A DNA stretch of 64,000 bases, from positions 620,001-684,000 of the forward strand of contig NZ_JACAWU010000001.1 of assembly GCF_013391635.1 (NCBI RefSeq), in the 5' to 3' direction. The DNA comes from Natronomonas gomsonensis (lineage in GTDB: Archaea; Halobacteriota; Halobacteria; Halobacteriales; Haloarculaceae). Positions 1-64,000 of this stretch are shown here, piece after piece. Within the stretch, counting starts at the first letter, position 1. The number at the start of each line of letters is the position of its first letter. The notes under the pieces were generated by a model, which was not told the DNA's origin, did not search any database, and saw nothing but the letters and a program-made list of their open reading frames with translations. The position numbers and the translations under genes were made by a program.

Positions 1-155
1 GGTCACCGTGGCGGAAGTGAAATGCGCCCCTGCACGATGGGAGTACGTGGGTGTCGCCCAATACACGGCCTTCCCGGCGTCCATCACCGATGGGGCGACG
101 GTCTGCACCCGTGGGGGCAATACAATGGGCCGACCCCCTCCGGGCGGCTGACCCG

Positions 156-659
156 CTACTCGTCCCAGTCATTAGAGTTCAGCACGCCAGCCCGGTAGAG
201 TTGGGTGTAGAAACCGACTAGGAGGACACCTGCCAAGACGGTCATTATACCGGGTACGAGGCGATATATGGGGTTGGAAACCTGTACGGTAAGAGCCATC
301 GCCTGTGCCACTCCGACGAAGGCAAGCACGAGCGTCAGGCGGGTTACAGCGCGGTTTGAGCGGAGACTCCGTTGCTCCTGACGACGTTCCCGGGCATAGG
401 AGTACCCCTTACCTGTGAGTTCCAGTTCGTTTCGAGTTGGGTCGTCATCATCGCCCAAAATGAGTGCTGTTCTCTCGGCGAGGCCCATACTAACCAGCGT
501 TTTTGAGGCAGTTGCAATCGCCTCCTCGGAGAGGCCGGTTTGCTCGACTAAATTCACCTCTGGGTCAAGTTGTGGTCCGTCGCCGTGGCGGGGAAATTCT
601 CCCCGTCCGCCCATCTCGTAGAGCGTTTCCAGCACCTCCTGCCACGGGTTATCTCGCAT
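156..659 (-). CDS. Membrane-anchored winged-helix protein
   Basis: Unrecognised 167-residue protein. The first ~95 residues look like a winged-helix DNA-binding domain (helices around residues 3-14, 42-60, then a basic segment to 95). Two hydrophobic segments follow at about residues 103-122 and 130-152, so the protein is probably anchored in the membrane with its DNA-binding part in the cytoplasm. Such fusions are common in haloarchaeal viruses and integrated elements, but the exact role here is unknown. It stands alone, facing away from the next gene, in a short-gene region that I infer belongs to an integrated element. The start is the first ATG of the frame. An alternative is a simple membrane protein whose helical N-terminus does not bind DNA. 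Confidence 0.7.
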   Translation of the reverse strand: MRDNPWQEVLETLYEMGGRGEFPRHGDGPQLDPEVNLVEQTGLSEEAIATASKTLVSMGLAERTALILGDDDDPTRNELELTGKGYSYARERRQEQRSLRSNRAVTRLTLVLAFVGVAQAMALTVQVSNPIYRLVPGIMTVLAGVLLVGFYTQLYRAGVLNSNDWDE

Positions 660-809
660 AGAATCACATCAGGGAGCGCCGACTTAAAACGCGGCCAACG
701 TTGGAGATATGCAATCGAGATTCAGTGGAATAACGGACAGTACCGTCGTAAATACGCAGGCGAATCCAAACTGATTTTTGCAATGGTGAGAATTGGCATC
801 CGTTGAGTG

Positions 810-1037
810 ATGCTCATAGAATCACTTATCGGGGCAATTGCGGACGCTAAGGGCAAAGAGCCGGATGAACTGGAGTTCGTTCTCGAAGACCACATTTCGG
901 CGGAGGCGATTCAGCAGTTGGATGACCATGCGAGCGAATCATGGACGCTTCAGTTCGAACTCCCGAATCACACCGTACAGGTTGGAGGTGACGGTACCAT
1001 CCTCGTAGACGGCACAGAGGAACAGATGTGCCCCTGA
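810..1037 (+). CDS. HalOD1 output-domain protein
   Basis: 75-residue protein that is essentially one halobacterial output domain (HalOD1). It shows an N-terminal helix with the pattern SLIGAIADAKGKEPDELE, then a beta-rich half with FELPNHTVQVGGDGTILVD. This domain is found in haloarchaeal proteins often linked to two-component or stress signalling; its biochemical function is not established. A GTG one codon upstream (807) is an alternative start. It sits inside the putative integrated element without an obvious partner gene; nearest neighbours are unrelated orphans. Confidence 0.75.
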   Translation: MLIESLIGAIADAKGKEPDELEFVLEDHISAEAIQQLDDHASESWTLQFELPNHTVQVGGDGTILVDGTEEQMCP

Positions 1038-1132
1038 ACGCCAATTCTGTTGGAACAGCGGACCCATTGTGTCTGTCACTCGACGGCCACTAAGAATTCC
1101 AACAGGCCCATACATAGCGAATCGTCCGCCGT

Positions 1133-1630
1133 CTAAAACGCCGACAACAGTAGACGCAAGAAATTAGCCTCGCTCTCGTCCGGCTTCCGTGGAGCGACCC
1201 GCCGACCCTCCATCGAACTGGGCGCTTTGTACTCCCAGTCGTGGTCGATAAACTCCGCCAACTCGGGGTTGATGAGTTGGGCCGAGGACACCCAGTACGT
1301 CTTGCCTTCGACCTCCAGCCCGGTCATCTCCTCGAACGGCAGAAGTTTGGTCCCTTTCGGGATGAACAGTTCTTGGGAACACCGGAGCAGAATCGGGTCC
1401 GATAGGTTCGGGTCAACGCCGTAGATGAGTTCGTACTCGGATTTTTTCTTCCCAGTTGGCCACCTATCCGCGAAGATAACGCTAATTTCATCGCTCAAGT
1501 CCTCCCGAGTGTATCCTTCGGCTTCGTAATCGTCCGAATCGGTGTAGTCGGTATGCCGCTCCCCACGCTCCGTTGAGCCGTCCTCTGATGCCTCCGACGA
1601 CCCCCCAGTGAACTTGTCAAAGAGTCCCAT
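1133..1630 (-). CDS. Hypothetical acidic protein
   Basis: 165-residue cytoplasmic-looking protein of unknown function. The N-terminal ~50 residues are low-complexity and rich in Ser, Glu, Asp and Thr after a short MGLFDKFTGG start, a layout typical of haloarchaeal proteins with a disordered leader. The rest (about 50-160) looks globular, with hydrophobic and aromatic residues regularly spaced. I see no transmembrane segment, metal-binding cysteine cluster or nucleotide-binding motif. The reading frame is closed and codon use looks coding. It lies in the accessory region and faces the HalOD1 gene convergently. Confidence 0.6.
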   Translation of the reverse strand: MGLFDKFTGGSSEASEDGSTERGERHTDYTDSDDYEAEGYTREDLSDEISVIFADRWPTGKKKSEYELIYGVDPNLSDPILLRCSQELFIPKGTKLLPFEEMTGLEVEGKTYWVSSAQLINPELAEFIDHDWEYKAPSSMEGRRVAPRKPDESEANFLRLLLSAF

Positions 1631-1946
1631 TGGGCCGCATGACTGTCCCTCGGACCATCAAACTTTGTCGTTGAGCCGACCGCTGGAACACCTGAAAACC
1701 CGAGCGGATGGAGCCGCCCGGATTCAAACAAGAACTTCGATGTGGCACCATTGGAACTGAATGAGTCCAACAGAGCGGGTCGTTGTGGGAACAACCCAGT
1801 CAAACCCACGGGCTATTTCGACTTACGTGTATCGACACATACCAACTTACAGATATACTGTTTCTTTGTGCCATACAAAGGTTTTTGAGTGAAATACTCT
1901 TTTTCTGATACGGAGTATTAAGACCATAGACCACCCATAGTCGGGT
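1631..1946. other. Intergenic stretch with promoter-like end
   Basis: 316 bp without a convincing gene between two divergent accessory genes. The right end is AT-rich (about 1820-1925), as expected for promoters. It holds an inverted repeat, AATACTC at 1893-1899 and GAGTATT at 1913-1919, just upstream of the next start, which could be an operator. I see no tRNA or other RNA gene. Confidence 0.4.
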
Positions 1947-2570
1947 ATGGCACCTAACGGTACAGACGACGAGAGCGACGAGCGCAAGACCTACGACGAG
2001 TACAAGCGGGCGAAGAACCCCCGCGCCAACGAGCCCGGCGAGGCGGGACCGCGTGACCCGTCAGCGGAGATGGCCGAGGACCACGGTATCGGGACGGGCT
2101 TCGAGGACCTGTCCGAGACGGAGGCCACCAAGAAGTCCTACGAGGAGGAGGTCATAGACGAGGGCTGGAGTGCCTTCGGCACCAAGGGCGTCGAAAAGGA
2201 GCGGGCCACCCCCGACAGCGAGAAGACCGGCCTCTCGCTCACCGAGGCGGATATACGTCAGGCCCAGCAGACACCCGACGAGCGGCGCGAGGAACTGCTC
2301 CGGGGTATCCGCAACGAACTCCACGCCCTCAATCGCAAACAGGAGTTCGACGGGGCCAGCCCACCGGACCGTCACCTCACCGAGAAGGGCCTCACCAGCC
2401 TCTATGACGACCTCCAGTCCATCGTCGAATCCGAATCCGAGTCCAATGCAGAGGAACTGGAGACGGCTCTCAACGCCTACTGTGACGACCCGACGACTGG
2501 CGGGCTGGAGGACTCCATCGGTGAGGTCCTCCAGTACGTGCAAACGGGAGCAACCGAATCCGAAGCCTGA
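1947..2570 (+). CDS. Hypothetical hydrophilic acidic protein
   Basis: 207-residue, very hydrophilic protein with no recognised family. The first ~95 residues are charged and low in hydrophobics, probably disordered. The C-terminal half (about 95-200) has heptad-like helices, including a long one around residues 105-130 and another around 145-180, so a small helical bundle or coiled coil is plausible. No signal peptide, membrane segment or catalytic motif is visible. An AT-rich promoter-like zone with an inverted repeat precedes it. It is an orphan of the putative integrated element; a structural or regulatory viral-type protein is possible but not shown. Confidence 0.6.
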   Translation: MAPNGTDDESDERKTYDEYKRAKNPRANEPGEAGPRDPSAEMAEDHGIGTGFEDLSETEATKKSYEEEVIDEGWSAFGTKGVEKERATPDSEKTGLSLTEADIRQAQQTPDERREELLRGIRNELHALNRKQEFDGASPPDRHLTEKGLTSLYDDLQSIVESESESNAEELETALNAYCDDPTTGGLEDSIGEVLQYVQTGATESEA

Positions 2571-2838
2571 GCGAGTGGGTCAACGGCTCCCCTCGGACGC
2601 AAACGCCGGACGGTGTTGCGTCTCCGATTTCAGCTGGGGGTTTCGGGACAATCACCGTTCAGTCAATCGGTTTTCAGTCTATATCACTCGATGATACCAC
2701 TCGCAAATAGACGCAATCTGACGGGGGTTGCACCGTCCAGTGATTACACTATTGAGGCACTCAGGGTGGAGCCAGCGGTCGAGCCGCCCCACGGCACGGA
2801 TGCTCGTCCTCTGCTCAGTGGAGGTGGAGAAACTGCCC

Positions 2839-3372
2839 TCAGTCCTCAAAATATTTTGCAGGTTCATTGATTTCGTCTTTGAGGACGAGCCTCGCCGCCG
2901 AGACAGCCTGCAACATCTCGTTCTCATTGAAGTTGTGATATGCCTCGGGGACTTCATCACCAATACCTCCTGTGTCGGAATATTCTACATGCCAAGTAAA
3001 GTACCCATTTGCCCACCGAAACTCCTCATATGCATCCTCAATAAGATTCATCTGAGTGTCGTCTAAGAATATCGAAGCATGACGCATTGCGTACTCAAAA
3101 TCGTAAAAAGCACTCATTATTTCATTTTCAAACTCAGATTCGTCCATTGACATAGAACTCTCCCAATTGAACTTATATTTCTGATAGCAATTCTCCAGAT
3201 TCGCATGTAGGTCCGTAATTGAGTTCACTTTTTCTTTGAGAAAATAGTCTGCATACCGCCGGGTATCTTCAGCCTCAATTTGCTTTTGAGTTACGTAATA
3301 GTTAGCCCCTCCTGCAATTGCGGACCCGATGACACCACCAATTGCGGCCCCAATGACCGTAGCAGTAACCAT
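2839..3372 (-). CDS. AT-rich N-anchored membrane protein
   Basis: 177 residues from the ATG at 3372; an in-frame TTG at 3384 is a weaker start. One Gly/Ala-rich hydrophobic segment lies at about residues 3-25, followed by a helical, coiled-coil-like domain with many Glu, Asn, Tyr and Phe (about 30-165). It is therefore probably an N-terminally anchored protein with a cytoplasmic helical domain. Base composition is clearly lower in GC than all neighbouring genes, and its codons (many ATT, AAT, TTT, GAA) are unlike haloarchaeal housekeeping genes, which points to recent acquisition. No family recognised. Confidence 0.65.
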   Translation of the reverse strand: MVTATVIGAAIGGVIGSAIAGGANYYVTQKQIEAEDTRRYADYFLKEKVNSITDLHANLENCYQKYKFNWESSMSMDESEFENEIMSAFYDFEYAMRHASIFLDDTQMNLIEDAYEEFRWANGYFTWHVEYSDTGGIGDEVPEAYHNFNENEMLQAVSAARLVLKDEINEPAKYFED

Positions 3373-3576
3373 AAACCAACACAAATTTGCTGAGATAATA
3401 AGCGCTACTGGGTATTGAGGCTAAATCGACTCACCTTCAGTCCACTATTCACGAACCCTGAGCCGATTCTGACACAGATATCGAGACTAGTTAGATGTCA
3501 CACGTGCTGAATTAGTGAAGACGAGTTGGGGTGCAGATTAATGAGACGCTTGGCGGCATTTGTACCCAGGACCGTC

Positions 3577-3608
3577 TAGTATATACTGACTGCCGCCGGA
3601 GGTGTATC
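3577..3608 (+). promoter_or_regulatory. Promoter and strong Shine-Dalgarno of the integrase operon
   Basis: A palindromic TATA-like element, AGTATATACT, lies at 3578-3587. A strong Shine-Dalgarno sequence GGAGGTG follows at 3598-3604, four bases before the ATG at 3609. The site fixes the start of the DNA-binding protein at 3609 rather than at the in-frame ATG 78 bases upstream. Overlap of the palindrome with the promoter suggests self-regulation by the encoded protein (inference). Confidence 0.55.
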
Positions 3609-4205
3609 ATGTGCCCGCACAGCACAGAATCGAGTAGTACCAACAGTACCGACGGCGAGCGGCAGGAACGCGCTCGGGTGTCGGTGAACCTAACAGCGGC
3701 AGAGAAGGCGGAGTGGGAGACGCTGTCCGAGGCGGCCGACCGTCCGCTCTCATCCTTCGTCAAAAGCCGGGTCCGAGCGGGCGTCAAGAAGTTCGACGCG
3801 GAAGTAGCCCCGGACGAGGACCACGCAGCGCTCCGTCGGAGCCGCGACGAGTGGCGAGACACGGCAGAGTCGGCGCTAACCCGCGTGGAGGAATTGGAAC
3901 GGGGGCTTGAGGCGACCGACCGTGGCGAGTTCACGAAGATGCTGTCGGAGCGGGACGCACCGCTTCCGTGGTCGGAGGCGGTCGAACGCCTTCGTGCTGG
4001 CGTGCCAACACGCATGAAGCAGTACATGGCGGAGATACCGGAGGTACATGCAGAGGTTCCGTCGGGCGCGGCGACGGCGAGGGCGGCGACAGTCGTGGTC
4101 ACCGAAAAAGAAGACAGGAGCGTCGACAATAGCGACGACGGGAACACTGACGAGGGTGAGACGGACGCGCCGGAGTACGCGCTGTCTTGGGAGGCAGAGC
4201 GATGA
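3609..4205 (+). CDS. Putative ribbon-helix-helix/coiled-coil regulator preceding the integrase
   Basis: 198 residues from the ATG at 3609, chosen because of the GGAGGTG just upstream. After a short Ser/Thr-rich leader, residues ~20-55 (RARVSVNLTAAEKAEWETL, then SSFVKSRVRAG) fit a ribbon-helix-helix or arc-like DNA-binding fold: a beta-strand followed by two helices. A helical, probably coiled-coil region follows (~60-110), and the C-terminus is acidic and low-complexity. The stop codon overlaps the integrase ATG (ATGA), so the two are translationally coupled. A role as excisionase-like accessory factor or repressor of the recombinase is a reasonable inference; a plain coiled-coil accessory protein is the alternative. 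Confidence 0.65.
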   Translation: MCPHSTESSSTNSTDGERQERARVSVNLTAAEKAEWETLSEAADRPLSSFVKSRVRAGVKKFDAEVAPDEDHAALRRSRDEWRDTAESALTRVEELERGLEATDRGEFTKMLSERDAPLPWSEAVERLRAGVPTRMKQYMAEIPEVHAEVPSGAATARAATVVVTEKEDRSVDNSDDGNTDEGETDAPEYALSWEAER

Positions 4206-5923
4206 CGGACGACCGTGCGCCTCCGTCGGCGGACCCGGCGGACCGGTTGGGCGTGTTCAAGCGGTTCGCGGATATACCTGCGCCGTGGCGGCACGACCTT
4301 GACCCGACGGTGTACGATGGACGGGACATGTGGGCAGAATACGACGCCTCGACGGGGGCACTGACGACTGACAGCGAGCGGCAGTCGTCGGATATGAGGC
4401 TGGCCGTCGAGTCGTGGAACGACCATATGGCCGACAAGGGCCGGCATCCGATGCTCGCGCACCCGTCGGACGTGGAGGAGTGGTGTGCAGACCTGCTATC
4501 GCGTATGGCCCCAAAGCGGGCATACAACCCATACTGGGTAACGGTCGAGAAGGCATACATGTGGCTGTCATGGCATCGACACCACCCACACGTATACAAT
4601 GTGTTCGTCATGGCCGCGGCTGAGTATCCGGAGGGTGCAGCCCACGAGGTGTGGAACGCGAAGATGGCCCGACGAGCGACAACTGACGGCGGAACTGACC
4701 AGCCAAAGTCGGAGCACGTTGTGCTGACGGACGGTGGGATGGACATAGACCCGGGTAGGGCCTTTGCGGGCGGGGCAGGCGTGGATGCGGACCCGCTCGC
4801 GGCGCTGTCCGAGCAGGTAACGGCGGGCGAGCGGGCTCTACGGGAGAACGCAGAATACGAGAATGTAATGGACTGGTATCTAGCGGAGGTCCACTCGGGG
4901 TCAGCGGTTCGAACACGACAGGAGTACCAACAGGTGTGGCGCGAGTGGTCTGAGTACCTCGCGGACGCGGAACCGGGTCGTCACCCGGCGTGCCCCGCAG
5001 AGTATCACGTTCGAGGGTTCGCGAAGGAATTATGTGGCCGGCATCAAGCGGTTTGGGCACGCTCGAAGGTGAGCCTGCTGGCAAACTGGTACGAGTGGTT
5101 CACCAAGGAAGAGACAACGCCCGCGTTCCCGAGCGCTCCCTTCCGTAAAGTGTACGAGAAGTACCCGTGGCCGCCGGACGACAGGCTCCGGGCACGGACG
5201 CTGACGGTTAACCAACACCGGAGGGTGCTGGCGGATGTGACACATGAGCGCGACCTCGCGTGGATACTGTTGGGGCTGAAACTCGGGATGCGAGAAGGTG
5301 AGGTATTGAACGTCCAACTGCAAGACGTGAATCTCACAGACCCAGCACTCCGTGACCACTACCCGAAGTTAGGGTCACACCGATTGGTTCGAGACCACTC
5401 GAACGCAATCTACATCCCACCGGGCCGAAAGGCGTCGAACTCGACGGGTCCGGCGGTGACGCTCCGGAGGTTTGACGACGGGCACGGACCCATAGTGAAT
5501 AAATCCCGGTTCCCCCGCGTAATGCCGCTGGATGAGGAGTTGCGGGCGGTGCTGACACGCTACCTGTTGGCAAGGTATGACGCCCCAGACCAGCCGTGGC
5601 TATTCTTGACGGAGACTCACCACGACCACTTCCGCGACCAAAACAGGGTGAACGACATATGGCAGGAGGCGTACGAGCGGCACGGATTCGAGGAGGACGA
5701 AGCGGCGGGTCTCCGGGGCGTCACCAGCCACACGGGTCGGCACTTCTTCTCGGACTACTGGGAGTCGTCGGGAAGACTGTCGCGTTCGCGGTTGAACTAC
5801 ATCCGCGGTGATTCTCCGGGTGCGGGCTATCATGGGGCCGCTATCGGTGACTACCTCCACCCGTCGTACGCCGATATAGAGGATGTTTATCGTACGAACG
5901 TCCCACGGCTCCTGTCTGAGTAA
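4202..5923 (+). CDS. Tyrosine recombinase / integrase
   Basis: 573-residue site-specific recombinase of the XerC/XerD-lambda integrase superfamily. The core-binding (SAM-like) region is around residues 210-310. The catalytic domain shows Arg I in LGLKLGMREGEVL, the HTGRHFF motif with the His-x-x-Arg pair, and a C-terminal HPSYADIEDVY segment with the candidate nucleophilic Tyr. About 200 extra N-terminal residues precede the standard domains and may bind arm-type sites. I chose the ATG at 4202, which overlaps the preceding stop, over one at 4187. It is the last gene before the junction with a truncated chromosomal helicase, the usual place for the integrase of an integrated element. Confidence 0.9.
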   Translation: MTDDRAPPSADPADRLGVFKRFADIPAPWRHDLDPTVYDGRDMWAEYDASTGALTTDSERQSSDMRLAVESWNDHMADKGRHPMLAHPSDVEEWCADLLSRMAPKRAYNPYWVTVEKAYMWLSWHRHHPHVYNVFVMAAAEYPEGAAHEVWNAKMARRATTDGGTDQPKSEHVVLTDGGMDIDPGRAFAGGAGVDADPLAALSEQVTAGERALRENAEYENVMDWYLAEVHSGSAVRTRQEYQQVWREWSEYLADAEPGRHPACPAEYHVRGFAKELCGRHQAVWARSKVSLLANWYEWFTKEETTPAFPSAPFRKVYEKYPWPPDDRLRARTLTVNQHRRVLADVTHERDLAWILLGLKLGMREGEVLNVQLQDVNLTDPALRDHYPKLGSHRLVRDHSNAIYIPPGRKASNSTGPAVTLRRFDDGHGPIVNKSRFPRVMPLDEELRAVLTRYLLARYDAPDQPWLFLTETHHDHFRDQNRVNDIWQEAYERHGFEEDEAAGLRGVTSHTGRHFFSDYWESSGRLSRSRLNYIRGDSPGAGYHGAAIGDYLHPSYADIEDVYRTNVPRLLSE

Positions 5924-6225
5924 TTTAAGGGGGTCGATTGTCGGCACCTCAGGGCGACCTCTAAGCGATTTTCCCAACTCTGACGACCGTCACGCCTAAG
6001 CGGTCGCACCCGAAGGTATCGGTAACGAGAAACCCGAGAACGCGACGCCGGCGTGCCCGTTGTGCCCGCACAGGACAGCGGCACGGTCGGCGTCTACTGG
6101 TGGTCCGTGTCGTTGGGGGATAAACTCGACGGTGCTGACTTAACACCGCTGTTCTCCGGTATCTCGTGCCCGCACATGGACGGATATGACACGCGCTCGG
6201 GGCAGCCCGAGGGTGTGCGAATTAG
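5924..6225. other. Non-coding junction between integrated element and helicase remnant
   Basis: About 300 bp without a gene between the integrase stop and the point where helicase homology begins. A stop codon in the helicase frame at 6223-6225 marks the latest possible left limit of the remnant. The 11-mer GTGCCCGCACA occurs here twice (6062-6072, 6166-6176) and once at the start of the regulator gene (3611-3621); these may be recombinase or regulator sites. No tRNA gene is present, so integration was not into a tRNA at this end. Confidence 0.5.
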
Positions 6226-7806
6226 CCAAACGCCTACCACGCCTTCGACCCGACGACCGTCGAGTCGTTCACCGGCGCGTTGATAGACGACGAGACGTTC
6301 GTCGTCTGCGACGAGGCCCACATGCTCGAACCGCGGGTCCGGGATTTGGTCGGCGACGGCGTCTCCGGGCGCTCACTCCGAAGCGCCGAGAGCGAACTGT
6401 CGCGGGTCATCGAGCCACTGGCGGCGATGGAGGAAGCCGGCGGCGGCACAGAGACCCGCTACGGCGGCGAAGCCAAACAGCAAGCGGCCACGGTTCGGGA
6501 TGAACTGAACGAAACCGACGTGACGCTGGGAGAGTTACGCGACACCAAGCGCTTTCTCGTCGCGCTCCAGGAGGAACTCGACCAACGGATCACCGAGCAC
6601 CTCGACGCCGAACGGCCGGACTGGCGGCGGAACCTCCCCGAGTTGCGCGACGACGAAATACCGCTCAGAGACCCCGAACAGCCCGGTACGGACGAGTTGA
6701 CACAGTGGGCCGAACGCAACGGCTTCGACGCGAAGGTCTGGACCCGCGCCGAGACGGTGTGTGCCGTCGCCGGCCACATCCTCGACACGGTCGAAGAGGA
6801 GGACAAACGCCGCGCAGCGCCACCGGTGGGCCGGACGCTCGGAACGTGGTACCGGGCCGACCACACCGACTTCTTCCGGGAAATCGAACTCGAACGGACG
6901 TGGGACGACACCCACCCCGCCGAGTCTTGGCGGCGGGCCTACACCGCCCGCTTTTCGCTGCACAACTGCCTCCCGTCGGGCGCCATCGGCGAACAGCTCG
7001 GCGAGTTCGGCGGCGGCATCCTGATGAGCGCGACGCTGGAGCCACTGGAGGCCTTCGCCGAGGTGACCGGCCTCCGGCATCTCGAAGACGAAGAGGACCG
7101 ACCCGTCGTCGAGCGAACGTACGGACTGGAGTTCCCCGAGGAGAACCGGGGCTCCTACGCCGTCGCTACACCGAAGTTCACCTACTCGAACCGCGGCGAC
7201 CCCGACGAAGACACCGACACCCGGCGCGCCCACGCCCGAGCAATCCGGCAGGTCGCCGACTCGCCGGGGAACGTCCTCGTCGGGATGCCCTCGTACCGGG
7301 AGGCCGAGTGGGCCGCCTCGATACTCGACGGCCACGACAAGGAGGTGCTCGTCGACGAGGCGACCGACGACGTGGCGACCGAGGAGTTGAAACGCGAGTT
7401 CTTCGCAGGCGACCCGAAGGTGCTCGTGACGAGTCTGCGCGGGACACTGACCGAGGGCGTCGACTACCGCGGCGACCGCCTGTCGGCGGCCATCGTCTGT
7501 GGCGTCCCCATCATCAACACCGCCAGTCCCCGAACCCGGGCGGTCCGGACAGCCTACGACCGCGCCTTCGGCGACGGGTTCAAATACGCCCTAGCGGTGC
7601 CGGCCGTCCGGAAGGCCAGACAGGCCGTCGGCCGCGTCATCCGCGGCCCCGACGAGCGCGGCGTCCGGGTGTTCTGTGACGAACGCTACGCTCGCGATTC
7701 CTGGGACAGTGTCCGCGAGTTGCTCGGCGATGCCGACCGCGAGGAGTTCGGCGCCGTCAGCACCGATATGTTCGATTTCGCATTAGAGCGGTTCTGGTCG
7801 ACTTGA
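6226..7806 (+). pseudogene. DinG/Rad3-type DNA helicase, 5'-truncated
   Basis: C-terminal ~525 codons of a superfamily 2 helicase (DinG/XPD-like, helicase C2 domain). Homology-like sequence begins with NAYHAFDPTTV right after an in-frame TAG at 6223-6225. Visible motifs are the Walker B box CDEAHML, the motif III-like SATLEP, and the motif VI-like QAVGRVIRGPDERG. The N-terminal ~250-270 residues that carry Walker A (GKT) and the Q motif in this family are absent, so the product could not hydrolyse ATP by itself. The break coincides with the end of the integrase-bearing element, so I infer that insertion or a rearrangement removed the 5' part. A TTG at 6280 could start a residual product. An intact relative lies at 21801-23558. 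Confidence 0.75.
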
Positions 7807-8862
7807 TTACAGTATCCACGCATCCTCCGGGTCGAACCCGACGGTCAGTTCGTCGGCTTCGGGCGGGACATCGAGTGCGACGACGACCCGCGTTCCCTCC
7901 CAGTCGAGGTGGACCCGCGTCGTCTCCCCGAGGAACTCGCTGTCGACGACCGTCCCGGTGAGTCGGTTCCGCCCGGCGTCGACCCCGAAGGCCCCGGGTC
8001 GGACGCAGAACGTCAGACGTTCGTCGGACGCGTTTTCCACCCGAGGTAGGACGAAATCGCACCCCTGCACCCGAACGGCCAACCCCCCTGTTTCACCTGC
8101 AGTTGTCGAGTTACCACGGGTCGTGTCAACGACCTGCGCGTCGAAGACGTTGTTCTCGCCGAGGAACTCCGCGACGAACCGCGAGGCCGGTCGGCGGTAC
8201 AACTCCTGTGGTCGGCCGACCTGTTCGACCCGGCCATCCGAGAGCACCGCCACGCGGTCGGAGACGGCGAGCGCCTCGGCCTGGTCGTGGGTGACGTAGA
8301 CGGTCGTGACCCCGAGTTCCTGTTGAATCTCGCGGACGTCCCGACGGAGTCGCTCCCGGAGGCGAGCATCGAGTGCGCTCATCGGCTCGTCGAGCAACAG
8401 GAGTTCCGGGCCGGGCGCCAGCGCCCGCGCCAATGCGACGCGCTGCTGTTGGCCGCCGGAGAGTGCAGTCGGGTCCCGCTCCTCGAAGCCTTCGAGTCCG
8501 ACCAAGGTGAGCAGTTCCTCGATTCGCTCCTCGGTCGTGACGCCGCCCGGTGGCTCGGCGAATCGGAGACCGTAACCGACGTTTTCGGCGACGGACATGT
8601 GTGGGAACAGCGCGTAGCTCTGAAACACCAATCCGACACCGCGGGCCTCCGGTGGCACGCCGGCCATCGACTCGCCGTCGAAGCGAACCGTCCCCTCAGT
8701 TGGTGCCTCGAAGCCCCCGAGCAGCCGTAGGGTCGTCGTCTTCCCACACCCGGAGGGGCCGACCAGCGTGAAGAACTCGCCGTCGGCGACCGACAGCGAC
8801 ACGTCCGACAGTGCCGTCGTCGGACCGTAGCGCTTGCTCACACCGTCGAGGTCGACCCTCAC
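7807..8862 (-). CDS. ABC transporter ATP-binding protein, thiamine/iron class
   Basis: 351-residue ATPase of an importer, last gene of a three-gene operon. Walker A is GPSGCGKTTTL (about residues 34-44), the Q-loop is in LVFQSYALFPH, the signature is LSGGQQQRVALARAL, Walker B is LLLLDEPMSALD and the H-loop is YVTHDQAEA. A C-terminal TOBE-type domain (~245-345) matches the MalK/PotA/FbpC branch. Start: GTG at 8862 gives MRVDLDGVSKRYG, the usual N-terminus; GTGs at 8871 and 8895 are alternatives. Its stop directly abuts the helicase remnant stop. A segment at 8081-8105 resembles an origin recognition box on the coding strand and uses codons (ACA, GGG GGG TTG) rare in its neighbours. Confidence 0.9.
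   Translation of the reverse strand: MRVDLDGVSKRYGPTTALSDVSLSVADGEFFTLVGPSGCGKTTTLRLLGGFEAPTEGTVRFDGESMAGVPPEARGVGLVFQSYALFPHMSVAENVGYGLRFAEPPGGVTTEERIEELLTLVGLEGFEERDPTALSGGQQQRVALARALAPGPELLLLDEPMSALDARLRERLRRDVREIQQELGVTTVYVTHDQAEALAVSDRVAVLSDGRVEQVGRPQELYRRPASRFVAEFLGENNVFDAQVVDTTRGNSTTAGETGGLAVRVQGCDFVLPRVENASDERLTFCVRPGAFGVDAGRNRLTGTVVDSEFLGETTRVHLDWEGTRVVVALDVPPEADELTVGFDPEDAWIL
8081..8105 (-). promoter_or_regulatory. ORB-like sequence inside the ABC ATPase gene
   Basis: On the minus strand this reads TGCA-N3-GAAAC-N-GGGGGG-TT, one mismatch from the ORB pattern TCCA-N3-GAAAC-N-RRGGGG found at oriC in this window. Fifteen consecutive bases (8081-8095) are identical to the ORB in front of orc1 (49201-49215). 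It lies within codons that are uncommon here. It may be fortuitous; binding of Orc1 has not been shown. Confidence 0.3.
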
Positions 8863-8908
8863 GGCCGCCACCTCTCGTTTCGCGACCCGACGCACTCCTC
8901 GCGTGGCA

Positions 8909-10660
8909 TCACTCGAGTCCTCCGTACGCCCCGAGACGCTCGATGACCACGAAACTGACGCTCGTGACGACCAGAAGCACCGACCCCATCGCGGTGGCGG
9001 GGCCGAGCGTCCTGTCGGAGAGATACCGCTGGACGGCGACGGGCATCGTGTAGGCGTCGCCGCCCTCGACGAGGACGACCGTGGAGTTGAACTCGCCGAC
9101 GGAGATGGCGAAGGCGAAGGCGGCGCCGGCGGCGACGGCGGGCGCGACGAGCGGGAGTTCGATGTCGAGGAGCGCCCGGGTCCGGGAGGCACCGAGCGCG
9201 CGCGCCGACTCGACCAATCTGTCGTCCATAGACGAGAGCGCGGGCGTGACCGTCCGGACGACGAAGGGGTAGGCGCCGACTGCGTGGGCGGCGACGATGG
9301 CGACGGCGCCGGTGACCTGCAGTTGGAGACCGAACACCTCGACACCGAAGACGACCGTCTGGAGCAATCCGAGGCCGACGACGACACCCGAGACGGCGAA
9401 CGGGAGCATCGCCAGCGTCCCGACGACGCGGGCGGAGAGGGTGTCGCGGGCGGTTGCGAGGGCGACGACGACGCCCATCGGCACCGCGAGGACGAGTGTC
9501 CCGACGGCGAAGGCAAGGGAGTTCCGGATGGCCACGTCCGGTTGGGTGCCGACGACGGCGTCCTGGCGGTCGAGCAGGAACTCGTAGTACTGCAGGGTGA
9601 ACCCCCCGTTGGCGTCGAGGACGCTCGCCAGCAGCATCGAGACGATGGGGCCGACGAAGACGACCGCAATCACGACCCCGTAGCCGGCGATGGCGAGGCG
9701 TTCGAGGTCGACGCGGGCGAACAGGCGCTCACGGGTCTGAGCGGCGACACCGCGTGTGGCGGCTTGGGCGCGCTCGTAGTGGAGGTACGCGTAGGTCAGC
9801 CCGAGCGTGATGGCGGCTTCGAGGACGGCCAACGCCGCGGCCTCCTCCAGTTGGAGCCGGGAGATGCGGTCGTAGAGGAACACCTCGACGGTCGCCAACT
9901 GGAATCCGCCCAACGCCAGCACGATTGGGAACGACATGAACGTGAAGATGAAGACGAGCAGCGTGCTCGTGAGGACGGCAGGAGCGAGTTGCGGGACGAC
10001 GACGTCGAGGAACGCCCGCCGGGGGGAAGCCCCGAGGCTTCGGGCCGTCTCGACCATCCGGGTGTCGACGCCCTCCCAGGCGGCCGCGACGACCCGGACG
10101 ACCAGCGGCGCGTTGTAGAAGGCGTGAGCCAGCAGGATGATTTCCAGCGTGAACATCAGTTCGACCGTCGGGAGGCCGACTGCGGCGAGCGCGCGGTTCA
10201 GCGGGCCGTTGATGCCGAACATCGCCGCGAACCCGGCGGCGACCATAATCGAGGGCAGAACGAACGGAACGAGCGTCAGCGACCGGACCGTCCGACGGCC
10301 GCGGAACTCGTAGTTCGCGAGCACGTACGCCCCCGGCAGGCCGATTACGAGGCTCAGGAGCGTCGAGAGGACGGCCTGATACGCCGTGAAGCCGAACCGG
10401 CCGAAACTCGCCTCCCCGGCGAGCACCGAACGGAGGAGTTCCACCGGCGATTCGCCCGCGAACACGCCGGCGAGGTCCCCGAAGTACAGCGAGTCGGTGA
10501 GAACGTCGCGTATCGGTTCGAGCGTGAGGCGACCGTCGGAGAACACCGCCTCGACGAGGACGCTCCCCACCGGGTAGTACAGCATGACGGCCAGCAGCGC
10601 GGCCGTCGCGAGGCCGGCGACGAGAAACGGGGTGTCGACGCGCCGACGGGAGCGAGCCAT
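8909..10660 (-). CDS. ABC transporter permease, fused double domain (ThiP/FbpB-like)
   Basis: 583-residue inner-membrane permease with two homologous halves, each with about six transmembrane segments (roughly residues 10-285 and 310-575). Each half carries an EAA-type loop that contacts the ATPase: ARSLGASPRRAFLDVVVPQL in the first and ARALGASRTRALLDIELP in the second. Duplicated permeases of this kind belong to the thiamine (ThiP) and ferric iron (FbpB) importers. Its ATG follows the stop of the binding-protein gene with no gap, and it is followed by the ATPase, so the three form an operon. Thiamine is favoured because of the binding protein. Confidence 0.9.
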   Translation of the reverse strand: MARSRRRVDTPFLVAGLATAALLAVMLYYPVGSVLVEAVFSDGRLTLEPIRDVLTDSLYFGDLAGVFAGESPVELLRSVLAGEASFGRFGFTAYQAVLSTLLSLVIGLPGAYVLANYEFRGRRTVRSLTLVPFVLPSIMVAAGFAAMFGINGPLNRALAAVGLPTVELMFTLEIILLAHAFYNAPLVVRVVAAAWEGVDTRMVETARSLGASPRRAFLDVVVPQLAPAVLTSTLLVFIFTFMSFPIVLALGGFQLATVEVFLYDRISRLQLEEAAALAVLEAAITLGLTYAYLHYERAQAATRGVAAQTRERLFARVDLERLAIAGYGVVIAVVFVGPIVSMLLASVLDANGGFTLQYYEFLLDRQDAVVGTQPDVAIRNSLAFAVGTLVLAVPMGVVVALATARDTLSARVVGTLAMLPFAVSGVVVGLGLLQTVVFGVEVFGLQLQVTGAVAIVAAHAVGAYPFVVRTVTPALSSMDDRLVESARALGASRTRALLDIELPLVAPAVAAGAAFAFAISVGEFNSTVVLVEGGDAYTMPVAVQRYLSDRTLGPATAMGSVLLVVTSVSFVVIERLGAYGGLE

Positions 10661-11695
10661 CTACTCGACGATTTGTCGGGCCCACTCGTCGACCCAGCCG
10701 TCGAGGTTGCCGGCGAGTTCGTCGTAGCCGAACGTGACCGGTTCCGGCGGGACGTGGGCGAGGCTGGCGAACTCCTCGTCGAGTTCGGCGTCGTCGACGG
10801 CCGGGAACTGGACGTTCCGCTCGGCGATGACGCCCTGTACCTCCGGTTGGAGCATGAACTCCATGAAGTCGGTCGCGGCGTCGGCGTCCGGCGCGTCGGC
10901 GAACCGGGCCATCCCTTCGGGTTGGGCGTAACCCTGGTCGTTGAGGAAGCCGACCTGGTGTCTCGGCGTGTCGCCGTTGTACACCTGGTCGGTCGAGTAG
11001 GAGACGACCATGTCGGCGGCCTCGTTCGTGTAGGCGTTGTAGGCGTCGCTCCAGGACCCGAGAATCCGAACCTCGTTGTCCTCCAGTTGCTGCCAGTAGT
11101 CGAGGTAGCCGTCCGCGCCGAACTCGTGGACGGTCCACAGGAGGAAGGCGAGGCCGGGGTCGGACTCCTGGGCGTTCTGCGTGATGAGTTCCCCGCGGTT
11201 GGCCTCGTCGGTGAGGTCCTCGAACGTCGTCGGTTCGACCTCGCGCTCGTCGTAGACGAGGCTGATGTAGCCCGTGTCGTAGGGAATCGCACGGTCGTCG
11301 GGGTCGAACCGGAGTTCGTCGAGGACGCGGTCGGAGCGTTCGAGGTCGCCGGCGAGGGAGTCGAACAACGGCTCGTCGAGTTCCTCGTCGATGCGGATGA
11401 GTTCGTCGACGTTGAGGCCGACGAAGAGGTCGGCGTCGATGTCGGCGCCCTCCTGTGCCCGGCGGATGTACTGGTTGATACCGGAACTCGGGACGGTGAA
11501 CTCGATTTCGGCGTCGTGGTCGGCCTCGAAGTTCTCCTTCAGCCACGGGCCGATGGAGTCCTCGCTGTCGACGAAGGACTCGTAGGTGGCGACGGTGACG
11601 ACGCCGTCGCCCTCGTTGCCGCCCGTGTAGCCGACACAGCCGGCCGTCGCGGCGACGGCGGTTCCCGCACCTGCGATGAACGTGCGTCGTCTCAT
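10661..11695 (-). CDS. Thiamine-type ABC transporter substrate-binding lipoprotein
   Basis: 344 residues from ATG 11695. The N-terminus MRRRTFIAGAG has a Tat twin-arginine motif, a hydrophobic stretch and a lipobox (TAGC), so the mature protein is exported folded and lipid-anchored outside the cell. The mature part has the look of a periplasmic-binding-protein class II fold. Segments such as GINQYIRRAQEG, DADLFVGLNVDEL and IPYDTGYISLVYD match the TbpA/ThiB thiamine-binding group. It is the first gene of the operon, divergent from the AI-2E family gene with a 95-bp shared promoter region. Binding of an iron chelate or another small substrate remains possible. Confidence 0.85.
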   Translation of the reverse strand: MRRRTFIAGAGTAVAATAGCVGYTGGNEGDGVVTVATYESFVDSEDSIGPWLKENFEADHDAEIEFTVPSSGINQYIRRAQEGADIDADLFVGLNVDELIRIDEELDEPLFDSLAGDLERSDRVLDELRFDPDDRAIPYDTGYISLVYDEREVEPTTFEDLTDEANRGELITQNAQESDPGLAFLLWTVHEFGADGYLDYWQQLEDNEVRILGSWSDAYNAYTNEAADMVVSYSTDQVYNGDTPRHQVGFLNDQGYAQPEGMARFADAPDADAATDFMEFMLQPEVQGVIAERNVQFPAVDDAELDEEFASLAHVPPEPVTFGYDELAGNLDGWVDEWARQIVE

Positions 11696-11790
11696 TACCG
11701 AGTGGTACCTCTCCGTGTACTTAAGCGGCGCGTTCGGCGGGCGGGCCGTCGGCGGGAAACGGTTTTGGCCTCCCCCGAACAATCAGGCCT

Positions 11791-12792
11791 GTGTCATCAC
11801 TCCGTCGTCGTCGGTACGTCCTCGCTGCCCTGTTCGTCGCCGTCGCCCTCCTGACGGCGGCGATACTCTGGGAGGTCGTCGAGGTCGTCTTCTTCGCCAT
11901 CACCGTCGCCTACGTCCTCTACCCGGTCCGACAGCGACTCGTCGACCGCGGCACCTCCCGACGAGTCGCGAGCGCCCTCGTGACGACGCTGGCGTTCGTC
12001 GTCGTCGTCGTCCTTTTTTCGCCCATCATCTGGACGGTGTTCAGACGGCGGGACGCGATACTCGAGTTGTTCCGAAACCTCCCAGAGGAGATTACCGTCG
12101 AGGCATTCGGCTTCGTCACGACCCAAGAGACGGCCGAACTCGTCGCCACCGCGACCGAAATCGTCCGCGACATCGCCAGTTCGCTCGCCTTCTCGTCTAT
12201 CTTCCTGTTGCTCGAACTCGGGATGTTCACCATCCTGCTGTACGGGCTCCTGTTGCGACCGAACGCCGTCGGCCGGGCCGCCTTCGAAATCACCCCTCCG
12301 CAGTACCACGACGTACTCCGTGCACTGAACAACCGGATTTCGGGGACGCTGTACGCGCTGTACGTCATCCAGGCTGCGACCGCCGTCGTCACGTTCCCCA
12401 TCGCACTCGTCGTGTTCTACATCCTCGGCTACAGCGACGTGGTCGTGCTGTCGGTCATCTCCGCCATCCTCCAGTTCGTCCCCATCGTCGGCCCCGGAAT
12501 GCTCGCGGTCGGACTGGCCGGCTACGACTTCGTCATCGGGATGCCGGACCGCGCGGTCGGCATCATCGTTCTCGGTCCCTTACTCATCGGTCTCCTTCCC
12601 GACCTGCTCGTCCGCCCGCGGTTGGCGTCGAGTCAGGCACGCCTCCCCGCCAGCCTCTACTTCGTCGGCTTTACCGGCGGCGTCCTCACCGTCGGCGTCA
12701 TCGGCATCATCGCCGGGCCGCTGGCCGTCGCCGTCCTCGTCGAAGTGGTCGACCTCCTGAGCGATGGTGGAGCGCCCGCCGAGGACGATTAG
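11791..12792 (+). CDS. AI-2E family (PerM-like) membrane transporter
   Basis: 333-residue integral membrane protein starting at GTG. Two hydrophobic segments at the N-terminus (about 9-27 and 30-45), one at 60-80, a soluble loop to ~130, then five or so segments to ~325 give the typical AI-2E/PerM topology. The family motif region QFVPIVGPGMLAV is present around residues 230-242. Members export small molecules or act as Na+/H+ antiporters; the substrate here is unknown. The stop overlaps that of htpX by four bases in convergent orientation. Confidence 0.85.
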   Translation: MSSLRRRRYVLAALFVAVALLTAAILWEVVEVVFFAITVAYVLYPVRQRLVDRGTSRRVASALVTTLAFVVVVVLFSPIIWTVFRRRDAILELFRNLPEEITVEAFGFVTTQETAELVATATEIVRDIASSLAFSSIFLLLELGMFTILLYGLLLRPNAVGRAAFEITPPQYHDVLRALNNRISGTLYALYVIQAATAVVTFPIALVVFYILGYSDVVVLSVISAILQFVPIVGPGMLAVGLAGYDFVIGMPDRAVGIIVLGPLLIGLLPDLLVRPRLASSQARLPASLYFVGFTGGVLTVGVIGIIAGPLAVAVLVEVVDLLSDGGAPAEDD

Positions 12793-13655
12793 GTCTCCAT
12801 CTCCCGTTCCATCTCCCGAAGCGCCTCGATGCGTTTTTCGGTCGGTGGGTGCGTCCGGGCGATTTTCCCGATGAACCCCTTGCTGATTGGGATGATGAAG
12901 AACGCGTTCATCTCGGCCTGTTCGCGGAGGTCCTCCTCGGGGATGCGGTCCATCCGGCCGGAGATGGTCATCAGCGCCGAGGCCAAAGCTGAGGGGTTGC
13001 CCGTGATGGCGACCGCACCGCGGTCGGCGGAGTACTCGCGGTAGCGACTGAGCGCCCGGATGAGCAGGAACGAAATCACCCACACGACGAGCGAGACGAG
13101 GATGGCGACGATGACGGGCGCCCCGTTGCGGTTCCGCCCGCCGAACAGCCACCCCCAGCGGACGATGAGGAAGGCGATAGTCGAGAGGAACGACGCGATG
13201 GTCATCACCGCCACGTCGCGGTTCTTGATGTGGGCGAGTTCGTGAGCGATGACGCCCTCGAGTTCGTCGTCGTCGAGGGCATCCAGTAGCCCGGTCGTCA
13301 CGCAGACGACGCCGTGAGAGGGCGAGCGGCCGGTCGCGAAGGCGTTCGGCGTCCGGTTGTCGGCGACCGCCACGTCGGGTTTCGGGAGGTCGGCCTGCTG
13401 GGAGAGGCGGCCGACCTGTGCGTGGAGTTGCGGGTACTCCTCCTCGCTGACCGTTCGGGCCCCCATCGAGCGGAGGGCGAGTTTGTCGCTGAAGAAGTAC
13501 TGCGCCAGCGAGAACGCTCCGAGCAGAATCGCCGGAATCAGCAGGTTCCCGAAGTACAGCGTCAACACGCCGACGAAGACGAGATAGAGGGCGAACAGCA
13601 GGAACATGGTGAACCCCATCCGAAGGCGGAGCCCCCAGTCGGTTTGCCACTGCAT
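12789..13655 (-). CDS. htpX: Membrane zinc metalloprotease HtpX
   Basis: 288-residue M48-family protease that cleaves misfolded membrane proteins. Two membrane segments lie at about residues 12-32 and 36-54. The zinc site is HELAH (His138, Glu139, His142), and a third ligand Glu sits in YREYSADRGA. Two more hydrophobic segments (about 150-170 and 185-205) follow the active site, so the catalytic domain faces the cytoplasm. Length and order are typical. A 7-bp inverted repeat just upstream overlaps the likely promoter. Confidence 0.95.
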   Translation of the reverse strand: MQWQTDWGLRLRMGFTMFLLFALYLVFVGVLTLYFGNLLIPAILLGAFSLAQYFFSDKLALRSMGARTVSEEEYPQLHAQVGRLSQQADLPKPDVAVADNRTPNAFATGRSPSHGVVCVTTGLLDALDDDELEGVIAHELAHIKNRDVAVMTIASFLSTIAFLIVRWGWLFGGRNRNGAPVIVAILVSLVVWVISFLLIRALSRYREYSADRGAVAITGNPSALASALMTISGRMDRIPEEDLREQAEMNAFFIIPISKGFIGKIARTHPPTEKRIEALREMEREMET

Positions 13656-13663
13656 ACGCTCAC

Positions 13664-13683
13664 TTTAGCCTCGAAGGGCTAAA
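13664..13683 (-). promoter_or_regulatory. Operator-like palindrome upstream of htpX
   Basis: Inverted repeat TTTAGCC (13664-13670) / GGCTAAA (13677-13683) with a six-base centre, beginning nine bases upstream of the htpX ATG. Its arms contain the only AT-rich stretch before the gene, so it probably overlaps the TATA box or transcription start and could bind a regulator. Confidence 0.4.
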
Positions 13684-13728
13684 AGTCCGCGCGTCGGCGA
13701 TGCCGTCGGGCCGCAGTGTCACCTGGGC

Positions 13729-15351
13729 TCAGTACACCGACGCGTTGCCGTCCTTCCGCGGTTCGGTCGCCGCCGACAGCGTTCCGTCCTCGTTGCGGAC
13801 GACCTGTGCGCCGCCGAACATGAGTGGCGGGAGGACTTCGAGGTCGTGGCCGCGGCGGAGCAGGCCGTTCTGGACCGCAGTCGGCATCCGTGCCTCGACG
13901 GCCAGGCGGCCGTCCTCTCGGTAGCGCCATCGCGGGGTGTCGAGTGCCTCCTGTAGCGTCTTGCCGTCGTCTACCATTCCGACGAGCGTCTGGAGGTGCC
14001 CCTGCGGTTGCATGAACCCGCCCATGACGCCGAAGGCCGACCAGTCGTCGTCGCCGCGCTTCAGCAGCCCCGGAATGAGCGTGTGGAACGGCTTCTTCTC
14101 CGGTTCCAGCCGGTTCGGGTGGTCGTCATCGAGTGAAAACGACGCCCCGCGGTTCTGGAGGGCGATACCGGTGTCGCCGGCGACGAGGCCGCTCCCGAAC
14201 CCGGCGAATCGGGAGTTGATGTAGGAGACGACGTTGCCCTCGCTGTCGCCGACACACAGCAGGACGGTGTCGGCGTCCTCGGCGTTTGAGTCGGGGACGC
14301 CGAAGGAGACGTCCGAGGCCTCCTCGCCGACGGTCGCGGCGCGTTTCTCCGCCCACGATTTCGAGGCCAGTGGTGGAATCTCCTCGAAGTCGGGGTCGGT
14401 GATGTAGCGGTGGCCGTCGTGGAAGGCCAACTTCATCGCCTCGGCGAGGTAGTGAACCCGCGCCGCCGAGTCCGCCGGATGCTCCCGAGCGCCCAACTCT
14501 TCGGCGATGTTCAACGCCTCCAGCGCGATGAGACCCTGATTGTTCGGCGGGAGTTCGTACACTTCCGCGTCGCCGTAGGTCGTCGAGACGGGGTCGGGGT
14601 ACTCGACCTCGAAGTCCGCGAGGTCGTCGACGGTCATGAAGCCGCCCGCCCGCTGGACCTCCTCGGCGATGGCCTCGGCGATGTACCCCTCGTACACCAC
14701 GTCGGCACCCTCTTCGGCGATGGCCTGCATCGACTCACCGAGCTTTTCGAGTCGGACCGTCTCGCCCGGATTCGGCGCGCGCTCACCGTCGACGAGGTAC
14801 GCCTCGCGTGCGTGGTCGGACTCGAACAGTTCCTCGCCGTGTTCCCACGCGCTGGCGATGACCTCGGTGACGGGGTAGCCCTCGGTGGCGTACTCGATGG
14901 CCGGCCCCAGCGCATCCGCGAGCGTGAGGCGGCCGAATCCCTCGACGGTGGCCTCCCAGCCGCGGGCAGTACCGGGAACCGTCACGGCGTGGGCGCCGGT
15001 TTCCGGCATCGTCGCTTCTTCTGGGGCGACCCCCTGCTCGTCGGCGACGGCCTCGCGGACGTTCTCGCGGGTCGCACCCGCGGGGGCGCCGCCGCAGGCG
15101 CGCATCGCGCCGACCTCGCCGTCGGCACTGCGGTACAGCATGAACACGTCGCCACCCAACCCCGTCGAGGTGGGTTCGGTGACGTTCAGTGCCGCGGCGG
15201 TGGCGACGGCGGCGTCGAACGCGTTACCGCCGTCTTGTAGCGTCCGGAGGCCTGCCTCCGCCGCCAGCGGTTGGCTCGTCGCGACGGCGCCGTTCGGTCC
15301 GTACATCGTCGAGCGCCGGGAGCCGAACTCGTCGACTGTTGGATTGTCCAT
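13729..15351 (-). CDS. ggt: Gamma-glutamyltransferase family protein
   Basis: 540-residue N-terminal-nucleophile hydrolase of the gamma-glutamyltranspeptidase family, which transfers or hydrolyses gamma-glutamyl groups from glutathione-like compounds or amides. The N-terminus MDNPTVDEFGSRRSTMYG followed by GAVATSQPLAAEAGL is typical. The predicted autoprocessing Thr is in DADTVLLCVGD, where the small subunit would begin, and the later GFMQPQGHLQ segment is conserved in the family. No signal peptide is seen, so it resembles the cytoplasmic YwrD-type group. Start is the ATG at 15351; the upstream in-frame ATG lies inside the divergent promoter region. Haloarchaea make gamma-glutamylcysteine, a plausible substrate. 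Confidence 0.9.
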   Translation of the reverse strand: MDNPTVDEFGSRRSTMYGPNGAVATSQPLAAEAGLRTLQDGGNAFDAAVATAAALNVTEPTSTGLGGDVFMLYRSADGEVGAMRACGGAPAGATRENVREAVADEQGVAPEEATMPETGAHAVTVPGTARGWEATVEGFGRLTLADALGPAIEYATEGYPVTEVIASAWEHGEELFESDHAREAYLVDGERAPNPGETVRLEKLGESMQAIAEEGADVVYEGYIAEAIAEEVQRAGGFMTVDDLADFEVEYPDPVSTTYGDAEVYELPPNNQGLIALEALNIAEELGAREHPADSAARVHYLAEAMKLAFHDGHRYITDPDFEEIPPLASKSWAEKRAATVGEEASDVSFGVPDSNAEDADTVLLCVGDSEGNVVSYINSRFAGFGSGLVAGDTGIALQNRGASFSLDDDHPNRLEPEKKPFHTLIPGLLKRGDDDWSAFGVMGGFMQPQGHLQTLVGMVDDGKTLQEALDTPRWRYREDGRLAVEARMPTAVQNGLLRRGHDLEVLPPLMFGGAQVVRNEDGTLSAATEPRKDGNASVY

Positions 15352-15500
15352 ACGAGGGGTGTGAGTGGCGGGAATATAGATTCGGTGTCTCCCCGTCGCT
15401 GACCAAACGCGCCGAAACCCACGGTATTTAGGCGGTGAGGCTCCTGAGATACCCACAAGGAGTCCGAACGCTTTCGCGGGCTACCGATGGAGTCATCACA

Positions 15501-16928
15501 ATGGAATCAAACACGCCGGTTTCGAACGTCGTTCTCGTGACGGTGGATTCGCTGCGGGCCGACGCTATCGGCCCGTACGACGACGAACGACACACGCCGG
15601 TTTTGGATTCGATGGCCGACCGCGGAACGGTGTTCGAGAACGCCTTCGCGACCGGCAACTGGACGCCGTTTTCGTTCCCGTCGATACTGTCGTCCAGACC
15701 CGTCTTCGCGGATACGGGCGATATCGGCGTCGAACCAGCGAACTCGCTCGCGACAGTGCTCTCGGAGGCCGGCGTCTCTACCGCCGGCTTCAACGCCGCG
15801 AACGGCTTCCTCACCTCTCACTGGAACTACGATTCCGGATTCGACGAGTTCGACGCCTTCGTCGCCGACATCGGTAGCAGCATCTACAGCCAGTATCTGG
15901 CGAGCCACCCGACCGTAGAGGCGTGGCTCCAGCTGGCGACTTCGCCGTTCCGCCGAGCCGCCTCTTGGCTCCGCGGCGGCAGCGACGACAAGCCCTTCCT
16001 CAACACCTCTCGAATGGCCGACGTCGAGGGCGCCGCCGAGTCGTTCATCGAGGAGACGGAGTCGCCGTTCTTCCTGTGGGTCCACTACATGGACACCCAC
16101 ACGCCCTACGTCCCCGCACCGCGGTACATCCGGGAGGTCTCCGGCGACACCGTCGGCACCCACCGGATGTTGCTCGCCCACGCACAGACGGGACTCGGAC
16201 GCGAGGTCAGCGACCGAACCCTCGAGAGCCTCCGGATGCTGTATCAGGGTGCGACCCGACAGGTCGACGCCAGTATCGGCCGACTACTGGAGACACTCGA
16301 CACCGCCGGCGTCGCCGACGAGACGGCGTTCGTCGTCGCCGGCGACCACGGCGAGGAGTTCCAGGAACACGGCCACCTCGCACACTACCCGAAACTGTAC
16401 GACGAACTGATTCGGGTTCCGCTGCTCGTCGACGTGCCGGGAACGGAACCACGGCGCGTCGAACGGCAGGTCTCTCTCGATTCGATTCCGCCGACGATTG
16501 CTGACCTCCTCGACGCCGAGGCCCCCTCGGCGTGGGCCGGCGAGACGCTCGTTCCGGCCGTCACCTCGGGCGTCGACCCCGCCGACGACCCGGTCGTCTC
16601 CGTGACCGTCCGCGGTGAGGACGTGACCGACCAGCCGATTCCCCGCGCCCTCGGCGACGGCGAACTCCTCGTGAGCGTCCGCGACGAGGAGTGGACCTAC
16701 ATCGAGAACGTCGAGTCGGGCGGGACCGAACTGTATCACAGACCCTCGGACCCGACACAACAGGACGACCTCTCGGCGGAACCGACCGAGGAACAGCGGT
16801 CCGTCATCGAGCTGTTCGAGCCGATTGCGTCCGCCCACGCCGCGACGCTTCGGGGCACAGAGGCCGAACGACCGGAGGAGGTCGACGAGGACCTCCAGAC
16901 ACGGTTGGAGGCGCTCGGTTACCGCTAG
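15501..16928 (+). CDS. Sulfatase/alkaline-phosphatase superfamily hydrolase
   Basis: 475 residues from ATG 15501. The N-terminus NVVLVTVDSLRADAIGPY contains the first metal-binding Asp, and later blocks WVHYMDTHTPYVP and VAGDHGEEFQEHGHLAHY supply the remaining metal ligands of the sulfatase fold. The nucleophile position lies in GNWTPFSFPSILSSRP, where the Cys of the Cys-x-Pro-x-Arg signature is absent and Thr or Ser takes its place, so formylglycine formation is not possible. That pattern fits phosphoglycerol-transferase or phosphodiesterase-like members acting on lipids or glycans. It directly precedes a GtrA-like gene with no gap, which suggests a role in cell-surface glycan or lipid modification. 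Confidence 0.8.
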   Translation: MESNTPVSNVVLVTVDSLRADAIGPYDDERHTPVLDSMADRGTVFENAFATGNWTPFSFPSILSSRPVFADTGDIGVEPANSLATVLSEAGVSTAGFNAANGFLTSHWNYDSGFDEFDAFVADIGSSIYSQYLASHPTVEAWLQLATSPFRRAASWLRGGSDDKPFLNTSRMADVEGAAESFIEETESPFFLWVHYMDTHTPYVPAPRYIREVSGDTVGTHRMLLAHAQTGLGREVSDRTLESLRMLYQGATRQVDASIGRLLETLDTAGVADETAFVVAGDHGEEFQEHGHLAHYPKLYDELIRVPLLVDVPGTEPRRVERQVSLDSIPPTIADLLDAEAPSAWAGETLVPAVTSGVDPADDPVVSVTVRGEDVTDQPIPRALGDGELLVSVRDEEWTYIENVESGGTELYHRPSDPTQQDDLSAEPTEEQRSVIELFEPIASAHAATLRGTEAERPEEVDEDLQTRLEALGYR

Positions 16929-17363
16929 ATGGTACGGCAATTCCTCCGAAACCTCGTCGGCGGGCCGGCGGCGGCGCAACTCCAGCGATTCGTCGCCGTC
17001 GGGACGACCGCTGCCGGCCTCCAGATGCTGTTGTTGTGGCTGTTCGTCGACTACGTCGGGTGGAACTATCTGGTGGGAGCGACGGTCGCCATCGAGACCA
17101 CCATCATCTTTCAGTACGTTCTGAACAACGCCTGGACGTTCCAGGCGGACCAGAACACCGGTCTCTCGGCGTACCTGTACGGCCTGCTGAAGACGAACCT
17201 CGTCCGCGGGTCGGCGATACCCATCCAACTCGGCGTCCTGTTCGCGCTCGTCGAGTGGGTGTCGGTTCAGTATCTGCTCGCCAACGCCGTCGCCATCGGC
17301 ATCAGCGGCATCTACCGCTACGTCCTCGACACGAAGTGGACGTGGGGCGGCGACGTGCTCTGA
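16929..17363 (+). CDS. GtrA-like membrane protein
   Basis: 144-residue membrane protein with four hydrophobic segments (about residues 20-40, 45-65, 80-105 and 110-130), as in the GtrA/DPMS-associated family. The motifs RFVAVGTTAAGLQ near the start and the pair ending in FQYVLNNAWTF and YRYVLDTKWTW are characteristic. These proteins are thought to help lipid-linked sugars cross or enter the membrane for glycosylation. The ATG follows the sulfatase-family stop immediately, so the two are very likely co-transcribed. Confidence 0.9.
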   Translation: MVRQFLRNLVGGPAAAQLQRFVAVGTTAAGLQMLLLWLFVDYVGWNYLVGATVAIETTIIFQYVLNNAWTFQADQNTGLSAYLYGLLKTNLVRGSAIPIQLGVLFALVEWVSVQYLLANAVAIGISGIYRYVLDTKWTWGGDVL

Positions 17364-17446
17364 AGGACGCGGAACCCGAGTCGATAACTCAAGCCGGCGT
17401 TTGAGTCATCACAAAACCCACCCCGTCCTCTACCGGACAGTCGTGT

Positions 17447-18217
17447 ATGGACCCAACGCCGAATCGACGCGCCTTGCTCGTCGCCGCTGGTGCGACCGCG
17501 GCGGCGCTCGCCGGCTGTACCGACACCCTTCCCGGGAGCGACACCCGCGAACTGCCGGAAAGCTGTCCGACGAGTCAGGACCTCGACGTGGAGTGGCCAC
17601 GCGACCTCGACAGCGAGGCGGTGGCGTCGTTCCTCGAAGCGTACGAACACGTCTACTATCGCGAGGAGGTCGTCGAGTACGAACCCGAATCTCGAGTCGA
17701 CTCATACGGGCTGTCGGTGGGTGTCTCGGAGGACCCCACCACCGTCGACGGCGGCTACGAGGCCACTCTCTCGGGGAGCGGCGGCATCTACCGGCCGACG
17801 CTCAATGTGGGCGCGAGGACGGCCGACGCCCCCGACGACGCCGACATCGTCTCCATCGAGGAAGTCGACGACGAGACGCTCCGCGAGGTGCTTCAGGAGG
17901 CCGCCGAGTCAGGTGAGGCCGAACACCACATCGAACCCCCGGGCGAGGAGGTCGACCGCTACATCGAATTGGTCGCGTCGCTGTCCTCTGATTTCGAACC
18001 GCCATCCGCACCCGGGGAGTCGGGGACGGCGTACTTCGACGTCGACGGCACGACGGTCGAACTCACCCTCCACGCGAACCGGTTCCACGGCGACTACTGG
18101 TGGAAGGCCCGATACTACGTCGACGAGAACGTCGTCTGGCGGGTCGAAGTCCCGGGCGAGGAGCCCCCCGACCCGAGAGCAGAAGGGAAACTGCTGGAGT
18201 GTCGGGAAGACGCCTGA
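17447..18217 (+). CDS. Tat-exported lipoprotein, unknown function
   Basis: 256 residues. The N-terminus NRRALLVAAGATAAALAGC has twin arginines, a hydrophobic core and a lipobox, so the protein is probably exported by Tat and anchored by a lipidated Cys. The mature part is acidic, with a beta-rich look, an RPTLNVGARTADAPDD region and a C-terminal Trp-containing segment (DYWWKARYYVDENVVWRV). No enzyme motif is visible. It sits alone between GtrA and nmd3 with its own short promoter region. Confidence 0.75.
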   Translation: MDPTPNRRALLVAAGATAAALAGCTDTLPGSDTRELPESCPTSQDLDVEWPRDLDSEAVASFLEAYEHVYYREEVVEYEPESRVDSYGLSVGVSEDPTTVDGGYEATLSGSGGIYRPTLNVGARTADAPDDADIVSIEEVDDETLREVLQEAAESGEAEHHIEPPGEEVDRYIELVASLSSDFEPPSAPGESGTAYFDVDGTTVELTLHANRFHGDYWWKARYYVDENVVWRVEVPGEEPPDPRAEGKLLECREDA

Positions 18218-18271
18218 ACGGGACGCCCGCGTGCCGCGTCGCTTAAACGCCTCGGCCGATTACGACCGCCA

Positions 18272-19399
18272 ATGAGTTCCGGCCCCCGCTCCGGTGAGTT
18301 CTGCCCGCGCTGTGGCGACGCCGTCGAGCGGCCGTCAGAGGCCGACCTCCCGGGCGGACCGAAAGACCCCGATTCCGTGCTGTGTGACGACTGTTACTTC
18401 GAGGATTTCGAGTTGGTCGACGCCCCCGACCGCATCGAGGTCCGGGTGTGTAGCCAGTGTGGCGCTCTCCACCGCGGGAAGCGCTGGGTCGACGTGGGTG
18501 CCCGCGACTACACCGACATCGCCGTCGAGGAGACGGCCGAACGGCTGTCGGTCCACGTCGACGCCGAAGAGGTCGACTGGGGGGTCGAACCCGAACAGAT
18601 CGACCAGAACACCATCCGGATGCACTGTCTGTTCACCGGCCGTATCCGCGAGACGCCGCTCTCGGAGGAAGTGACCGTTCCCGTCTACATCTCCCGGGAG
18701 ACCTGCGACCGCTGTGGCCGCATCGCCGGCGACTACTACGCCGCCATCGTCCAGGTTCGAGGTACCGAGCGTAACCCGACGCCCGAGGAGAACGACCGCG
18801 CGAAAGAAATCGCCGAGGAGTACGTCGCCGAGCGCGAGGCGACGGGCGACCGCAACGCGTTCATCACCGAGACCAAGGAGACGAAAGACGGCCTGAACAT
18901 GAAAATCTCGACCAACCAGATGGGACAGGGCATCGCCCACCGCATCGTCCGTGAGTTGGGGGGGTCGGTCTCGGATGCGCCGACGCTGGTCACCGAGGAC
19001 GGCGACGGCAACGAGGTGTACCGCGTCACCTTCGTCGCGCGCCTGCCGCCGTACACTCCCGGCGACGTCATCGACCTCGACGACGGCGACGGCCCCGTCG
19101 TCGTTACCAGCGCCCACGGGAACCTCAAGGGCAAGCGGGTGGAGACCGGCGAGCGCTACGAGGCGGACTTCGAGGAGGGCATCGCCCCCGACGCCCGGAA
19201 GCTCGGGACCCGAGCGGACGCCGAACGGACGACCGTCGTCGCGGTCGAAGACGAGCGTGCGGTGCAGGTGCTGGACCCCGAAACCTTCGAGGCCAAGACC
19301 GTCCCACGTCCCGATTACATGGACCCCGACGCCGACGAGGTGCCGGTGTTGAAACACCGCGAGGGGTTGCACGTCCTCCCCGACGGCGACGAGGAATGA
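18272..19399 (+). CDS. NMD3-family ribosome-associated protein
   Basis: 375-residue archaeal homologue of eukaryotic NMD3, the adaptor for late 60S subunit maturation. The N-terminus has paired zinc ribbons: CPRCG with CDDC (residues ~10-55), CSQCG (~65), and CDRCG (~148). A middle domain with ISTNQMGQGIAHRIVRELGG follows, and the C-terminal part is beta-rich. In archaea without a nucleus its role is presumably in ribosome assembly or quality control. It overlaps the next gene by four bases (ATGA), so it is translated together with the wyosine enzyme, linking ribosome and tRNA maturation. Confidence 0.9.
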   Translation: MSSGPRSGEFCPRCGDAVERPSEADLPGGPKDPDSVLCDDCYFEDFELVDAPDRIEVRVCSQCGALHRGKRWVDVGARDYTDIAVEETAERLSVHVDAEEVDWGVEPEQIDQNTIRMHCLFTGRIRETPLSEEVTVPVYISRETCDRCGRIAGDYYAAIVQVRGTERNPTPEENDRAKEIAEEYVAEREATGDRNAFITETKETKDGLNMKISTNQMGQGIAHRIVRELGGSVSDAPTLVTEDGDGNEVYRVTFVARLPPYTPGDVIDLDDGDGPVVVTSAHGNLKGKRVETGERYEADFEEGIAPDARKLGTRADAERTTVVAVEDERAVQVLDPETFEAKTVPRPDYMDPDADEVPVLKHREGLHVLPDGDEE

Positions 19400-20424
19400 C
19401 CGGCGGAGACGGCAACGACCTCGCCGCAGTCGTCGAGAAGTCGCGAACGCAGACGGCCATCGACGCGCTGCGTGCGGAGGGCGTCTACGACTCCGGCCGG
19501 AGCGTCGAACCCTACGACGGGAGCCACATCGCCGTCCCCGTCACCGAAGCACCCCAGTCGACGGCCGTCACCGACGTTCGCCCCCTCGAGTTACCCCGTC
19601 GGGAGCGCGGCCTCGACGACCTGCTGGCCGACCGCGGGTTCTCGGCGTCCGAAATCGACGCCGCACCCGGTTCGTGGGCCGTCATCGGCAGCGTCATTCT
19701 GGCGGATTTCGGCGACGTGTCCGCCGAGGGGTCGCTGTCGGCGGACCGACGCGAGGCCGCCGGCGAGGCACTACTCGACCTCCACGGCGAGGCCGATACG
19801 GTGCTGGCCCGCGGGGGCATCGATGGAACGCGCCGGGACCCCACCGCCGAGGTCGTCGCCGGGACCGGCGACACCGAGACCATCCACGTCGAACACGGCA
19901 CGAAGTACGCCGTGGACCTCTCTCGCGTCATGTTCTCGCCGGGGAACAAGGCCGAACGCGCCCGGATGGGCGAGGTCGTCGAGTCGGACGAACGAGTCTT
20001 CGACATGTTCGCCGGCATCGGCTACTTCGCGCTGCCGATGGCCCGCGCCGGCGCCGAGGTGACCGCCGCCGAAATCGACCCCGATTCCTACCGCCTGCTC
20101 GTCGAGAACGCGATGTTGAACGGCGTCTCCGAGCGGTTTCGCGCCGTCTTGGGCGATTGCCGCAACGTGGAGACGACCGCCGACCGGGTCGTGATGGGCT
20201 ACTACGAAGCCGCCGACTATCTCGATGCGGCGCTCGAGTCCCTCGTTTCGGGTGGAACGCTCCATCTCCACGAAGCGACACCCGAGAAACTGTTCCCGGA
20301 GCGGCCGATAGCGCGATTGGAGGCCGCCGCGGACGGCCGGTCGGTCGACGTACTCGACACACGCGTTGTGAAGAGCCACAGCGCCGGCGTCGTCCACGGT
20401 GTCGTCGACGCCCGTGTGGACTGA
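19396..20424 (+). CDS. taw2: tRNA wyosine derivative synthase Taw2
   Basis: 342-residue class I SAM-binding enzyme of the Trm5/TYW2 group. The SAM pocket is in VFDMFAGIGYFALPMARAG (~residues 196-214), followed by the acidic EIDPDSYRLLVENAMLNGV loop. The position held by NLP in Trm5 methyltransferases reads RVVMGYY here, as in Taw2 aminocarboxypropyltransferases. It would transfer the 3-amino-3-carboxypropyl group of SAM to imG-14 at position 37 of tRNA-Phe. An N-terminal D1/D2-like region (1-170) is consistent with the family. It overlaps nmd3 by four bases. Trm5 is the main alternative. Confidence 0.85.
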   Translation: MTGGDGNDLAAVVEKSRTQTAIDALRAEGVYDSGRSVEPYDGSHIAVPVTEAPQSTAVTDVRPLELPRRERGLDDLLADRGFSASEIDAAPGSWAVIGSVILADFGDVSAEGSLSADRREAAGEALLDLHGEADTVLARGGIDGTRRDPTAEVVAGTGDTETIHVEHGTKYAVDLSRVMFSPGNKAERARMGEVVESDERVFDMFAGIGYFALPMARAGAEVTAAEIDPDSYRLLVENAMLNGVSERFRAVLGDCRNVETTADRVVMGYYEAADYLDAALESLVSGGTLHLHEATPEKLFPERPIARLEAAADGRSVDVLDTRVVKSHSAGVVHGVVDARVD

Positions 20425-20471
20425 CCGACACCGGAGTGACCGCCGATGCTATGTGAGTTGGACCTGCACGG

Positions 20472-21698
20472 ATGAGTATGCACGTCGATTGCGGCACGCT
20501 TCTCGACGGTGACGGTCGGGTGCTGGAGGACGGGCGGTTCAGTATCGAGGACGGCACCGTAACGGAGGCCGGCCCACTGGAGGACGTCGAACCGACTGGC
20601 GAACGGCTCGATCTGACCGACAGCGTCGTCATTCCGGGGTTCATCGACGCCCACGTCCACATGCAGGGGTTGCGGACGATGGACCCCACCGACTGGGTGC
20701 TGGCGAGCGACGCCGTCTGTGCGGCGCGGGCGAGTGCAGACTGCCGACGATTGCTCGACGCCGGCTTCACCTCGGTTCGGGACCTCGGCAGTACGGTCGC
20801 GTTGGGGCTCAGGGAGGCTATCGAATCGGGCGACATAGCGGGACCACGCGTCTACACCAGTGGGCGCTCCATCTCCCAAACGGGCGGCCACGGTGACGCC
20901 CACTTCCTGCCCTACGAGTGGGCCAACGAGGACGGCCTCGGCATCGCGACGCTGGCCGACGGCGAAGACGAGTGCCGAAAGACCGCCCGACAGCGAATTC
21001 GCGAGGGCGTCGACTGCCTGAAGATAATGACCACCGGCGGCGTCCTCTCGGAGAAGGACGCCCCCGACGAACGGCAGTTCACCGACGCGGAGATCCGGGC
21101 GTTCACCGAGGAGGCCGAACGCGCCGGCCGACAGGTCGCCAGCCACGCACAGGGAACGGCGGGCGTCGTTTCGGCCCTCGAAAACGGCGTCGACACCATC
21201 GAACACGGCTTCTACCTCGACGAGGAGGCCATCGACCTCATGCTGGACACCGACGCGACGTTCGTCCCGACGCTTTCCATCATGTCCCGCATCGTCGAGT
21301 CCGGTGCCGACCACGGCGTCCCCGAGTACGGCCTTCGGAAGGCCCGAGAGGCCTTCGACGCCCACGTCGAGTCGGTCCGTCGCGCCCACGAGGCGGGCGT
21401 TCCCATCGCCACCGGGACGGACTTCATGGGACCCGACCTCGTCCCCCACGGCGAGAACGCGCTCGAACTCGAACTCCTCGTCGAGGAGGTCGGCCTCTCG
21501 CCGGTAGCGGCCATCGAGGCGGCAACGCGAGTCGCTGGGCGGACCGTTCCCGACGATGTCGGAACGCTGACGCCGGGCGCTCGGGCGGACTTCCTCGCGT
21601 TGGGGAGTGACCCCCGCGACGGCATCGAGGCGGTTCGGGACGTGGAAGCGACGTTCCGTGGCGGTAGCCGGGTCGACGCGACGGCGAGGGACTTATAA
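20472..21698 (+). CDS. Amidohydrolase family metal-dependent hydrolase
   Basis: 408-residue enzyme with an amidohydrolase TIM barrel and flanking beta-sandwich residues. Metal ligands are visible: HVHMQG (His-x-His, ~residues 60-65), the candidate carboxylated Lys in VDCLKIMTTGG, ASHAQG and EHGFYL for the next two His, and the final Asp in TGTDFMGPD. The closest groups are imidazolonepropionase-related and Xaa-Pro/Xaa-Arg dipeptidases. Substrate is unknown, perhaps a dipeptide or cyclic amide. The gene stands alone, 47 bp after taw2. Confidence 0.85.
   Translation: MSMHVDCGTLLDGDGRVLEDGRFSIEDGTVTEAGPLEDVEPTGERLDLTDSVVIPGFIDAHVHMQGLRTMDPTDWVLASDAVCAARASADCRRLLDAGFTSVRDLGSTVALGLREAIESGDIAGPRVYTSGRSISQTGGHGDAHFLPYEWANEDGLGIATLADGEDECRKTARQRIREGVDCLKIMTTGGVLSEKDAPDERQFTDAEIRAFTEEAERAGRQVASHAQGTAGVVSALENGVDTIEHGFYLDEEAIDLMLDTDATFVPTLSIMSRIVESGADHGVPEYGLRKAREAFDAHVESVRRAHEAGVPIATGTDFMGPDLVPHGENALELELLVEEVGLSPVAAIEAATRVAGRTVPDDVGTLTPGARADFLALGSDPRDGIEAVRDVEATFRGGSRVDATARDL
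21693..21698 (+). promoter_or_regulatory. TATA box of the 27-residue membrane peptide gene
   Basis: TTATAA ends 22 bases before the ATG at 21721, the distance expected for a leaderless haloarchaeal transcript. It overlaps the end of the amidohydrolase gene and supports the tiny gene as real. Confidence 0.55.
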
Positions 21699-21720
21699 GA
21701 CGGCGGGAGCAACGCCGGGT

Positions 21721-21804
21721 ATGGACCGACAGAAAATCTTCGCGCTGTTCTTCGCGCTGCTGATGGTGACCTCGATGGTCGCCTACGCGGCGAGTCTCTT
21801 CTAA
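21721..21804 (+). CDS. 27-residue single-span membrane peptide
   Basis: A very short gene encoding a peptide with a charged start (MDRQK) and one continuous hydrophobic helix to the end (residues ~6-27). A TATA box 22-28 bases upstream of the ATG supports leaderless expression. The stop overlaps the stop of the convergent helicase gene by four bases. I believe similar 27-28-residue peptides occur widely next to other haloarchaeal genes, but I could not search. Function unknown; it may stabilise a membrane complex. Confidence 0.6.
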   Translation: MDRQKIFALFFALLMVTSMVAYAASLF

Positions 21805-23558
21805 CCGTCGCCCCAGACGTCCGACAGCGGGTGGTCGTCGATGGACCCCGAGCGCCGGGCGTTCGAGGTCTGGGAGGTCGATTTCGAGCGCTGTCGGGAC
21901 GGCGAGGAATCCGACCCGGAGGCGTCACCGACGGCCGACGGCGGGTCGAACGACGGTAGCTCCGGACGGGTCATCCGGTCGACCTGTGCTTCGAACCACT
22001 CGGGCATGTCGTGGCGAGCGCGCTCGAAGAGGTCGACGAGCGAGGAATCGGCGAGATACGTCGCGCCGTAGTCGTCGGGTGCCCGAACCACCCGACCGCA
22101 GGCCTGAATCACCGTCCGGAGCGCCGTCCGGTAGTACCACCCCCACTGGCCGTCTTCGAGTCGCTGGGCGACTCGGGAGTCGTTGGTGTTCGGATACGGC
22201 GCCTTACACAGCACCTGCCACCGACAGAGGTCGCCGTTCAAATCCAGCGCCTCCTCCATCTTCACGGAGACGAACACGTCGGCGCCGGAGCTCCGTTTCC
22301 ACCCCGACAGGGCGGCGTCGCGGTTCTCGCTGTCGTGGCCGCGAACTCGGTCTGCGACGCCAAAATCGTCGAGTAACTCGTGGAGTCGGTCGGCGATGGC
22401 ATAGGAGTGGGCGTGTATCAGTCCCTTCTCGTCGTCGTGTTTCGCCATGATTTGGACGATACTGCGGGCGACCTTCGGGAGGGTCTCGTCGCGGTGTTCG
22501 TAGGTCATCTTCCCCTGTGTCACGTCGTACAGCGGGCGGTTCTCGACGGGGAAGGTGTGGGGCACGTCGACCAGCGCGACGTTTTCGGGGTTCAGGCCGG
22601 CACTTCGGCAGAAGGCGTCCTTGTTGAGGATGGTCGCCGACAGCAGGGCGAACCGGTTGCCGCGGTCCCAGACGGTGTGATGGAGGTACCGCGCCGGGTC
22701 CAGCGGTTTGACGGTGATAGCGCGATTCTCGCTTTGGTCGGCCACCCACGTCGTCGGGCTCTCGGGGTCACGGAGGTCTTCGAGGAACCAGCCCAGGTCC
22801 CGAACCAACTCGGCGAGTTGATCCCGCTCTTCGGCCTCCGCCGGCGAGAGTTCGAGTTTCCCCCGGAGTTCCTCCTGTCGACGCGAGCAAACGCTCGTCA
22901 GTCGCTCGACGTAGTCCTCCACATCGGAGAGGCCGTCGATATTCGGCGGTTCGCAGGCGTCCCAGACGGGAACTTCGGCAGGTGAGAGGTCAATAGTGGC
23001 GTACATCTCGGCCCACTCGGCGAGACCGTGGGCTTCGTCGACGACGACCACGTCGCGTTTGCCGAACACGTCGCTGCCGGCGGTCTGCATGAAGTACGCC
23101 AGCGTCATCGCCGCGATATTGCGGTTCGAGGCGATGGAGCGGTCCGAAAAGTACGGACACCGGTGTTTGACGGGGCAGTCGAACCCCCGCTCGCGGGCAC
23201 AGGGCGCCTGATTGACCGGCGTCGAGGTCTCCCCGGGGAGGATACAGTCGTAGTTGGACTTCCCGCGGATGACGCTCAAATCTTCGAGCAGTTCGTCGCC
23301 GGCCACGTCGTCCAGTTGGGACACCTGCGGCGTGGTGTAGTAGGCGCCGGTGGCCTGGACGTGTTCGGCCTCACCGGGGCGCCGGGCACACCCGGCGATG
23401 GCGCGGGCGAGAAGCGACTTGCCGCTGCCGGTCGGCGCACGCACGAGAACGACGTCGTTGCCGGCGGCGAAAGCGTCGCGGATGTCACTGAGGGCTTGCT
23501 CTTGAGCCCCGCGGAACGACGGCGCGGGGAACTCCTCGACGATTCGCGACGGGTCCAC
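21801..23558 (-). CDS. DinG/XPD-type ATP-dependent DNA helicase
   Basis: 585-residue intact superfamily 2 helicase. Walker A is APTGSGKSLLA (~residues 40-50) and the Walker B DEAH box is VVVDEAHGL. Between them four cysteines (YDCIL, APCARERGFDCPVKHRCPYF) match the iron-sulfur cluster ligands of XPD/DinG helicases. The C-terminal half has LSATILN, SVKMEEALDL and QACGRVVRAPDDYG as motif VI. It would unwind DNA 5'-3' in repair or replication restart. The C-terminal ~60 residues are low-complexity. It differs clearly from the truncated helicase at 6226. Confidence 0.92.
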   Translation of the reverse strand: MDPSRIVEEFPAPSFRGAQEQALSDIRDAFAAGNDVVLVRAPTGSGKSLLARAIAGCARRPGEAEHVQATGAYYTTPQVSQLDDVAGDELLEDLSVIRGKSNYDCILPGETSTPVNQAPCARERGFDCPVKHRCPYFSDRSIASNRNIAAMTLAYFMQTAGSDVFGKRDVVVVDEAHGLAEWAEMYATIDLSPAEVPVWDACEPPNIDGLSDVEDYVERLTSVCSRRQEELRGKLELSPAEAEERDQLAELVRDLGWFLEDLRDPESPTTWVADQSENRAITVKPLDPARYLHHTVWDRGNRFALLSATILNKDAFCRSAGLNPENVALVDVPHTFPVENRPLYDVTQGKMTYEHRDETLPKVARSIVQIMAKHDDEKGLIHAHSYAIADRLHELLDDFGVADRVRGHDSENRDAALSGWKRSSGADVFVSVKMEEALDLNGDLCRWQVLCKAPYPNTNDSRVAQRLEDGQWGWYYRTALRTVIQACGRVVRAPDDYGATYLADSSLVDLFERARHDMPEWFEAQVDRMTRPELPSFDPPSAVGDASGSDSSPSRQRSKSTSQTSNARRSGSIDDHPLSDVWGDG

Positions 23559-23657
23559 ACCGAATCGAACGGTGGCACCGTCCTAAAGTCATCGTTTGGT
23601 AGACGTGTCGGCCCACCGACCGCGGATTTAGGTGGTTCGAAAATATAAGGAAAGATT

Positions 23658-24761
23658 ATGTTAGAACTTCGCGCCGAACGACCCCGTAGGTGGCTCCTGT
23701 CGGCCGTCCTCGGACTCCTCGCCGTCCCGGGGGTGGCGGCCGCCCACGTGCGCTACGTGACGAGCGCGGACGACGTCGGTGACGGACTCCAGTTCCTCGC
23801 CACGTCGCTGACCGACCCGACGAACGCGGCGGTGCTCGGTGGCGGCGCCGTCGCGACGCTTCTGGCCATCGTCGTCTACCTCCGAGTGCGGCCGTTCCGC
23901 CGAGACGTGGAGGTGTTCCGGGCGGCGCTGGCCGACTACGGCGATTTGCTCCCGTGGCTCCTCCGACTCGGGTTCGGCCTGCCGCTCGTCGGCGCCGGGT
24001 TCGCCGGCTACCTGTTCAACCCGGTCGTAGAGCCGATGTTCCCGGGCACGCGGCTGTTCCAAATCGGCCTCGGCTTCGCCCTGCTGTTCGGACTGGCGAC
24101 GCGGGTGGCCGCGCTCGTCGGCCTCGCGGCCTACCTCGTGACGCTGGCGCTCGAACCGCTCGCCGTGTACTCCCTCGAGTGGGTGCCGGGCTTTCTCGCC
24201 ATCGCGCTCGTCGGCAGCGGCCGGCCGAGCGCCGACGAGACCCTCGGGACCGTCGCCACCGCCGAGGGCACCTTCTACGGACGGGTCGACCCGATTCACG
24301 ACGCCGCAGGGTGGCTCAACGACGCCATCGAACCCTACGAGCGGTTCGTCCCGACCGTCATCCGCGTCGGGATGGGCGTCACGTTCGCGTTCCTCGGCGT
24401 CTTCGAGAAACTGCTGGCCCCGGAGATGGCGCTGGCCGTCGTCGAGCAGTACCGCCTCGTGGAGGTCGTCCCGGTTCCGCCGGAGTTGTGGGTCCTCGGC
24501 GCCGGGTTCGCCGAGTTGGGGCTCGGCATCGCGATTGCATTCGGACTGTTCACCCGGATGTCGGCGTTGACCGCACTGACCGTCTTCACGCTCACGCTGT
24601 TCGGCATTCCCGACGACCCCGTCCTCGCACACATCGGCGCGTTCAGCCTCGCCTCGGCGCTGCTCATCACCGGCGCCGGACCCTACGCGCTCGACAACTA
24701 CATTGGCACGGCGAAACCCTCCCGTTCGGAGCCTCCCGACACGACCGCGACCACCGACTGA
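23658..24761 (+). CDS. DoxX-like multispanning membrane protein
   Basis: 367-residue integral membrane protein with a cleavable-looking or anchoring N-terminal segment (~12-30) and about nine further hydrophobic segments. The repeated pattern of four-helix units, with LRLGFGLPLVGAGFAGYLF and IRVGMGVTFAFLGVFEKLL at the start of each unit, is typical of DoxX/DoxD-related proteins, which take part in redox or sulfur metabolism in the membrane. The AEGTFYGRVDPIHDAAGWLN loop is soluble. Substrate or partner unknown. The gene is preceded by an AT-rich region containing AAATATAAGG. Confidence 0.75.
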   Translation: MLELRAERPRRWLLSAVLGLLAVPGVAAAHVRYVTSADDVGDGLQFLATSLTDPTNAAVLGGGAVATLLAIVVYLRVRPFRRDVEVFRAALADYGDLLPWLLRLGFGLPLVGAGFAGYLFNPVVEPMFPGTRLFQIGLGFALLFGLATRVAALVGLAAYLVTLALEPLAVYSLEWVPGFLAIALVGSGRPSADETLGTVATAEGTFYGRVDPIHDAAGWLNDAIEPYERFVPTVIRVGMGVTFAFLGVFEKLLAPEMALAVVEQYRLVEVVPVPPELWVLGAGFAELGLGIAIAFGLFTRMSALTALTVFTLTLFGIPDDPVLAHIGAFSLASALLITGAGPYALDNYIGTAKPSRSEPPDTTATTD

Positions 24762-24794
24762 CGGCCGTCCCGAGGTACTGCGGGGACCCGAAAG

Positions 24795-25001
24795 TCACTC
24801 GGCTTCGAGTTCGAGAACGTCCGCTTCGGTGGGGTCGTCGGGCAACTTCTCGATGCAGTCGAAACAGAGGAAGTGCTCGGTGCCGTCGCGGAGTTCGAGG
24901 GTCATCCCGCCCGTTCCCTGGGGGTCCGACGACCACAGCCCCGAGATGCCGCCACCGATGGGGACGGCGTCGCCGCAGGCGTCACAAGACTCCTTGGCCA
25001 T
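24795..25001 (-). CDS. Small zinc-finger protein
   Basis: 68 residues from ATG 25001. CDACG at residues 6-10 and CFDC near residue 46 form a probable single zinc-binding knuckle pair, with beta-strands (TLELRDGTEHFLCFDC) between. The rest is acidic. Haloarchaea carry many such one-finger proteins; a role in transcription or protein interaction is likely, but unproved. It is followed by a membrane protein gene in the same direction further upstream. Confidence 0.75.
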   Translation of the reverse strand: MAKESCDACGDAVPIGGGISGLWSSDPQGTGGMTLELRDGTEHFLCFDCIEKLPDDPTEADVLELEAE

Positions 25002-25039
25002 AGGTGAAGTAGGCAATCCGCCAGCAAAAGGCGTCCGGC

Positions 25040-25297
25040 CTACGACGGCGGGTTGACCGCGAGGCCATCGACGACGAGCGGCACCGAGAGCAAGCCACCG
25101 ACCGCCATCGCGGTCCACAGCGGCACGCCCGCAATCCGACCGAACAGCCACGCGAACAGCAAAACGAGCGGGATGAACGCGAGCAGGAAGTCGTACCTGG
25201 AGAGTCTGGACGGCACGAGTGTAGTCGCTTCCGTCCGTCGCCCCGGACCGGCGATACCGAACCTGTCGCTACGGGGTGGTTGCTCCGACACGGACAT
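25040..25297 (-). CDS. Small two-span membrane protein
   Basis: 85 residues. A polar N-terminal ~33 residues (cytoplasmic) is followed by two hydrophobic segments, YDFLLAFIPLVLLFAWLFG and VPLWTAMAVGGLLSVPLVV. The layout is common among conserved haloarchaeal hypothetical proteins. It lies 38 bp upstream of, and in the same direction as, the small zinc-finger gene; co-transcription is possible. Function unknown. Confidence 0.65.
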   Translation of the reverse strand: MSVSEQPPRSDRFGIAGPGRRTEATTLVPSRLSRYDFLLAFIPLVLLFAWLFGRIAGVPLWTAMAVGGLLSVPLVVDGLAVNPPS

Positions 25298-25472
25298 CAC
25301 CTCACCCAGTACTCACAACCGCGTTTCACTAAAATTTTGCTTCGAAAACGACGGATTTCCGAATAGTTATATTCCTAAATTATAAGTCGATTATCTCTCC
25401 GCGTTCGCCGTGATGTTGGTCGCGGTTTTACGGCGTGAAAACCGTTTTGTCCCGTGATATCGAACCGCACGT

Positions 25473-26330
25473 ATGCGCGTCGACTGTGAGGGCTGTGCCG
25501 GTTGCTGTATCGACTGGCGCGCGGTCGCCCCCGACACCGTCGACCTCGACCACGAGCGCCGCGGTGGGTTGGTCCCGCTGGACGACACGTACAACCTCGT
25601 CCCGCTGTCCAGCGACGAGGTGCGGGCGTTCGTCCGAGCGGGACTCGGCGACGCGATGACCCCACGGCTGTTCGACGCCCGCGAAGGACCGACCGGCTCC
25701 GTCGACGGCCACGACATCGCCGCCGTCGGCGACCGCCCCGCCTTCTTCGTCGGCTTGCGGAAGTCGCCGAAGCCGGTCGGCCCCTTCGGCCTCGACTCCG
25801 CGTGGCTCCCGAGTTGCGTCTTTCTGGACCCCGAGACGCTGCAGTGTCGCATCCACGGCGAGGACCGCTACCCCGACGCCTGCGAGAGGTATCCGGCGGA
25901 CAATCTCGCACTCGACGCCGAAACCGAATGCGAGCGCGTCGAAACGGCGTTCGGCGGCGAGCGGCTCCTCGACGCCGACCCCGGCGAGGCGACGCCGCTT
26001 CTCGGGACCGGCGCCCTCGGAGCGACGGTGTTCGCCCATCCCGACGTCGACCGACTCGACGGCCGCGTCGACCGCATCGCCGACGGGGCCCCGACCGCCG
26101 AGGACCGCGCGGAGTTCCTCGCCGTCGCCGCCGCCTCCCGGCCCGGCAGCCTCGCTGTCGACACCGACCGCTACGAGACGGCCCGCGAAGCGGTTCTCGA
26201 TGCCGATTCGTGGGTCGGACGGGCCAGCGCCGAGTGGAACCGACGGGCCGAAACCGACGACCCCGACCCCGAACTCGGTCGGGACGTCGAAGAACGTCTC
26301 GGCGCCCCCGAAACGCCCGGTTGGGATTAA
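25473..26330 (+). CDS. YkgJ-family cysteine-cluster protein
   Basis: 285-residue protein with the YkgJ-type metal-binding pattern: CEGCAGCC at residues 5-12 near the start and, after ~110 residues, CVFLDPETLQCRIHGEDRYPDACERYP. These Cys residues probably bind zinc or an iron-sulfur cluster. The C-terminal half (~150-285) is a haloarchaeal extension without known motifs. Family members are thought to be oxidoreductase-like or metal chaperone proteins; the exact role is not known. Confidence 0.8.
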   Translation: MRVDCEGCAGCCIDWRAVAPDTVDLDHERRGGLVPLDDTYNLVPLSSDEVRAFVRAGLGDAMTPRLFDAREGPTGSVDGHDIAAVGDRPAFFVGLRKSPKPVGPFGLDSAWLPSCVFLDPETLQCRIHGEDRYPDACERYPADNLALDAETECERVETAFGGERLLDADPGEATPLLGTGALGATVFAHPDVDRLDGRVDRIADGAPTAEDRAEFLAVAAASRPGSLAVDTDRYETAREAVLDADSWVGRASAEWNRRAETDDPDPELGRDVEERLGAPETPGWD

Positions 26331-26348
26331 GGGGTCGGCGCCCGTTCT

Positions 26349-27272
26349 ATGGGTATGCGCGTACTCGTAACCGGGGCGAGTGGGTTCGTGGGGAGCCGTC
26401 TCGTTCCAGCCCTCCAACGACGGGGCCACGACGTGGTCGCTCTGGTCAGAGACGTCGAGCGATACGACGCCCCCGACGGCGTCGAGGTCGTCGAGGGCGA
26501 CCTCCTGAACCCACCCGTCGAGGTGCCGCCGGTCGAGGCCGCCTACTATCTGGTCCACTCGATGGGGACCGGCGGCGACTTCCAGTCGCGAGACCGACTG
26601 GCCGCCCGCACCTTCGTCGATGCAGTCGAGGCCGCCGGCGTCGAGCGCGTCGTCTACCTCGGCGGGTTGGGCGACGACCGAGACGAACTGTCCGAACACC
26701 TCCGGTCGCGACGCGAGGTCGAACACATTCTCGCTGACGGCGAGTTCGAACTGACGACGCTACGGGCCGCCATCATCGTCGGCGAGGGGTCGGCGAGTTT
26801 CGAACTCATCACCCAACTGGCCGACCGCCTGCCGGTGATGGTGACGCCCCGGTGGGTCCGCACCGAGTGCCAGCCCATCTTCGTCGACGACGTCATCGGC
26901 TATCTGGTCGGCGTCCTCGATGCCCCCGAAACCGCCGGCGAGACGTTCGAAATCGGCGGCCCGGACGTGCTGACCTATCAGGAGATACTCGAACACACCG
27001 CGCGGTTGCTGTCCGGCCGGGCGCCGGTCGTCCTCCCGGTTCCCATCCTCTCGCCGGGGCTGTCGGCGGGGTGGCTGTGGCTGCTGACGGACGTGCCGCT
27101 GTCGGTTGCGAAGCCGCTCGTCGCCGGCCTGCGCAACACCGTCGTCGTCACCGACCGCCGCATCGACGAGTTCGTCGACGTCGAACCGACGCCGTTCGAC
27201 GAGGCCGTCCGGCAGGCGCTCGGCGACCGAGCCATCGTGAGCGAAACGCCAGCCCTGGAGCCGGAGCCCTGA
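26349..27272 (+). CDS. Atypical SDR, NAD(P)-binding (NDUFA9-like)
   Basis: 307-residue Rossmann-fold protein. The dinucleotide-binding loop is VTGASGFVGSRL (residues ~6-17). An AYYLVHSMG strand and a VYLGGLGDD loop follow; the usual Tyr-x-x-x-Lys catalytic pair is not obvious, as in the atypical extended SDRs of the NDUFA9/NmrA type. Such proteins act as NAD(P)-dependent isomerases, reductases or complex I-linked scaffolds. The next gene begins at the base after its stop, so they are coupled. Confidence 0.82.
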   Translation: MGMRVLVTGASGFVGSRLVPALQRRGHDVVALVRDVERYDAPDGVEVVEGDLLNPPVEVPPVEAAYYLVHSMGTGGDFQSRDRLAARTFVDAVEAAGVERVVYLGGLGDDRDELSEHLRSRREVEHILADGEFELTTLRAAIIVGEGSASFELITQLADRLPVMVTPRWVRTECQPIFVDDVIGYLVGVLDAPETAGETFEIGGPDVLTYQEILEHTARLLSGRAPVVLPVPILSPGLSAGWLWLLTDVPLSVAKPLVAGLRNTVVVTDRRIDEFVDVEPTPFDEAVRQALGDRAIVSETPALEPEP

Positions 27273-27968
27273 ATGCGGCCGGAGTACGGCGAGACGTGGG
27301 TCTACGAGAGCATCATCGGCGCGCTTCCGGGGGTCGACCTCTCACGCGGAGCAGCCATCGCTATCCAGTTGGCCGTCTTCGAAACCGCCGTCCTCGCGTT
27401 GGCGTGGTACTACGACCTCTGGAACGCGGCGGTGGCGGGAACAGCCGCCGTCGTCGTCGCCGCCGTCGGGAGCGTCGAGATGCTTCGAATCAGCCGCGCC
27501 GCGCGAGCGCCCCCCAGCCCGGAGCCCTACCGGCGGCTGCTGTTCGGCTCCAGCGTCGAGGTCGTCCTCGCCGTGTTGGCGTTCGTCGCGCTCGTCACGC
27601 ACCTGTTCGTCTTCGACCCCGCAGACGGCGGCTCGCTCGTCGAAACGCTGTTCGGCCCCGAGCCGCCGATACTGGTCGTCTACCTGACGCTGTTGATCCT
27701 GTGGGACCTCTGTTATCGCATCGGCACCGGCTGGTGGACCGCCGTCGTCGCGCTGTGGCGGTCGGGGCGCTATCGGTTCGACGCCGACGCCGTCGACACG
27801 CTCCGGCGGGCCGACGCCGAAACCCTCGGCTTCGCGGCCGTCCAGTTGCTGTTGGTTCCGTTCGTCGTCGACTACCCCGTGTTGCTCGCTGCGCTCGTCG
27901 GCCACGTGCTGGCCGTGGCGGTTGTCGTCGCGCTGTCGGTCGCTTTACTGACGCTCCGAGAACAGTGA
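27273..27968 (+). CDS. Multispanning membrane protein, unknown
   Basis: 231-residue membrane protein with about six hydrophobic segments (about 28-45, 50-68, 88-108, 122-142, 175-195, 200-225). The first 25 residues (MRPEYGETWVYESI) are amphipathic. No transporter signature is visible. It starts directly after the SDR stop codon, which implies co-expression; perhaps the SDR acts on a membrane-bound lipid or quinone. Confidence 0.75.
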   Translation: MRPEYGETWVYESIIGALPGVDLSRGAAIAIQLAVFETAVLALAWYYDLWNAAVAGTAAVVVAAVGSVEMLRISRAARAPPSPEPYRRLLFGSSVEVVLAVLAFVALVTHLFVFDPADGGSLVETLFGPEPPILVVYLTLLILWDLCYRIGTGWWTAVVALWRSGRYRFDADAVDTLRRADAETLGFAAVQLLLVPFVVDYPVLLAALVGHVLAVAVVVALSVALLTLREQ

Positions 27969-27972
27969 GCCG

Positions 27973-28146
27973 TTACTGGGACTGCATCTGCTTGAACTGG
28001 TCGAGGAGTGCTTCCGCCGAGTCGCCGGAGTCGTACTCTATGGAGCCTTCGTAGTTCGTCCGCTCGTCGTCGAAGGCAGCATCGACGGTCGAGGCCTTCT
28101 GCTCACGTCGCTCGTGTTCGTCCTCGTCATAGGCACCCATTGACAT
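27973..28146 (-). CDS. Small acidic haloarchaeal protein (DUF5786-like)
   Basis: 57 residues from ATG 28146, giving the N-terminus MSMGAYDEDEHERREQK. The pattern of an acidic start, VDAAFDDERTNYEGSIEYDSGDS and a C-terminal amphipathic helix ALLDQFKQM is what I know from a small haloarchaeal family (DUF5786). Function unknown. Its stop lies four bases from that of the convergent membrane protein gene. AT-rich promoter DNA precedes it. Confidence 0.8.
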   Translation of the reverse strand: MSMGAYDEDEHERREQKASTVDAAFDDERTNYEGSIEYDSGDSAEALLDQFKQMQSQ

Positions 28147-28299
28147 GGTAACTGTACGCAACTAACGAGTTCTTGGTAATCAATGTAACGGATAATATGA
28201 AGGGTTATTTATGTATTCGCTCCGGGACGGCTCCGGGGTTCCGTCGCCATCCGGTCGGATATGCGTAATCGGTAAACCCGCTGACGTGCTACGACGAGT

Positions 28300-29295
28300 G
28301 TGGCAGGTCCCCTCCGTTTCCGTCGGTCCGAGAAGACGTGGACGCGACAGAGCGTCCGCGAACAGTTACTACAGCCGCTGAAGCAGTCCTTCGGCGCACG
28401 CATCGAAGAGCCGTGGTTCACCATCGGCGACGACCGCTACGACGCCCTCCGGTTGGAGATGGACAACGGCGACTTCGCGCTGTTCTGTTTCCGACCCGGC
28501 CGGGCCTACTGGCTCGGCAACACCGAGACGCCCGAGGCACTGTGGCGCACCGACAAGGAGACGTTCACCGAGGCGCCCTATGCCGTCTCCCGGTGGGCAC
28601 AGCGGGAACTCACCGCCCGCATCGAGGTGACCGACCCCTGGCTCGCCGACTACGAGTACGTGACGTGGTTCTTCCTCCCCGTCTTCGGGTCGAAAGACGG
28701 GCGGGACAGCACCCGTCGGTTCTTCGCCGAGGACGCCGCCGGCTTCCCCGATGCCAGTTCCGAAGAGGGACTCGCCTTCTACGAGTCGCTGCTCCGAACC
28801 GGGAGTCTCGACGCCCACCGCTACACGATGGCCTCGAAACTCGGCACCTCCCCGGGATACGACCTCACGCGGATGCGGGCGACGATGGCGGAGTTCAACG
28901 TCGCCAAACTCCTCACGGACGCCGGCCTTGACTTCGAACCTGAAGTCGAACAGGACAGCGGCCACGCGCTGGATTTCGCCGTCGACGACGACCTCGTCGA
29001 GGTGACCCGTCCCGAACCGCCGGCGCGTCGGTCCCACGCCGACCACCCCGTCGCCGCCGTCAAGGAGACCGGCGGCGCAAAGCGGAGCGATCAGTTGGCG
29101 AAACACCCCGATTCGGCGCTGTTCATCGACTGTACCTCCTTCACCGAGACGGAGTGGAACGCCGTCACCGGCGAGCAACCGGGCGTCGGCCACGAACCCA
29201 CCGTCGTCTTCCGCGCCCGCCCGACCGGCCGCATCGAAGGCTACCGGTACGGAAAGCTGCCGTTCGACCTCGACGGCAGCGTCGAGTGGGTGTAG
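28300..29295 (+). CDS. Conserved haloarchaeal protein (DUF5784-like)
   Basis: 331-residue protein starting at GTG. It is soluble and mixed alpha/beta. The N-terminal ~175 residues contain many aromatic residues (YDALRLEMDNGDFALFCFRPGRAYWLG). The C-terminal region has GHALDFAVDDDLVEVTRPEPP, a spacing reminiscent of the D...(E)x(K) core of PD-(D/E)xK nucleases, but the last Lys is replaced by Thr-Arg-Pro. I recall the family as haloarchaeal DUF5784; its function is unknown. It is flanked by unrelated genes. Confidence 0.75.
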   Translation: MAGPLRFRRSEKTWTRQSVREQLLQPLKQSFGARIEEPWFTIGDDRYDALRLEMDNGDFALFCFRPGRAYWLGNTETPEALWRTDKETFTEAPYAVSRWAQRELTARIEVTDPWLADYEYVTWFFLPVFGSKDGRDSTRRFFAEDAAGFPDASSEEGLAFYESLLRTGSLDAHRYTMASKLGTSPGYDLTRMRATMAEFNVAKLLTDAGLDFEPEVEQDSGHALDFAVDDDLVEVTRPEPPARRSHADHPVAAVKETGGAKRSDQLAKHPDSALFIDCTSFTETEWNAVTGEQPGVGHEPTVVFRARPTGRIEGYRYGKLPFDLDGSVEWV

Positions 29296-29349
29296 CCGCA
29301 TCCGGCGAAAGGGTGGGTATCTAAGTACCGCCGTAGCAAATTTTGCCAC

Positions 29350-30345
29350 ATGAAGACGCTTCTGTTGAACCGAGACGACGTGGGCGAAAACGCCCGCATG
29401 GAGGAGGTCATCGTCGCCGTCGAGGAGGCCTTCGCCGCCTACCAGCACGGGAACGTACAGATGCCGGCGAAGTCCTACATCGACCTGCCGGAGTACAACG
29501 GCGACTTCCGGTCGATGCCGGCGTACATGGCCGCCGACGACTGGGACGCCGCGGGCATCAAGTGGGTGAACGTCCACACGGACAACCCCGAGACGTACGA
29601 CCTCCCCACCGTGTTGGGAACGATGATTTACTCCGACCCGCGGAACGCCTTCCCGCTCGCGCTCATGGACGGGACGACGCTCACCCGGAAGCGGACCGGC
29701 GCGGCGGCGGCCGTCGCCACCGACCACCTCGCGGTCGCCGACGCGACGTCGCTTGGTATCGTCGGCGCCGGCGTCCAGTCGTACACCCAACTGGAGGCAA
29801 TCAGCGTGGTTCGGGACATCGACACCGTCGTCGTCGCCGACAAACGCGACGACGCCGTCGAGGCGTTCGTCGACCGCTTCGGCGACGAGTTCGACGTCCG
29901 CGGTGGCTCCATCGCCGAGGCCGCACAATGTGACGTGCTCTCGACGGTGACGCCCGTCGAATCGCCCATCGTCTCCGCGGAAGACGTGGGCGACCACACC
30001 CACATCAACGCGATGGGCGCCGACGCCCCCGGCAAGAACGAACTCGGCGAGGGAATCGTCGCCAACGCGAAACTCGTCATCGACGACTACGAGCAGTGTA
30101 CCCACTCCGGAGAAATCAACGTCCCGTGGAGTCGCGGCCTGCTATCCGACGAGGACCTCTACGGCGAGTTGGGCGAAATCGTCACCGACGAGAAACCCGG
30201 ACGGACGCCCGACGACGGCGTGAGCGTCTTCGATTCGACTGGGCTGGCGATTCAGGACGTGGCGGCCGCCCACGTCGTCTACGAACGCGCAAACGAGAAG
30301 GACAACGGCACGCCCTTCGAGTTGGTCGACACCCGACTGCGTTAA
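29350..30345 (+). CDS. Ornithine cyclodeaminase / alanine dehydrogenase family
   Basis: 331-residue NAD(P)-dependent enzyme of the ornithine cyclodeaminase/mu-crystallin family. The substrate half has MPAKSYIDLPE and GIKWVNVHTDNP, with the conserved Lys in TLTRKRTGAAAAVATDHLA. The dinucleotide loop is LGIVGAGVQSYTQLEA (~135-150). The INAMGADAPGKNELGEGI segment holds the acidic catalytic residue typical of the family. Archaeal members often act as alanine dehydrogenase rather than as ornithine cyclodeaminase, so the reaction is left open. Confidence 0.88.
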   Translation: MKTLLLNRDDVGENARMEEVIVAVEEAFAAYQHGNVQMPAKSYIDLPEYNGDFRSMPAYMAADDWDAAGIKWVNVHTDNPETYDLPTVLGTMIYSDPRNAFPLALMDGTTLTRKRTGAAAAVATDHLAVADATSLGIVGAGVQSYTQLEAISVVRDIDTVVVADKRDDAVEAFVDRFGDEFDVRGGSIAEAAQCDVLSTVTPVESPIVSAEDVGDHTHINAMGADAPGKNELGEGIVANAKLVIDDYEQCTHSGEINVPWSRGLLSDEDLYGELGEIVTDEKPGRTPDDGVSVFDSTGLAIQDVAAAHVVYERANEKDNGTPFELVDTRLR

Positions 30346-30548
30346 TCCCAGGAGACCCGTTCCCTGACGCCGCGGAGGGTTCGCGACAGCACCCACGCGA
30401 CGGCCAAGAAGGGCAGCAATGGAACCAAAACCAAGAGTAGCGCCACCACGACGGCGAGCCAGCGCGGCCGGCCGTCACCGCTTTCCGTCTCGCGTTTTTC
30501 ACCGGAAAAGAACCGTGTCACCCCGCTCGCTGTGGCCGTCTTGAACAT
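30342..30548 (-). CDS. Small one-span membrane protein
   Basis: 68 residues from ATG 30548. A polar N-terminus of about 29 residues is followed by one strong hydrophobic span (WLAVVVALLLVLVPLLPFLAV), then a basic tail. Its stop overlaps the dehydrogenase stop by four bases, convergently. It is divergent from leuS, with which it shares a 112-bp promoter region. Function unknown. Confidence 0.6.
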   Translation of the reverse strand: MFKTATASGVTRFFSGEKRETESGDGRPRWLAVVVALLLVLVPLLPFLAVAWVLSRTLRGVRERVSWD

Positions 30549-30660
30549 ACGGTTCAGTCGGTTTCGAGCGGTATGAGTGTTATCCCCACACCGCCGTGGC
30601 GTTCTTGGGATGGAAAGGTTAAGGGCCGGACCGACGGAAGATTCCACAACTACTCTCTCC

Positions 30661-33300
30661 ATGCACGACGACGACGGTTACGACCACACCGAGGTCGAAC
30701 GACGCTGGCAGGAGGCGTGGGACGACGCCTCCGTGTATCGGACCCCCGACGACGTTTCGGACCCGACGTACGTCCTCGGGATGTACCCCTACCCCTCCGG
30801 ACAGTTGCACATGGGTCACGTCCGCAACTACACCATCACGGACGCCTACGCCCGGTATCGGCGTATGCAGGGCGACGACGTGCTCCACCCGATGGGGTGG
30901 GACGCCTTCGGCCTCCCGGCAGAGAACGCCGCCAAGGAACGCGACACGAACCCCCGCGATTGGACCTTCGACTGCATCGAGACGATGAAGGGCCAGATGG
31001 AGTCGATGGGCTTCGGCTACGACTGGGAGCGGGAAGTCACCACCTGCGTCCCCGAATACTACAAGTGGAATCAGTGGCTGTTCCGGCGGTTCCACGAGGA
31101 AGGGTTGGCCGAGCGACGCGACGCCGAGGTGAACTGGTGTCCCTCCTGTGAGACGGTGCTGGCTGACGAACAGGTCGAGGGCGACGACGAACTCTGCTGG
31201 CGGTGTGACACGCCCGTCGAGTCACGGGAACTCGACCAGTGGTTCCTGAAAATCACCGAGTACGCCGACGAGTTGGTCGACTACATCGACGAACTAGAGG
31301 GGTGGCCCGACTCCGTCCGGCAGATGCAGCGCAACTGGATCGGCCGACAGTACGGGACCCAACTGGAGTTCACCATCGAAGGGTACGGTCCCGTCGAGGC
31401 GTTCACGACCCGCGTCGACACCATCTTCGGCGCGACGTTCTTCGCGCTGGCGCCGGACCACCCCATCAGCGAGCAGTTGGTCGAGGAAGACGACGCCGTC
31501 CACGAGTTCGTCCACCACGAGGCCGACCCCGACGGCGACGAACCGAACGGCGTCGAGACGGACCTGACGGCGACGAACCCGATTACCGGCGAGGAGATTC
31601 CGGTCTTCGTCGCCGACTTCGTGCTGTCGGACGTGGGGACAGGCGCATTGATGGGCGTCCCCGGCCACGACCACCGCGACCACGACTTCGCCGAGAAGAT
31701 GGGCGTCGACATCGACCCCGTCATCGCACCCAGCGAGGACGAGGTCCCCGACGTCAGCGACGAGGCCTTCACCGACGACGGCGTCCTCGTGAACTCCGGG
31801 GAGTACAGCGGCCTCGACAGCGAGACCGCACGCGAGCGGTTGACCGAGGACATCGACAGCGCCGAAACCGACACCCAGTATCGCCTCCGCGACTGGGGTA
31901 TCTCCCGGCAGCGCTACTGGGGGACGCCGATTCCGGTCGTCCACTGTGACGACTGTGGCCCCGTGCTCGTTCCCGAGGCGGACCTGCCGGTCGAACTGCC
32001 CGAGTTCGTCAACACGACCGGGAACCCGCTGGACGAAGCCGACGAGTGGAAGCAGACGAGTTGTCCGGACTGCGGCGGCGAGGCGACCCGCGAAACGGAC
32101 ACGATGGACACCTTCGTCGACTCCTCGTGGTACTTCCTGCGGTACGTCTCTCCCGAACTGGACGAGGCGCCGTTCGACCTCGAGCAGGCCAACGACTGGA
32201 TGCCCGTCGACCAGTACGTCGGCGGCATCGAACACGCCGTGATGCACCTGCTGTACAGCCGGTTCGTCACGAAGACGCTGGCCGACCACGAGGGACTGGA
32301 CCACCGTGAACCGTTCGAGAACCTGCTGGCACAGGGGATGGTGCAGTTGGAGGGCGAGAAGATGTCGAAATCGGTCGGCAACGTCGTCTCGCCGCAGCGC
32401 ATCGTCGAGGAGTACGGCGCCGACACCGCTCGTCTGTTCATGATGCAGGCCGCCCAACCCGAGCGGGACTTCGACTGGACCGAGGAGGGCGTCCAGTCGG
32501 CGTACGCCTTCCTGACGCGACTGAAGGACGTGACCGAGGCGTTCACCGCCGGCGACATCGAGACAACCGACGACCCCGGTGCCGTCGCCGGCTACGTCGA
32601 AGCCGAAATCGAGGCCGCCGTCACGATTGCCGGCGAGGAGTACGACGAGTTGACGTTCAACACGGCGCTTCGGGAGGCCCAGTCACTGGTCGGGACGCTC
32701 CGGCAGTATCGGGACTACACCGCCGTCGACGCCTCGGTCTTCGAGCGCGGACTGGAGACGGCCGTGAAACTGCTGGCGCCCGTCGCGCCCCATATCGCCG
32801 AAGAACTGTGGGAGGAGTTGAGGTACGACGGCTTCGCCGTCGACGCCGACTGGCCCGACGCCGCGGCCGACCGCGAAACCGTCGAGAAGCGCCGCCGCCT
32901 CGTCGAGAACACCCGCGAAGACGTCCGCGAAATCAGCGACGTGGCCGGCATCGACGACCCCGAGCGTATCGACATCGTCGTCACGCCCGACTGGAAGTAC
33001 GAGGCGCTGGAGATCGCCATCGACAGCGACGCGCCGAACGTCATCGGCGAGTTGATGCAACACGACGACATCAAGCGCCACGGCGACGATGCCGCGGCCT
33101 ACGGACAGGACCTTCAGGCGAACCGAGAGGCGCTCCAGCGGACGCTCGCTCCCGACACCGAGTTCGAGGCACTGGAGGCCGCTGCGTGGCTCGTCGAACG
33201 GGAGTTCGACGCCGACGTACGGGTGTTGACCGCCGAGGAAGCCGACGACGTGGCCGGGAAGGCCGAACCCGGCCGACCGGCGATTGATATCGTCGAGTAA
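30661..33300 (+). CDS. leuS: Leucyl-tRNA synthetase
   Basis: 879-residue class I synthetase charging tRNA-Leu. HIGH box: PYPSGQLHMGHVRNY, with HMGH at residues 50-53. KMSKS box: EKMSKSVGNVV, Lys567-Ser571. Between them is the CP1 editing domain (~225-415) and a zinc-ribbon-like CPSC/CWRC insertion (~160-185). The overall form, with the editing domain placed after the zinc-binding insertion and a bacterial-type C-terminus (SDAPNVIGELMQ), resembles the bacterial LeuS type found in haloarchaea rather than the usual archaeal type. The start at 30661 puts the first Met just before the conserved VERRWQEAWDD. A T-run at 33308-33313 may end transcription. Confidence 0.97.
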   Translation: MHDDDGYDHTEVERRWQEAWDDASVYRTPDDVSDPTYVLGMYPYPSGQLHMGHVRNYTITDAYARYRRMQGDDVLHPMGWDAFGLPAENAAKERDTNPRDWTFDCIETMKGQMESMGFGYDWEREVTTCVPEYYKWNQWLFRRFHEEGLAERRDAEVNWCPSCETVLADEQVEGDDELCWRCDTPVESRELDQWFLKITEYADELVDYIDELEGWPDSVRQMQRNWIGRQYGTQLEFTIEGYGPVEAFTTRVDTIFGATFFALAPDHPISEQLVEEDDAVHEFVHHEADPDGDEPNGVETDLTATNPITGEEIPVFVADFVLSDVGTGALMGVPGHDHRDHDFAEKMGVDIDPVIAPSEDEVPDVSDEAFTDDGVLVNSGEYSGLDSETARERLTEDIDSAETDTQYRLRDWGISRQRYWGTPIPVVHCDDCGPVLVPEADLPVELPEFVNTTGNPLDEADEWKQTSCPDCGGEATRETDTMDTFVDSSWYFLRYVSPELDEAPFDLEQANDWMPVDQYVGGIEHAVMHLLYSRFVTKTLADHEGLDHREPFENLLAQGMVQLEGEKMSKSVGNVVSPQRIVEEYGADTARLFMMQAAQPERDFDWTEEGVQSAYAFLTRLKDVTEAFTAGDIETTDDPGAVAGYVEAEIEAAVTIAGEEYDELTFNTALREAQSLVGTLRQYRDYTAVDASVFERGLETAVKLLAPVAPHIAEELWEELRYDGFAVDADWPDAAADRETVEKRRRLVENTREDVREISDVAGIDDPERIDIVVTPDWKYEALEIAIDSDAPNVIGELMQHDDIKRHGDDAAAYGQDLQANREALQRTLAPDTEFEALEAAAWLVEREFDADVRVLTAEEADDVAGKAEPGRPAIDIVE

Positions 33301-33435
33301 CACGAGAGTTTTTTGGGTTGGACGATTCCAGCTCGTGGGCCGCGACGCCGAACGATTGGCCGCCGAGTTGGCCGAGGGCCGGTAGCCATGGTCGTGGATA
33401 TATAGTCAGTGCGCGTGACCGGGTCCCTTCCGAAT

Positions 33436-33453
33436 TACCGAACAGATTCGGTA
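33436..33453. promoter_or_regulatory. Inverted repeat upstream of pst operon
   Basis: TACCGAA and TTCGGTA flank a four-base centre. It lies ~215 bp before the pstS start and ~160 bp before its TATA box, in line with a distal operator or with a terminator hairpin for leuS. Confidence 0.35.
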
Positions 33454-33609
33454 CGAATAGGTACCGAGCAGTCGTTCCTCGATAGACGATAACACGCCAC
33501 GAGGGCTCGTCCGCCCGTGAAAAACCGACCGATTGCAGACGCTTAAGCCGATACGACCGCCAGAATCGGTATCCGAGCGCGGGTGTGAAGGGTTTCCAAT
33601 AGAGGACTG

Positions 33610-33616
33610 TATAAAT
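33610..33616 (+). promoter_or_regulatory. TATA box of pstSCA
   Basis: TATAAAT within a longer AT-rich run (TGTATAAATCTATATAG). The start codon of pstS lies 54 bases downstream of the box, leaving a short leader of about 25-30 bases. Confidence 0.5.
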
Positions 33617-33669
33617 CTATATAGAACACATAGTACCCTTCTTATTCGATTGTCCGTTTGGTTCGGGTG

Positions 33670-34710
33670 ATGACAGACGACCCGAACGGCGGTCGCAGTG
33701 CGTTCGAATCGAGTAGCCGACGACGATTCCTGCTCTCCGGAGCAGCGCTGGCCGCCGGGGGCCTCGCCGGCTGTACCGAAACGCCCGGCAACGGTGGGAA
33801 CGGTAACGGAAACGGCAACGGAAACGGCGGCGGTGACACGCTTTCCGGCGACATCGCCATCGCCGGCTCCAGTACCGTCTTCCCGCTGATGGAGGCCGTC
33901 GCCGCGGCCTTCGAGTCCGAACACCCCGAGGTCAGCACGGACATCAGTTCCACCGGCTCCGGTGGCGGCTTCTCGAACTTCTTCTGTCCGGGACAGACCG
34001 ACTTCAACAACGCGAGTCGGCCCATCAAGGAGGAAGAACAACAGCTCTGTTCCGACAACGGCGTCGAACCCGTCGAACTGCAGGCGGCGACCGACGCCCT
34101 CACCGTCGTCGTCAACAACGACAACGAGTTCATCGAGGACGGCTGTGTCACCATCGACGAACTGAACCAGATTTGGGGCGAGGACGCCGCCGAGACGTGG
34201 AGTGAGGTCCGCGACGGCTGGCCCGACGAGGAAATCGAGCGCTACGGCGCCGCCGAGACCTCCGGCACGTTCGATTACTTCACCGAGACCGTCAACGGCG
34301 AAAGCGGCGCTCACACGGACGACTACCAGGCGACCGAACGCGACAACACCATCGTCCAGGGCGTCAAGGGTAGCCAGTACGCAATCGGCTACTTCGGCTT
34401 CTCGTACTACTTCAACAACCCCGACCAGGTGACGGCCCTGAAAGTCGACGGCGGCGATGGCTGTGTGGAACCATCGCTGGATACGGCCTCGAACGGCGAG
34501 TACACGCCGCTGTCGCGGCCGCTTTTCACCTACGCCGCCAAGAGCTCGCTGGCCGAAGAGCACGTCGCGGAGTTCGCCCGCTTCTTCGTCGAGCAGGCCG
34601 GTAACGAGGAACTCGTCGCCGGGCAGGTCGGCTACGTCCCACTGACCGACGAACAGCAGAGCGAGGTAATGGAGCGTCTCGAAACGGCTATACAGGAAGC
34701 GCAGAACTAG
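33670..34710 (+). CDS. pstS: Phosphate ABC transporter binding protein PstS
   Basis: 346 residues from ATG 33670. It has a Tat signal (SSRRRFLLSGAALAAGGLAGC) with lipobox Cys, then a Gly/Asn-rich flexible linker (~38-58) of repeated GN units. The mature PBP-like domain starts with IAIAGSSTVFPLMEAVAAAF, where the phosphate loop residues Ser/Ser/Thr are visible, and includes STGSGGGFSNFFCPGQTDFNNASRP with the second ligand loop. It binds inorganic phosphate outside the cell and hands it to PstC/PstA. It is the first gene of the operon and follows an AT-rich promoter. Confidence 0.95.
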   Translation: MTDDPNGGRSAFESSSRRRFLLSGAALAAGGLAGCTETPGNGGNGNGNGNGNGGGDTLSGDIAIAGSSTVFPLMEAVAAAFESEHPEVSTDISSTGSGGGFSNFFCPGQTDFNNASRPIKEEEQQLCSDNGVEPVELQAATDALTVVVNNDNEFIEDGCVTIDELNQIWGEDAAETWSEVRDGWPDEEIERYGAAETSGTFDYFTETVNGESGAHTDDYQATERDNTIVQGVKGSQYAIGYFGFSYYFNNPDQVTALKVDGGDGCVEPSLDTASNGEYTPLSRPLFTYAAKSSLAEEHVAEFARFFVEQAGNEELVAGQVGYVPLTDEQQSEVMERLETAIQEAQN

Positions 34711-34769
34711 TCGATAGATACGATGGACCGGACCGCTGACGGGAGTGGCCGATTCCGGAGGGACGAACC

Positions 34770-35741
34770 GTGAGCGACGCCCCCGATGGACCGGAGTTAC
34801 AGCGGTCCAACGGCTGGCAACGACTCCGCGAGGGAACCTACGGCGGACTGTTCGCCGTCTGTGCGCTGCTGTCGGTGTTCACCACCGTCGGCATCGTCGT
34901 CACGCTGTTCGTCGACGCCTCCGCGTTCTTCGGCGCGTACTCGGCCGTCGACTTCCTGACCGGCTTCGAGTGGAGTCCGAGCAACCGGATATTCGGCATC
35001 GTGCCGCTGGTGTTCGGCACCTTGGTCGTCACGATTACCGCAGCACTCATCGCCTTGCCCATCGGGACGCTCACCGCGATCTACCTCTCGGAGTACGCCG
35101 ACCCGCGCACGCGGTCGATACTGAAGCCGCTGTTGGAGATACTGGCCGGCGTGCCGACGGTCGTCTACGGCTACTTCGCACTCGTCTACGTCACGCCCGC
35201 GCTCCGGGCGACGCTGTTTCCCGGAATCAGCACGTTCAACGCCTTATCGGCGTCGCTGATGGTCGGCATCATGACGATTCCGATGGTCTCCTCGATTAGC
35301 GAGGACGCCATGAACGCCGTTCCGGACGAACTTCGACAGGCCGGCTACGGCCTCGGCGCGACGAAGTTCGAAGTTTCGACCGGCGTCGTCGTCCCTGCGG
35401 CCGTCTCGGGCATCGCCTCCTCGTACATCCTGGCGGTGTCGCGCGCCATCGGCGAGACGATGATTGTCGTCGTCGCGATGGGCGCACAGGCACGGTTGCC
35501 GCCCGTACAGGAACTGCAGGTCGTCGGGCTCGGGATCCCGTTCATCCACCCCGCGGACGTGTTGCTCGAACCGGGACAGACCATGACCGTCGCGATGGTT
35601 CAAATCGCCGGCAGCGACTTCACCGGCGGCACCATCGCCTTCGACAGCCTATTCGCTATCGGACTGACGCTGTTCGCGATTACGCTACTCATGAACATCG
35701 TAAGCGACCGCATCGCGGCACGCTACCGGGAGGAGTACTGA
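34770..35741 (+). CDS. pstC: Phosphate ABC transporter permease PstC
   Basis: 323-residue membrane permease starting at GTG 34770, with GGAG ~10 bases upstream. Six transmembrane segments: about 28-50, 78-100, 115-135, 150-170, 210-235 and 280-305. The EAA-type loop that contacts PstB is ELRQAGYGLGATKFEVSTGVVVP. Together with PstA it forms the channel for phosphate. It lies 59 bp after pstS and one base before pstA. Confidence 0.95.
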   Translation: MSDAPDGPELQRSNGWQRLREGTYGGLFAVCALLSVFTTVGIVVTLFVDASAFFGAYSAVDFLTGFEWSPSNRIFGIVPLVFGTLVVTITAALIALPIGTLTAIYLSEYADPRTRSILKPLLEILAGVPTVVYGYFALVYVTPALRATLFPGISTFNALSASLMVGIMTIPMVSSISEDAMNAVPDELRQAGYGLGATKFEVSTGVVVPAAVSGIASSYILAVSRAIGETMIVVVAMGAQARLPPVQELQVVGLGIPFIHPADVLLEPGQTMTVAMVQIAGSDFTGGTIAFDSLFAIGLTLFAITLLMNIVSDRIAARYREEY

Positions 35742-35742
35742 G

Positions 35743-37512
35743 ATGGCGACCGAAAACCGAACCGTCGAGGGCTTCGGCGACGTGAGCAAACTCAAGGGAC
35801 GCGTCTTCGAGGCGCTGTCGCTGACCGCATCGGTCATCGGCATCCTCGCGCTCGCGGTGTTGCTCGTCTACGTCACCATCGACGCCTTCGACCTCGCCTC
35901 GGCGAGCGATGAGTGGTTCCTCTCGTACTTCCTCACGTTGGTCGTGCCCGTCTTCGCATTCCTGCTGTACAGCGCCGACGACCGTCAAGTGACGAAACGG
36001 ACGCTGCTCGGACTGGGCGGCGGCATGGTCGCCGTCTTCGGGGTCTTCCAACTGCTCTCGGTAGTGGGGTTGTCGGTGCCGCGGCTCTCGTGGCCGCTCG
36101 CGTACATGTTCGTCGTCGCCGTCCCGATTGGAAGTTACACTGCGTACGCGGGGCTCCAGCGCCCGCTCGGCGCCGTCGGGATGGGCTTGCTGGGACGCAT
36201 CGTCGGCGGCATGGGTATCGCCGTCGCCATCACCGCGCTGTTCGTGCTGGTCGACGTTTACCAGTGGTTCCTCGCGTACTCAGTCGGCGTTCTCCCGGCA
36301 GTCGGCATCTACGCCGCGGCCAAGCTCAGGGGATACGGCCGGCTCGTCTACCTCGCACCCATCGTCGGCATCGGCGGACTCCTCGCTTCCTGGCCCCTCC
36401 GGGGCGCGTTGGTCGTCTTCCCGAGTACATGGCTCATCTACGTGTGGACGCTGGCCGTTCCGGTCGGCGTCGCCGCCGCAGCGCTCGTCGCCCGGCGGCG
36501 TGGTACCGTCGCCGCTGCGCTCGCCTTCGTCATCGCCGTCGGTGGGACCGCCGCGACCGGCTTCGGCGCCGGAACGCTCGGCGTCGGCCCCAACGGGGTC
36601 GTCCTGCTGTTCGTCACCGCCGCGGTTCCGGCCGGGCTGTACACCGACCGGATCGTCCAACAGCGTCGAGGCCGGGGCGGGCTTCTGTTGGGAGTACTCA
36701 TCGGCGCCGGCATCGTGGCGGGAACGCTCCTCGTCGATGCCTGGGGCGTCGCCGGCCCCGACCCGTGGCTCGACGCCTCCTTCGTGACGAGCGCCCCCTC
36801 TCCGATTGCGTCCGAAGCCGGGCTCTATCCCGCCATCATCGGTTCGATATTCGTCATCACAATGGTCGCCGTGCTGTCGTTCGCGCTGGGTGTCGGCACC
36901 GCCGTGTTCCTCGAAGATTACACCGCGGACACGGGCGCAGTCGGCGCGATAACGCGGCTGATTCAGGTCAACATCTCGAACCTCGCGGGCGTTCCGTCCG
37001 TCGTCTACGGCCTGCTCGGATTGGGGCTGTTCGTCAACCTCCTCGGACTCGGCTTCGGGACCGTCGTCGTCGCTTCGATTACGCTGTCGCTGCTCATCCT
37101 CCCCATCGTCGTCATCTCCGCACAGGAGGCCATCCGGTCGGTCCCCGACGACATGCGTCAGGCCTCCTACGGGATGGGCGCGACCCGCTGGCAGACGACG
37201 AAGAACGTCGTCCTGCCCGAGGCGATGCCCGGCATCCTCACGGGGACCATCCTCTCGTTGGGTCGGGCCATCGGCGAGACGGCACCGCTCATCATGATTG
37301 GCGCCCCGACGACGAACTTCAGTCCGCCGACGGCGCTGTTCGACCGCGTCAGCGCCATGCCGATGCAGATTTACGCGTGGTCCAGTTCCGCGAAACCCGA
37401 GTTCCAGTACGGCGTGATGGCCGCCGGCGTCGTCGTCCTGCTCGTGGTGCTCATCGGGATGAACGCGACGGCGATACTGATTCGGAACCGCTACGAGCGA
37501 AGCGACGGCTGA
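35743..37512 (+). CDS. pstA: Phosphate ABC transporter permease PstA, extended
   Basis: 589-residue permease. The C-terminal ~270 residues are a standard PstA domain, with the EAA loop DMRQASYGMGATRWQTTKNVVLPEA and the following TGTILSLGRAIGETAPLIM. The first ~320 residues are an additional membrane region with eight or more hydrophobic segments (about 25-48, 58-75, 85-105, 110-130, 140-165, 165-185, 195-215, 220-240 and later). Long PstA proteins of this kind are seen in haloarchaea. The usual next genes pstB and phoU are absent: the next gene is a convergent GIY-YIG gene 4 bp away, so the ATPase must be encoded elsewhere. Confidence 0.93.
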   Translation: MATENRTVEGFGDVSKLKGRVFEALSLTASVIGILALAVLLVYVTIDAFDLASASDEWFLSYFLTLVVPVFAFLLYSADDRQVTKRTLLGLGGGMVAVFGVFQLLSVVGLSVPRLSWPLAYMFVVAVPIGSYTAYAGLQRPLGAVGMGLLGRIVGGMGIAVAITALFVLVDVYQWFLAYSVGVLPAVGIYAAAKLRGYGRLVYLAPIVGIGGLLASWPLRGALVVFPSTWLIYVWTLAVPVGVAAAALVARRRGTVAAALAFVIAVGGTAATGFGAGTLGVGPNGVVLLFVTAAVPAGLYTDRIVQQRRGRGGLLLGVLIGAGIVAGTLLVDAWGVAGPDPWLDASFVTSAPSPIASEAGLYPAIIGSIFVITMVAVLSFALGVGTAVFLEDYTADTGAVGAITRLIQVNISNLAGVPSVVYGLLGLGLFVNLLGLGFGTVVVASITLSLLILPIVVISAQEAIRSVPDDMRQASYGMGATRWQTTKNVVLPEAMPGILTGTILSLGRAIGETAPLIMIGAPTTNFSPPTALFDRVSAMPMQIYAWSSSAKPEFQYGVMAAGVVVLLVVLIGMNATAILIRNRYERSDG

Positions 37513-37516
37513 ACGC

Positions 37517-37777
37517 TCACTCCTCGAAGACGAGTCGCTCCTTTTCGGCCCGCGAAAGCTGCTTTATCTCGTACTCCCGGGACATCGCCGCGGACTTCGA
37601 ATCGAAGGACTCGGTGTAAACGAGTTCGACCGGCGTGCGACCGCGGGTGTACTTCGCTCCCTCGCCGGCGTCGTGTTCTTGGACCCGCCGCTGTACGTCG
37701 GTGGTGTAGCCGGTGTACAGCGACCCGTCGACGCACTCGATGACGTACACGCAGTGGTCGACTGAGTCGCTACTCAT
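37517..37777 (-). CDS. GIY-YIG nuclease-fold protein
   Basis: 86-residue single-domain protein of the UPF0213/YhbQ type. [16 protein letters not shown] holds the GIY-YIG-like pair (VYV and YTG), [25 protein letters not shown] has the conserved Arg and the R-H pair, and the C-terminal helix [16 protein letters not shown] ends the domain. Members may cut structured or damaged DNA; physiological substrate unknown. It faces pstA convergently. Confidence 0.92.
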
Positions 37778-37839
37778 TGTCGGCGTCGGTAGAACGAGGC
37801 ACCCTGTGGTTGGAACACAGTGCTACGACCGCAGGGCCG

Positions 37840-37986
37840 TTACTCGTGGGCACGGTCTCGCGAAACCTCGGCGATGCCGGCGTTCGCAGAGCAGTTCGGA
37901 CAGGCATGCACCCGTCCGCCTTCGTCCGCGAACACCCGGGCAAACCGGTCGGAGACGTGCGCGTCACAGTGGTTACACCTGGGCAT
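37840..37986 (-). CDS. Small single zinc-finger protein A
   Basis: 48 residues from ATG 37986: MPRCNHCDAHVSDRFARVFADEG, then ACPNC and a basic tail. Two CxxC knuckles (CNHC and CPNC) 27-30 residues apart form one zinc ribbon. It is clearly homologous to the protein at 41479-41637, both beginning MP-x-C-x-x-C and sharing the ARVF block. Such proteins are abundant in haloarchaea (DUF7563-type, from memory). Likely DNA, RNA or protein binding. Confidence 0.78.
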   Translation of the reverse strand: MPRCNHCDAHVSDRFARVFADEGGRVHACPNCSANAGIAEVSRDRAHE

Positions 37987-38103
37987 TCTGGCCGCCGACG
38001 CGGATATCCCTCGTCGGCTACCTTTTAGTTGGTTCTCTAGACACAAATACCCTCGCCAAACCGTACCATACAGCCGGTTTTCGGCCATGTTAGCACGGTC
38101 GAG

Positions 38104-38874
38104 TCACGACTCCGAACGGGCCGACGACACCGTCCGTGCGATGAGTCCCGCCTGCGACCCGGCGGTGAAGCCCGCATCGACGTTGACCACCGTAATCGGC
38201 GTACAGGACTGCAACATGCCGGCGAGGGCGGCCTCCCCGCGCCCGCCGTGGCCGTACCCCGTCGAGACGGGCAACCCGATGAGCGGCACGTCGACGAGCC
38301 CCGCGGCGACCGTCGGAAGGGCGCCTTCCCGGCCCGCCGCGACGATTAACACGTCCGCCGCACGGAGTTCTTCAAGACGGTCGAACAGTCGAGCGATACC
38401 GGCGACGCCCACGTCGTCGACGAACTCGACGATCGCGCCCATCTCCTCGGCGACGACCGCGGCCTCCCCCGCAGCGGCAGCGTCGGAGGTCCCCGCCGTG
38501 ACGACGGTGACGTTCGCATCGAGGTCCGGCGCCTCGTACTCCGGTGCGTGGACGACCAACGTTCGGGCGCGGGCATCGCGTTCGGTGTCGGCGTCGGGAA
38601 CCTCGTCGGCCAACCGAGTTTTGCAGGCGTCGACCGCGTCGTCGTCGGCCCGCGTGACCAACGCGGCCCCGGTCGTCTCGACCGCTGCAGCGGCCATCGA
38701 CGCCGTCTCCTGGGGCGTCTTGCCCGCCGCGAGTATCGCTTCGGGAATTCCGGTTCTGGACTCCCGGGCGGCGTCGAACCGCCCCGCCTCCGTTCGTGCG
38801 TAGCCGCTGAGTTCCGCCTGCGCCTCGGCGGGCGAGAGTTCGCCGTCGGCGACCGCATCGAGTATGTCGCGCAT
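38104..38874 (-). CDS. larB: LarB, pyridinium-3,5-biscarboxylic acid mononucleotide synthase
   Basis: 256-residue PurE-like (AIR carboxylase) protein. The N-terminal region is specific to LarB (MRDILDAVADGELSPAEAQAEL), and the carboxylase-like core is around residues 120-245 (VTVVTAGTSDAAAAGEAA, VGVAGIARLFDRL, IVAAGREGALPTVAAGLVDVPLIGLPVSTGYGHGG). LarB carboxylates and hydrolyses nicotinic acid adenine dinucleotide as the first step to the nickel-pincer cofactor of lactate racemase-type enzymes. Its partners larC and larE are not in the neighbourhood. Confidence 0.9.
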   Translation of the reverse strand: MRDILDAVADGELSPAEAQAELSGYARTEAGRFDAARESRTGIPEAILAAGKTPQETASMAAAAVETTGAALVTRADDDAVDACKTRLADEVPDADTERDARARTLVVHAPEYEAPDLDANVTVVTAGTSDAAAAGEAAVVAEEMGAIVEFVDDVGVAGIARLFDRLEELRAADVLIVAAGREGALPTVAAGLVDVPLIGLPVSTGYGHGGRGEAALAGMLQSCTPITVVNVDAGFTAGSQAGLIARTVSSARSES

Positions 38875-39100
38875 GGAAGACGTTCGTGGTCCCGAACGGG
38901 AAACTCTCGCGGTTCCGTACGCGACCGATACCGGGAATTACCGTCAGCGCGCGCGAGACGGGACCTACCGCCCGAACGGCCCACATCGAAGCCGACTAGC
39001 CACAAAGGATACGTAATCCGGGGAACTACCCCCTGGTTCATCCCGGTTCTTCACGGCTAAACCGGCAGTAGAAGCGGCGAGACCGCCCACGATTGGGAAC

Positions 39101-39109
39101 TTATATAAA
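39101..39109 (+). promoter_or_regulatory. TATA box of the DUF1931 gene
   Basis: TTATATAAA ends 25 bases before the ATG at 39135, the geometry of a leaderless haloarchaeal promoter. It is one of the clearest promoters in the window and supports the start chosen for the small histone-fold gene. Confidence 0.65.
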
Positions 39110-39134
39110 GGACCCCGGACAAACCGCGGCTTGT

Positions 39135-39302
39135 ATGGCAGACCTAATCGTCAAAGCCGCTGTGAAGGAAGCGCTGGATGACATGAACGTTGCCTCCGAC
39201 TTCTACGACGCCCTCGACGAGGAAGTCGAGGAGATCCTCGAGGACGCCGCCCGGCGTGCCGAGGCCAACGACCGGAAGACGGTCCAGCCGCGCGACCTGT
39301 AA
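39135..39302 (+). CDS. DUF1931 histone-fold protein
   Basis: 55 residues from ATG 39135. The sequence MADLIVKAAVKEALDDMNVA, then EEVEEILEDAARRAEANDRKTVQPRDL, matches the archaeal DUF1931 family, whose members adopt a histone-like fold (helix-strand-helix pairs, with the terminal T-V-x-P-R-D-L block similar to histone RPxDL motifs). It is probably an abundant DNA-associated or nucleoid protein. A strong TATA box lies 25 bases upstream. Confidence 0.88.
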   Translation: MADLIVKAAVKEALDDMNVASDFYDALDEEVEEILEDAARRAEANDRKTVQPRDL

Positions 39303-39370
39303 GGTCGAGAACCTCCGTTCCGTTTTTTTGACGCAGCGACCGAAAGCGGCGGCGCCGTTGACGGGAATCA

Positions 39371-40048
39371 CTACCGGCGAACGTCGACCGCGTCGCCGCC
39401 CACGTGAATCTCGTCGGCCAACCCGACGAACAGCCCGTGTTCGACGACGCCCGGGAGCGCCGAGAGGTCGGCCGCGAGCGCCTCCGCGTCGGCGATAGCG
39501 CCGAACGCACAGTCGACAACGAGGTTGCCGTTGTCGGTGACGACGGGGCCGTCTTTCCGTTCGGCCGCGCGGAGTTCCGGCGTCCCACCGAGGGCCGCCA
39601 GTTCCCGTTCGACGACGGGGACCGCATCGGGAAGTACCTCGACCGGGACGGCCGCGTCCAGCGGTTCGGCCAGTTTCGTCTCGTCGACGACGACGAGGAA
39701 CCGCTCGGCGGCGCTGTCGACGAGTTTCTCGCGAGCATGGGCCGCACCGCCCCCCTTTATCAACTCGAAGCCGGCCACCTGGTCGGCGCCGTCGATGGCC
39801 ACGTCTGGCGTTGCCTCCGCGAGCGTCGTCAGCGGGATGCCCACTTCCCGAGCGAGACGGCGGGCGCCGTGTGAGGTCGGGATACCGCGGATGTCGAGGC
39901 CCGAATCCACCCGCCGACCGAGTTCCCGGATGGCGTAGGCGGCCGTCGACCCCGTCCCGAGGCCGACGACCGCGCCGTCGGAGACGGTGTCGGCGGCGCT
40001 CTCGCCCGCACGGCGCTTGGCGTCGTCGGTCCCGCCCTGCTGTTTCAT
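39371..40048 (-). CDS. rpiA: Ribose-5-phosphate isomerase A
   Basis: 225 residues from ATG 40048. It interconverts ribose 5-phosphate and ribulose 5-phosphate. Motifs: GLGTGSTAAYAIREL (phosphate loop), TSHGARRLAREVGIPL, the DGADQVAGFELIKGGGAAHAREKLV block with active-site Asp, Lys and Glu, and the C-terminal DNGNLVVDCAFGAI. Length matches RpiA. It is divergent from the phosphohexomutase gene. Confidence 0.96.
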   Translation of the reverse strand: MKQQGGTDDAKRRAGESAADTVSDGAVVGLGTGSTAAYAIRELGRRVDSGLDIRGIPTSHGARRLAREVGIPLTTLAEATPDVAIDGADQVAGFELIKGGGAAHAREKLVDSAAERFLVVVDETKLAEPLDAAVPVEVLPDAVPVVERELAALGGTPELRAAERKDGPVVTDNGNLVVDCAFGAIADAEALAADLSALPGVVEHGLFVGLADEIHVGGDAVDVRR

Positions 40049-40133
40049 GTGCGCGAGTCGTGCCGACGCGGAAAAAGCCCTTGCGGTGGCTGACGACGGT
40101 CGGGTTTTTGACCGCCGCGAGCGATGACCGGAT

Positions 40134-41444
40134 ATGTTCGGAACGAGCGGCATCCGTGGACCCGTCGGAGAGGTCGTGACCGCCGAGTTGGCGCTGCAGG
40201 TGGGGCGGGCGGTCGGCGTCGAGACCGATCGGGTCGTCGTCGGCCGTGACGCCCGCGACAGCGGCGCCCTCCTCGTCGATTCGCTGACCGCCGGCCTCCG
40301 CGAGACGGGTACCGACGTAATCGATTTGGGCGTGGCGGCGACGCCGACGGTCGGCCGCGCCGTCGGGTGGCGAGGGGCCGACGCCGGCGTCGTCGTGACC
40401 GCGAGTCACAACCCACCCGAGGACAACGGACTGAAACTGTGGCAACCGACAGGACAGGCCTACGGGGCCACCGACCGCGAGCGCATCACCGAGCGCATCG
40501 AAGCCGACGACCCCGAGTTGGTGGCGTGGGACGGTCTGGGAACCCGAGTCTCCGGCACGGAGCGAGAGCGACACGTCGAGGCACTCGTCGAGGCCGCTGG
40601 CGGGCCGGACGCGCTCGACCTCTCGGTTGCCGTCGACCTCGGCAACGGTGCCGGCGGAATCAGCGCCGACGCTCTCATCGAGGCCGGCTGTGACGTGGAG
40701 ACGCTAAACGCCCAACCGGACGGTCGGTTCCCGGGACGACCCTCGGAGCCGACCCCGGAGAACTGCACTGCGCTCTCACATCTCGTCGCCGGGGGCGACT
40801 ACGAACTCGGAATCGCCCACGACGGCGACGCCGACCGGATGCGGGCGGTCGCCGACGACGGAACCTTCCTCTCGGGGGACACCCTGTTGGCGCTGTTCGC
40901 CGCCGACGCAGCCGAGGCGGGCGATTCCGTCGCCGTTCCCGTCGACACCAGCCTCGCAGTCGAGGACTTCCTCGCCGAGCGCGACGTGGGCGTCGTCCGA
41001 ACGCCGGTCGGCGACGCCTTCGTCTCGGAGGCCGCAGCCGAACCGGGGGTTGCCTTCGGCGGCGAACCCTCGGGAGCGTGGATTTGGCCCGAAGAGACGC
41101 TGTGTCCCGACGGTCCGCTGGCGGCGGCGCGAATCGCTGCCCTCGCCGCTGACAGGCCGCTTTCGGAGCGTATCGACGACATCCCGACGTACCCGATTCG
41201 GCGGGCGAACGTCGAATGCGAGGACAAATTCGCCGTGATGGACGGCGTCGAACGGCGCGTCAACGACGCCTACGACGACGTGGAGACGATGGACGGCGTC
41301 CGCGTCGGAACCGACGACGGGTGGTTCCTCGTGCGGGCCAGCGGGACCGAGTCGCTGGTCAGGGTTACTGCCGAGGCACGGGACGCCGACCGCGCCGAGG
41401 AACTGCTACAGCGGGCGCTGGAACTGCTCGAAGCGAGTCGGTGA
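40134..41444 (+). CDS. Phosphohexomutase (phosphoglucosamine/phosphomannomutase family)
   Basis: 436-residue enzyme with the four-domain alpha-D-phosphohexomutase layout. N-terminal MFGTSGIRGPVG, the phosphoserine loop VVTASHNPPEDNGLK with Ser91, the Mg2+ loop in HDGDADRMRA, the sugar-binding FGGEPSGAWI, and the C-terminal phosphate-binding RASGTESLVRVTAEA are all present. It moves phosphate between C1 and C6 of a hexose or hexosamine. Choice between GlmM and ManB-like activity cannot be made from sequence; haloarchaea have several paralogues. Confidence 0.92.
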   Translation: MFGTSGIRGPVGEVVTAELALQVGRAVGVETDRVVVGRDARDSGALLVDSLTAGLRETGTDVIDLGVAATPTVGRAVGWRGADAGVVVTASHNPPEDNGLKLWQPTGQAYGATDRERITERIEADDPELVAWDGLGTRVSGTERERHVEALVEAAGGPDALDLSVAVDLGNGAGGISADALIEAGCDVETLNAQPDGRFPGRPSEPTPENCTALSHLVAGGDYELGIAHDGDADRMRAVADDGTFLSGDTLLALFAADAAEAGDSVAVPVDTSLAVEDFLAERDVGVVRTPVGDAFVSEAAAEPGVAFGGEPSGAWIWPEETLCPDGPLAAARIAALAADRPLSERIDDIPTYPIRRANVECEDKFAVMDGVERRVNDAYDDVETMDGVRVGTDDGWFLVRASGTESLVRVTAEARDADRAEELLQRALELLEASR

Positions 41445-41478
41445 GAACGGCGGAGAAACGGTCAGAAGCCGGTGTCGG

Positions 41479-41637
41479 TCACGTGCGACGGGTCGAACGC
41501 GCCTCGCGAACGTCCGAGCCGTCGCGAATCTTGTCTTCGCACTGGGGGCAGACGCGTGGATTCTCGATTCCGTTCGGCGTGAAAACCCGTGCGTACGCTG
41601 CCGTCACGAACGCGCCACAGTTCTGGCATTCCGGCAT
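41479..41637 (-). CDS. Small single zinc-finger protein B
   Basis: 52 residues from ATG 41637. CQNC at residues 4-7 and CPQC at about 33-36 form one zinc ribbon; the ARVF block and the MP-x-C start match zinc-finger protein A at 37840-37986, though the spacing differs by a few residues. The C-terminal tail is basic. Role unknown, probably nucleic acid or protein binding. Confidence 0.75.
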   Translation of the reverse strand: MPECQNCGAFVTAAYARVFTPNGIENPRVCPQCEDKIRDGSDVREARSTRRT

Positions 41638-41762
41638 GTCAGGTAGGTTGGACCCGACACACATAATAATAGCGTGTGAACGGATGTCGAACCGCGAGGG
41701 AGAACCGCTCGAACGCCCGAAAACCGAAGTTTCGTCCGTGAAGGACCGTGAACGTTACAGTT

Positions 41763-42857
41763 TCACAACAACTCCAACAGCGCGTCGACGTCGGCCGCCG
41801 TGTTGAAGGCGTGGACCGACGCGCGAACGTCGCCCGACGGAACGTCGCGGACCGCGACGCCCGCCTCGCTGGCTCTGGCGACGAACCCCTCGGCGTCGTC
41901 GGCTTCGAAGGCGACGAGCCCGGATTCGTAGGCCTGCGGCGAGACGAGTCGGTCGCCCAGCCCCCCTTTCAGTCGGTCGGTCAACCGCTCGATGCGCGAC
42001 TCGACGGTCGAAAAGCCGATTTCGGAGAGCGTATCGAGACCCGCGACGAGACCGGCGTACGGCGCGACCGAACTGGTCGACACCTCGAAGCGGGCGGCCT
42101 CGGGTTTGTACTCGAGGTCAGGACCCGTCGAGTCGACCGTCCCGCTGTAGCCGATGTGTCGCGGCCGGAACTCCGCGATGGAGTCGGAGTCGACGTACAG
42201 AAACCCCGCCCCCCACGGCCCGAGCAGCCACTTGTGGCCCGAGGCACACACCGCGTCGGCGCCCCACTCCGTCACGTCGATGGGGTGTTGGCCGACGGTC
42301 TGAACCGCGTCGACGACGACGAGCGCTCCCTCCTCGTGGGCGATGTCGACCGCCTCCGAGACGTTCAATCGCGTCCCGTGGAGCCAACTCTCCGAACTGA
42401 GACAGACTAACCGCGCGTCGGCGACCGCCTCGCGGTAGGCATCCATCGGGAGTCGCCCGTCGGGACAGGGGACGGTGACGACCTCGATTCCCTCCGCTTC
42501 GAGTCGACGCCACGGGAGGACGCCGGAGGGGTGTTCGAGGTCGGTCCGGACCACCCGGTCGCCGGCGCTCCACTCGACGGCGTTGGCGATTCGACTGATG
42601 CCGTCACCCGTCGAGGCGACCAGCGCCACGTCGGCGGGGCGACAGCCGAGATACGCGCCGATGTGCTCCCGGGCGGCGTCCTTCGTCTCGGCGGCGGCCT
42701 CGTAGTGGTCACTCCGGCAGGCGTCGAACTCGTGGCTCCGCTGGGCCTCGACCGTCGCCTCGACGACGTGTCGGGGACTCGGCCCGCTCGCGCCGGTGTT
42801 CAGGTACACGCAGTCGTCACACGCCGGAATATCCGCGCGGAGTTCCTCGGGGGTCAT
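41763..42857 (-). CDS. Class V aminotransferase / cysteine desulfurase-like
   Basis: 364 residues from ATG 42857; an upstream in-frame start would overlap the divergent gene. PLP fold type I: NTGASGPSP near the N-terminus, STGDGISRIANAVEW for the phosphate cup, LVVVDAVQTVGQ with Asp183 for the pyridine nitrogen, and CASGHKWLLGPWGAGFLYV with the Schiff-base Lys209. No cysteine-desulfurase active-site Cys loop is evident, so isopenicillin-epimerase-like or a related lyase is as likely as SufS. Substrate unknown. Confidence 0.85.
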   Translation of the reverse strand: MTPEELRADIPACDDCVYLNTGASGPSPRHVVEATVEAQRSHEFDACRSDHYEAAAETKDAAREHIGAYLGCRPADVALVASTGDGISRIANAVEWSAGDRVVRTDLEHPSGVLPWRRLEAEGIEVVTVPCPDGRLPMDAYREAVADARLVCLSSESWLHGTRLNVSEAVDIAHEEGALVVVDAVQTVGQHPIDVTEWGADAVCASGHKWLLGPWGAGFLYVDSDSIAEFRPRHIGYSGTVDSTGPDLEYKPEAARFEVSTSSVAPYAGLVAGLDTLSEIGFSTVESRIERLTDRLKGGLGDRLVSPQAYESGLVAFEADDAEGFVARASEAGVAVRDVPSGDVRASVHAFNTAADVDALLELL

Positions 42858-42960
42858 GTCGCGGGCTTGGCCCGCCGGCGGCAAGTGTGTGCCGGCGAAG
42901 GCGTTCGGACGGTCGTCGGGGAACACAACGCGCTTGAGGCTACCGCCCGTCGGAGCGCGT

Positions 42961-43743
42961 ATGCCGACGGTCACGACAGACGGGACGACCCTGTACTACG
43001 AACTCGCCGGCGACGACGACCAGCCGACGGTGGTCTTCGTCCCCGACGCCGCGAGCGGCCCGTGGCTGTGGGGGTGGCAGGCACCATCGCTGACCGGGCC
43101 GTATCGGACGCTCGTCTACGCGCCGCGCGGCACCGACGGCTCCGATTCCGCGGCGCCGTACACCGTCGACCGGTTTGCCGCCGACCTGGAGGCCATCCTC
43201 GCCGCCGCCGACGTTCGGCGCGTCCACCTCGTCGGCGCCGGACTGGGTGCGATGGTCGCACTCCGGTACGCTCGGGAGTACGGCCGCGCCCGCTCGCTTT
43301 CGCTGTTCGGGGCGGCCGCCTCGGGTGACCACGTCGACAGCGAGACGCTGGCGACCCTTCACCCGGCCGACCCGACGCGGCTTCGGGAGTCGCTGGCGCT
43401 GGCGTTTTCCGACCGATTCTTCGCCGAAACCGGACTCATCGACCGCATCGTCGAGTGGCGCCGCGAGGAAGACGCCACCGGCGAGGCCCGAACCGGACAC
43501 CTCGAAGCGGTCCGCTCCTTCGAGGCCGGCCCGCTGTACGAACTGACCCTGCCGACGCTGGTGTGTCACGGCGTCGACGACCCCATCGTTCCAATCGAAG
43601 CCGGGCGGGACCTCACCGAGGACCTCCCGCGGGGCCGCTTCGAGGCCGTCGAGGGCAAGCGGTTCTGCTTCGTCGAACACGCCACAGCTGTGACGGACGC
43701 GATAGACGATTTTATCGACGAGACGGCTGCTGGCGACGATTGA
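42961..43743 (+). CDS. Alpha/beta-hydrolase fold protein lacking the nucleophilic Ser
   Basis: 260 residues. The fold is clear: VVFVPDAASGPWLWGWQ (oxyanion-loop region), VHLVGAGLGAMVALRYA at the nucleophile elbow, CHGVDDPIVPIEAG with the acid and FVEHATAVTDAIDDFI with the His. In place of Gly-x-Ser-x-Gly the elbow reads Gly92-Ala-Gly94-Leu-Gly96, so the nucleophile position holds Gly. Unless another residue substitutes, it is not a standard serine hydrolase; a binding, lyase or decarboxylase role is possible. Its start lies 103 bp from the divergent aminotransferase. Confidence 0.82.
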   Translation: MPTVTTDGTTLYYELAGDDDQPTVVFVPDAASGPWLWGWQAPSLTGPYRTLVYAPRGTDGSDSAAPYTVDRFAADLEAILAAADVRRVHLVGAGLGAMVALRYAREYGRARSLSLFGAAASGDHVDSETLATLHPADPTRLRESLALAFSDRFFAETGLIDRIVEWRREEDATGEARTGHLEAVRSFEAGPLYELTLPTLVCHGVDDPIVPIEAGRDLTEDLPRGRFEAVEGKRFCFVEHATAVTDAIDDFIDETAAGDD

Positions 43744-43836
43744 GCGACGGTTCGGTCGGACGAGCGGCGTCACAGGTCGGCGCGAACCTTCCCGGCGGCG
43801 CGGCCCTTTTGACCGTGGCTGTGATACCGGGTAGTA

Positions 43837-44529
43837 ATGCGACCACGTATCGCGCTGTTGGACGCCTCCCACGGCGACCCCAACACCTCACGGAACTTCC
43901 GACGGGAACTCGACGCCGACCTCTCGGTGTTCGGGGTTTCGGAGGGCCGACTTCCGGAGGGGTACGACTTCGACGGCGTCGTCGTCTCCGGGTCGCGGTC
44001 GTCCGTGTACGCCGACGAACCGTGGATAGAGGCGACCAGAGAGTGGGTTCGCGGCGCAATCGAACACGACCTGCCGGCGCTCGGCATCTGTTGGGGCCAC
44101 CAGTTGCTCGCCGACACCCTCGGCGGCACGGTCGAACCGATGGACGAGTACGAACTCGGCTACCGAACCGTCGAGCACACGGGTGACGACATCTTCGAGG
44201 ACATCCCCGAGTCGTTCACCGTGTTCACGACGCACTCGGATGCAGTGACCGAACTCCCCGACGGGGCCGACCGCATCGCCGAAAACGACTACGGCATCCA
44301 CGGCTTCCGTCACGGTCGGGTGTGGGGACTGCAGTCCCACCCCGAGTACGACCCCGAAACCGCCGAGGATGTCGTCCGCGGAAAAGACCACCTCGCCGAC
44401 GAGCTCATCGAATCGGTCTGTGCCGACATCACCGAGGAGCGCTACGCCGAGGCGCTGGCGGCGAAGGATATCTTCGAGAACTTCCGACGAGCGGTAACTC
44501 ACACGACCGAACCCGCTGCAGACGACTGA
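43837..44529 (+). CDS. Class I glutamine amidotransferase domain protein
   Basis: 230-residue stand-alone GATase1 domain. Nucleophile Cys85 in ALGICWGHQLLAD, His168 and Glu170 in GLQSHPEYD complete the triad. It resembles the GMP-synthase-like amidotransferases used for amine transfer or gamma-glutamyl hydrolysis. No synthetase domain is fused or adjacent, so the partner or substrate is unknown; gamma-glutamyl hydrolase activity is an option. Confidence 0.9.
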   Translation: MRPRIALLDASHGDPNTSRNFRRELDADLSVFGVSEGRLPEGYDFDGVVVSGSRSSVYADEPWIEATREWVRGAIEHDLPALGICWGHQLLADTLGGTVEPMDEYELGYRTVEHTGDDIFEDIPESFTVFTTHSDAVTELPDGADRIAENDYGIHGFRHGRVWGLQSHPEYDPETAEDVVRGKDHLADELIESVCADITEERYAEALAAKDIFENFRRAVTHTTEPAADD

Positions 44530-44605
44530 TTTTTTCCGCGGCCGACCGTCGACAACTCCGACTGCGTGGCCGAGCGTTTTTGGTGGTGCACTCCAAGGGG
44601 TTGGT

Positions 44606-45766
44606 ATGTTGGATTACGTGAACTTGGAGGCGGACCTCACCGAAGAAGAGCGGATGGTCAGAGACACCGCTCGTGACTTCGTCGAGGACCGCGTCAAGCC
44701 CGACGTCGGCGAACACTGGATTGAGGGCACCTTCCCGAAGGAACTCATCACCGAGATGGGCGAGTTGGGCTTTTACGCGCCGAACCTCGACGGGTACGGT
44801 CTTCCGAACCTCTCGGAGCGCGCCTACGGCATCCTGATGCAGGAACTGGAAGCCGGCGATTCGGGGCTTCGCTCGATGGCTTCCGTCCAGGGCGCCCTCG
44901 TCATGTATCCGATTCACTCCTTCGGTAGCGAAGAACAGAAGGAGGAGTACCTCTGGGACCTCGGGTCGGGCGAGAAGGTGGGCTGTTTCGGCCTCACCGA
45001 ACCCGAACACGGCTCGAACCCCTCGGCGATGGAGACCCACGCCGAAGCCGACGGCGACGGCTACGTCCTCAACGGCGCGAAAACCTGGATTACGAACTCC
45101 CCCATCTCCGACGTGGCCCTCGTCTGGGCGAAGGACCGCTCCGACGACGACACCGTCCGCGGGTTCCTCGTCGACACCGACAAGGCGGGCGTGACGACGA
45201 ACAAAATCGACGAGAAACTCTCGCTTCGCGCGTCGATTACGGGCGAAATTCACCTCAACGACGTCCGCGTCGAGGAAAGCGACGTCCTCCCCGGCGTCGA
45301 AGGGATGAAGGGGCCACTTTCGTGTCTGACCCAGGCGCGGTTCGGCATCGCCTGGGGCGCCGTCGGCGCCGCACGGGACTGCTTCGAGACGGCCCGGCAG
45401 TACGCCACCGACCGCGAGCAGTTCGGCGGCCCCATCGCGCGGTTCCAACTGCAGCAGGACAAACTCGCGGAGATGGCCACCCAGATTACGCTCGCCCAAC
45501 TGCTCATCTACCGACTGACCGACCTCAAGGAGCGCGGCGAGTTGCGGCCCGAACACGTCTCGATGGCCAAGCGGAACAACGTCCGCATGGCACGGGACCA
45601 GTCACGCATCGCCCGTGAGATGATCGGCGGCAACGGCATCACCGCCGACTACTCGCCGATGCGGCACATGACGAACCTCGAAACCGTCTACACCTACGAG
45701 GGCACCCACGACATTCACACTCTCATTCTCGGCCACGACCTCACCGGCTTCCAGGCGTTCCAATAG
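44606..45766 (+). CDS. Acyl-CoA dehydrogenase, glutaryl-CoA dehydrogenase-like
   Basis: 386-residue flavoenzyme. FAD and substrate contacts are visible in CFGLTEPEHGSNPSAMETHA and TWITNSPISDVALVWAK. The C-terminal helices hold YATDREQFGGPIARFQLQQDKLAEM and the catalytic base Glu365 in TYEGTHDIHTLILG. The SPMRHMTNLETVYTYEGTHDIH block is closest to glutaryl-CoA dehydrogenases, which oxidise and decarboxylate glutaryl-CoA to crotonyl-CoA in lysine/tryptophan breakdown. Activity on another short acyl-CoA is possible. Confidence 0.92.
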   Translation: MLDYVNLEADLTEEERMVRDTARDFVEDRVKPDVGEHWIEGTFPKELITEMGELGFYAPNLDGYGLPNLSERAYGILMQELEAGDSGLRSMASVQGALVMYPIHSFGSEEQKEEYLWDLGSGEKVGCFGLTEPEHGSNPSAMETHAEADGDGYVLNGAKTWITNSPISDVALVWAKDRSDDDTVRGFLVDTDKAGVTTNKIDEKLSLRASITGEIHLNDVRVEESDVLPGVEGMKGPLSCLTQARFGIAWGAVGAARDCFETARQYATDREQFGGPIARFQLQQDKLAEMATQITLAQLLIYRLTDLKERGELRPEHVSMAKRNNVRMARDQSRIAREMIGGNGITADYSPMRHMTNLETVYTYEGTHDIHTLILGHDLTGFQAFQ

Positions 45767-45778
45767 CGCCGAGGAGAA

Positions 45779-46564
45779 TCAGTCCCCGCCCAACGCCTCG
45801 AACGTCTTCTCGGCCCACCGGACCGCGAAATCGGCGCCGTGGTCGCGGTAGGCATCCGTGTTCAACGCCGCGAACGGCGTCGGGATATCGACATCGTGTT
45901 TGACCGCCGCACAGGCCAGTTCGGCGCCGTCGGCGAAGTCGGTGCGTCCCCTCGCGACGTCGCCGGAGAGGCCGGACAACCGCGGTTCGAGGCGCTCCCC
46001 GGCGTCGACCCACTCCTCGTACAGTCTCGGGTACTCGTCGTCCCAGTTCTCGAAGACGTCGCGGGTGTGCAAACCGACGTAGGCGTCGAACAGCGCCGCG
46101 GCGAGTTGGTAGGTGTCGGCCGACGACAGCAGCACCGCCTCGTCCAACGCGGCGTATCGGTCCTCGAAGAACCCGAGGAACTGTTCCGGGAGGCCCGTGC
46201 CGATTTCGACTACGGCGTTGGCGATGAGGAAATCGATGAACCCCTGTGGTGACCCCTCCAGTCGCGGTTTGACGAAGACGACCGGCGGGTCGGTCTGTCG
46301 GGTCCACGCGACGCCGCCGTCGCCCGGCGCGCCGATGGTGAACTCCCCACCCGCGATTCGGTGGAGCGTTTCGGGTGCGTCGTCGGGAACCCACGCCTCG
46401 GGGTAGGCAAGCGGGTCCAGCGAATCGACTATCGGGAGGAGGTTCTCCGCGACTTCGGGCGGGAGCGTCTCGAAGTCGCCCTCCGTGTCGAGGACGATTG
46501 TCCCGGGAGCCTGCGCTTCCCGGAGCGCTTCGAGTTCCCCGTCGAGTTCACGTGGTTCGAACAT
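45779..46564 (-). CDS. Conserved haloarchaeal protein, unknown function
   Basis: 261-residue soluble, acidic protein, largely alpha-helical in its second half. Characteristic blocks are GGVAWTRQTDPPVVFVKPRLEGSP and AVRWAEKTFEAL at the C-terminus. I recognise it as a haloarchaea-specific hypothetical family but can name no activity. It is convergent with the acyl-CoA dehydrogenase (12-bp gap) and downstream of a 29-residue membrane peptide gene in the same orientation, likely one transcript. Confidence 0.78.
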   Translation of the reverse strand: MFEPRELDGELEALREAQAPGTIVLDTEGDFETLPPEVAENLLPIVDSLDPLAYPEAWVPDDAPETLHRIAGGEFTIGAPGDGGVAWTRQTDPPVVFVKPRLEGSPQGFIDFLIANAVVEIGTGLPEQFLGFFEDRYAALDEAVLLSSADTYQLAAALFDAYVGLHTRDVFENWDDEYPRLYEEWVDAGERLEPRLSGLSGDVARGRTDFADGAELACAAVKHDVDIPTPFAALNTDAYRDHGADFAVRWAEKTFEALGGD

Positions 46565-46570
46565 CCCGCC

Positions 46571-46660
46571 TCACGCCATCGAGATGACGACGAGCAACGC
46601 GAGGGCGACGACGACCGAGACGCCGACCGTTCCGAGGACGACTTTGGTGGCCTGACTCAT
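46571..46660 (-). CDS. 29-residue single-span membrane peptide
   Basis: ATG at 46660 to TGA at 46571-46573 encodes MSQATKVVLG followed by a continuous hydrophobic helix ending in VVISMA. TTTAAA at 46685-46690, 24 bases upstream of the ATG, fits a leaderless promoter. The gene ends six bases before the start of the downstream gene, so it probably leads a two-gene operon. Function unknown. Confidence 0.6.
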   Translation of the reverse strand: MSQATKVVLGTVGVSVVVALALLVVISMA

Positions 46661-46742
46661 ATGCGAGCGTTCCGCGGGAACCCGTTTAAAGCCTTCAGTT
46701 CCGTCGCGTCGGAGTTATGCGGTCGGCGCCACGGCAGGACGT

Positions 46743-47132
46743 ATGGAACGGAACCGCGTCTCCACGGGCACCGAATGGGAACCGAAGGTCGGCTACTCCC
46801 GAGCGATTGCCGTCGACGACAGAATCCTCGTTTCGGGGACGACGGCAACCGACGAAGACGGCGACCCCGTCGCGCCCGGCGACCCGGAACGACAAACCCG
46901 CAGAGCGCTGGAAATCGTCGTCGACGCCATCGAGGACGCCGGCGGTCGTCGCGAGGACGTGGTTCGAACCCGGATGTACGTCGTCGACGCCGACGACTGG
47001 GAAACGGTGGGTGAGGTCCACGGCGAGTTCTTCGGGGACGTACGCCCCGCCTCGACGATGGTCGAGGTGTCGAGTCTCATCGGCCCCGAGTACGTCGTCG
47101 AGGTTGAAGCCGAGGCCGTCGTCGGCGGGTAA
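46743..47132 (+). CDS. RidA/YjgF family deaminase-like protein
   Basis: 129-residue protein of the RidA superfamily, which hydrolyses reactive enamine/imine intermediates of PLP enzymes. Blocks: EWEPKVGYSRAIAVDDRILVSGTTAT, QTRRALEIVVDAIEDAGG, DVVRTRMYVVDADDW with the conserved Arg, and RPASTMVEVSSLIGPEYVVEVEAEAV. It forms trimers in known members. Downstream lies a hairpin-rich intergenic region shared with the orc1 3' end. Confidence 0.92.
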   Translation: MERNRVSTGTEWEPKVGYSRAIAVDDRILVSGTTATDEDGDPVAPGDPERQTRRALEIVVDAIEDAGGRREDVVRTRMYVVDADDWETVGEVHGEFFGDVRPASTMVEVSSLIGPEYVVEVEAEAVVGG

Positions 47133-47438
47133 GGATACGATTCTCCATACGAAACGAAGGGGTTCAGTAGAGGACGAGCATCCGCGAGCGAACGGAGTGA
47201 CCAGCTCGTGCCCGCGGTGCTTGTGAATGCTATTGTACGCCGAGCGATAGCGAGGCGTTTCACCACGCGAGCGCCCCAGGCGCGAGCGTGGGACCAAGGG
47301 TCGACCATAGGGAGGCCCGCAGTGTCTTTTTCATCGACGTTCGTCAGAGCAAAGCTCTGACGCAGCCCATCAGAAATCTTCGATTTCTGAGGACGTTTTT
47401 GCCGCGAGGCGCGCAGCGCCGAGCGTGCAAAAAGGTCG
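47133..47438. repeat. Hairpin array between ridA and orc1
   Basis: 306 bp without a gene but dense in inverted repeats: CACGC...GCGTG with inner GCGCC/GGCGC (about 47261-47287), GTCAGAGC/GCTCTGAC with loop AAA (about 47342-47360), TCAGAAATC/GATTTCTGA with loop TTC (about 47370-47390), and TTTTGC...GCAAAA with inner GGCGC/GCGCC (about 47396-47432). The first 30 bp also contain an ORB-like box. These may be convergent terminators, extragenic palindromes or a structured RNA. Confidence 0.55.
47143..47165 (+). promoter_or_regulatory. ORB-like box downstream of ridA
   Basis: Reads TCCA-TAC-GAAAC-G-AAGGGG-T, exactly the spacing TCCA-N3-GAAAC-N-RRGGGG of the ORBs at oriC1. It lies 2.0-2.5 kb from the origin on the far side of orc1. 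A chance match is unlikely but not excluded; it could be an extra Orc1 site. Confidence 0.45.
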
Positions 47439-49193
47439 TTAGTTGTCGAACCGCGCCTGCACGAACGGTTGGGCTTCCTCGACTTCACCGACCCGGGAAT
47501 CCGAGAGGAGGACGGCCTCGGTTTCGTCGAGCGGAACCGAGAGGCTGATTTCCTTCGTTCGGCCGTAGCGACCCTTCGAGACGACGACGGCGTTGACGAT
47601 GCCGAGCATGTCGAGTTCGCTGATGAGGTCGGTGACGCGGCGTTGGGTGAGCACGTCGGCGTCGATCTCCTGACAGAGTCGCTTGTAGATGTTGAACACC
47701 TCGCCGGTGTTGATGTTGTGGACGCCGTTTTCCTCCAAGAGGATGGTGGCATAGAGGACGAGTTTCGACTGGGTCGGGAGCGTCCGAACGACTTCGACGA
47801 CGCGGTCGAGTTCGATTTTCTCCTGGGCGTGACGGACGTGTTTCTCCTCGACGGTCTCAGTGCGGTCGCGTTCGGCGAGCTCACCCGCGGTTCGAAGCAG
47901 GTCCAGCGCCCGACGGGCGTCGCCGTGTTCCTGTGCGGCGAAAGCGGCACACAGTGGAATCACGTCATCAGAAAGCGTGTCGGGTTTGAACGAGATTTCC
48001 GAACGGTGTTGGAGGATGTCCCGGAGTTGTGTCGCGTCGTACGGCGGGAAGACGATTTCCTCCTCGCCGAGACTGGATTTGACGCGAGGGTCGAGAAAGT
48101 CGGTGAACTTCAGGTCGTTGGAGATGCCCATAATCGACACCCGGGAGTTCTCTAACTCGGAGTTCATCCGCGAGAGGTTGTAGAGCGTGTCGTCGCCCGA
48201 CTTCTCGACGAGTTTGTCGATTTCGTCGAGCATGATGACGACCACGCGCTCGTGGTAGTCGACCGCGTCGAAGAACGTCGAGTACACCCGGTCGGTCGGC
48301 CATCCCGTCATCGGGACGGGTTCGAACTCCTCGAGGTCGTCTTCGAGGTCCCGAATCTTGGTTTCGACCGCCGCGACGCTGTCGAACTCGGTGTCCTCGA
48401 GAACCGAGGGGTCCGCCGCGGCGTCGTCTCGAAGGTCGTCGAGTTCGTCGAGTCGGCGCTCGATGTAGGCCTCGTTTTTCTCGATGAACTTGTTCGCGAG
48501 CTGTGCGAGCACGCGGTACTGGGTGTCGGTCACCTCGCAGTTGATGTACTCGACCTCACAGGGGACCTCGTACTTCTCGGAGGTCGTCTCCAACTCCTCG
48601 GAGACGAACTTCGCGCTGGCGGTCTTTCCGGTCCCCGTCTTGCCGTAGATGAGAATGTTCGACGGCGTCTCCCCGCGCAGGGCCGTGACGAGGATGGTCG
48701 CCATGTTGTTGATCTGCTCCTCGCGGTGGGGGAGTTTCCGCGGGGTGTAGGAGGGACGGAGTACCTCCTTGTTCTCGAAGATGGGTTCGCCTTCGAGCAA
48801 GTCGTCGAACAAGCCACGAGAGGCCTCGTCGGCCTCCTCGTCGGCGGCGGCGTCGAGGTCGAGGTCCTCCAAATCGACATCCCCGGAGAACCCGTCGACG
48901 CTGCGTCCCTGTGTGTCGACGTCCGTGGCGTCGACGCTGGCGTCGACGGCCGACCCCTCCGCTTCCGGTGGAGAATCACCGTCATTTGGGGCTATTTCTT
49001 CGGATTCCGGTGCCGGTACCTCCCCCTCACCAGTCGCCGGGTCGGTCCTCTCGGACCCATCCGTCGCTGTCGAGGCCGAGTCGTCGGTGGAGCCACGGCT
49101 CTCCTCGGTGGTCGAGGTACCTACGTCCGAGTCGTCGGATACCGCCGAACTATCACCTCCGTCAGTTGATGTGTTCGAATCGTCGTCTGTCAT
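47439..49193 (-). CDS. orc1: Orc1/Cdc6 replication initiator
   Basis: 584 residues from ATG 49193. The first ~125 residues are an acidic Ser/Thr/Asp low-complexity leader. The AAA+ domain follows: ILIYGKTGTGKTASAKFV (Walker A), VVVIMLDEIDKLV (Walker B), MGISNDLKF (sensor I) and GDARRALDLLRTAGE (sensor II). The C-terminal winged-helix domain (about 495-580) binds ORBs. The gene flanks oriC1 and has an ORB directly in front of its start, so it should recognise the origin and control its own expression. The length of the acidic leader is unusual compared with Sulfolobus Orc1. Confidence 0.97.
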   Translation of the reverse strand: MTDDDSNTSTDGGDSSAVSDDSDVGTSTTEESRGSTDDSASTATDGSERTDPATGEGEVPAPESEEIAPNDGDSPPEAEGSAVDASVDATDVDTQGRSVDGFSGDVDLEDLDLDAAADEEADEASRGLFDDLLEGEPIFENKEVLRPSYTPRKLPHREEQINNMATILVTALRGETPSNILIYGKTGTGKTASAKFVSEELETTSEKYEVPCEVEYINCEVTDTQYRVLAQLANKFIEKNEAYIERRLDELDDLRDDAAADPSVLEDTEFDSVAAVETKIRDLEDDLEEFEPVPMTGWPTDRVYSTFFDAVDYHERVVVIMLDEIDKLVEKSGDDTLYNLSRMNSELENSRVSIMGISNDLKFTDFLDPRVKSSLGEEEIVFPPYDATQLRDILQHRSEISFKPDTLSDDVIPLCAAFAAQEHGDARRALDLLRTAGELAERDRTETVEEKHVRHAQEKIELDRVVEVVRTLPTQSKLVLYATILLEENGVHNINTGEVFNIYKRLCQEIDADVLTQRRVTDLISELDMLGIVNAVVVSKGRYGRTKEISLSVPLDETEAVLLSDSRVGEVEEAQPFVQARFDN

Positions 49194-49202
49194 CGTTCTG
49201 AA

Positions 49203-49223
49203 CCCCCCTGTTTCAGGTGGAAC
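49203..49223 (-). promoter_or_regulatory. ORB 1, in the orc1 promoter
   Basis: On the minus strand GTTCCA-CCT-GAAAC-A-GGGGGG. It ends nine bases before the orc1 ATG, so Orc1 bound here would cover the transcription start or leader and repress its own gene. Confidence 0.75.
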
Positions 49224-49299
49224 GTCCCTGCGCGACGGCCGAGCAGGCCAGAGAGAGGCGATAGACGCCTGCTGTGTGGAATCAGGTCGAATTCGGCCG

Positions 49300-49325
49300 T
49301 CCAATTGATGCAGGGGAACCGATGG
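49300..49325 (+). repeat. Expanded ORB-like repeat, copy 1
   Basis: TCCA-ATTGATGCAGGG-GAACC-G-ATGG. It keeps both ORB half motifs but separates them by 12 instead of 3 bases. A second copy with the same TTGATGCA core and spacing lies 290 bp to the right. Confidence 0.5.
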
Positions 49326-49402
49326 TGGAATGCGGTATTAAACGTTGCGGTGCGATTACCTGAAACTACGATTGATTCAGTCTCGACGGGATTGTATTCG
49401 GC

Positions 49403-49428
49403 CCGTCACGCTCGAGGGGTCGTGACGG
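49403..49428. repeat. Perfect 8-bp inverted repeat in the origin region
   Basis: CCGTCACG (49403-49410) and CGTGACGG (49421-49428) separated by ten bases. It lies between the two expanded ORB copies. It could form a hairpin in RNA or single-stranded DNA, or bind a dimeric protein. Confidence 0.45.
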
Positions 49429-49589
49429 ACACGGGCTCAGTAGCTGGGTTTAGGACGGTCCTACGAGCGGATACCGAGGAGGTAAGACGAGTGTAACGGT
49501 CGAATTCGGGACTCGTGGTCGCTGGTCGGGACCCATTTGAGAAGGTCTCGGAGCCGGTGAGGTGGTGGTGAGGTGACGGTGAATAAGGG

Positions 49590-49618
49590 TTCCAGTTGAT
49601 GCACGGGAAACGGAGGGG
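49590..49618 (+). repeat. Expanded ORB-like repeat, copy 2
   Basis: TTCCA-GTTGATGCACGG-GAAAC-G-GAGGGG: complete ORB halves separated by 12 bases. Its G-run ends three bases before ORB 2 begins on the other strand, so the two form an inverted back-to-back pair. Confidence 0.55.
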
Positions 49619-49621
49619 ATT

Positions 49622-49651
49622 ACCCCCACACCCCTTTGTTTCGAGTGGAAC
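49622..49651 (-). promoter_or_regulatory. ORB 2, left of the unwinding element
   Basis: On the minus strand GTTCCA-CTC-GAAAC-A-AAGGGG followed by TGTGGGGGT, the full haloarchaeal ORB with its extended G-string. It points away from the AT-rich element. Confidence 0.85.
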
Positions 49652-49686
49652 GCGAGAGGGGATGGGTGGGGTAATCGTGGCTGAGG

Positions 49687-49860
49687 TGTCTCCTAACTAA
49701 GTAAGATTTATATACAGTAGACTTAAACCAAAGCCGCACTAGAGAAGAAAGGAATTAGTCTAGTTGTTTTCCTTGTTGTGTTGCTAGGAATCTGGAGCTA
49801 GCAACCGATATTCTAGCCTAGTTCGTTCACTAAATCTAGATATACTAACAACTCCCCGCC
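49687..49860. other. AT-rich DNA unwinding element with CTAG cluster
   Basis: The most AT-rich stretch of the region, between ORB 2 and ORB 3. It carries CTAG at 49739, 49760, 49784, 49798, 49813, 49818 and 49836 (first bases). Such AT-rich DNA between inverted ORBs is where Orc1 opens the helix. The CTAG density is extraordinary for this genome (see findings). Confidence 0.85.
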
Positions 49861-49892
49861 CTTCCCAACACACCCACCCGCCCCTTCTCACC

Positions 49893-49921
49893 GTTCCAGT
49901 TGAAACAGGGGGGTGGGGGTG
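49893..49921 (+). promoter_or_regulatory. ORB 3, right of the unwinding element
   Basis: GTTCCA-GTT-GAAAC-A-GGGGGG followed by TGGGGGTG on the plus strand, a full ORB with extended G-string, in mirror orientation to ORB 2. Confidence 0.87.
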
Positions 49922-49957
49922 TCTCGCCCATCGACTCTGCTTAAATTCGACCGGGAA

Positions 49958-49990
49958 TCCACAGGCGAACCGTCAGTGACCCAGCCCACT
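49958..49990 (+). repeat. Short degenerate tandem repeats right of ORB 3
   Basis: Two 13-base units, CCCACTAACCAAA and CCCACTGACCAAA (about 49984-50009 when the preceding CAG is counted from the line start), followed by partial units CCAACCGACCA. Position is approximate. Purine-poor direct repeats next to an origin may be protein sites or slippage products. Confidence 0.35.
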
Positions 49991-50102
49991 AACCAAACCC
50001 ACTGACCAAACCAACCGACCAGCAGTCGCTGGTTGAGCAGTCACTGACCGAGAGGTCCTCGAGCGAGTGCTGTCGGAGTTTCCTCGTCGACCGTCTCGAA
50101 GT

Positions 50103-50140
50103 ACGTGCGGTGCATAGTCTCGGAACACGTGCGGTGCATA
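50103..50140 (+). repeat. 14-bp direct repeat upstream of oapA
   Basis: ACGTGCGGTGCATA at 50103-50116 and again at 50127-50140, start-to-start distance 24 bases (a little over two helix turns). The spacing is suitable for two protein molecules on one face of the DNA. Confidence 0.5.
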
Positions 50141-50243
50141 TCCGGCGATGAATACGGCGACTCCCTTCGAGTGAGTCCCCCGATACGTCGGGATTCGGGG
50201 CTTACGTCGGTCGAAACGCCGAAGGTTCTGTCCGTTCCGTTAC

Positions 50244-50258
50244 GTGTGTCTGACACAC
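50244..50258. promoter_or_regulatory. Inverted repeat upstream of oapA
   Basis: GTGTGTC (50244-50250) and GACACAC (50252-50258) around a single central base, followed by an AT-containing stretch (TTAAGTGAATGCGGTATGG). It is probably an operator near the oapABC promoter. Confidence 0.45.
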
Positions 50259-50298
50259 AGTTAAGTGAATGCGGTATGGTAGTACGTGCAGAGCGACT

Positions 50299-50319
50299 CC
50301 GATTTCGAGTCGAAATCGG
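50299..50319. promoter_or_regulatory. 21-bp palindrome before oapA
   Basis: Perfect palindrome with a one-base centre (arms CCGATTTCGA and its complement) ending 17 bases before the oapA ATG. Its core TTTCGAGTCGAAA recurs exactly after oapC at 52197-52209. Confidence 0.6.
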
Positions 50320-50336
50320 GGCCGCGGGAGGATGAG

Positions 50337-50978
50337 ATGGGACTGTTAACCGAACTCAAATCGAGTATTTCCCGGGCGACGTCGAGCCTGTTTGCGGGCA
50401 GCGAGCCGAAGCGAATCGGCATTTACGGCCCTCCGAACGCGGGCAAGACGACGCTCGCCAATCGTATCGCTCGCGACTGGACCGGCGACGCCATCGGTCC
50501 CGAGAGCCACGTTCCCCACGAGACGCGACGCGCACGTCGCAAGGAGAACGTGGAGATCAAGCGAAACGGCAAGTCCGTCACCATCGACGTGGTGGACACC
50601 CCTGGCGTCACGACGAAAGTCGACTACAAGGAGTTCCTCGAACACGACATCGAGAAAGACGACGCCGTCCGTCGCTCCCGCGAGGCGACCGAAGGGGTCG
50701 CCGAGGCCATGCACTGGCTTCGGGAGGACGTCGACGGCGTCATTTACGTCCTCGATGCGACCGAGGACCCGTTCACGCAGGTGAACACGATGCTTATCGG
50801 CATCATCGAGAGCCAGGACCTGCCGGTGTTGATTTTCGCGAACAAAATCGACCTCGAAGAGGCAAGCGTTCAGCGAATCAGCAACGCGTTCCCCCAACAC
50901 GAGACGGTTCCGCTGTCGGCGCTGGAGGGAGACAACATGGACGAAGTGTACGACAAAATAGCGGAGTACTTCGGGTGA
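50337..50978 (+). CDS. oapA: Origin-associated GTPase OapA
   Basis: 213-residue small GTPase from ATG 50337. G1 is GIYGPPNAGKTTL (residues 28-40), G3 is DVVDTPGVTT, G4 is FANKIDL and G5 lies in TVPLSALEG. It resembles Era/YihA-like GTPases. In haloarchaea it is the first of three genes (oapABC) conserved next to oriC1; their role in replication is inferred from this linkage. The next gene follows after four bases. An upstream in-frame ATG would start inside the palindrome region and is less likely. Confidence 0.92.
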   Translation: MGLLTELKSSISRATSSLFAGSEPKRIGIYGPPNAGKTTLANRIARDWTGDAIGPESHVPHETRRARRKENVEIKRNGKSVTIDVVDTPGVTTKVDYKEFLEHDIEKDDAVRRSREATEGVAEAMHWLREDVDGVIYVLDATEDPFTQVNTMLIGIIESQDLPVLIFANKIDLEEASVQRISNAFPQHETVPLSALEGDNMDEVYDKIAEYFG

Positions 50979-50982
50979 CACC

Positions 50983-51384
50983 ATGCCCGAGATAACCACC
51001 GACGACGACGGCGAGGGACTGGGCGACGGCATCCAGATCGACATGATAAGCGCCGAGCGGATGCAGGACATGCGGACGATGGAGAAGATTCGCCTCATCC
51101 TCGACGGCGTCCACGACGGTAACATCGTCATCCTCGAGGAAGGGCTGGAACCCGAAGAGGAGTCGAAACTCATCGAGGTGACGATGTCGGAAATCAACCC
51201 CGACGGCTTCACCGGCATCGAAATCGAAACGTATCCGGGCGGCGACAGCGGCGACAGCGGGTTCCTCGGCCGCATCATGGGGAAAGACGAGCCGAACAAA
51301 CTGACCGTCATCGGTCCGGCGAACCGCATCGAGACGCTTCACAAAGACGAGACCCTCATCAGTACCCTCATCACGCGCACGTAA
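50983..51384 (+). CDS. oapB: Origin-associated protein OapB (DUF2073)
   Basis: 133 residues of the archaeal DUF2073 family. The blocks DMISAERMQDMRTMEKIRLILDGVHDGNIVILEEGL and EVTMSEINPDGFTGIEIETYP are typical. No enzymatic motif is visible. It is located between the GTPase and the zinc-ribbon protein, with a four-base gap to oapA and 18 bases to oapC, and is likely to form a complex with one of them. Confidence 0.92.
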   Translation: MPEITTDDDGEGLGDGIQIDMISAERMQDMRTMEKIRLILDGVHDGNIVILEEGLEPEEESKLIEVTMSEINPDGFTGIEIETYPGGDSGDSGFLGRIMGKDEPNKLTVIGPANRIETLHKDETLISTLITRT

Positions 51385-51402
51385 GGCGCGAACTACCACC
51401 CT

Positions 51403-52173
51403 ATGCCACACCAGTGTACCGGATGCGGCCACACGTTCGCCGACGGCTCCAAGGAGATGCTGTCCGGCTGTCCGGAGTGTGGTGGCAACAAGTTCCAGTT
51501 CCATCCGGAAGGTGAGCCGGTTCCGGAGAGTCCAGAAGAAACTCCTTCGAGCGAAGAGCCACCGGACCCACCGGAGACCCCTGACTCGTCGGTCGCCGAA
51601 ACGGTCGGTCGCGCGACGACGAAAGTCCGTGATTTCGTCTCCACGAGGCCCGACACTCCGAAGGACTCACCCGACCCGAACGCCGAGTGGCCGAGCGAGA
51701 CCGAGGCTTCGAGTTCGGCGACGGACGCCCCGTCGACGACGGGGTCTGACTCCTCCTCGACGACGGAATCGGACGGCGAAATCATCGACGCGGACGCCCG
51801 CCGCAAACAGCGGGCGGCCGACGACGAGGACCTTGCACAGGCCAGCGCCCGGTCCGATGTCGTCTCCTCGACGGAACTCCCTGAATCGGAGCGAGACGCC
51901 GACACCGACAACGGGGGGTTGGCGGACGTCGAACCCGAATCCGGCGGTCGAGTCGTCAGCGAACCGTCCGGCGACGACCCCGACCTCACCGAACTCCGCG
52001 AGCAACTGAACGACCAGTTCGAGTCCATCAAAATCGTTGAACCCGGCCAGTACGAACTCAACCTCATGGAACTGTACGACCGCGAGGAGTACATCATCGC
52101 CCTCCAGGAGAACGGCCGCTACGTCATTCAGGTACCGGAGCAGTGGATGGGCGACGAACCGGGCGACCGCTGA
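51403..52173 (+). CDS. oapC: Origin-associated zinc-ribbon protein OapC
   Basis: 256 residues. The N-terminal zinc ribbon is HQCTGCGHTFADGSKEML followed by SGCPECGGNKFQF (CxxC pairs at residues 4-7 and 26-29). A long acidic, Ser/Thr/Pro-rich disordered region (~38-190) follows. The C-terminal ~70 residues (LREQLNDQFESIKIVEPGQYELNLMELYDREEYIIAL) form a small globular domain. The architecture, a nucleic-acid-binding ribbon joined by a flexible linker to a conserved end, fits a scaffold at the origin. The identical palindrome core lies 23 bp after its stop. Confidence 0.92.
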   Translation: MPHQCTGCGHTFADGSKEMLSGCPECGGNKFQFHPEGEPVPESPEETPSSEEPPDPPETPDSSVAETVGRATTKVRDFVSTRPDTPKDSPDPNAEWPSETEASSSATDAPSTTGSDSSSTTESDGEIIDADARRKQRAADDEDLAQASARSDVVSSTELPESERDADTDNGGLADVEPESGGRVVSEPSGDDPDLTELREQLNDQFESIKIVEPGQYELNLMELYDREEYIIALQENGRYVIQVPEQWMGDEPGDR

Positions 52174-52195
52174 ACCGGAACGCTCGCACCACTCG

Positions 52196-52210
52196 GTTTC
52201 GAGTCGAAAC
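52196..52210. promoter_or_regulatory. Palindrome after oapC, shared with the oapA upstream site
   Basis: GTTTCGAGTCGAAAC, a perfect 7-1-7 palindrome in the 54-bp gap between the convergent stops of oapC and the second orc. Its 13-base core is identical to that before oapA. It may act as terminator, but the exact match to the upstream site suggests a protein site. Confidence 0.55.
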
Positions 52211-52227
52211 AGGACTCCTCCCGCTTC

Positions 52228-53352
52228 TCACTCTTCCAGTCGGTCGAGAATCGCGTCGGAATCGTACGACAGCGACAGCGCCCGCGAACGGCCCCGTCCC
52301 TCGACGTCGGTGTACTCCGCGTCGATGAGGCCGAGCTGGTCGAGTTTGTTGATGATTTCGGAGTAGCGAGTGTAGCCAAGGTCGGTCGTCTCGCTGAAGG
52401 CCTCGTAGACGTCCCCGGCACGTTTGCCGTCGTGTTCCGCGAGCACTCTGACGAGGGCGGCTTCCGACTCGGACAACCCACGGAGATGCCGCGACAGATG
52501 GACGTACTTTGCCTTCTCGTAGGCGTCGTCGACGTCCTCGACGCTCACTTCCGTCGACCCGCGCATCTCGGCGTTCAGGCCGGCCCGTCGGAGCAGGTCG
52601 ATACCGACCCGGAGGTCACCGCCGCTGTCGGCGGTGTGTTCGGCCACCCGGTCTAAGACTTGCGTCCCCACGACGCCCTCTCGGAAGCCACGCTCGACGC
52701 GCTCCCTGAGAATGTCGACGATTTCGCGCTCGCCGTACGCCGAGAAGTACACCTCTTCGGGGCGGAACACCGATTGGACTCGACCATCGAGTTCCTCGAT
52801 GACGTCCAGATCGAGGTCCGATGAGACGACGATGACGCCGATCTTCGCCCCGGAGTGTGCCTCGTGGGCTCGAAGCAGCGAGTACAGCGTATCGGAGGCC
52901 TCGTCCTCGTAGAAGAGGTAGTTCACGTCGTCTAACGCGACGACAAGGACCTCGTCTTCCTCGACGAGGTGGTCGGTAATCTGTCCGAACAGTTTCTTGA
53001 ACGAGATGCCGGAGGTCGGCGGCTCGTAGTCGAACAGTCCCTCGAACAGCCGCGAGAACACGGCGTATCGCGTCGAGTCGACCTGACAGTTCACACGGAC
53101 GACCTCGATGTCGCTGACGCTCGTGAGTTCGTCGAACAGTTTCTGGACGGCCGTCGTCTTGCCGGTCCCGGGGGGTCCCCGAGCCATCACGTTCAGCGGT
53201 CGGGAGCCGCGAACGGCCGGCCGGAGGGCGTACTTCAGCGTCTCCATCTGCTCGTCGCGGTGTAAGAACGCCTCCGGGAGGTAATCCAGTTCGAGGACGT
53301 GCTCGTCGCGGAACACCGACTCGTCCCACGACAGCATGTCGTCGTCCGCCAT
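52228..53352 (-). CDS. Second Orc1/Cdc6-family protein
   Basis: 374-residue AAA+ protein, shorter than orc1 and without the acidic leader. Walker A is ARGPPGTGKTTAV (residues 57-69). Walker B reads VVALDDVNYLF, with Asp-Asp instead of Asp-Glu. Sensor I is VIVVSSDLDLD and the arginine-rich GGDLRVGIDLLRRAGLNAE is sensor II. The C-terminal winged helix is at ~290-370. It belongs to a distinct Orc group that I know to be linked to polymerase D genes in haloarchaea. It faces oapC and lies downstream of the mutS-family gene in the same orientation. Confidence 0.93.
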   Translation of the reverse strand: MADDDMLSWDESVFRDEHVLELDYLPEAFLHRDEQMETLKYALRPAVRGSRPLNVMARGPPGTGKTTAVQKLFDELTSVSDIEVVRVNCQVDSTRYAVFSRLFEGLFDYEPPTSGISFKKLFGQITDHLVEEDEVLVVALDDVNYLFYEDEASDTLYSLLRAHEAHSGAKIGVIVVSSDLDLDVIEELDGRVQSVFRPEEVYFSAYGEREIVDILRERVERGFREGVVGTQVLDRVAEHTADSGGDLRVGIDLLRRAGLNAEMRGSTEVSVEDVDDAYEKAKYVHLSRHLRGLSESEAALVRVLAEHDGKRAGDVYEAFSETTDLGYTRYSEIINKLDQLGLIDAEYTDVEGRGRSRALSLSYDSDAILDRLEE

Positions 53353-53429
53353 TTCACTTTCACCACGCTGGGGCGGGTGTTAAGCCTTCGGGGGAGCGGG
53401 TAGGCCCCGGCCGGGCCTTCGGGTCCGTC

Positions 53430-55412
53430 TCAGTCGAACTTCTCCAGCAAATCGCTGTAGAACACGTCGTCGGTGCCCTCTTCGGCCAACTTCTCGACGA
53501 TGAGCTCCGGCGTCGACCGGGCAAGGTGGTCTTTGACCGGCGAGCGGTTCACCTGCAATTCACCGTCTTCGAGGCCGAGAGCCTCGATTCCGTCGACGGT
53601 CACGTCGACAGCGGCGGCCTCCCGTATCTCGCCTGCGAGATGCGAGACGAACACCGCGGTGGAGTCGCTCTCGGTTAGCGCTTCCAGGATACCCGCGATG
53701 ATGACGGCGCTCGCGCCGGGTTCGGTTATCGATTCCAACTCGTCGACCAACACGAGGCGGGTCCGCTCGCCGGCGACCAGCGAGCCGAACTCCCGGAGGG
53801 TCGACTCGAAGGCACCCGCATCCAGCGTTCCCTGTGTCTTCGCCTGATAGTGCAGCGCCTCGAATCGCTCCAGTCGGACGCTCTCGGCGGGCACGGGCAG
53901 GCCCATCTGTCCCAGGACGACAACCAGTCCGACCAAATCCAACGTCGACGTCTTCCCACCGCTATTGACGCCCGAGAGCAACGCGACGCCCTCGACGCCG
54001 TAATCGACCGCTTCGACCGCCTCGAAATCAACGTCGAGCAGCGGGGACCGACCCCCTTCGATTTCGAACCCCCGCCCTTCGAACGTCGGAAACACGCAGT
54101 CGAAGTCCTCGTCGAACCGGGCGATTGCGAGCTCGACATCGAGTTCCAGCGCCGCGTCGACGAGTTCCTCGGCGGGGTTGCGCATCTCGCCGAGGTCGTC
54201 GGCGAGGTCCCGCTTCAACCGCGCGGCCCGTCGGTCGCGCTCGGCGGTCAACTCCTCGCGCAACCGCTCGACGACGCGCTCGTCGTGTTCGACTGGAAAC
54301 GTCGGTTCCTCGCCGAAAGCCTGCCGCGCCAGCGACTCGTAGTCCTCGACGCCCAGCGTGTCGACGAACCGGTCCCGTGCTGCTTCGACGGCCGCCGCGA
54401 ACTCGTCGGCCAACTCCCGTTCCAGTAACGAGTCGACGCCCGCGCCGCGCTCGACCAACGACAGCAAGTCGGTCCCCTCGATTGTCACGTCGCGTTCCTC
54501 GATGGCCTCCCGGAGATGGTCGTTGGCGACGCCCTCGGCCATCGAAACGGCGGCGTCGAGGTCCGAAACCGCGTCTTCGAGGGCTTCGAGGTCGTCGTCA
54601 CCGGCGACGGTTCCGTCCTCGTTGAGCCGTGACAGCGCCTCGTCAAGCGTATCGATGTCACAGGGTGCGTCGATACCCGCTGCTCGATGGACGGCCGCAG
54701 CGGCTTGGAGTCGGTCTCGATTGCGGGCGAAAAAGGCCAGCGTCCGCTCGGGGACGATGCTCACCGGGTCCTCCAGTGCGTTCGGTTCGACTCGAACGTC
54801 GCCGTCGACCTCGACGCCGGTGAACCCGGCATCGAGAACGACGACCGTCGAGTACCCCCGCGCCAAATCGGCGATGCCGCGGGCGTCTTCGACCAACTCG
54901 ACGCTCATCTCGGGGACGGCCTCCCGCGCTTCGGAGTAGGTCTCGGCGTCGTTCGTCGCCAGACACCGGTCCCGAACTCGAACGTCCCGCGGTGCTTCGA
55001 GGGGTTCGACGCCCTCCAACGCTTCGCGGACCTCCGGGGTCGGTTCGCGCTCGACGGCCTCGTTGGCGAACGTCCGAACTTCTTCGATTCGTGATTCCGA
55101 GGCGCTCGGATACAGCGTCTCCAACCGCTTCTCGGCGTAGTGGGTGACCGCACGCTCCTGGAGCAATCCGAGCGCGTCCTCGTAGATTTCTCGTGCACGG
55201 GCAGTCGCGAGGAAGTCGCCGTCGTCGCCGTGTCGGTCCCGAATCGCGGCGCGAGCGATGCGGGCCGCCCGCCCGTCGCTGATGCCGGGTGCCCTCGCCA
55301 GCGTCGCCACGTCGCCCGCCGCGAGCGCGGCCTCGGGGTCGTCGAGTTCGGCCAAGCGCTCGGCGGTTTTCGCGCCGACGCCCGGAATCGTCTCCAACTC
55401 CTCGCGTTCCAT
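53430..55412 (-). CDS. MutS-family ATPase with N-terminal HhH domain
   Basis: 660-residue protein. Residues 1-60 hold helix-hairpin-helix motifs (LETIPGVGAKTAERLAELDD, ARAPGISDGRAARIARAA). A long helical core and clamp-like region (~70-430) follows. The C-terminal ABC-type ATPase is of MutS type: ALLSGVNSGGKTSTLDL (Walker A with Lys487), RLVLVDELESITEPG (Walker B) and VFVSHLAGEI. No mismatch-recognition domain (Phe-x-Glu) and no Smr nuclease domain is seen, so it resembles MutS5/MutS2-like proteins of archaea. It probably acts in recombination or branched-DNA processing. It lies 39 bp after the polymerase gene. Confidence 0.88.
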   Translation of the reverse strand: MEREELETIPGVGAKTAERLAELDDPEAALAAGDVATLARAPGISDGRAARIARAAIRDRHGDDGDFLATARAREIYEDALGLLQERAVTHYAEKRLETLYPSASESRIEEVRTFANEAVEREPTPEVREALEGVEPLEAPRDVRVRDRCLATNDAETYSEAREAVPEMSVELVEDARGIADLARGYSTVVVLDAGFTGVEVDGDVRVEPNALEDPVSIVPERTLAFFARNRDRLQAAAAVHRAAGIDAPCDIDTLDEALSRLNEDGTVAGDDDLEALEDAVSDLDAAVSMAEGVANDHLREAIEERDVTIEGTDLLSLVERGAGVDSLLERELADEFAAAVEAARDRFVDTLGVEDYESLARQAFGEEPTFPVEHDERVVERLREELTAERDRRAARLKRDLADDLGEMRNPAEELVDAALELDVELAIARFDEDFDCVFPTFEGRGFEIEGGRSPLLDVDFEAVEAVDYGVEGVALLSGVNSGGKTSTLDLVGLVVVLGQMGLPVPAESVRLERFEALHYQAKTQGTLDAGAFESTLREFGSLVAGERTRLVLVDELESITEPGASAVIIAGILEALTESDSTAVFVSHLAGEIREAAAVDVTVDGIEALGLEDGELQVNRSPVKDHLARSTPELIVEKLAEEGTDDVFYSDLLEKFD

Positions 55413-55451
55413 CTACCCCCTACTGTGCCGGCATGGGGCAAAAAGGTCGCG

Positions 55452-58400
55452 TCACATGAAATCCGCAATCCCGCTCTGTTTGTTGGTGTCGTCTTCGAAG
55501 ATGGACTCCAGTGAGCGGTCGAGAATCTGCAACCGCTGTTTCGTGTACTCACGACAGCCGTACTCCTCGGCGACCTGAATCGCGGTGTCGATGTACTTGT
55601 TCACCGACCCCTGGTGGACGGTGAGGTTCACCCGGCCGCCACACTCCCGGCAGTCGCCGGTCAACGGCATCCGACGGAACTTCTCCCCGCAGTCGAGACA
55701 CCGCGTCTCCTGTCGGGAGAAGGCCCGCAGGTTCCCGATGATGTCGGGCAGGAAATGGTACTCGATGACTCGCTCGGCCACGTCGGTCTCGTCGACCGAC
55801 CGGAGTTTTCGGGAGAGCTCCAGCTGGGCGTTCATCTTCTCCATCATGTCGCCCAGGGTCTTGTACGCCGAGAGGTCCGGGCCGAGTGCGATGTCGGTCG
55901 TGTCGTGAGTGTGTTCGAACCCGCGGTACTGGTCGTCGGTTCCGAGCGTGTCCTCGCCGATTTGGACCAGGTCCTCGACCTCGCCGGGGTCGGCCATCTC
56001 CCGAGTCGCCTCGTAGAACTCTCGCGGGTACGACGAGGCGATGTCCATGTTGTGAGCCTCGTCGTCGATTTCGGCGGGGTCGATACGGGAGGACATGACC
56101 AGTGGCGCGTCCATCCGCCCCCCGCGCTGGTTCGGGAGGAAAGACTTCGAGAAGTTGAGAAGTCCGTCCATGAGAAGCATGACGCAGTCTTCGTCTCCGT
56201 CACATTGTCGAACTGATAGGTCTTCTGTAATCAGCGAGTGCGTCTCTTCGACCGTGAGGCAGTACACGTAGTCGGTCTCCGACTCGACGTATTCGACCTC
56301 CGCAATGGGGTCAAGTAGGTAGTCGTCGGTCCCCCCATCGTAGCAGTAGGCCGCTCTGTCGGCCGACCGAACCTCGGTAACCTGCTCGTTCAGTGTTCGG
56401 TCCTTTCGCGAGAGGTGGAACCCGGCCACTTCCGCGAAGCGGACGGCATCGTCGCGTGAAACGTATATTTCGTATCCGCGTCGGGATAGTGAGTCGTCGC
56501 CGTTCTCGTAGAACTCCGGGAACTGTTCGCGCAGCAGGACCTGCGGGCGATGGTTCACTTGCGCCGTGATTCCGAGTCGGGTGAGGAGTCCGAGCAAGTC
56601 CGACTTGAGTTCGCGACTGACCGTGCTAGCAGTAACACGGGGCGCAGCGTCGTCAGCGGAACCGTCGCCGCTGAAGTACCCACTGAGGTACGCACCGACG
56701 ATGCGGTCGGGCGCGTCGAACACCGGTTGCGGAACTCGCTTCGTGTGTGCGAGGGCTCCAGCGTCGAGAACCGAGTCGACGAAGGTCCGGAGAAGGCGAC
56801 CCGATGCCGTCACCTTCGCTTCGTTTTCCTCGTACGGTTCGACGCCGAACTCCTCTCGGAGCACTTCCAAAAAGAACTCGCGGGCTTCGGTCTCCGTCCC
56901 ACAGATGGTCGTCTGGTGAATCGTCCCCTTCGGGGTCTCCTGTGCCCGGGCGAACCCTTCGGCCGCGTAGTAGCCGAGCAGCGTCGCGACCCGCTCGTTG
57001 AGTTCGATGGTCCGATTCATCTCGGTTCCGTTCCGCTTCATTCCCAATCGAACGTTGTCGGGAACGAAATCGAGTAGTTCCGCCGTCGTATCGAAGAACT
57101 CCAAGAGGAGCGAAACCGGAACGCTCTCCCGATAGAGGTAGTTGCTCAGTCGCTTCTTTGTGAGACTGAGGTACTCTGCGGTGCTCTGTAGGGGGTAGAA
57201 CTGGCCGCTCCACTCGTCTTCGAGACACTCGGTGAACAGCTCGTACAACCGGTCTTTTGTGAGTCCTTTCACCATCAGGCGGTCGTTGTCGATACTCGGC
57301 TCGTCGTGGAACGCTGCGAGAAGGTCGAACCGTTGTTCGGCTTCCGATGCGGGAACGCTATCGAGGTTTCGTGGCGTGACCAGTCGGTCGGATTCGTCCA
57401 GTTCGTGTGCCTCGGCAGAGACGATTCGGTCGAGTTCCGAGTCGTAGGTGTGAACCCGATGGTCCGGAGTAACGGTGAGCTCACGCCCCGAACGAGTCGT
57501 GATTTGGACCATGTGCTCCGGGGCGGGATGTTTACTCACGGCGCTGACTGGTTGTAACGACTGCGAGCCATCGTCACGCATCGATGGGACTTGGGGTACG
57601 GAGTCGGCGTCATCGAGGTGCGAGACGATGGTTCCGAAGTCGTCTCGCTCTACGCTCCCCTCGTCGAGGCGCTCCTCGACGAACGACTCGATGTCTTCGT
57701 GACGGACCGCTCCACCTTCGTCTCGATACCAGATCTTCGTTTCGGGGTAGAAACAGTTCCGACGCTTAGCGGCGTGAAAGTACGGATGCGCGTACCCGAC
57801 TGCTGCCGAGGTGAAACCAATTACTCTTCCGACAACTGCGGCGGAGGTGTGAGGTGCCATCCCGAACACCAACTCGCCGACGAGGTCGTCGCGGTCTTCG
57901 AGTTCGTAGAAGCGGTCGAGTCCGTAGTACTGCTCCAGCAGGTCGTCGACGAAGTCGGCGGTCCGAATCATGTGTTCGGCGGCGCCGTCGGAGAGTACCA
58001 CGTCTTGGACCCGTAACTCGACCAGTTGGTCCTCGTGGGTGAGCGGTTGGCCGTGGATGTCCTCCTCGTAGCCGAGCGCCTGCAGTTGGCCGACGGTCAC
58101 GTCGAGTTCCGACGCCCGGACCGACGTGACGGGGAGGTCGGTCATGTCGTAGCGGACGGTGCCGTCTTTGAACGAGGAGACGCCGTTCTTCGCCCGGAGG
58201 ACACCCTTCTCGATTGGTTCGGGGACCTTGTGCTCGGAAGTGAGTCCCTTGACGCCTTTCAGCACGTCGAAGGCGTTCTCCCGTTCTTTGACGTTCGACA
58301 GCGCCGTGCGGTACTCGTCGTTGACGTCGATGGTCTTCGTCTGGACGGCGTCGGCCTCCCGCTCACAGCGCGGACAGATAGCCCGGCCGGCCTCGTCCGG

Positions 58401-60605
58401 TTCGACGTCGATGTCGCAGTCGTAACAGACGTAGTGGGGTTCGGTGACGGCGTTGCAGTCGGGACAGCGTGCGCGGTGGGTCTCGGTGCCGCAGTCGGGG
58501 CAGTTCCGCCGTCCGACTTGCACCTCGACCATGCCCGGGGTGTCCTGCATGGTTTCGGCGTGTTTGCCGGCGGCGGCGATGTCACGCTGGGAGCCGCCGG
58601 CCTCGCCGATGGGAAACAGGGTGTGAACCGCCGGCGAGAGGTCTCGCTTCTCGGATTTCTCGGGGCGACCCATCCGACAGCCGATGCGGGTCGGCGCTCG
58701 TTCCTGTACTTCGAAGGGTGCGACTTCGTTGACGGCCTTCACAGCGTTTTCGCCGCCGTCGTAGTTCTGAGCGGCTGACGACAACTCGCCCGGCTCCCAC
58801 GTCCGCTCGAGGTCGTCGGTGAGACCGAGCGAACGCACCAGCGGCACGGCGTCGGGAATCGTCAGCGTCTCTTCGCCCTGGGTGTGTTCGACGATGAGCA
58901 CCTCCAGCGCCTCCCGGACGGGTTGGGTTCGGGGGAGGACGAGCGTGCGGTTGGCGGCCGTGGTCGAGTCGCTCGGTGCGACGGCGGCGCCGTCGGCTTC
59001 GGCCCAGTGGCCGTCGCTCGCCGCCTCGGCCAGCGCCTCGAACCGCTCGATATCGAGGTCGTGCCAGAGGGGCGTGTGTTCGGGGTGGAGGGGAGCATCG
59101 TACTCGTCGACCCACTCGAGGACGCGTTCGGTGTCGGGGTGTTCGAGGTCCACACGCGGGGAGTCCTCTAGGGCCTGTACGTCGGCGCCGGCGGCCGCGA
59201 AATCGTGTTTCCACCACTCTGGCGTGTAGGAGGCCGGCGACAGCGGGTGGTTGTTCTCGACGAACTCGCCGTAGTTGACGAGGTACTCGCCCAAATCGAG
59301 GATGGCCTCGACGCCGTTGCGTATCTCTAAGGCCTCGGCGGGGTCGTCGATGCGGCGAACGTCGCCGTTGGCGAGTTTGACCGTCGGCCCCTCGATGCTG
59401 TCGACGGGGATGACGCCGGCGGCCTTCCCCGGGCGCTCGGTCTTGATTTGGGTGCCGGTCGCGAGGAAGTCGTCGACGAGATGCATCGTCGCGGGGTGGA
59501 CCCCCGCTGTCGCGAAGCCGTGGTTCCGCGAACGACCGTAGCGAAGTCGGAAGCCACCCTCTTCGGAGGGGTGACCGAAGACGGGTCGGCCGGCGATGAG
59601 GTCCCGGAGGAACTTCGTCGAAGGCTCCGGACGCGGCGGGCCGTCGTGGCCCTCGGATTCGGCGTCTTCCGCGGGTTCGGCGTCCTCGGACTTCTCTACG
59701 GCCTCTTCGTCGCCGCCGTCGTCTTCCGTCTCGGCGTCACCGCTCTCCCCTTTGTCTTTCTTGTAGCTCCCGTCGATGAGGTCCTGGAGCCACGGCCAGT
59801 CGACCTCGTCCAGTTGGGAGGTGTACCGTTGAATCTTCGGTGCCTTCTGGGCGATACCCTCTCCCAGGACGAGACACATCCCGCCACGGGCGTTGTTCGT
59901 GTCGACGCGCTCTAAATCCCGAAACCCCGAGACCTCCTCGTCGCCCGTCGCTTCCCCGTCGAGCATGATGGGCATGTTCCGGGCGATGAACTTCGTCTCG
60001 GCGTCCTTCGGGCTGTACTGCAGGCCGGTCTCGTTGTCGTACAGCGCCAACTCCTCGGCGTAGCGTTCGACCTCCTCCTCGCGGGGTTTGAACTCTTCGA
60101 TGCCGATGAGCGTCCGGGTGTAGTCCGCCACCAGCACCGACAGCGCTTGTGCGGTCCCACCCGCCGAACGAATCGGGCCGGCGTAGTAGACGTTGATGAA
60201 CTCGGTGCCGTCGTCGTTGTCGAGAATTTCGACGCGGTCGATGCCCTCGATGGGCGCGGCGACGACGCCCTCGGTCAACAGCGCCACGGCGGTCCGGACG
60301 GCGCCTTCGACCTTCCCCGCCTTGGAGTCGTAGTCGCCCACTCTCCCCTCGGCGAAGTCCTCGGCGAGTTCGAGGGCCGCCTCTTCCCGCGAGAGGTCGG
60401 GGTCCTCTTCCATCTCTCGGACGCGTTCTGCGACGCCGTCGATGCCGAGGATGTTCTCGACGCGGTCGGCCATGTCCTTGGCGATGGGAATCTCCACGTC
60501 CTCGGTGGGGTCGCCGCCGCGCTGTCGGGCCTCGCGGGCGAGTTCCATCGCCTCGTCGAGGCCGTCCTCCAACCGCTCGAAGTACGCTTCGTCGTCGTCT
60601 CGCAT
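55452..60605 (-). CDS. polC: DNA polymerase D large subunit DP2, with intein
   Basis: 1717-residue precursor; 1200 residues remain after removal of the 517-residue intein (residues 951-1467). DP2 is the catalytic subunit of the archaeal replicative polymerase PolD. The N-terminal exteins carry the YFERLEDGL start, the FINVYYAGPIRSAGGTAQALSV block and zinc ribbons CPDCGTETHRARCPDC and CPRC (~745-800). The catalytic acidic motif CDGDEDCVMLLMDGLL directly follows the intein. The C-terminal zinc module is CLDCGEKFRRM with CREC, followed by the helix that contacts PCNA or DP1. The acidic stretch at ~285-325 is a haloarchaeal insert. It starts directly after the PPC gene. Confidence 0.97.
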   Translation of the reverse strand: MRDDDEAYFERLEDGLDEAMELAREARQRGGDPTEDVEIPIAKDMADRVENILGIDGVAERVREMEEDPDLSREEAALELAEDFAEGRVGDYDSKAGKVEGAVRTAVALLTEGVVAAPIEGIDRVEILDNDDGTEFINVYYAGPIRSAGGTAQALSVLVADYTRTLIGIEEFKPREEEVERYAEELALYDNETGLQYSPKDAETKFIARNMPIMLDGEATGDEEVSGFRDLERVDTNNARGGMCLVLGEGIAQKAPKIQRYTSQLDEVDWPWLQDLIDGSYKKDKGESGDAETEDDGGDEEAVEKSEDAEPAEDAESEGHDGPPRPEPSTKFLRDLIAGRPVFGHPSEEGGFRLRYGRSRNHGFATAGVHPATMHLVDDFLATGTQIKTERPGKAAGVIPVDSIEGPTVKLANGDVRRIDDPAEALEIRNGVEAILDLGEYLVNYGEFVENNHPLSPASYTPEWWKHDFAAAGADVQALEDSPRVDLEHPDTERVLEWVDEYDAPLHPEHTPLWHDLDIERFEALAEAASDGHWAEADGAAVAPSDSTTAANRTLVLPRTQPVREALEVLIVEHTQGEETLTIPDAVPLVRSLGLTDDLERTWEPGELSSAAQNYDGGENAVKAVNEVAPFEVQERAPTRIGCRMGRPEKSEKRDLSPAVHTLFPIGEAGGSQRDIAAAGKHAETMQDTPGMVEVQVGRRNCPDCGTETHRARCPDCNAVTEPHYVCYDCDIDVEPDEAGRAICPRCEREADAVQTKTIDVNDEYRTALSNVKERENAFDVLKGVKGLTSEHKVPEPIEKGVLRAKNGVSSFKDGTVRYDMTDLPVTSVRASELDVTVGQLQALGYEEDIHGQPLTHEDQLVELRVQDVVLSDGAAEHMIRTADFVDDLLEQYYGLDRFYELEDRDDLVGELVFGMAPHTSAAVVGRVIGFTSAAVGYAHPYFHAAKRRNCFYPETKIWYRDEGGAVRHEDIESFVEERLDEGSVERDDFGTIVSHLDDADSVPQVPSMRDDGSQSLQPVSAVSKHPAPEHMVQITTRSGRELTVTPDHRVHTYDSELDRIVSAEAHELDESDRLVTPRNLDSVPASEAEQRFDLLAAFHDEPSIDNDRLMVKGLTKDRLYELFTECLEDEWSGQFYPLQSTAEYLSLTKKRLSNYLYRESVPVSLLLEFFDTTAELLDFVPDNVRLGMKRNGTEMNRTIELNERVATLLGYYAAEGFARAQETPKGTIHQTTICGTETEAREFFLEVLREEFGVEPYEENEAKVTASGRLLRTFVDSVLDAGALAHTKRVPQPVFDAPDRIVGAYLSGYFSGDGSADDAAPRVTASTVSRELKSDLLGLLTRLGITAQVNHRPQVLLREQFPEFYENGDDSLSRRGYEIYVSRDDAVRFAEVAGFHLSRKDRTLNEQVTEVRSADRAAYCYDGGTDDYLLDPIAEVEYVESETDYVYCLTVEETHSLITEDLSVRQCDGDEDCVMLLMDGLLNFSKSFLPNQRGGRMDAPLVMSSRIDPAEIDDEAHNMDIASSYPREFYEATREMADPGEVEDLVQIGEDTLGTDDQYRGFEHTHDTTDIALGPDLSAYKTLGDMMEKMNAQLELSRKLRSVDETDVAERVIEYHFLPDIIGNLRAFSRQETRCLDCGEKFRRMPLTGDCRECGGRVNLTVHQGSVNKYIDTAIQVAEEYGCREYTKQRLQILDRSLESIFEDDTNKQSGIADFM
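56205..57755 (-). other. Intein in DP2 (LAGLIDADG type)
   Basis: 517 codons inserted in KRRN|C, immediately before the catalytic DGDED. Block A is CFYPETKIWY with the nucleophilic Cys1. Block B is TRSGRELTVTPDHRVHTYDS with the TxxH-like His. The homing endonuclease has the two LAGLIDADG-type helices LLGYYAAEGFAR and LSGYFSGDGSA, each with the acidic residue, so it may be active. Block F is VYCLTVEETHSLITEDLSVRQ. The last residue is Gln rather than Asn, and the next extein residue is Cys. PolD inteins that end in Gln are known and splice. Confidence 0.9.
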
Positions 60606-61028
60606 CTACAACGGCCAGAGGTCGAGGTCGGTCACGTCGTCGTGTTCGCGTTCGAGGTGGGCGTCGAACTCCCGGAGGTACAACTCGCCGGCGAAGGTGG
60701 TCGCCGAATCGAGGTGGCCGCCGACCATCGAGCCGTCCTCCCGGGAGAGGGTAACGTGGGTGTGGGCGAAGCGCTCGCCGTCCAGATGGGAGACGTTTCC
60801 GAGCGCCGTCGTCACCTCGAACGGTTCGTCGAACTCGACGGGGTAGTACTCCTGTTCGGTCTGGTCGTAGAAGTAGACGGTCGCGTCCTGCACCGCCCCG
60901 AGGCCGAAGAAGAACGCCGAATCGATTCCCTCCTCGTCGGCGAAGGCCTCGATCTGCTCGCGCCAGTCCCGTCCGTGTTCCAGTCGAGCGACGTACTCGC
61001 GGTCGCCCTCGACGCGCTGGTAATCCAT
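60606..61028 (-). CDS. PPC-domain (DUF296) DNA-binding-like protein
   Basis: 140 residues from ATG 61028. The PPC/DUF296 fold, a trimeric metal-binding beta-barrel, is visible as DWREQIEAFADEEGIDSAFFFGLGAVQDATVYFYD and HTHVTLSREDGSMVGGHLDSATTFAGELYL, with the conserved His residues. Some homologues are part of plant AT-hook proteins. The stop directly precedes the DP2 start, so the two are translated from one message; the meaning of the link with the polymerase is not known. Confidence 0.88.
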   Translation of the reverse strand: MDYQRVEGDREYVARLEHGRDWREQIEAFADEEGIDSAFFFGLGAVQDATVYFYDQTEQEYYPVEFDEPFEVTTALGNVSHLDGERFAHTHVTLSREDGSMVGGHLDSATTFAGELYLREFDAHLEREHDDVTDLDLWPL

Positions 61029-61191
61029 ATCCACGGCAACGACGGCGGCAGCCAAAAAGGTACGCTCCTTCGGTCGGCGTCACTCGCCGCGGAGGGTTCG
61101 CGGCTCGGCGTCGAGCATCGAATACCGGCCGACAGCGCGGCCGCTACGCCCTCGGCGTCGAAACGCGTCCCCGTCCCCCCGAGCCACCCGG

Positions 61192-61359
61192 CTACCGCCA
61201 GTCGTCTACGTCGACGGTGGTTTCCGTTGACATGGCAAGATATGCGTCCTCCCGGCTGAGTTCTGCGATGATGAGCCGCTCGCCGCTCGCGTCGCCGTCG
61301 ATGGACGCCATGACCTCGGGTTCGGAAACCGTCTCCGGAGTGGCCGTGTCCTGTGCCAT
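61192..61359 (-). CDS. Small acidic haloarchaeal protein
   Basis: 55 residues from ATG 61359. MAQDTATPETVSEPEVMASIDGDASGERLIIAELSREDAYLAM and a C-terminal DDW form a small alpha/beta protein which I recognise as a haloarchaeal hypothetical family (DUF7556-like, from memory). Function unknown. A palindrome covers its start codon and a second inverted repeat lies at the promoter, so it is probably regulated. Confidence 0.65.
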   Translation of the reverse strand: MAQDTATPETVSEPEVMASIDGDASGERLIIAELSREDAYLAMSTETTVDVDDWR

Positions 61360-61412
61360 GCATATGCATAGCTGACACTGAGTACATAAGGGTGACGATG
61401 TGACACCGTCAC
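61358..61412 (-). promoter_or_regulatory. Promoter of the small acidic protein with two palindromes
   Basis: ATGCATATGCAT at 61358-61369 covers the start codon. GTGACG (61392-61397) and CGTCAC (61407-61412) flank a nine-base centre just upstream of a TATA-like CTTATGTAC (minus strand). The position of the box, ~22 bases before the ATG, fits a leaderless transcript. Confidence 0.45.
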
Positions 61413-61540
61413 ACACCGTTCTTTGCCGCGATATTTATTAACAATTTATAGAAATCAGAGATGTGCTAGCTTCTGTCAATACCACCTCGATTCCCTCTCT
61501 CGAGTGGCCGTGATACGTGGCCGATTCGGCAAACCGGTGG

Positions 61541-63187
61541 TCAGGTAAATTTCCGAACCGTCATCTCCAGCGTATCGAGGTCGAGAATCGGCGCGAACCC
61601 GGCGTCGGGGTCGATGTTGACGCTCTTCTGGAAGTCGGTCTGGGCCTGCCAACAGCCGGAGTTCACCGCCAGCACGTTCCGGTACTTCCCCCACCCGAGT
61701 TTGTGAACGTGGCCGGTGTGGAACACGTCGGGCACCTCGTCCATGACGAGGTAGTCCTTCTCCTCGGGGGCCAGTCGGGTGTGGCCACCGAACTGCGGCG
61801 CGACGTGGCGTTTCTTTAGCAGTTGGTACATCGCCTTGTGCGGTTCGTCGTAGTTGGCCTTCTCCTCGGGGAGTTCGGCGATGACCTCGTCCAGCGAGAC
61901 GCCGTGATACATCAACACCGAGACGCCCTCGACGGAGACCATCGCCGGGTTCGAGACGATGCGGGCGTCGTGTGCGGTCATGATGTCCCGCAACTCCTCG
62001 TCGAAGCCGGGTTGCGGCTCCGCCAGCCGGACTGCGTCGTGGTTGCCGGGTATCATGACGATCTCCATGTCGCCGGGGACCTCCTTGAGGTGCTCCGAGA
62101 ACGCCTCGTACTGGTCGAAGATGTCGACGATGTCGAGTTCCTCGTCCTGGTCGGGGTAGACGCCGACGCCCTCGACCATGTCCCCGGCCAACAGCAGATA
62201 CTCGATGTTCTCGGCTTCCTCGGTGTGGAGCCACGACGTGAACCGCTGCCAGGCGTCGACCATGAACTCCTCGCTGCCGACGTGGACGTCGCTGATGAGC
62301 GCGGCCTGGACGTGGCGGTCCGCCGTCGAGGGCTTGTACGTCCGGGGGACGTCGGGGAAGTGGAGACTGTCGACGAACATGATGCTCCCGTCGTCCGACA
62401 GCGTCCCGTCGACGGCGATGACCTCGTCGAACAGCAACTCCTCGACGAGGTCGGCGATGTCCTTGTCCTTCATCACGAGACAGGGGAACACGCCCGTCGT
62501 GTCCTCTAACTCGATAATCCAGTGGCCGTTCGCGGTCGAGCGGACGTCCGAGACCATCCCGACCATGCCGGCGTCGCCGCCGCCGGGACTCGCCTGCAGC
62601 GCCGTCGCGTTGCGGTGGTTGACCCGACCCTTCAGCTTTCCCGAAAGCCGGTCGTAGCGGTCCCGAAACGTCGCCACGAAGTCCTCGTACTCGCCGGTCC
62701 CGGTCGAGTGGCCGGTCATGTCGTTGCCGATCTCCAGCGAGCGCAGCGAGGGGTCTGTGTCCCTGCCACCTGAAGACCCCTTCGTTTCAACTGGAGACAC
62801 ACTCCCGGAACCGCTCGATTGGGTTCGTGAGGTTCCACTTGAAACGGAGGGGTCTTCGGTCGAGCGGTCGGCACCACTTGTAGGCGTCGCCGGCGCGTCG
62901 GTCGTCGCTGTCGTGTCCGTCGCGGCGGCGGCCGCCGTCGATTCGGCCGCCGCATCCTCCTCGCTTCCCGAAATCGGGTCTCGTCGCCCTCTCGGCGTGC
63001 CGTCGAGGGCATCACGAACGTCGGCCGCCGAGAGTTTCAGCGCGTCGTCGGGCGTGGCCTCGACGGCCACCAACAGCGCCTCCGCGGGGTTCTCCGCACG
63101 CGCGAGCAGCGTAATCGCCTCCCGGTCGGCGGTGTAGCCGTGGCTGGCGAGTTCGGTGGCCAGACGCGCCGGTTCCTCGTTTGGCAC
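61541..63187 (-). CDS. polB: DNA polymerase D small subunit DP1
   Basis: 548 residues. DP1 is the proofreading subunit of PolD. A small helical domain (1-70) and a low-complexity Ser/Thr/Ala-rich linker (~75-155) are followed by an OB fold (~190-280) and a Mre11-like phosphoesterase domain: LISDVHVGSEE, LLAGDMVEGVG, IPGNHDAVR, YHGVSLDEV and GHTRLAPEEKD / GHVHKLGWG hold the metal ligands for 3'-5' exonuclease activity. Its linker-coding DNA carries a mirrored pair of ORB-like boxes (62772-62856). It is the first gene of the leftward replication cluster and divergent from the signal peptidase gene. Confidence 0.95.
   Translation of the reverse strand: MPNEEPARLATELASHGYTADREAITLLARAENPAEALLVAVEATPDDALKLSAADVRDALDGTPRGRRDPISGSEEDAAAESTAAAAATDTTATTDAPATPTSGADRSTEDPSVSSGTSRTQSSGSGSVSPVETKGSSGGRDTDPSLRSLEIGNDMTGHSTGTGEYEDFVATFRDRYDRLSGKLKGRVNHRNATALQASPGGGDAGMVGMVSDVRSTANGHWIIELEDTTGVFPCLVMKDKDIADLVEELLFDEVIAVDGTLSDDGSIMFVDSLHFPDVPRTYKPSTADRHVQAALISDVHVGSEEFMVDAWQRFTSWLHTEEAENIEYLLLAGDMVEGVGVYPDQDEELDIVDIFDQYEAFSEHLKEVPGDMEIVMIPGNHDAVRLAEPQPGFDEELRDIMTAHDARIVSNPAMVSVEGVSVLMYHGVSLDEVIAELPEEKANYDEPHKAMYQLLKKRHVAPQFGGHTRLAPEEKDYLVMDEVPDVFHTGHVHKLGWGKYRNVLAVNSGCWQAQTDFQKSVNIDPDAGFAPILDLDTLEMTVRKFT
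62772..62797 (-). promoter_or_regulatory. ORB-like box inside DP1 gene, left
   Basis: On the minus strand CTCCA-GTT-GAAAC-G-AAGGGG-TCTTC. It keeps the full ORB spacing. With the right box it forms an inverted pair in which 22 of 24 positions match; the G-runs point outward, as at oriC1. Confidence 0.65.
62832..62856 (+). promoter_or_regulatory. ORB-like box inside DP1 gene, right
   Basis: GTTCCA-CTT-GAAAC-G-GAGGGG-TCTTC on the plus strand. It has every conserved position of the ORB core. The pair is separated by a ~34-bp GC-rich spacer, not by AT-rich DNA. Confidence 0.7.
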
Positions 63188-63265
63188 AGACGGAGGTTGC
63201 TGTCGGCGGGCAAAAGCGTAGCGGACCCAGAACGTTCAAACGGACCGGGACGCTACGGGGTTGCA

Positions 63266-64000
63266 ATGACCGACCGAGAGGACGGTTCCGGTCCGCCGAA
63301 CGAACCGTCCGACGCCGGCGACGCCCCGAGGGAGGAACGACCATCCGGCGTGGTCGGCTGGTTCAAGTGGTTCTGGACGACCGACAAGGAAGTCGTTCTG
63401 TACATGCGGGACGTGGTGACGAGCGTCGCGGCCGTCCTGGCCGTCGGCCTGATTCTCTTCGCCATCAGCGGTATCTGGCCGCCGATGGTCGCCATCGAGT
63501 CGGGGAGCATGGTGCCCAATATGCAGACCGGCGACCTCGTGTTCGTCGTCGACAACGAGCGGTTCGTCCCGGAGGACGCGCCCGTCCACGAGGGGAAATC
63601 GACGGGGGTGATTCCGGCCGACATCGCACGCGAGACGGGACACACCGAGTTCAACAGATACGGCGACGTAATCGTGTTCATGCCGAACGGCGACCCGACG
63701 GAGACGCCGGTGATACATCGGTCGATGCTGTGGGTCGAAGCCGGCGAGAACTGGGTCCAGCGGACCGACCCCGACGTCAGCGGTTCCGTCAGTTGCAATC
63801 AGGTCCAGACGTGTCCGGCCCCCCACGCCGGGTTCGTCACGCTGGGCGACGCCAACCCCAACTACGACCAGATAATGGGCGTCTCGACGGTCGTCAAACC
63901 CGAGTGGATAATCGGTACGGCCGAACTTCGCGTCCCGTATCTCGGCTACGTCCGCCTGCAGTTTTCGGGGATGACCGCGCCGGCTGACACCGCCGTTGCG
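63266..64000 (+). CDS. Signal peptidase I (archaeal Sec11 type), 3' end outside window
   Basis: At least 245 residues, open at the window end. A polar leader (1-30) is followed by a membrane segment (VVTSVAAVLAVGLILFAISGI, ~48-68). The catalytic Ser81 lies in IESGSMVPNMQTGDLVFV, the catalytic His in TPVIHRSMLWVE and the Asp in TLGDANPNYDQ, the Ser-His-Asp set of archaeal signal peptidases. It cleaves Sec signal peptides at the outer membrane face. It is divergent from DP1 with a 78-bp gap. Relative to Sec11 it has an insertion (~95-130) common in haloarchaea. Confidence 0.92.
   Translation, partial: MTDREDGSGPPNEPSDAGDAPREERPSGVVGWFKWFWTTDKEVVLYMRDVVTSVAAVLAVGLILFAISGIWPPMVAIESGSMVPNMQTGDLVFVVDNERFVPEDAPVHEGKSTGVIPADIARETGHTEFNRYGDVIVFMPNGDPTETPVIHRSMLWVEAGENWVQRTDPDVSGSVSCNQVQTCPAPHAGFVTLGDANPNYDQIMGVSTVVKPEWIIGTAELRVPYLGYVRLQFSGMTAPADTAVA

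Follow-up and report, generated by a model that had tools for sequence, protein, structure and literature searches.

What do seven copies of the tetranucleotide CTAG do within about a hundred base pairs of a haloarchaeal replication origin? The question is raised by a window of Natronomonas gomsonensis DNA, that is, the whole stretch of 64,000 nucleotides that we analyzed. Its oriC1 locus contains an AT-rich element (49700..49855, GC 0.37), presumed to be the unwinding element, which lies between inverted ORB-like repeats with G-strings, beside orc1/cdc6 and oapB. The left repeat (49628..49672, plus strand) has its core match at 49639 and the right repeat (49893..49919, minus strand) at 49895, the ends of both having been placed by eye. 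To the left of the element lies the orc1/cdc6 gene of oriC1 (47439..49193, minus strand), whose reading frame opens at 49304 and whose likely start, judged by eye, is near 49193. To the right are a GTPase gene (50337..50978, plus strand, start placed by eye), which we take to be oapA, and the gene for origin-associated protein OapB (oapB, 50983..51384, plus strand, PF09846). The oapA-like gene is matched in 390 of 391 genomes of the class and served as our anchor; its product in the window agrees at all 212 residues compared with that of Natronomonas sp. CBA1123. A second orc1/cdc6-like gene lies nearby (52228-53352, minus strand), with no CTAG cluster in its vicinity.

The seven CTAGs (49739..49839) start exactly where a sequence-only reading of the window had placed them, at 49739, 49760, 49784, 49798, 49813, 49818 and 49836, and all lie between the inverted repeats, as it had claimed. 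Their spacings are 21, 24, 14, 15, 5 and 18 bp. Directly left of the first CTAG is a presumed core (49707..49738, plus strand), with TTTATA at 49707 and AACCAAAGCCGCA at 49726-49738. Similar letters, TTTAT followed after about 15-20 bp by AAC..AA.CCGYA, stand just left of the CTAGs in many oriC1 stretches; an expression for this core found a candidate in 89 of 139 origins, some of these matches looking spurious. Judged by its letters, the putative TTTAT/CCGYA core looks like either an archaeal promoter with its start site or an origin core element.

Is the cluster more than a product of local composition? The window holds 20 CTAGs in total, against 83.2 (sd 8.5) in dinucleotide shuffles, which bears out the avoidance of the motif that had been asserted. 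Thirteen CTAGs thus lie outside the cluster, not about eleven as first counted by eye: those at 16925 and 56626 had been overlooked, and several other positions were off by 1 to 9. Single-base shuffles of the element give an expectation of 0.55 CTAGs, in line with the earlier estimate of less than one, and none of 10,000 reaches the observed seven. Dinucleotide shuffles give 1.77 and reach seven once in 10,000; the figure is 6 in 10,000 with bounds of 49690-49850 and 5 in 10,000 with bounds of 49500-50000 (31 in 10,000 by single bases). No CTAG occurs in the equally AT-rich 150-bp windows starting at 3021-3121 of the same stretch. Together, the shuffles and this control show that composition does not explain the cluster. 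We further defined a CTAG triple as three CTAGs, each separated from the next by no more than 30 bp. In the window's own genome (G000; 3,377,131 bp, 2 contigs), the cluster is the sole triple locus, all five forward matches falling within 49739-49839. Such uniqueness is not general, since 45 of 50 other genomes tried have CTAG triples, many of them elsewhere among the matches listed. The original observation is correct, and stronger than it was first stated.

It had also been thought undescribed, which is wrong. Blow et al. in 2016 already reported CTAG clusters at orc1/cdc6 starts in Haloarchaea (PMC4752239, Fig 6D legend). They found a correlation between the clusters and an orphan m4C methylase, and suggested that the clusters act in replication; in the body of that paper the motif is printed CATG, in the Fig 6 legend CTAG. 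The window's cluster, located in non-coding DNA upstream of orc1/cdc6, is of this kind. In Haloferax volcanii, Ouellette et al. in 2018 described a high density at oriC2 only, and reported that CTAG methylation was lost once HVO_0794 (zim) and two further genes had been deleted (PMC5867850). Fullmer et al. in 2019 described the methylase as conserved and CTAG as avoided genome-wide (PMC6471742), and a 2023 survey noted the clusters and called their function unknown (PMC10609329).

The window's genome carries a Zim homologue (G000:C1:1213799-1214827, PF01555), assigned through homology only. It shares 61% identity with the copy of Haloferax sulfurifontis and 42.5% with the methylase encoded on plasmid pFZ1, whose gene adjoins an MjaI-family endonuclease gene; MjaI cuts CTAG. 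The pFZ1 gene is presumably the characterised mthZIM. A plasmid-encoded mthZIM is named in the title of a reference of PMC6471742. By homology, G000 is thus predicted to encode a CTAG m4C methylase of the HVO_0794/Zim family. A second methylase gene lies on C2 near 1.53 Mb (L002 1192-2307) and is 48% identical to the Zim copy.

Using the G000 copy as query, with E up to 1e-30, we found Zim in 332 of the 391 class genomes; 20 of the 59 negatives were listed as such, the others being deduced from their absence among the matches. We then counted CTAGs in 160 stretches from other genomes, each covering at most 3.3 kb of the DNA ahead of the oapA-like gene, together with G000. Requiring orc1 upstream within the stretch left 139 of 161. 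The 22 dropped are short contig ends or have orc1 elsewhere; they include genomes G005, G020 and G045 of family f3, which bear the array described below, and G043, whose element has no CTAG. G439, for which no Zim search was made, was omitted from the Zim counts. With a threshold of at least three CTAGs in about 150 bp, clusters are present in 84 of 117 Zim-positive origins, in one of eight with only a distant homologue and in none of 13 Zim-negative ones, a count that overstates independence because 12 of these 13 belong to one family. The claimed link between origin clusters and the orphan methylase is thereby upheld. In a named set overlapping the first (80 named loci, 69 of them with orc1; 50 were taken and 48 counted), clusters occur in 29 of 42 with Zim and in none of six without.

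The association varies across families. Among Zim-positive origins, clusters are found in 34 of 37 in f1 (which includes Natronomonas, Haloarcula and Halosegnis), 3 of 3 in f2, 22 of 22 in f3 (which includes Halorubellus salinus), 2 of 2 in f7, 5 of 6 in f8, 1 of 2 in f9, 17 of 39 in f4 (Haloferax, Halorubrum) and 0 of 6 in f6 (Halorussus). We take f3 to be mostly Natrialbaceae. When the three CTAGs must lie between a recognised ORB pair, the Zim-positive counts are 30 of 33 in f1, 21 of 21 in f3, 15 of 39 in f4, 0 of 6 in f6 and 8 of 13 in the others, and again 0 of 13 without Zim. In Zim-positive origins many CTAGs lie outside the ORBs, those between them numbering 169 of 221 in f1, 127 of 167 in f3 and 73 of 126 in f4. 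Within f4, intergenic stretches hold on average 3.2 CTAGs with Zim (39 stretches) and 0.9 without (12; p 0.047 on genus means). A comparison of oriC1 across genera, as the sequence-only reading had proposed, therefore yields a mixed result: clusters are widespread in the presence of Zim, but several Zim-positive lineages lack them. These comprise 22 of 39 origins in f4, all six in Halorussus, one of six in f8, one of two in f9, three of 37 in f1 (G310, G390 and G300, which share the window's genus) and the f3 genus g36 (two genomes looked at). Clusters in f4 and Halorussus are weak even with Zim; Haloferax oriC1 has only 2 to 6 CTAGs (seven genomes of g34 counted).

Several loci depart from the usual layout. 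In g36, the 1.5 kb upstream of oapA contain 0 and 1 CTAG (L285, from G043, and L423, from G208); in G043, orc1 is about 4.6 kb from oapA, and an ORB-flanked element has no CTAG despite Zim. In part of the Halorubrum genus, orc1 seems to have moved away from oapA, with no orc1 match upstream of oapA in L088, L094, L098, L104 and L110 (5 kb upstream), L204, L205, L208 and L210 (3.3 kb) or L296 (8.2 kb). In G361, 17 CTAGs occupy about 290 bp (L290 2263-2549) beside a different orc1/cdc6 paralogue (35% identity), so that other origins can carry even denser clusters.

The same sample bears on whether the clusters are anything but AT content, chance or a refuge from a genome-wide purge of CTAG. In Zim-positive stretches the motif is depleted in the coding flanks, to 0.16-0.18 per kb, and a spared non-coding patch would stand out for this reason. 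We nevertheless consider such an origin very improbable. Besides the evidence of the shuffles and the CTAG-free control, 73 origins counted as Zim-positive (f4 and f6 excluded, G439 included) contain 316 CTAGs in their AT-rich 200 bp where dinucleotide content predicts 90, which makes CTAG the most over-represented of the 16 palindromic tetramers; the recurrent spacing with near-whole-turn length changes, described below, also argues against it.

Outside f4, only two genomes, G343 and G304, lack Zim (match lists compared by eye); both are drafts, 90% complete, so that its absence is not certain. The origin of G343 has no CTAG, whereas its congeners G229 and G315 have 11 and 10, three in each lying between the ORBs and most others to their left. 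Left of the left ORB, oriC1 holds four of the four CTAG triples of G229 and four of the five of G315; no triple occurs anywhere in the G343 genome. Yet the G343 origin retains both ORBs, TTTATTA and the CCGTA core. The site after the core reads CTAC, and the congeners' CCGTACTAG becomes CCGTACTAC. In G304, the 1.5 kb preceding oapA contain a single CTAG. Its congener G340, which is Zim-positive, shows three at intervals of 11 and 10 bp plus a distant fourth, and ORBs can be recognised by eye in both genomes. As a separate matter, G343 matches a GATC control triple 779 times, compared with 103 and 84 times in two of its congeners, as if it had acquired a GATC methylase.

The Zim association argues that methylation of the cluster sites matters, and one form this may take is a timing device like that of Dam and SeqA: newly replicated, hemimethylated CTAGs would be bound by a sequestering protein until Zim completes their methylation. 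The two Zim-less origins without a cluster are in keeping with this, and a replication role was proposed by Blow et al. (PMC4752239). Efficient SeqA binding in vitro needs sites two to three helical turns apart (PMC5145175), which the f3 spacing of some one to three turns recalls. However, no SeqA-like protein is known to us in these organisms, and the H. volcanii deletion strain, which lacks the methylase and other RM genes, has no growth defect (PMC5867850). In H. lucertense, 58-69% of CTAGs are methylated, and since those without methylation are concentrated in plasmids and in regions of low GC (PMC11001535), origin CTAGs may be mostly unmethylated. We regard sequestration of this type as a tentative possibility.

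In f3 the CTAGs recur at near-fixed spacings, frequently of 20, 22 and 10 bp; the next CTAG comes 31 bp later, and in many cases an additional one lies 49 bp ahead of the series. A pattern with spacings of 19-22, 20-23 and 10 bp matches 74 of 100 f3 genomes and one of 291 others (families counted by hand); the exception is the CTAG-rich stretch of G361 beside its other orc1-like gene. In 15 arrays picked by exact 20-22-10 spacing, a choice that makes the CTAG columns invariant, the +31 site averages 0.95 and the -49 site 0.68; mean pairwise identity in the spacers is 0.54. A CTAG stands at exactly +31, a position outside the pattern, in 38 of 41 cases.

We compared 49 f3 stretches, 26 selected for holding the array and 23 others; the array follows a CCG core in all 26 and in 15 of the 23. 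Letters like those of the window core keep the same distance to the array in 40 of 40 f3 loci with both ORBs (a CCG within 14 bp being required), and the left ORB is 92-97 bp away. The distance from array to right ORB takes values of 144-147, 155-158, 165-167, 177 or 198 bp, that is, near-whole-turn steps. Its phase gives R 0.885 at a period of 10.38 bp (n=40), against R 0.633 at the best period for the ORB-to-ORB distance in the same arrays. With one locus per genus (19 genera), R is 0.866, a value reached by 0 of 20,000 uniform draws; the five distance-class means alone are matched by 3 of 20,000. Within four genera, the distance changes by steps of 0.87, 0.96, 1.06, 1.83 and 4.13 turns. An extra CTAG at +51 or +52 is present in 10 of 10 loci of the 165-177 bp class and in 0 of 31 others. 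A full ORB-array-ORB origin is also seen at positions 2730-3048 of L283 (G045), a 6-kb stretch in which orc1 and oapA are unmatched.

Because the phase to the ORB is fixed, the f3 geometry suggests that proteins assemble along a single face of the helix, where they would read CTAG as a contact beside Orc1. Such spacing is unmentioned in the passages searched, which come from main texts and include few subscription journals. What the present analysis adds is the f3 geometry, with its spacing, core-to-array distance and helical phase to the ORB, along with the pair of Zim-less origins.

A recurrent helical architecture is what any protein array would produce, and CTAG could be the site of an origin-binding or regulatory protein to which methylation is incidental, Zim being kept for another purpose or to protect or mark the sites. 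The TTTATA and CCGYA core, with its possible resemblance to an archaeal promoter and start site or to a core element of the origin, would fit such a protein, and CTAG has been noted in repressor binding (PMC6471742). The joint absence of cluster and Zim would then need another cause, and we find this account rather doubtful.

Helical phasing does not extend to all families as a general property: the pooled signal is carried mainly by f3. With one origin per genus, the non-f3 set gives 103 and 212 of 2000 against the null on two measures, borderline or absent. The null is exceeded when the non-f3 origins are all pooled (0 and 0 of 2000) and when all those of f1 are taken (5 and 20 of 2000), both sets counting related genomes more than once. 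As a general property of the ORB-to-ORB distance, phasing is weaker, with the R of 0.633 at best in the f3 arrays and R 0.215 at 10.4 bp in 112 non-f3 origins (nominal p 0.006). In the window's genus, CTAG positions turn over between species and the corresponding values are 153 and 73 of 2000. G000 has no match to the array pattern, and the window's CTAGs do not show the 20-22-10 spacing with a whole-turn distance to the right ORB. The window's element is at best weakly phased and, by its spacings, turnover and phasing, belongs to a looser form of the cluster.

Phased sites in an AT-rich element could also act through DNA structure, the central TA step of each CTAG forming a flexible or easily melted point without any specific reader; phasing would make bends add up. 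The AT-rich 200 bp of eight Halorubrum-like origins without Zim have an excess of TATA (2.2-fold) and ATAT (1.8-fold), as if these replaced CTAG, but the two are hardly enriched in Zim-positive elements (0.9 and 1.2), and a structural role does not predict loss together with Zim. We think it improbable as an explanation. In the same 200 bp of these eight origins, a replacement of CTAG by GATC is not supported (8 against 5 expected).

Further candidates were set aside. A mobile or viral copy of the array is not indicated, the strict pattern having no match in the virus collection; the loose pattern matched at least 120 stretches, taken as chance matches. A longer consensus around CTAG is not apparent in the pooled table of 409 sites, where the first flanking position is A or T in 0.75 and ACTAGA is commonest (170). 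We know of no CTAG reader protein. No conserved candidate for one was found beside zim in the five neighbourhoods compared, where the sole neighbour in all five, antisense frames aside, is a type I 3-dehydroquinase gene (Pfam assignment from G000 only).

The reading that we prefer, and to which we give about an even chance of being right, is that the CTAGs form a selected, origin-specific cluster of Zim targets, serving as a docking platform that controls oriC1. The seven sites would be targets of the orphan m4C methylase inside the unwinding element. A predicted reader protein, or an oligomer, would bind CTAG, its binding being tuned by Zim methylation, and together with Orc1 on the flanking ORBs would build a nucleoprotein complex controlling the melting or re-firing of oriC1. 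Against it stand the Zim-positive lineages without a cluster, the CTAGs outside the ORBs, the weak phasing in the window's genus and the unimpaired growth of the H. volcanii deletion strain, though Haloferax oriC1 has few CTAGs to begin with. More speculatively, and with considerably less confidence, we may hypothesize a one-face CTAG-ORB platform, in which an m4C-sensitive reader forms oligomers along CTAGs spaced by whole turns and aligned with Orc1 on the ORB, and couples firing to methylation. Such a system would be an archaeal equivalent of SeqA sequestration, built on a geometry of its own, the window's cluster representing a relaxed form. For the question of how archaea prevent re-firing of their origins, CTAG clusters have offered a statistical clue from 2016 on; the phased f3 geometry and the two Zim-less origins without a cluster turn this clue into a defined cis element. 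The geometry yields exact positions to mutate, a helix face and an affinity bait for the reader.

In motif, place and correlation with the methylase, the cluster resembles those published for Haloarchaea (PMC4752239; PMC10609329, HG1; PMC6471742, cHG U). The passages of these reports that deal with clusters give motif density, and fixed spacing, core distance and helical phase are unmentioned there. As at E. coli oriC with GATC, Dam and SeqA, a methylase target is clustered at an origin; the two systems differ in motif, in modification (m4C versus m6A) and in the global avoidance of CTAG here, and whole-turn spacing is not seen among the GATCs of E. coli oriC itself (PMC5145175). The Haloarcula hispanica oriC1 enhancer is likewise a non-ORB element between ORBs that tunes firing, but it is a G-rich inverted repeat beside the ORBs rather than CTAG (PMC3936714), a word with no occurrence in the text of that paper. 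In Sulfolobus, the ucm is a single motif of a crenarchaeal origin, likened here by description and not by sequence; as in the window, a short motif lies in the unwinding element between ORBs, and there it is needed by the origin and bound by a non-initiator protein, UBP (PMC12141716).
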